Part shown: in pieces, positions 1 through 64,000 of the stretch
Layout of the letters: each line of letters opens with the position of its first letter
Position numbering within the stretch: the stretch's first letter is position 1
Assembly (NCBI GenBank): GCA_034670405.1
Contig: JAXDDX010000222.1
Coordinates: 496,001-560,000, forward strand
Length of the DNA: 64,000 bases
Reading direction: 5' to 3'
Source of the DNA: Hoplostethus atlanticus
Lineage: Eukaryota > Chordata > Actinopteri > Trachichthyiformes > Trachichthyidae
Made by a program: the position numbers and the translations under genes
Notes under the pieces: generated by a model
What the model saw: only the letters and a program-made list of their open reading frames with translations
What the model was told of the DNA's origin: nothing
Databases searched by the model: none

Positions 1-84
1 TTGTTTCTGAGGTTGTTTTTTTTTCAAACCCATAGTTTAAATAATTTTGCTTTACCGTAAGGTGCTGTTCTATACTATTATTAC

Positions 85-45185
<45,101 letters not shown>

Positions 45186-45320
45186 TTAAAAAAAAATATT
45201 TCTCCTCCTCCAGCTGGTCGGTGGTCAGGTAATCCAAATCCAAAACGAATCGCTAGGACAATAAAGAAAGGATGATGATATGGAAAAGAAAAGCAGGAGA
45301 GGGGGTGTCTGCGGAGCGCA

Positions 45321-45328
45321 CTTATAGG
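45321..45328 (-). promoter_or_regulatory. Possible TATA box for fbn2
   Basis: On the minus strand CCTATAAG lies about 140 bp upstream of the chosen ATG, with GC-rich sequence around it. Weak evidence; many fibrillin promoters lack TATA. Confidence 0.25.
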
Positions 45329-45968
45329 ATCTAGCCGCCAGCCTGTTCTGTCGCTAAAACTCACCTCTGCTTAAAATCCACTGACAGCTACAAGTAGAGG
45401 CGAAGACTACCAGATTCCCATACATTGTCTACGGGGAGGAGCGGGGAATGGGCGGAGGATGGCACGAGCGTTGGAAACCTTAATTTACAAAAGGTGGTGA
45501 TTAGTGGTCAACTTTCTGCACGAGCAACTGAGAGACAGAAATCATCATTCTGGAAATAAATGTTGGTAAGAATGCAGGCACGCGCAGGGATGGAGCGGAA
45601 GGTAAACCCGCGCTTTTATTCTGTTAATCTTTATATTTTACTCATCTTTCATTCATATGAATCTTAATGACGTAAAATTGTATGTTTTTTCCAGATTATT
45701 CTTCATAAATGATTGTTGCTACATGGGAAAGTCAGCCCATCTAGTTTGAAATCCCAGTGGTGTCCTTTTGTGGTGGAAACTAGCAACCAACAGCAAAGTG
45801 ACCAGATTATATTCATAAACTAGACTGACACATAGGAGTGCTTTACGTGTAAATCACAATCTCACCTCCAGTGGATCTGCATCAGCAGATCAACAGATCA
45901 TCAATGCTGTTTGAAGCATTTTTTGTGAGTGGATTACTTTTCAATACTGCCTGCCATCCAGTGTTGAC

Positions 45969-45998
45969 ATTCAATTAAATTAAATTAAATTAAATTCC
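45969..45998 (+). repeat. AAATT pentanucleotide microsatellite
   Basis: About five copies of TTAAA/AAATT. Confidence 0.8.
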
Positions 45999-46250
45999 AC
46001 CCTTGGATCCTCCTCCTTCATCAATCTATAATGTTCAATGCATTCCAGGGGTTACGTTTTGTGACAAAGTGTTGCAGTGTTGTTACTTATTTGGTGTGCC
46101 CACTTTCGCTCAACCAGTTAGTGATTTAGTACATTTCCCAGAACGTTTGACAACCTCCCAGAGAACGGGCCTGAACTTGTTGCAGTAACCTATGTTTAGG
46201 TGGAGAGAGCAATACCGATAGTGATAGTGATAGCATAGTAAAAGCTTAAC

Positions 46251-46302
46251 ATGTCTTGTGGCACGACGCTGAAGTTGGTTTCGGATTCACAGTTTCGGAT
46301 TT
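46251..46302 (+). repeat. Partial extra copy of the fold-back terminal sequence
   Basis: Just outside the left end, GACGCTGAAGTTGGTTTCGG recurs, a copy of the sequence inside the end at about 46378-46400. No such extra copy is seen outside the right end. Confidence 0.7.
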
Positions 46303-46470
46303 GGCAGTTCGGCAGAGACACCAATTTCTCCACCGACAGTATACTCAATAGACCAGAATGCAATGCAGCCACAAGAACGACGCTGAAGTTGGTTTCGGAT
46401 TCGACAGTTAAGGGGAAAGTTAAGGGAAATTTATTTCTGAGCGACGATCCTCCGTTTTTTGCACCTCTTA

Positions 46471-49235
46471 CAAAAACCACTGTACACAGACCTGTCAAAT
46501 CTGGACTAGACTATCCCAGAGAGGCTAAAGATTCCTTAAAACACAGTTTTAGATTTGTGAAACCTTTATTCTATTTGTGAAAATGCAAAACAGGGACATT
46601 TTGCTGCTTTTTTCACATCTAGACCACATGGGACCAGGTCCAGATCCAAAACCACTATACCTAGACTTGTCAAATCTGGACTAGACTATCCCAAAGAGGC
46701 TAAAGATTCCTTAAAACACAGTTTTAGATTTGTGAAACCTTTATTCTATTTGTGAAAATGCAAAACAGGGACATTTCGCTGCTTTTTTCACATCTAGACC
46801 ACATTGGACCAGCTCCAGATCCAAAACTACTATACCTAAACTTGTCAAATCTGGACTAGACTATCCCAGAGAGGCTAATGATTCCTTAAAACACAGTTTC
46901 AGATTTGTGAAACCTTTATTCTATTTGTGAAAATGCAAAAAAGGGACATTTCGCTGCTTTTTTCACATCTAGACCACATGGGACCAGGTCCAGATCCAAA
47001 CCCAGTATACCTAGACCTGTCAAATCTGGACTATATTATCCCAGAGAGACTAAAGATTCCTTAAAACACAGTTTTAGATTTGTGAAACCTTTATTCTATT
47101 TGTGAAAATGCAAAAAAGGGGACATTTCACTGCTTGTTTCACATCTAGACCACATGGGACCAGGTCCAGATCCAAACCAGTATACCTAGACCTGTCAAAT
47201 CTGGACTATATTATCCCAGAGAGGCTAAAGATTCCTTAAAACAGTGTTTTAGATTTGTGAAACCTTTATTCTATTTGTGAAAATGCAAAAAAGGGGACAT
47301 TTCACTGCTTGTTTCACATCTAGACCACATTGGACCAGGTCCAGATCCAAAACCACGATACCTAGACATGTCAAATCTGGACTAAACTATCCCAGAGAGG
47401 CTAAAGATTCCTTAAAACACAGTTTCAGATTTGTGAAACCTTTATTCTATTTGTGAAAATGCAAAAAAGGGACATTTCGCTGCTTTTTTCACAGCTAGAC
47501 CACATTGGACTAGGTCCAGATCCAAAACCACTATACCTAGACTTGTCAAATCTGGACTAGATTATCCCAGAAGGGCTAAAGATCCCTTAAAACACAGTTT
47601 CAGATTTGTGAAACCTTTATTCTATTTGTGAAAATGCAAAACAGGGACATTTCGCTGCTTTTTTCACATCTAGACCACATTGGACCAGCTCCAGATCCAA
47701 AACCACTATACCTAGACTTGTCAAATCTGGACTAGACTATCCCAGAGAGGCTAATGATTCCTTAAAACACAGTTTCAGATTTGTGAAACCTTTATTCTAT
47801 TTGTGAAAATGCAAAACAGGGGACATTTCAGCTGCTTGTTTCACATCTAGACCACATGGGACCAGGTCCAGATCCAAAACCAGTATACCCTAGACCTGTC
47901 AAATCTGGACTATACTATCCCAGAGAGGCTAAAGATTCCTTAAAACAGTGTTTTAGATTTGTGAAACCTTTATTCTATTTGTGAAAATGCAAAAAAGGGG
48001 ACATTTCACTGCTTGTTTCACATCTAGACCACATTGGACCAGGTCCAGATCCAAAACCACGATACCTAGACATGTCAAATCTGGACTAAACTATCCCAGA
48101 GAGGCTAAAGATTCCTTAAAACACAGTTTTCAGATTTGTGAAACCTTTATTCTATTTGTGAAAATGCAAAAAAGGGGACATTTCGCTGCTTTTTTCACAG
48201 CTAGACCACATTGGACTAGGTCCAGATCCAAAACCACGATACCTAGACATGTCAAATCTGGACTAGAACTATCCCAGAGAGGCTAAAGATTCCCTTAAAA
48301 CACAGTTTCAGATTTGTGAAACCTTTATTCTATTTGTGAAAATGCAAAAAAGGGACATTTCGCTGCTTTTTTCACAGCTAGACCACATTGGACCTAGGTC
48401 CAGATCCAAAACCACTATACCTAGACTTGTCAAATCTGGACTAGACTATCCCAGAGAGGGCTAAAGATCCCTTAAAACACAGTTTCAGATTTGTGAAACC
48501 TTTATTCTATTTGTGAAAATGCAAAACAGGGACATTTCGCTGCTTTTTTCACAGCTAGACCACATGGGACCAGGTCCAGATCCAAAACCACTATACCTAG
48601 ACTTGTCAAATCTGGACTAGACTATCCCAGAGAGGCTAAAGATTCCTTAAAACACAGTTTTCAGATTTGTGAAACCTTTATTCTATTTGTGAAAATGCAA
48701 AACAGGGACATTTCGCTGTTTTTTCACATCTAGACCACATGGGACCAGGTCCAGATCCAAACCCAGTATACCTAGACCTGTCAAATCTGGACTATATTAT
48801 CCCAGAGAGGCTAAAGATTCCTTAAAACACAGTTTTAGATTTGTGAAACCTTTATTCTATTTGTGAAAATGCAAAAAAGGGGACATTTCACTGCTTGTTT
48901 CACATCTAGACCACATGGGACCAGGTCCAGATCCAAAACCACCATACCTAGACATGTCAAATCTGGACTAAACTATCCCAGAGAGGCTAAAGATTCCTTA
49001 AAACACAGTTTCAGATTTGTGAAACCTTTATTCTATTTGTGAAAATGCAAAAAAGGGACATTTCGCTGCTTTTTTCACATCTAGACCACATGGGACCAGG
49101 TCCAGATCCAAAACCACGATACCTAGACTTGTCAAATCTGGACTAGATTATCCCAGAGAAGCCAGAGACTCTTTAAGACACAGTTTCAGATTGTGAAACC
49201 TTTATTCTATTTGTGAAAGTGCAAAAAATAGCAAT
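46471..49235. repeat. Left array, about 16 units of about 175 bp
   Basis: The landmark TATCCCAGAGAGGCTAAAGA occurs about every 175-178 bp (46514, 46689, 46864, 47039, 47214, 47390, 47565, 47740, 47918, 48094, 48272, 48449, 48625, 48800, 48976, 49151). Each unit also has CCTTTATTCTATTTGTGAAA and GACCACATGGGACCAGGTCC. Units differ by a few percent and by one- to three-base indels. Confidence 0.95.
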
Positions 49236-49269
49236 GTTGATGGATATAAATTGAATTGACCTTGGCACA

Positions 49270-49841
49270 TTCAAGTTCAAGTTCAAGAAGTTTATTTGTC
49301 ACATACACACACGGGGTGTGCAGTGAAATGTAAAAAGTGGCAATGCTCAACAGAAATGTGCAAAGGGCAAAATATCAGGTTCACACTATTTACAATAAAA
49401 AACCAACAATATTTACAGTATTACAGTAAGAGCTCTATATAAGAAAACAACACAATATTTACAGTAAGAGCACTTTGAAAATAAAAATATAGTAAAAAAG
49501 GGAAATCTTATGTATGTAATATAATATAAATTATGTGTAGTCGCTACCTAAGTGTGTGAGTGTGTGTGTGCATAAGAGGGGCAGTGTGTGGGTCTTGGTC
49601 GGGGGCCCTGGTGAGGTCGGAGTTCACAGTCCTGATGGCCTGAGGAAAGAAACTCCGTCTCAGTCTCTCTGTTTTGGCAGCGTGACTACGGAGGCGCTTG
49701 CCTGACCGCAGCAGCTGAAACAGTCCGTTGTTGGGGTGGTGAGGATCCTTCATGATCCTGCAGGCTCTGGTTCTGCACCTCCTGGTGTATAAGTCCTGCA
49801 GGGTGGGGAGTGTAGTTCCAGTTCAGCCGAACGCACTACTC
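49270..49841 (-). mobile_element. 5'-truncated L2/CR1-group LINE inserted in the left arm
   Basis: It lies between GACCTTGGCACA and TCAGTGTATAAGT, which are nearly adjacent in the right arm, so the insertion is younger than the arm pair. It keeps the end of the RT protein (DPHHPNNGLFQLLRSGKRLR, RRSFFPQAIRTVNSD) and the TATTTGTCACATACAC tail. Confidence 0.85.
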
Positions 49842-50085
49842 TCAGTGTATAAGTCCACGTCTCTCCATTTAATTTTCTATTGCCATGAGGATTGCATCTT
49901 TCTCACTTCAAAACAAAAGTAGAAAAGTTATTTTTACCTTTTGAAAAACAATCAAAACATCTTCATACATTGGTTAATTAGTTAATGTACTCTTCAAATT
50001 CTTCTTTCAAAATAATATTATTATAGGAATATTATAGGATTAGATATTGTTAAAAAAAAACAAATCGTCTACTGTATAGGTGTAA

Positions 50086-50103
50086 GTGTGTGTGTGTGCG
50101 TGC

Positions 50104-50135
<32 letters not shown>
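50086..50135 (+). repeat. TG microsatellite
   Basis: TG repeat with a few TGCG variants in the core of the fold-back element. Confidence 0.95.
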
Positions 50136-50140
<5 letters not shown>

Positions 50141-50341
50141 GTGCATTTGTATGCATTGTGAAGGCTCTAGATTTTAACAGACTCAAAAAGCAGGAGCATT
50201 AAAAACAGAGTTTACTTTGCCAGCAGGCATAACACAGGCCACCAACAGGTTAAACAGGTAAAGGGTTAAGGCAGGCAGGAAAAAGCTAAAAAAAACTAGC
50301 ATAGTTCAAAATCAGAATTGCAGGCAGGCAGATTCAGGCAC

Positions 50342-50585
50342 AAATCAAATCACAAATCACATTTATTTGTATAGCCCTTAATCACCGTTACAGTCTCTAA
50401 GGGCTTCACAGTGCCCAACATGTGAAAATAATAAATGGTTAGTACACAACATCCCCCAGCCTTAGACCCTCAGAGAGGACAAGGAAAAACTCCCACAAAA
50501 CCTCACTGGGAAAATTGGGAGAAACCTTGGGAGGGGCTACTCAGAGAGGGATCCCCCTACCAGGACGGTTGGGCGTGCAATAGAT
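50342..50585 (+). repeat. Common fish interspersed repeat in the fold-back core
   Basis: CACATTTATTTGTATAGCCC, AGGGCTTCACAGTGCCCA, GGACAAGGAAAAACTCCC and GAAACCTTGGGAGGGGC are the landmarks of a widespread teleost repeat. The family name is not certain. It is probably a later insertion into the core. Confidence 0.6.
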
Positions 50586-50901
50586 GCCGAGTTTGGGCAA
50601 GCAGCGTATACACAATATATGAAAGGCAAAACAAAAGGGCTGCAACGCAAATGACTAGGCTACTGTGCAGGTCTACAGTATAAACTCTTTAAACACAATG
50701 GGGACAACTGTTAGGCAGGAGAAGAAGAGCAGGGTCTGAAATGATGGCAGATGTTAGTGATAAACAAGATGAATTAAATGATTTCTAAATCAAATGTTGA
50801 TAATTGACATTGAAGTATTGATAGACAGCTTTTCACAAAAACGTCTTCATATATATAGATCAAATGAAGAACATGGCTGAATTATGGTACTTCTAACACA
50901 G

Positions 50902-51177
50902 GCCACGGTGAAGGCTTTGGAGAAAGTGAGGAAACTTACAATTGCAGAAGCAGTGACAGAGGTTGACCGTGGCCAGTTAGAGGAAAGGTGAGAGAACAAC
51001 GTGATTTTTTTTTTTTGAAAGAAGAATTTGAAGAGTACATTAACTAATTGACCAATCTATGAAGATGTTTTGATTGTTTTTCAAAAGGTAAGAATAACTT
51101 TTCTACTTTTGTTTTGAAGTGAGAAAGACGCGATCCTCATGGCGATAGAAAATGAAATGGAGAGACTTATACACTGA
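50902..51177 (+). CDS. Possible two-exon coding remnant in the fold-back core
   Basis: A frame opens after an acceptor-like AACACAG at 50902 and reads ATVKALEKVRKLTIAEAVTE, then VDRGQLEE. A GTGAGA donor is at 50988 and a TTTTGAAG acceptor ends at 51119. The joined frame goes on EKDAILMAIENEMERLIH to TGA at 51175-51177. The first AATAAA of the right array lies about 55 bp on. The second part lies inside the inverted arm and has a broken mirror copy at 49870-49915. I recognise no family. It could be the end of the gene of an autonomous partner, or chance. Confidence 0.35.
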
Positions 51178-51225
51178 ACGTGCCAAGGTCAATTCAATTT
51201 ATATCCATCAACATTGCAATTTTTT

Positions 51226-53610
51226 GCATTTTCACAAATGAAATAAAGGTTTCACAAATCTAAAACTGTGTCTTAAAGTGTCTCTGGCCTCTCTGGGACA
51301 ATATAGTCCAGATTTGACAAGTCTAGGTATAGTGGTTTTGGATCTGGACCTGGTCCAATGTGGTCTAGATGTGAAAAAAGCAGCTAAATGTCCCTGTTTT
51401 GCATTTTCACAAATAGAATAAAGGTTTCACAAATCTGAAACTGTGTTTTAAGGAATCTGTAGCCCTTCTGGGATAATCTAGTCCAGATTTGACAAGTCTA
51501 GGTATAGTGGTTTTGGATCTGGACCTGGTCCAATGTGGTCTAGATGTGAAAAAAGCAGTGAAATGTCCCCTTTTTTGCATTTTCACAAATAGAATAAAGG
51601 TTTCACAAATCTGAGACTGTGTCTTAAAGCGTCTCTGGCCTCTCTGGGATAGTCTACTCCAGATTTGACAAGTCTAGGTATAGTGGTTTTGGATCTGGAC
51701 CTGGTCCCATGTGGTCTAGATGTGAAAAAAGCAGCGAAATGTCCCTGTTTTGCATTTTCACAAATAGAATAAAGGTTTCACAAATCTGAAACTGTGTTTT
51801 AAAGAATCTTTAGCCCCTCTGTGATAAGCTAGTCCAGATTTGACAAGTCTAGGTATAGTAGTTTTGGATCTGGACCTGGTCCCATATGGTCTAGATGTGA
51901 AAAAAGCAGCGAAATGTCCCTGTTTTGCATTTTCACAAGTAGAATAAAGGCTTCACAAATCTGAAACTGTGTTTTAAAGAATCTTTAGCCTCTCTGGGAT
52001 AAACTAGTCCAGATTTGACAAGTCTAGGTATAGTAGTTTTGGATCTGGACCTGGTCCCATGTGGTCTAGATGTGAAAAAAGCAGCGAAATGTCCCTGTTT
52101 TGCATTTTCACAAATAGAATAAAGGTTTCACAAATCTAAAACTGTGTTTTAAGGAATCTTTAGCCTCTCTGGGATAGTCTAGTCCAGATTTGACAAGTCT
52201 AGGTATCATGGTTTTGGATCTGGACCTGGTCCCATGTGGTCTAGATGTGAAAAAAGCAGCGAAATGTCCTTGTTTTGCATTTTCACAAATAGAATAAAGG
52301 TTTCACAAATCTGAAACTGTGTTTTAAAGAATCTTTAGCCTCTCTGGGATAAACTAGTCCAGATTTGACAAGTCTAGGTATAGTAGTTTTGGATCTGGAC
52401 CTGGTCCAATGTGGTCTAGATGTGAAAAAAGCAGCGAAATGTCCCTGTTTTGCATTTTCACAAATAGAATAAAGGTTTCACAAATCTAAAACTGTGTTTT
52501 AAATAATCTTTAGCCTCTCTGGGATAGTCTAGTCCAGATTTGACAAGTCTAGGTATCGTGGTTTAGATCTGGACCTGGTCCCATGTGGTCTAGATGTGAA
52601 AAAAGCAGCGAAATGTCCCTGTTTTGCATTTTCACAAATAGAATAAAGGTTTCACAAATGTAAAACTGTGTTTTAAGGAATCTTTAGCCTCTCTGGGATA
52701 GTCTAGTCCAGATTTGACAAGTCTAGGTATAGTAGTTTTGGATCTGGACCTGGTCCCATGTGGTCTAGATGTGAAAAAAGCAGCGAAATGTCCCTGTTTT
52801 GCATTTTCACAAATAGAATAAAGGTTTCACAAATCTAAAACTGTGTTTTAAATAATCTTTAGCCTCTCTGGGATAGTCTAGTCCAGATTTGACAAGTCAA
52901 GTTTGGATCTGGACCTGGTCCCATGTGGTCTAGATGTGAAAAAAGTAGCGAAATGTCCCTGTTTTGCATTTTCACAAATAGAATAAAGGTTTCACAAATC
53001 TAAAACTGTGTTTTAAATAATCTTTAGCCTCTCTGGGATAGTCTAGTCCAGATTTGACAAGTCTAGGTATCGTGGTTTTGGATCTGGACCTGGTCCCATG
53101 TGGTCTAGATGTGAAAAAAGCAGCAAAATGTCCCTGTTTTGCATTTTCACAAATAGAATAAAGGTTTCACAAATCTGAAACTGTGTTTTAAAGAATCTTT
53201 AGCCCCTCTGTGATAAGCTAGCCCAGATTTGATAAGTCTAGGTATAGTAGTTTTGGATCTGGACCTGGTCCCATGTGGTCTAGATGTGAAAAAAGCAGCA
53301 AAATGTCCCTGTTTTGCATTTTCACAAATAGAATAAAGGTTTCACAAATCTGAAACTGTGTTTTAAAGAATCTTTAGCCCCTCTGTGATAAGGTAGTCCA
53401 GATTTGATAAGTCTAGGTATAGTAGTTTTGGATCTGGACCTGGTCCCATGTGGTCTAGATGTGAAAAAGCAGCGAAATGTCCCTGTTTTGCATTTTCACA
53501 AATAGAATAAAGGATTCACAAATCTGAAACTGTGTTTTAAAGAATCTTTAGCCTCTCTGGGATAATCTAGTCCAGATTTGACAGGTCTATGTACAGTGGT
53601 TTTTGTAAGA
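51226..53610. repeat. Right array, about 14 units, inverse of the left array
   Basis: The same unit occurs in inverse orientation, with GAATAAAGGTTTCACAAATC in each and GCCTCTCTGGGATAGTCTAG-type landmarks about every 175 bp from about 51296 to 53561. Confidence 0.95.
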
Positions 53611-53762
53611 GGTGCAAAAAACGGAGGATCGTCGCTCAGAAATAAATTTCCCTTAACTTTCCGCTTAACTGTCGAATCCGAAACCAACTTCAGCGTCGTT
53701 CTTGTGGCTGCATTGCATTCTGGTCTATTGAGTATACTGTCGGTGGAGAAATTGGTGTCTCT

Positions 53763-55874
53763 TCCTCTTCAACGATAGATTGTTGAATATCAGTCTAGAA
53801 AGAAGCTTTTCCTCTTTCATTCTGAGGGGGACATTTACCATACATGTTCGAGGTAGCTGAACATTTTCTGCTGTCAAATTCCATTGTAGCTGTGCTGGAA
53901 ATATCTCGACGTGATGTCGTCTACGTTTGGCCAGTTATCTGTGGGAAATCAACAACACTCTCCTGCATCTTCTTTCAGGGATTTTCTCCTCCTTACAGAA
54001 CTCTACCAACTCAGTAAGGTTTGGGGTCTCGTTAATATTCATCTTGTGGCCCTTGATGATGTTTTAGAAGGACACTGTTATGTTAAATGCGCTCCATTTC
54101 TTTATTATGTCTCTCAGTGGACTGATCTTGGCCCAGATCCTTTTGATATGACTTCCTGAGCTCCTCTGGGGTCTCCTTAGATCACAGCATAGTGTTTTAC
54201 TTTCTCCTGTATGGTAACACCAAACTGACCAGCTTTCAAGCATGACTGTACTTCTGATTTATTTTTGCAATATCCAGGCTATAGTTGAGGAACCAAATTA
54301 GCGCATGAGGTCTGCCTGATCTCTGACACACTGGGGGAAATCCTGTAGCTTGACCATTGGCAGCATTGAGTCATTCAAATTCCTGGGAACTACCATTGAC
54401 CAGGACGAGAACATTACCTCCATGAGCAAAAAGACGCTGCAGTGGATAGTTCAACCTCACATAAGCGGCATTGGTTCAATTCTACACAGCCAGAAGAAAA
54501 TCTGTCTACCTACCTCATCCCGAGGCAAACTGCAGTGCATCATCCAGTGAGTGAAGGAGTGAACTGTCACCTCGCCTCCATCGAGGACCTGCAGGACTCC
54601 AGAACAACTATGCAAGCAAGCAAGATTTTGCTGATTGCACCCACCCTGACCACCAACTGTTCCCAAATCTTTGGGTTTGGGCAAGCGGTATCAGTCCAGC
54701 ATGACTGACCATCTTGGCAGCAGAACTGTTTATTTCACCGTGCAATGGCCCTGGCCATTAACTGGCCACTAGCTGCACACACCCTATACATGCAGAGAAA
54801 CACTTAATACCCTTTCATCATATCTACACTACCTCATTGCTTTACATCTCTAGGTGAATACTTGCACTTTCCTGCTCATATCTGCAAAGTCCATGCACTC
54901 TGCACATCTCTGCAAACTCAGTCTACTCAGCAGTCTATTACCATTTCTGTATGAATTCACTTTGTGGAGATTATTATAAAAAGTGAGTAGTAATTTCTGT
55001 CAAATTTCCTGCTCTGCTCTGTACGTTTTATCTGGTAATGTCAGCTTTCTTTGCTGTACACCAGTTACCCAAATGTACAAATGTAAAACACTTGCTATTA
55101 AACACATTCACCTTAGTTTAATAGCAAGAAATTACATTTTAGATAATCAGCTGAATACTTGAAATATTGAAAAATGTACATCAGAATTAAAAAAAAAACG
55201 AAATGTACATTACATTTTGGAATTCACATACACGCTGTGAGCTCCCAGAATAAAAGCTGTATGTCGTACATACTTTGAATCACTGTCAGAAAAATCACAT
55301 AGCATTAAAATACCACTCTGTTTTGCTGGTGGTTAACAGTTCTTTTTTTTTTTTTTTATCTTTAAACAAATAAACCTAGAATTAACCCAAACATACAAAA
55401 TATTTACTATCATCAACATAATAAAACCCACATTTTTGCATTGCTACTTTATATTTTTAGTATTAATATCTATCTCTTTATCTTTACAATACTGTATCAT
55501 ATGTCTCTAACGATGCCCCAGTTTCACACAGGCATTAATAAAGTAAGTAAGTAACTATCTATCTATGATAGAGTATGAAAATGAATGACCAGATTGTTGA
55601 CAATTCAAATTCTGCAACTCAGGCTTCCTGTTACCAACGTGTTTTCCTGTCAAGTTTTCCTTCTAGACAGACCCTGAAAGAAACAATACATGGAGTCATT
55701 TAAATTAAGTTTCCAACATTTTGATTGGCCAAATTGGTCAGAAACATCACAGAAAAAAAAACATAATATAAACTGGCCATGCCACTTGTGGCTTCTATGA
55801 GGAAATATCTTTGTTCAGATATATATTTCTCTTTTCGGTCCACCTGAGTTCACTGTCCAGTTGCCATGCACCGT
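53763..55874. other. Space between the fold-back element and the slc27a6 stop
   Basis: Besides the LINE-like fragment below, it holds a 16-bp Tc1-type end (CTTTCAAGCATGACTG, 54233-54248, followed by TA), a poly-T run near 55345, and an AATAAAGTAAGTAAGTAACTATCTATC tail near 55540. I see no gene. Confidence 0.6.
54330..54720 (+). mobile_element. Degenerate L2/CR1-group LINE fragment
   Basis: Short plus-strand readings in changing frames: GSIESFKFLGTTIDQDENI, then SIEDLQDSRTTMQASKIL. This is the thumb/C-terminal part of an L2-type reverse transcriptase, decayed. It belongs to a different subfamily than the 14-kb copy. Confidence 0.65.
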
Positions 55875-56051
55875 CTACAGACAGATCTTTCCAGAGACAA
55901 TGTCTCCATACAGAGATAGAGTGAGGGGGCAGTAGTCCCTCTGAGAGAGATCCAGGAAATACAGAGGATCCTGCACCATTTCCGGGTTAAACCCCTCCCG
56001 GACCAACTTCCCCTTTTGCTGCTTGAAGGTCTCGGTCACGTCTAGAGATGT
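55875..56051 (-). CDS. slc27a6: slc27a6 last coding exon
   Basis: It reads [34 protein letters not shown] and SGKICL, then TAG at 55875. This is the C-terminal subdomain of the adenylate-forming enzyme; FATP proteins end in the same K-x-L style. The acceptor is TTGCTCAG. Confidence 0.9.
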   Translation of the reverse strand, partial: TSLDVTETFKQQKGKLVREGFNPEMVQDPLYFLDLSQRDYCPLTLSLYGDIVSGKICL

Positions 56052-59000
56052 CTGAGCAAAAGGGAGGGAGAGAAAATAGAAAATATGTGTCAACGCTGTC
56101 CATTTAAATGACGCAGAAGCAATTAACGTGTACGTGCCTTACCTGTATTCTGAGAAACCACGGCCAAGCATATGCAGGGAGCCTTTTCACTAAATGGTTG
56201 TAGAGCTCTGGACCGTCTAATGTGTGATCCTGCTTCAAGACGATTGCTGCCATACCCGCTCTACCTTCGTATCCTGTTACGGAGGTTTGGAAAAAGTCGT
56301 TATTATATGAACAAGAACAAACGACCATTCTCTCACTTTCATTTTTCTAATCATACATGAGTATATGCAGTATTCTAAATCGTTACAGTGATCATTTACC
56401 ACAGACCTGATATGGTCACTCCGTAGACATTGACCTCCTGTATAAAATCCAGACTACCTAAAATCTCAGAGACTTCTGTGGTGGCCACATTCTCTCCTTT
56501 CCACCTGCAGGACAATTTTAGAAACAATTAAAGTATCTTTCAACTTTACAAAAATGATGTATTGATTAATGGCAAAGAACACTGGATAATCAACGTGCAC
56601 TACCACTATCAGTAATTTCAGAATGTAACACTAGGGGACACTATTGAGCTAGTTTATAAATTCATGACTTGGGCTCAGCACAGGTCCATTTAGAATAAAT
56701 GAATGAATGTATTTGTATTTTATTACCATGCCACATACCGACCCATCCCACATGACATTACATTATAAACACAGAAATGAGCACTGAATAAAGCTTGAAG
56801 GAGAGGGAGATATGGTAACCGGAACGTGAATACAAATAAACCACTCCTCTGTGAGAAAATGAAGGAACTGTATGGCTCATTAAGCGATCTTGCGTCATTA
56901 CTTGAGTGCCCCTCACCCTGCCAGGACACAGGACAGGCAGACAAATAGTGGCATTGTGACCCTGAACACTCAACATTCCCCTGATCGCAAGCAATTGATC
57001 CAATGACGTGCCCACTACCCAAGCCTCTTTGAAGACTAAATTCCTCGTCATGGTATACCATGAAAGCAGCCCTGAAAAACAGAACCCCATCAGAAACAAT
57101 GCATTCAGGTACAGCCAAGAGTAAGAGAACAGAATTAGGAGAGTTCTTTGTGTGGATTCACTTGGACTGCAAGCTCATTTGGCGAAAAGGTGGGAGGAAG
57201 CGACAGGCCTCGGTGGAAAGGCAATGCAAAGGCTGTCAGAATAACGGATTGTCCTGCAATCAGTCACCAAGCAGTGAATGCTTCAGCAGAGCTCAACAAC
57301 GTAAAACAAGCTCATATTGTTATTCATACTGCGACCCAGGAACAAAAATAAAACCCATTCCGGTGATATTTGCTACCAATCATAACTCGCAAATGACACC
57401 AACTAAATAACAGGCAAAGGCCTTTTCTGCCAAGTTCCATCTTTTCAAAACCTTTCAATTGTGTATTTGGTTCCTCTCCTCCAAGCCAGTACCCAAAGAG
57501 TTCCTACTCAAACTAGCCTACTGGAATACGAAGAACTTTTGTGAACTGTACCTGAAGGTGTCTCCAATGCGGTCGCGAAAGTAGAGGAAGTCCCTGTGGT
57601 CATGGAGTAGGAGGTCTCCAGTGTTGAAGTAGACATCCCCTTCCTTGAACACATCCCTGAGGAGCTTCTTTTCTGACTGGACCTTGTTACCAGCATAACC
57701 CAGGAACTGGTTCATTGCAGACAAGGGAGCCACCAGGATACCAGTCTCTCCTGAATACATGAAGTATGTTGAGTATGCACATTGACATGATCTCTCTCTC
57801 TCAATGCAATACAGATGTGCACCAAAAGATAGTCATGTTGATGAACTTGATGTTTATTGTCACCATACCTATTTGTGCTCGTGTGCATCGTCCAGAGTCT
57901 GTTCGGATTGGGTCATATGTTTGGGGATCACAGCTCAAGAGCTCAAAAGGCATAGCAAGCTGAGAGAGAAATAAAAGAAGCAAATTCCCTCTATTAATGC
58001 AAACTCTCCACTTTAATCTTGCTGGACATTCTTATTGGTCATTGAATTATTCCCGATTCATCATGCATTAATTAGCCCCTCCCCCCGATGTGCTGTGATT
58101 CCGCGATCAGGGAGTTTCACGGAATATAGTTTGAATCACTGAAAATGGACTGAGTCACATAAAAATAGGATAGTCACAGAATCCTAAATCATCTAAATTA
58201 CCTACCACCGCCACTAGATGTGACTAAATGATAGTGACGCTTTTATTCTAGTTGTCACTCACAACTCACTCACTTACTCAAATCAATATTATGGATATTT
58301 CTGGATGGATATTGGATATGGATATTTATATGGATGGACACTTTTTTTTAAGGTACACCTATCTAGTACCAGGTAGGACCCCCTTCTGCCTCCAGAACAG
58401 TCTGAATTCTTGGCGGCATGGATTCAACAAGGTGCCCTTCTGCACACTACTGTTGTAAAGAGCTGTTATTGGAGCATTTGTGTCTTGAACCAGTCTGCCC
58501 ATTCTCCTCTGACCTCATTAACAAGGTGTTTTTCGGCCAGAGAACTGCTGCTCACAGGATGGTTTTGTTTCTCCACCATTCTCTGTAAACTCTAGAGAGT
58601 AGTGGTGAAAATCCCAGCTGTTTCTGAGATGCTGGATTCACCACGTCTGGCAACAACAATCACACCACGGTCTGATTTTCCTCTTAATTGGCTAAAGTAC
58701 ATACAATGGTGCATGCAGGTTAAAAGTGTTTCTTTTTTGGAGCTGCATTCAAATTTAAACAACAACAATGTAATGTGTCGCACTTGATCTATATCCATGA
58801 CAATAGTTCCGATTGGCTGATTAATATGGTATATTACCAGGGGATGGTGCATGTTCTTTATTTGGGATGTCTTCATTAAGATTAGAGGCTTAGGTAAGGA
58901 TTATAAAAGGTTATTTATCTATAATATATGAAATAATGACGCTCCCTGTAGGTTTCATAAACTTTCAAGCATGACTGTATACCTCTACAGACATAGGATA

Positions 59001-62000
59001 TAATGAAATGCAGAGTGATTCGAGACGACGTTTCCAGTGGGGTTATGAATTGTGTGCACTTAAAGTGGTCCCGATTAAAATTCTGTGGATGTTTCGTTCC
59101 TGACCTTGTTAAAATAGCTCGCCCTCCCGATCGGTCCAATCTCATCGGTGTAATTGAGGAAACCGAGGCTGGCCTCAGTCAAACCATAACTCTCCCTAAT
59201 CCTGATACTCCCAAAGCGTTTGGCAAACTCCTTCCACACATCTGACCTGAGACCACTTCCTGCCGCCAGCCGAACACTGTGAGCTCTCTCCTCGGGAACC
59301 TGGAACGAGTTACAATACTTAAAATTTACATGCAATGGTAAAAGCAGCATCATTCTCAATGTAAAGCAGTGCAGAACTAATTTAAGAAATGAAGAAAAAT
59401 GCTGGAGTCGATATCATTCGGTCAGGTTTAAAGTAAGAGGGAAGCAGAATAGAGCTGAAACGTTTGGGTTCCCGGAAGTAAATTTACCATTTAATTTTCC
59501 CATAGAGAATTAGATTACTAGCCATAATGTGTTAACAGTGTAAGGTAGACCTACCATGAGCCATCAGAGTGTGAAACGACTCCATCGAACTGATTTCAAC
59601 TTCCTGTTCTTTGTGAAATACTACAATACCCACAAGCTTTAGCAAATTCCCTCATCAGAAAGGTCACTGTTACCACAGAAACATTAAAGTAAACTAAAGT
59701 AGCATGTGGTTAGTAGTCAGACCAGAGAGAATTAAGTCAGCTAGTAACCTGTATCAGTGATTGGCACTGCTTCACCATGGTTTTACTGTCCGACGTGATG
59801 TCGTTTTAGGGATGAGGAGAAGAAAATTATTACAAATCACTATTATTTCGTTGACTGTTGAAAATGGGAAGGGAATCGAGGCCATCACTAACAGTGCTGT
59901 ATTTCCTATTAAACGTTATGTACAAGGTCTTGTACCCTTGCCATTTTTTTTATTTTTCATATATATACACATACAGTCATGATTGAAAGTTTGTGAACCC
60001 CTGACTGAAATAAAGGATCTTAATCAATTTCCTATGTTTTTAGAGGAAATTGTCCATCTACTAAAATGAAAATAGTTTAAACAGGATTAGTGTACGTGCA
60101 AAAATAAATTAACCTCCTCTCGCATTAGTTAAATCAAGCAGGTAAGTAGAATCAGGTGGGGGAATACAGGTAATTACAGCCTACACAGTATTCATCTGCA
60201 AGGGAAATACGTGTGTGCTACAAAGGGTGAGAAACATGCATCAGCATCACTTTCTATCACCATCTAATTCTAATAGCCTGAGGTAAATTAAATGATTGTT
60301 GTATGTAGTAGACAAGATGCAAAGTTTCTGACTCTAGGTTAATGCGTACTTATACGATATTTAGCTTTAAAGAGTAAGTAGATCAGTGGTTCCCAACTCT
60401 GGTCTGCTTTCATTCTAGCCATCTAACAGGGACAGATTTAGACCTGGGATGTCAGGTAAATGCAATTAACTACCTGATAGGACAGAAAACCAGCAGTATT
60501 CTGGGTTGGGACTGACTGAAAAAGGCCCAAGTAGATTTCAGCTTCTCTAAACATCTACAGTAGCATTTGATTGAATTATAGCGCCACAATCTGGACAATC
60601 AGGGTCATAAAGCACAAGTTTTAGTCGAAGCCCATAAGACCTCTGGGCTTGAACAACCTAATAAATTCATAACAAAACAGTAGTAGTTCAGCCCTATGGA
60701 GCTGAACCCCTAATAGTGCTATTAAGCCAGCACAACAGCAAAATACACCAAGACAATAAGAGCAGTGGTTCAGCCCTAATGACATTTCTGATTTAAATCT
60801 AGGAGTAACCAAGATTAGAATTTGAGGAACAGACACTCATCGGTGGCCTAATGTTTGATGGACAGACACTTGGACTATTAGGCTACTGCACTGGTGCTGC
60901 AAAGCAGTGTGGGAACAAAAGAAAGGTTTTGTGATAGTGCAACCTAAGACGTGACAAATCTGGCCTTGTAAAAAAAGAAAAAGTGATGTTTTGATTTTTA
61001 AAGTGTGTTTGAAATAAATTCCTGATATGAAATTATGACAACCCCCTGTAGGGTTCACAAACTTTCAAACATGACTGACAGCAAGATTGCATGATCTCCC
61101 CGTGTTTCGCTGGGTTTCCTCCAGGTACCCCGGTTTCCTCCAACAGTCCAAAATCATGCGAGTCAGGTGCATTGGAGACTCTAAATTGCCCATAGGTGTG
61201 AATGTGAGTGCGTTAGGCCGTCTATGTGTTCGCCCTGTGATGGACTACGACCTGTGTTTCCCTGCCTTCTGCCCAATGCATGCTGGGATAGGCTCCAGCC
61301 ACCTGTGACCCCGAATAGGAGTAAGCGGGTATGAATGAAAGAATGAATAAAAATGGCCAGGGTATAAGACTGTACTTGTTATGAGCTCATGATTCTGATT
61401 GGTTCAGTTCAAACCATAAAACTAAATCAAGAATTTATGAAATTTCTATGGAGAAAATGAATGGAAAATTTACTTCGGTCACATTTCCGCTCTATGAGAA
61501 AGGGGGGTAGACAACATGGGACCAAGGTAGAACAGTGAAAGAAATAACAACATTTCTATCCACACCAATGGGAGTTGTACTGTATACGACTGCCATGTTG
61601 GGGAAAAGGGGTATAGTCACCACAAAACGTCTCATTCAAATTTCTTTTTAAAAATATAGGACAGGGGGCAGAAACTGACTTCTTGTTTTAAATGCCATTT
61701 TTAAAGCACCAATCTTACCGTGGGCTGGTTGACCAAGTATCGACAGAGCTCTCCTATGTATTGGAACACAGTGACATTGTATTTCACACAGTCCTTCCAA
61801 AATTGTCTAGCAGAAAACTTCCTTTTTAACACACAAGTTGCACCTGCGATCCAAAGAGGGCGGCCAAAAAAAAGGAAAAGAACAAAAGGTAAAGAATGTT
61901 TTAGACCAGCTTCAGACAACACACTGCAATAATGCAATATACCTGTTTTATTTTCAACGTTCTACTATATTAGAGAAAGTTCTCATACCTTTATAATTAT

Positions 62001-63582
62001 GTAACTCAGTGTTAATACAAATTTGTCATTGGTAAACTATTTCAATAGGGCCTCTGGTCTAGGCAAGCGCTTTTTCCTGGTATTATTTTTTAAGGTGAGA
62101 GAGTGACGGCAAAAAGGATATCCACAGTCACTCTGGTTTCCTGCAGCCCCTCCCCAGGACCTCATAATGTACAGAAAATGAATGGGTGCTCTTCCGGGAA
62201 TTGTGTGACGCCTGTCAGGGTCTTACGGAGCCATGTCGTTTCTCTACAGCTGCAGTTACTCTATGGGAAAACCCAGCTAGCTGAAACCGTTCGGTCTAAA
62301 AGCGGTACTCAAAAACACATTTGTTTTTGAGATGAGACTTTGTGATGGACTGTAGGCGACCCGGCCAGCAAGTGGCTCTGTACGTTTATTTTGGGACCAC
62401 TGCCCTGTAATGTAACTGTATGTGGGCTGTGGCGATGGGATGGGGCGTGATAACTTGCCACCATTGGTCCTAGTCGGAAACACTATATTCAGAGGTAATC
62501 TAAATATGTAGTATCTAACCTTGCCCACAACAAGAATTTAAGTACTGCTAGTTAAGGTAAAATGAAAACATGATGTATATATTAAGCACAATAATTTTAA
62601 AGTGGCTCAGAGATATTTTAAAAAGTGGAACAGTAGGGCCAATTTCTTAGGTTAGTCCAGGGGCCAGTTGCATAGAGATAGACTCAATTTAAAATGCTGT
62701 AGACAGTTAAATGTGCCTTTTGCACTAACATTACTGGTTGCTAACCTAAGACAGGCTTACATATACAGTATATGCTTTGAATTTGGGGTAAAATTTGAAT
62801 GGAAATGGCTGCCTTTACAGATTGCATTTTGAACAAGTATTTATTTATTTATTTTGTTATTTGTAAAGTTTCGATTCACATGGAGAAAATATTGACAAAT
62901 TGATTGATTGACAATTTGGCTGACGTCACTGTAGATCAATTGCCAATCATTGCAATAGCGTAGTGTCGAGACAATAAAATTCGAATAGATTTGAGAAATA
63001 CGGAGACGTCCTTCAATCGGAGGGCCCAGGTTCAAGACCTCCATAACAGCAAGCATCTACCCTGCTGAAGTGCCCTCGAGCAAGACACTGAATCCCTACC
63101 AGCTCCAAATGGTGCTGCTTCTGGGCTCTATAGAGTATCACCAAACTTCAAAAACAACTTTGTATGTCTAGCTGCTGTATGACCGTTTAGCCCGGTGGGA
63201 GGTTCTGACTTTTCTGGCTCAAAATAAGTCTTAATTTTTTCTGGAGCTGACAGTCTAACATTATAAACCAGGAAATTATACAGTACGAGCTTAGATGAGC
63301 CTTGAAGTTTATGCAACTGGCTCCGTTTCCTTTTAGAGTGGACTCAGTTGAGCACCGACAACAAGTGCAGCTCAAACGCTAAAGCTCAAGCTATATATCC
63401 ACTGGAGTATGTGTATTCATTACCGAGCTGTATGCATCCTCCGATCCCCAACAAGGAGGCCGACATGTGGTAAAGGGGAAGAGTGATGTAGATGTTGTCG
63501 TCAGATCTGGCTCCACAAAACTGAAGGAAGGCCATGCTCATGATGGCTTTCAGATGACCGATGCGGGCAGCCTTAGAAAGAC
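55875..63582 (-). CDS. slc27a6: Fatty acid transport protein 6-like gene, last eight coding exons
   Basis: FATP/ACSVL proteins are membrane-associated acyl-CoA synthetases that take up and activate long and very-long-chain fatty acids. Eight minus-strand exons were read: 63424-63582, 61719-61843, 59105-59299, 57869-57959, 57552-57750, 56407-56504, 56143-56273, 55875-56051. All phases join, giving about 391 residues to the stop. The 5' part, with the ATP-binding loop TSGTTG, lies off the right edge. [27 protein letters not shown] and [10 protein letters not shown]-type stretches match SLC27A6 better than SLC27A2, from memory. The SLC27 signature spans two exons (DTFR + [11 protein letters not shown]). 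The frame is intact. FBN2 and SLC27A6 are also neighbours in human, which supports both names. Confidence 0.85.
56143..56273 (-). CDS. slc27a6: slc27a6 exon
   Basis: It reads [20 protein letters not shown] and [18 protein letters not shown], the conserved EGRAGMA motif and the LPAYA.P.FLRIQ block of SLC27 proteins. A Trp replaces the usual Arg before FLRIQ. Confidence 0.92.
56407..56504 (-). CDS. slc27a6: slc27a6 exon
   Basis: It reads [15 protein letters not shown], then [14 protein letters not shown]. This is the core of the FATP signature that helps bind substrate and AMP. 98 bp, phases 1 in, 1 out. Confidence 0.93.
56505..57551 (-). other. slc27a6 intron
   Basis: I see no gene or nameable repeat. 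Confidence 0.6.
57552..57750 (-). CDS. slc27a6: slc27a6 exon
   Basis: It reads [40 protein letters not shown] and [14 protein letters not shown]. The GDL and the D-R-x-GDTFR block carry the adenylate-binding Asp and Arg of this enzyme superfamily. 199 bp. Confidence 0.94.
57869..57959 (-). CDS. slc27a6: slc27a6 exon
   Basis: It reads [20 protein letters not shown] and [10 protein letters not shown], a less conserved exon matching the FDLIKYD...MRNEQGWCI segment of human SLC27A6. Phases join both neighbours (0 in, 1 out). Confidence 0.85.
57960..58337 (-). other. slc27a6 intron
   Basis: No gene or repeat is seen. Confidence 0.6.
58338..58690 (-). mobile_element. Tc1-like remnant (GGTACACCT family)
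   Basis: It starts CACTTTTTTTTAAGGTACACC and continues into TAGGACCCCCTTCTGCCTCC, the end of a common fish Tc1 family. After an internal deletion it keeps antisense N-terminal transposase sequence; the minus strand reads [18 protein letters not shown] (helix-turn-helix). The right end is missing. Confidence 0.75.
58943..58978. mobile_element. Solo end of a Tc1-type element
   Basis: CATAAACTTTCAAGCATGACTG followed by TA matches the right end of the 59974-61077 element. Only the end is present. Confidence 0.5.
59105..59299 (-). CDS. slc27a6: slc27a6 exon
   Basis: It reads [50 protein letters not shown] and RASYFNK. YGLTEA is the A5-type motif (YAATE in SLC27A6/2). 195 bp, phase 0 at both ends. 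Confidence 0.93.
59974..61077. mobile_element. Tc1-type element with no transposase, carrying a hAT MITE
   Basis: Inverted ends of about 27 bp start CAGTCATGATTGAAAGTTTG at left and CAGTCATGTTTGAAAGTTTG read inward from the right. A TA precedes the left end; the right flank lacks it. No transposase is readable. A hAT MITE lies inside at 60384-60528. Confidence 0.7.
60384..60528. mobile_element. hAT-type MITE, second copy
   Basis: It is related to the copy at 42217-42408 (CAGTGGTTCCCAACTCTGG, TGCAATTAACTACCTG, AAAACCAGCAGTA). The 8-bp target copies AAGTAGAT are perfect (60376-60383, 60529-60536). Confidence 0.8.
61086..61350 (+). mobile_element. SINE-like element, 5' truncated, GAAT tail
   Basis: CCCCGTGTTTCGCTGGGTTT, GGTTTCCTCCAACAGTCCAA, GAGACTCTAAATTGCCCATA, GGGATAGGCTCCAGCCACC and TAAGCGGGTATGAATGAA are landmarks of a very common fish retroposon. 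The tail is a run of GAAT-like repeats. The 5' tRNA-like head is missing. The class is not fully certain. Confidence 0.65.
61351..61718 (-). other. slc27a6 intron
   Basis: I see nothing recognisable. Confidence 0.6.
61719..61843 (-). CDS. slc27a6: slc27a6 exon
   Basis: It reads [18 protein letters not shown], then [18 protein letters not shown] and VNQPT. This is the strongest match to SLC27A6 among the family, from memory. 125 bp, phase 1 in, 0 out. Confidence 0.94.
61844..63423 (-). other. slc27a6 intron
   Basis: It holds a tRNA-derived SINE-like fragment at about 62995-63135. I see nothing else. Confidence 0.55.
62995..63135 (+). mobile_element. tRNA-derived SINE-like fragment
   Basis: GGTTCAAGACC fits a pol III B box. 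It is followed by CCCTGCTGAAGTGCCCTCGA and GCAAGACACTGAATCCC, landmarks of a common fish SINE. A related piece is near 30650. Confidence 0.5.
63424..63582 (-). CDS. slc27a6: slc27a6 exon, first one inside the window
   Basis: It reads [20 protein letters not shown], then [20 protein letters not shown] and GGCIQL. GLSKAA continues the ATP-binding loop (TSGTTG in the exon upstream, outside the window). ITLPLYH is a family landmark. 159 bp, phase 1 at both ends. Confidence 0.93.
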
Positions 63583-64000
63583 CTAGAAAAGAAGAGCATT
63601 GGTCACTCCAGCGATATGGGAAATTCTGACAGTTTTTACACGCATGAATATAATACACGGAAAACCAAACCTTCAAAATGTTCAGGGTCATACGTGGCCC
63701 ATTCAGCTGTCCGGGAAAGCGCTACATCTCTCAAATTCAATTTCACCAAACAATGTCTCTACAGGAAGCTTGTGGTTCACAGACTACTTGGAAGTGGCGT
63801 GTACTGCTTGAAAGCGTGTGGGCTGGGTATTACCAACTTCACAGAGCAAAAGAAAAGGAGGATCGCCGGGCATTTATGCACATTGGGGTCGATTTTAGAT
63901 CCCAATGTGCCGCTTAGTGACGCTTTTGTAGATTACAATAGACACGTTTGAGCTGTTCCTCTTCGGACTTGGACTAATCGAGGATGTTGGCCGCACTTTT
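63583..64000 (-). other. slc27a6 intron, right edge
   Basis: A plus-strand frame of about 110 codons (63616-63951) has no family I recognise. I treat this as intron. Confidence 0.5.

Follow-up and report, generated by a model that had tools for sequence, protein, structure and literature searches.

Layout of the element

The window, the whole 64,000-nucleotide stretch of Hoplostethus atlanticus DNA analysed here, contains a 7437-bp element at 46263-53699. It is a single member of a family of Foldback-type transposons that is dispersed in this genome and appears to be non-autonomous. At 59078-59413, an AMP-binding match (28.5 bits, slightly short of the 29.9 cut-off; E 8.9e-7) fits slc27a6 as its neighbour. 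The features of the element and its immediate flanks are as follows.

46254..46262, + strand: left target-site duplication TCTTGTGGC; identical 9-mer in the same orientation at 53700-53708
46263..46309, + strand: surviving first 47 bp of what was originally the left outer repeat; 2 differences from family end positions 1-47
46314..46376, - strand: inverted copy of the right flank (53700-53762); 63/63 identical
46377..46472, + strand: inner-left outer repeat; over 46377-46473 it differs from the right end, its probable source, at 1 position in 97
46473..49228, + strand: left array, 15.7 units of 175 bp
49226..49273, + strand: first left segment of the inner inverted repeat; matches the right core at 95.8%
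49271..49841, no strand: 571-bp later insertion, interrupting the left inner repeat; TCA at both edges; absent from L041
49842..50015, + strand: second left segment of the inner inverted repeat; matches the right core at 92.0%
50016..51009, no strand: loop, type A; common to L041, L044, L046, L049, L050 and L051
50336..50623, no strand: second insertion (288 bp), within the loop; bounded on each side by AGGCA; not present in the sister copy L041
51010..51222, - strand: inner inverted repeat, right; 41 matches in the genome, with 40 of 110 candidates scored
51222..53603, - strand: right array, 13.7 units of 175 bp
53604..53699, - strand: right outer repeat
53700..53708, + strand: right target-site duplication TCTTGTGGC; same 9-mer as on the left

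Much of the first-pass annotation of this locus agrees with these measurements. It had described two inverted arms, and the 25 longest of 247 inverted pairs match from arm to arm at 91-97%; its arrays of about 175-bp repeats, given as 16 and 14 units, measure 15.7 and, inverted, 13.7 copies; and its core of about 1 kb corresponds to the loop, which is enclosed by the inner inverted repeat. It had also described near-identical 225-bp ends, with the element running from 46314 to 53762. The symmetric ends do start exactly at those positions, but their outermost 63 bp are right-flank DNA, and the true ends are 46263 and 53699, with a copy of TCTTGTGGC outside each; the misplacement arose because of the inverted flank copy at the left end. 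Over two long aligned blocks, the loop and inner repeats are 87-94% identical to those of L041, L044 and L050. A gap matching the 571-bp insertion (for which placement at 49274-49844 is equivalent) is also seen against L044, L046 and L050.

Dispersed copies, target sites and arrays

The family ends read ACGACGCTGAAG...CTTCAGCGTCGT, and the outer repeat that begins with ACGACGCTGAAG is about 96-111 bp long. Exact matches to a 20-bp end motif number 98 in the genome, 49 on each strand, against none for a reversed-pattern control, and are not a product of chance; with up to 2 mismatches allowed, the count is 145 against 2. Among the 98 exact motifs, 25 neighbouring pairs converge at distances of 0.25-7.3 kb. 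Copies consist of the outer repeat, arrays of the 175-bp unit, often an inner inverted repeat of about 213 bp, and then the loop. The family thus combines the features of Foldback-type elements: long terminal inverted repeats that contain tandem repeats, fixed ends on dispersed copies with target duplications, and arms of variable length (1.7 to 18.5 units in 23 arms).

Target duplications of 9 bp, matching at 7/9 or better, flank 9 of 12 independent complete copies, four of them exactly, whereas the best of 132 mismatched controls reaches 6/9; in the same 12 copies there are no exact flank matches at lengths of 4-8 or 10-12 bp. The other three (L040, L041a and L052) show no duplication, matching at 1-3 of 9 positions, and at length 10 the L040 flanks match at 7/10. 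For L044 we also found a paralogous empty site: when its flanks are joined with one CCTCCCAGC, nine places in the genome match uninterrupted over positions 1-200, the best at 100%, and three further places span the joint in part. At two filled sites, on C420 and C829, the match breaks into positions 1-100 and 92 onwards, which overlap by 9 bp; at a third, on C608, it breaks without such an overlap. The predicted uninterrupted form of the window copy's own target site is AACATGTCTTGTGGCTGCATTGC, with one TCTTGTGGC. The first-pass annotation had looked to dispersed copies with shared ends and different flanks as support for a transposon, and to an empty orthologous site in a related species as showing the exact insertion and any target copy. 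Such dispersed copies and target duplications are present in this genome, as is the paralogous empty site for L044; the alternatives that it had named (a unique sequence, a palindromic satellite rearrangement or an assembly artefact) do not account for the dispersed ends, the duplications and the empty site.

The phase of the arrays is mostly fixed: array length modulo 175 is 107-128 in 19 of the 23 arms with both joints found, and four arms are out of phase. L044 and L046 are two duplicates of one insertion (flanks 97.9% identical over 1938 bp on the left, loop 96.9%) but carry 14.7/10.7 and 7.7/8.35 units, respectively. For 259 units, the nearest relative lay in the same arm in 133 cases, in the other arm of the same locus in 12 and at another locus in 114. 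Comparison of the outer repeat with the 175-bp unit gave nothing beyond shuffles, and that of the core with the unit gave matches of 7-10 bp only; a role for the units as carriers of transposase sites is not supported by these comparisons.

Transposase search, superfamily and described relatives

We recognised no transposase among frames of at least 80 aa, inspected by eye, in 15 interiors including the window copy's, and found none associated with family ends; this covered some of the long copies, and a coding copy may have been missed. MULE-domain matches in the genome sit on contigs C62, C65, C1080 and C4, none of them in the list of end-motif contigs, and the C62 MULE proteins gave a single match (E 0.74) against 21 loci. 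Of a selection of frames compared with Pfam, L051 showed a weak PHD finger (E 0.034) in a stretch that interrupts its left arm; L054 showed DUF1759 and a Pao peptidase, marking a retroelement; one L053 frame showed nothing; and six further frames of L040, L049, L054 and L056 had no match at E 0.01. On C30, two ends separated by 17 kb (L047 and L048, with 1.6 kb between them not fetched) were considered as a coding copy and set aside: the interior has frames that read as a gypsy-type retroelement, with only a zinc knuckle found by Pfam in the one such frame tested, and another frame with a PWWP3A/B domain match, and the two ends are therefore probably separate insertions.

The best explanation, in which we place considerable confidence, is that the element is a cut-and-paste DNA transposon with a Foldback build, non-autonomous and most likely mobilised in trans by a transposase of Mutator-like type. 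Such an enzyme would recognise the outer repeat and cut at ACGACG...CGTCGT, and insertion by cut and paste would produce the 9-bp target duplication; the arrays would grow and shrink through unequal exchange or slippage, chiefly inside a single arm. The Foldback label of the first-pass annotation stands as a description of structure, and the 9-bp duplication and long composite ends, rather than a transposase, are what point to the Mutator/Foldback group. It is unlikely that the family instead belongs to another superfamily and is Foldback-like in the way that Galileo, a member of the P superfamily, is, with a transposase that is not Mutator-like. That no Mutator-like copy with family ends was found would suit such an origin, but the length of the duplication is sharp. 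P and Galileo duplications are shorter, at 7-8 bp. Those of MULEs, mostly of 9 bp, are given as 8-11 bp (PMC6446971), and the 9-bp duplications found here fall within that range; on the other side, Foldback structure may have arisen separately in different lineages, and not all such elements belong to Mutator (PMC4079207).

FB-NOF of Drosophila has a 9-bp duplication and short repeats; in our general inspection of frames, no NOF-like gene came up. Tetris of Drosophila virilis, compared by description, is the closest described analogue that we found. According to its description (PMC4079207), its terminal inverted repeats have up to three parts (outer flanking, tandem repeats of about 220 bp in variable number, and an inner domain), and it shares with the fish family a variable middle without apparent coding capacity, duplications (of 8-10 bp) and the lack of a reported autonomous copy; in one pair of its alleles the difference is an entire unit. 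The fish family differs in its 175-bp unit and its host, and its outer repeat and unit are no more alike than shuffles, whereas those of Tetris share a 37-bp stretch. Tm1, a Mutator/Foldback family of Meloidogyne, is alike in its composite ends with internal repeats and variable length, and 45 of 53 complete elements have duplications of 8-10 bp, mostly 9; it differs in its repeat motif of about 14 bp, its asymmetric 7-bp outer motifs and an element encoding a MULE-like transposase (as described in PMC3169594). Rehavkus MULEs combine a 9-bp duplication, TIRs of 26-400 bp and a minisatellite before the 3' TIR, but the hosts listed are arthropods and annelids and the transposase carries a PHD finger (PMC6446971); no transposase was found with family ends here.

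Among vertebrate elements, set beside ours by description rather than by sequence comparison, the Xenopus MITEs miDNA4 and Xstir have terminal inverted repeats and satellite-like arrays, but the arrays are internal, and single strands of the zebrafish Angel MITE self-pair, with arm arrays absent from its description there (all as cited in PMC12628747). Our literature search met no described fish foldback family like this one; Repbase and subscription journals lay outside the search, and it may be named there. Foldback elements with satellite-length repeats in their arms are known from a fly and related builds from nematodes, and internal satellite arrays are known in frog MITEs. The fish family, with its roughly 145 detectable ends, its empty sites and one insertion at two array sizes, offers direct data on array change inside a transposon.

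The rearranged left end

The inverted match to the right flank extends over 46311-46376 at 65/66 identity. We rejected the outer 63 bp as part of the terminal repeat: they equal the flank copy, and among the 44 genome matches listed none outside the locus includes them, all beginning at query position 57 or later. The stub at 46263..46309 is of a long end subtype, which has two TTTCGGATT blocks. The short subtype is found in both the inner-left and the right outer repeat, which also have in common one variant absent from all other fetched loci and another that occurs otherwise only in L040. The left end thus carries, in inverted form, the right outer repeat together with 63 bp of the flank beyond it, probably brought in by later repair. 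A break or stalled fork in the left end, later than the insertion, would have been mended with the inverted right arm as template; synthesis would have continued outward across the right outer repeat and for 63-66 bp of the right flank, and the new strand would have rejoined the stub of the left outer repeat. The sequence outcome is the false, longer symmetry at 46314/53762.

Inverted chimeras are a known artefact, and the inverted flank copy is present in only one of 13 complete copies examined. We nevertheless judge it improbable that assembly or a chimeric inverted read made this end with no repair in the animal: there is a one-base difference in 97 between the inner-left and the right outer repeat, and the outer stub, which is of a different end subtype, retains the correct 9-mer. 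Still less credible, as the main account, is a palindromic rearrangement of a chromosomal satellite in which an array inverted locally and its symmetry was then extended: the arms are satellite-like and 91-97% alike, L053 has a long one-sided array (29 unit hits, with the left end missing in the fetched stretch), and the window's outer 63 bp are a local inverted duplication, but it is opposed by the fixed ends, present at about 145 places, by the 9-bp duplications and by empty sites uninterrupted around one 9-mer, and it holds only for those 63 bp.

Returning to repair, we raise, tentatively and as a somewhat doubtful generalisation, the possibility that foldback arms serve as mutual repair templates, a break in one end being healed from the other with flank DNA carried along. 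Template switching has been proposed for FB4 of Drosophila, which has repetitive fold-back ends, and Pack-TIRs formed by gap filling capture nearby non-element DNA into a single TIR copy by template switching with short microhomology (PMC8277862). Here, in contrast, the element's own flank would have served as filler, reached via the opposite inverted arm, and the break would lie in the outer repeat, whereas the published Pack-TIR breakpoints lean to the interior (PMC8277862). If the generalisation is true, the window copy is a frozen step in foldback end exchange, homogenisation and extension, and the family offers a vertebrate system in which the rise of satellite arrays and of end-swapping within a transposon can be followed. 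The left end in any case illustrates how inverted arms, which may repair each other, can mislead boundary calls. Flank hits at two other copies were not inverted: that of L041 is a tandem duplication, and that of L040 is 72% identical over 228 aligned positions.

Bounds and left end of the window copy

The window copy of this Foldback-type family is flanked by direct copies of the 9-mer TCTTGTGGC, which place the element at 46263-53699 rather than at 46314..53762, the bounds of the first-pass annotation. Its arrays and flanking repeats, and the left end in order, are as follows.

46254-46262: left copy of TCTTGTGGC
46473-49228: 175-bp unit array, 15.7 copies (Tandem Repeats Finder)
51222-53603: second 175-bp unit array, inverted relative to the first, 13.7 copies (Tandem Repeats Finder)
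53700-53708: right copy of TCTTGTGGC

Left end, 1st: 47 bp of outer repeat
Left end, 2nd: 4 bp
Left end, 3rd: 63 bp of inverted right flank
Left end, 4th: full outer repeat

The two inverted ~175-bp arrays, originally put at 16 and 14 units, are borne out by these counts and by their symmetry; the sequence was also read directly, and complementarity is 91-97% in the 25 longest of 247 inverted pairs. Larger differences between the two arms are seen in the first units just inside the outer repeats, and the middle of the copy contains two insertions relative to L041 (a tandemly duplicated copy), of 571 bp and 288 bp.

The near-identical ends previously placed at 46314 and 53762 are indeed symmetric, with 63 bp identical and a single mismatch in 97 between the inner-left and right outer repeats, but they do not mark the element's termini: the outer 63 bp are right flank, and their counterpart in the left end is identical to the reverse complement of 53700-53762. 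Both of these outer repeats belong to the short subtype, which has one TTTCGGATT block and is found as well in copies such as L003 and L004; both carry TTCGACAGTTAAG, which occurs in none of the examined loci outside the window, and AAATTTATTTCTGAGCG, which among the examined loci occurs otherwise only in L040. The outer stub of the left end belongs to the long subtype. When 300 bp on each side of 13 complete copies were tested (E 1e-4), the window's was the only one found to carry its flanks in inverted form.

The left end was probably repaired using the right arm as a template, which would be the simplest account; such copying would run 63-66 bp into the right flank, and, in our own reading, the join may have relied on AG, or on 4 of 5 bases, for guidance. 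Comparable gap filling has been described in single TIR transposons, where the microhomology spans 1-36 bp with a median of 2 (PMC8277862).

Dispersal and insertion history

Within the same genome (633 Mb, 1161 contigs), the query 46314-46472 gave at least 44 matches (40 scored of 2030 candidates). Among the matches listed, those outside the window locus start at query position 57 or later, mostly at 63-64 or 79, so that within the scored candidates the first ~60 bp appear peculiar to the window locus. For the 175-bp unit there were at least 347 matches (39 scored of 201 candidates), in plus and minus blocks on many contigs. The 20-bp end motif ACGACGCTGAASTTGGTTTC has 98 exact sites, 49 per strand, and the reversed control has 0; when as many as 2 mismatches are allowed, the sites number 77 and 68 (control 0 and 2). 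The dispersed copies of end and unit that the first-pass annotation proposed to look for are therefore present.

The 98 exact motifs include 25 pairs of convergent neighbours no more than 12 kb apart, measuring 252-7323 bp end to end. Two pairs lie on the same strand: one is on C29, 8.5 kb apart, and the other, with a spacing of 114 bp, consists of the two left ends of the window copy. One pair on C16 is in reverse order, between the two tandem element copies of L041 (C16:6046500-6054800); these share the same left flank, the element being included in a segmental duplication of 4.2 kb. A minimal copy at C58:214960-215211 measures 252 bp across both of its family ends, which leaves little space for an array.

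Excluding L046, which was left out because it occupies the same site as L044, 12 complete copies were compared for a 9-bp target duplication: it is exact in 4, matches at 8 of 9 positions in 4 and at 7 of 9 in 1, and only 1-3 of 9 positions agree in L040, L041a and L052 (L040 reaches 7 of 10 at length 10). No exact duplication was found in these copies at other lengths within 4-12, and the best of 132 mismatched flank pairs, taken as a control, was 6 of 9. Because the L044 insertion sits in a dispersed repeat, empty copies of its site exist: a 200-bp query joining its flanks across one copy of CCTCCCAGC gave 19 matches, of which 9 are uninterrupted over 1-200 (93-100%), 3 more (C126, C280, C205) partly span the joint and one is confined to 1-45. 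On C420 and C829 the filled site matches in two halves (1-100 and from 92) that overlap by 9 bp, and that on C608 in halves 1-100 and 100-200 without this overlap. An insertion history for the family is well supported.

Anatomy of copies and turnover of units

The sample consisted of 20 genome regions, with both ends in hand for 13 copies (12 plus the window). The usual order is outer repeat, unit array, ~213-bp inner inverted repeat and loop, followed by the mirror image. The inner repeat is present on both sides in 8 of the 13 (L041a, L044, L046, L049, L050, L051, L052 and the window), on one side in L045 and, partially (73%), in L040, and on neither in L042, L057 and L058. Arm sequence makes up nearly the whole of L042 (1294 bp) and L058 (1032 bp); in L057 (1327 bp) six unit hits lie to the left and a fragment to the right. 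Loops of type A are found in L041, L044, L046, L049, L050, L051 and the window, and of type B in L052, L053 and L043; that of L040 is divergent (66-73% to other copies), and this copy perhaps represents an older subfamily. Also at L040 (C7:2299000-2308800), the left outer repeat stands at 85%, the right array is broken and the right flank matches part of the copy's own right arm at 72%. In L054 (C80:2213500-2223000), where the stretch examined stops short of the right end, retroelement frames (DUF1759, Pao peptidase) lie at 5239-9295, beyond the left arm of the family copy.

Both joints were located in 23 arms; in 19 of them the array length from outer repeat to core, taken modulo 175, falls at 107-128, so arrays differ mostly by whole units between fixed joints; the four out-of-phase arms give 51, 59, 61 and 84. 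L044 and L046 have similar flanks (97.9% over 1938 bp on the left, 95.7% over 394 bp on the right) and loops (96.9%), with arms of 14.7/10.7 and 7.7/8.35 units, respectively; they look like a single insertion duplicated with its surroundings, the arrays having been altered since. With ties assigned to the same arm, 133 of 259 complete units have their closest relative in the same arm, 12 in the opposite arm of their locus and 114 at another locus; without the units of L041, which holds two duplicated copies, the counts are 126, 11 and 111. Mean unit identity differs little (0.90-0.97 within arms versus 0.91-0.94 to other loci). We infer that the arrays change mainly within an arm.

Coding capacity and classification

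No transposase was recognised among the frames of the copy interiors, which were inspected by eye and in part by Pfam. Genome searches gave 2 matches from 13 candidates with the PF10551 profile and 9 from 11 with the C62 MULE protein; these lie on C62, C65, C1080 and C4, none of which is in the list of contigs with exact ACGACGCTGAASTTGGTTTC. Since no transposase was recognised with the family ends, the family is, as far as seen, non-autonomous. Its assignment to Mutator rests on the composite ends together with the target duplication of 9 bp, and a like argument has been made for Tetris, the Drosophila virilis foldback transposon (PMC4079207). As far as the literature searched shows, this is a new family of a known build (Foldback).

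Several other frames were seen. In L051, a stretch interrupting the left arm contains a frame of 118 aa (L051:3165-3518) that weakly matches a PHD finger (E 0.034). L059 (C62:1975870-1979010) has a 535-aa MULE transposase frame and, after it, a minisatellite built of GGGGTACTTT-type repeats, an arrangement that resembles the description of Rehavkus. At C65:17775-22958, a 1761-aa open frame contains four tandem copies of a segment that matches the C62 MULE protein at 94-97%; a transposase gene multiplied within one frame is odd and could be an assembly effect. In the window, further transposon remains (DDE_3 endonuclease, two reverse transcriptase frames, endonuclease frame, Pao peptidase) lie in four stretches:

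5485-6024
14281-15507
24618-27888
36469-37092
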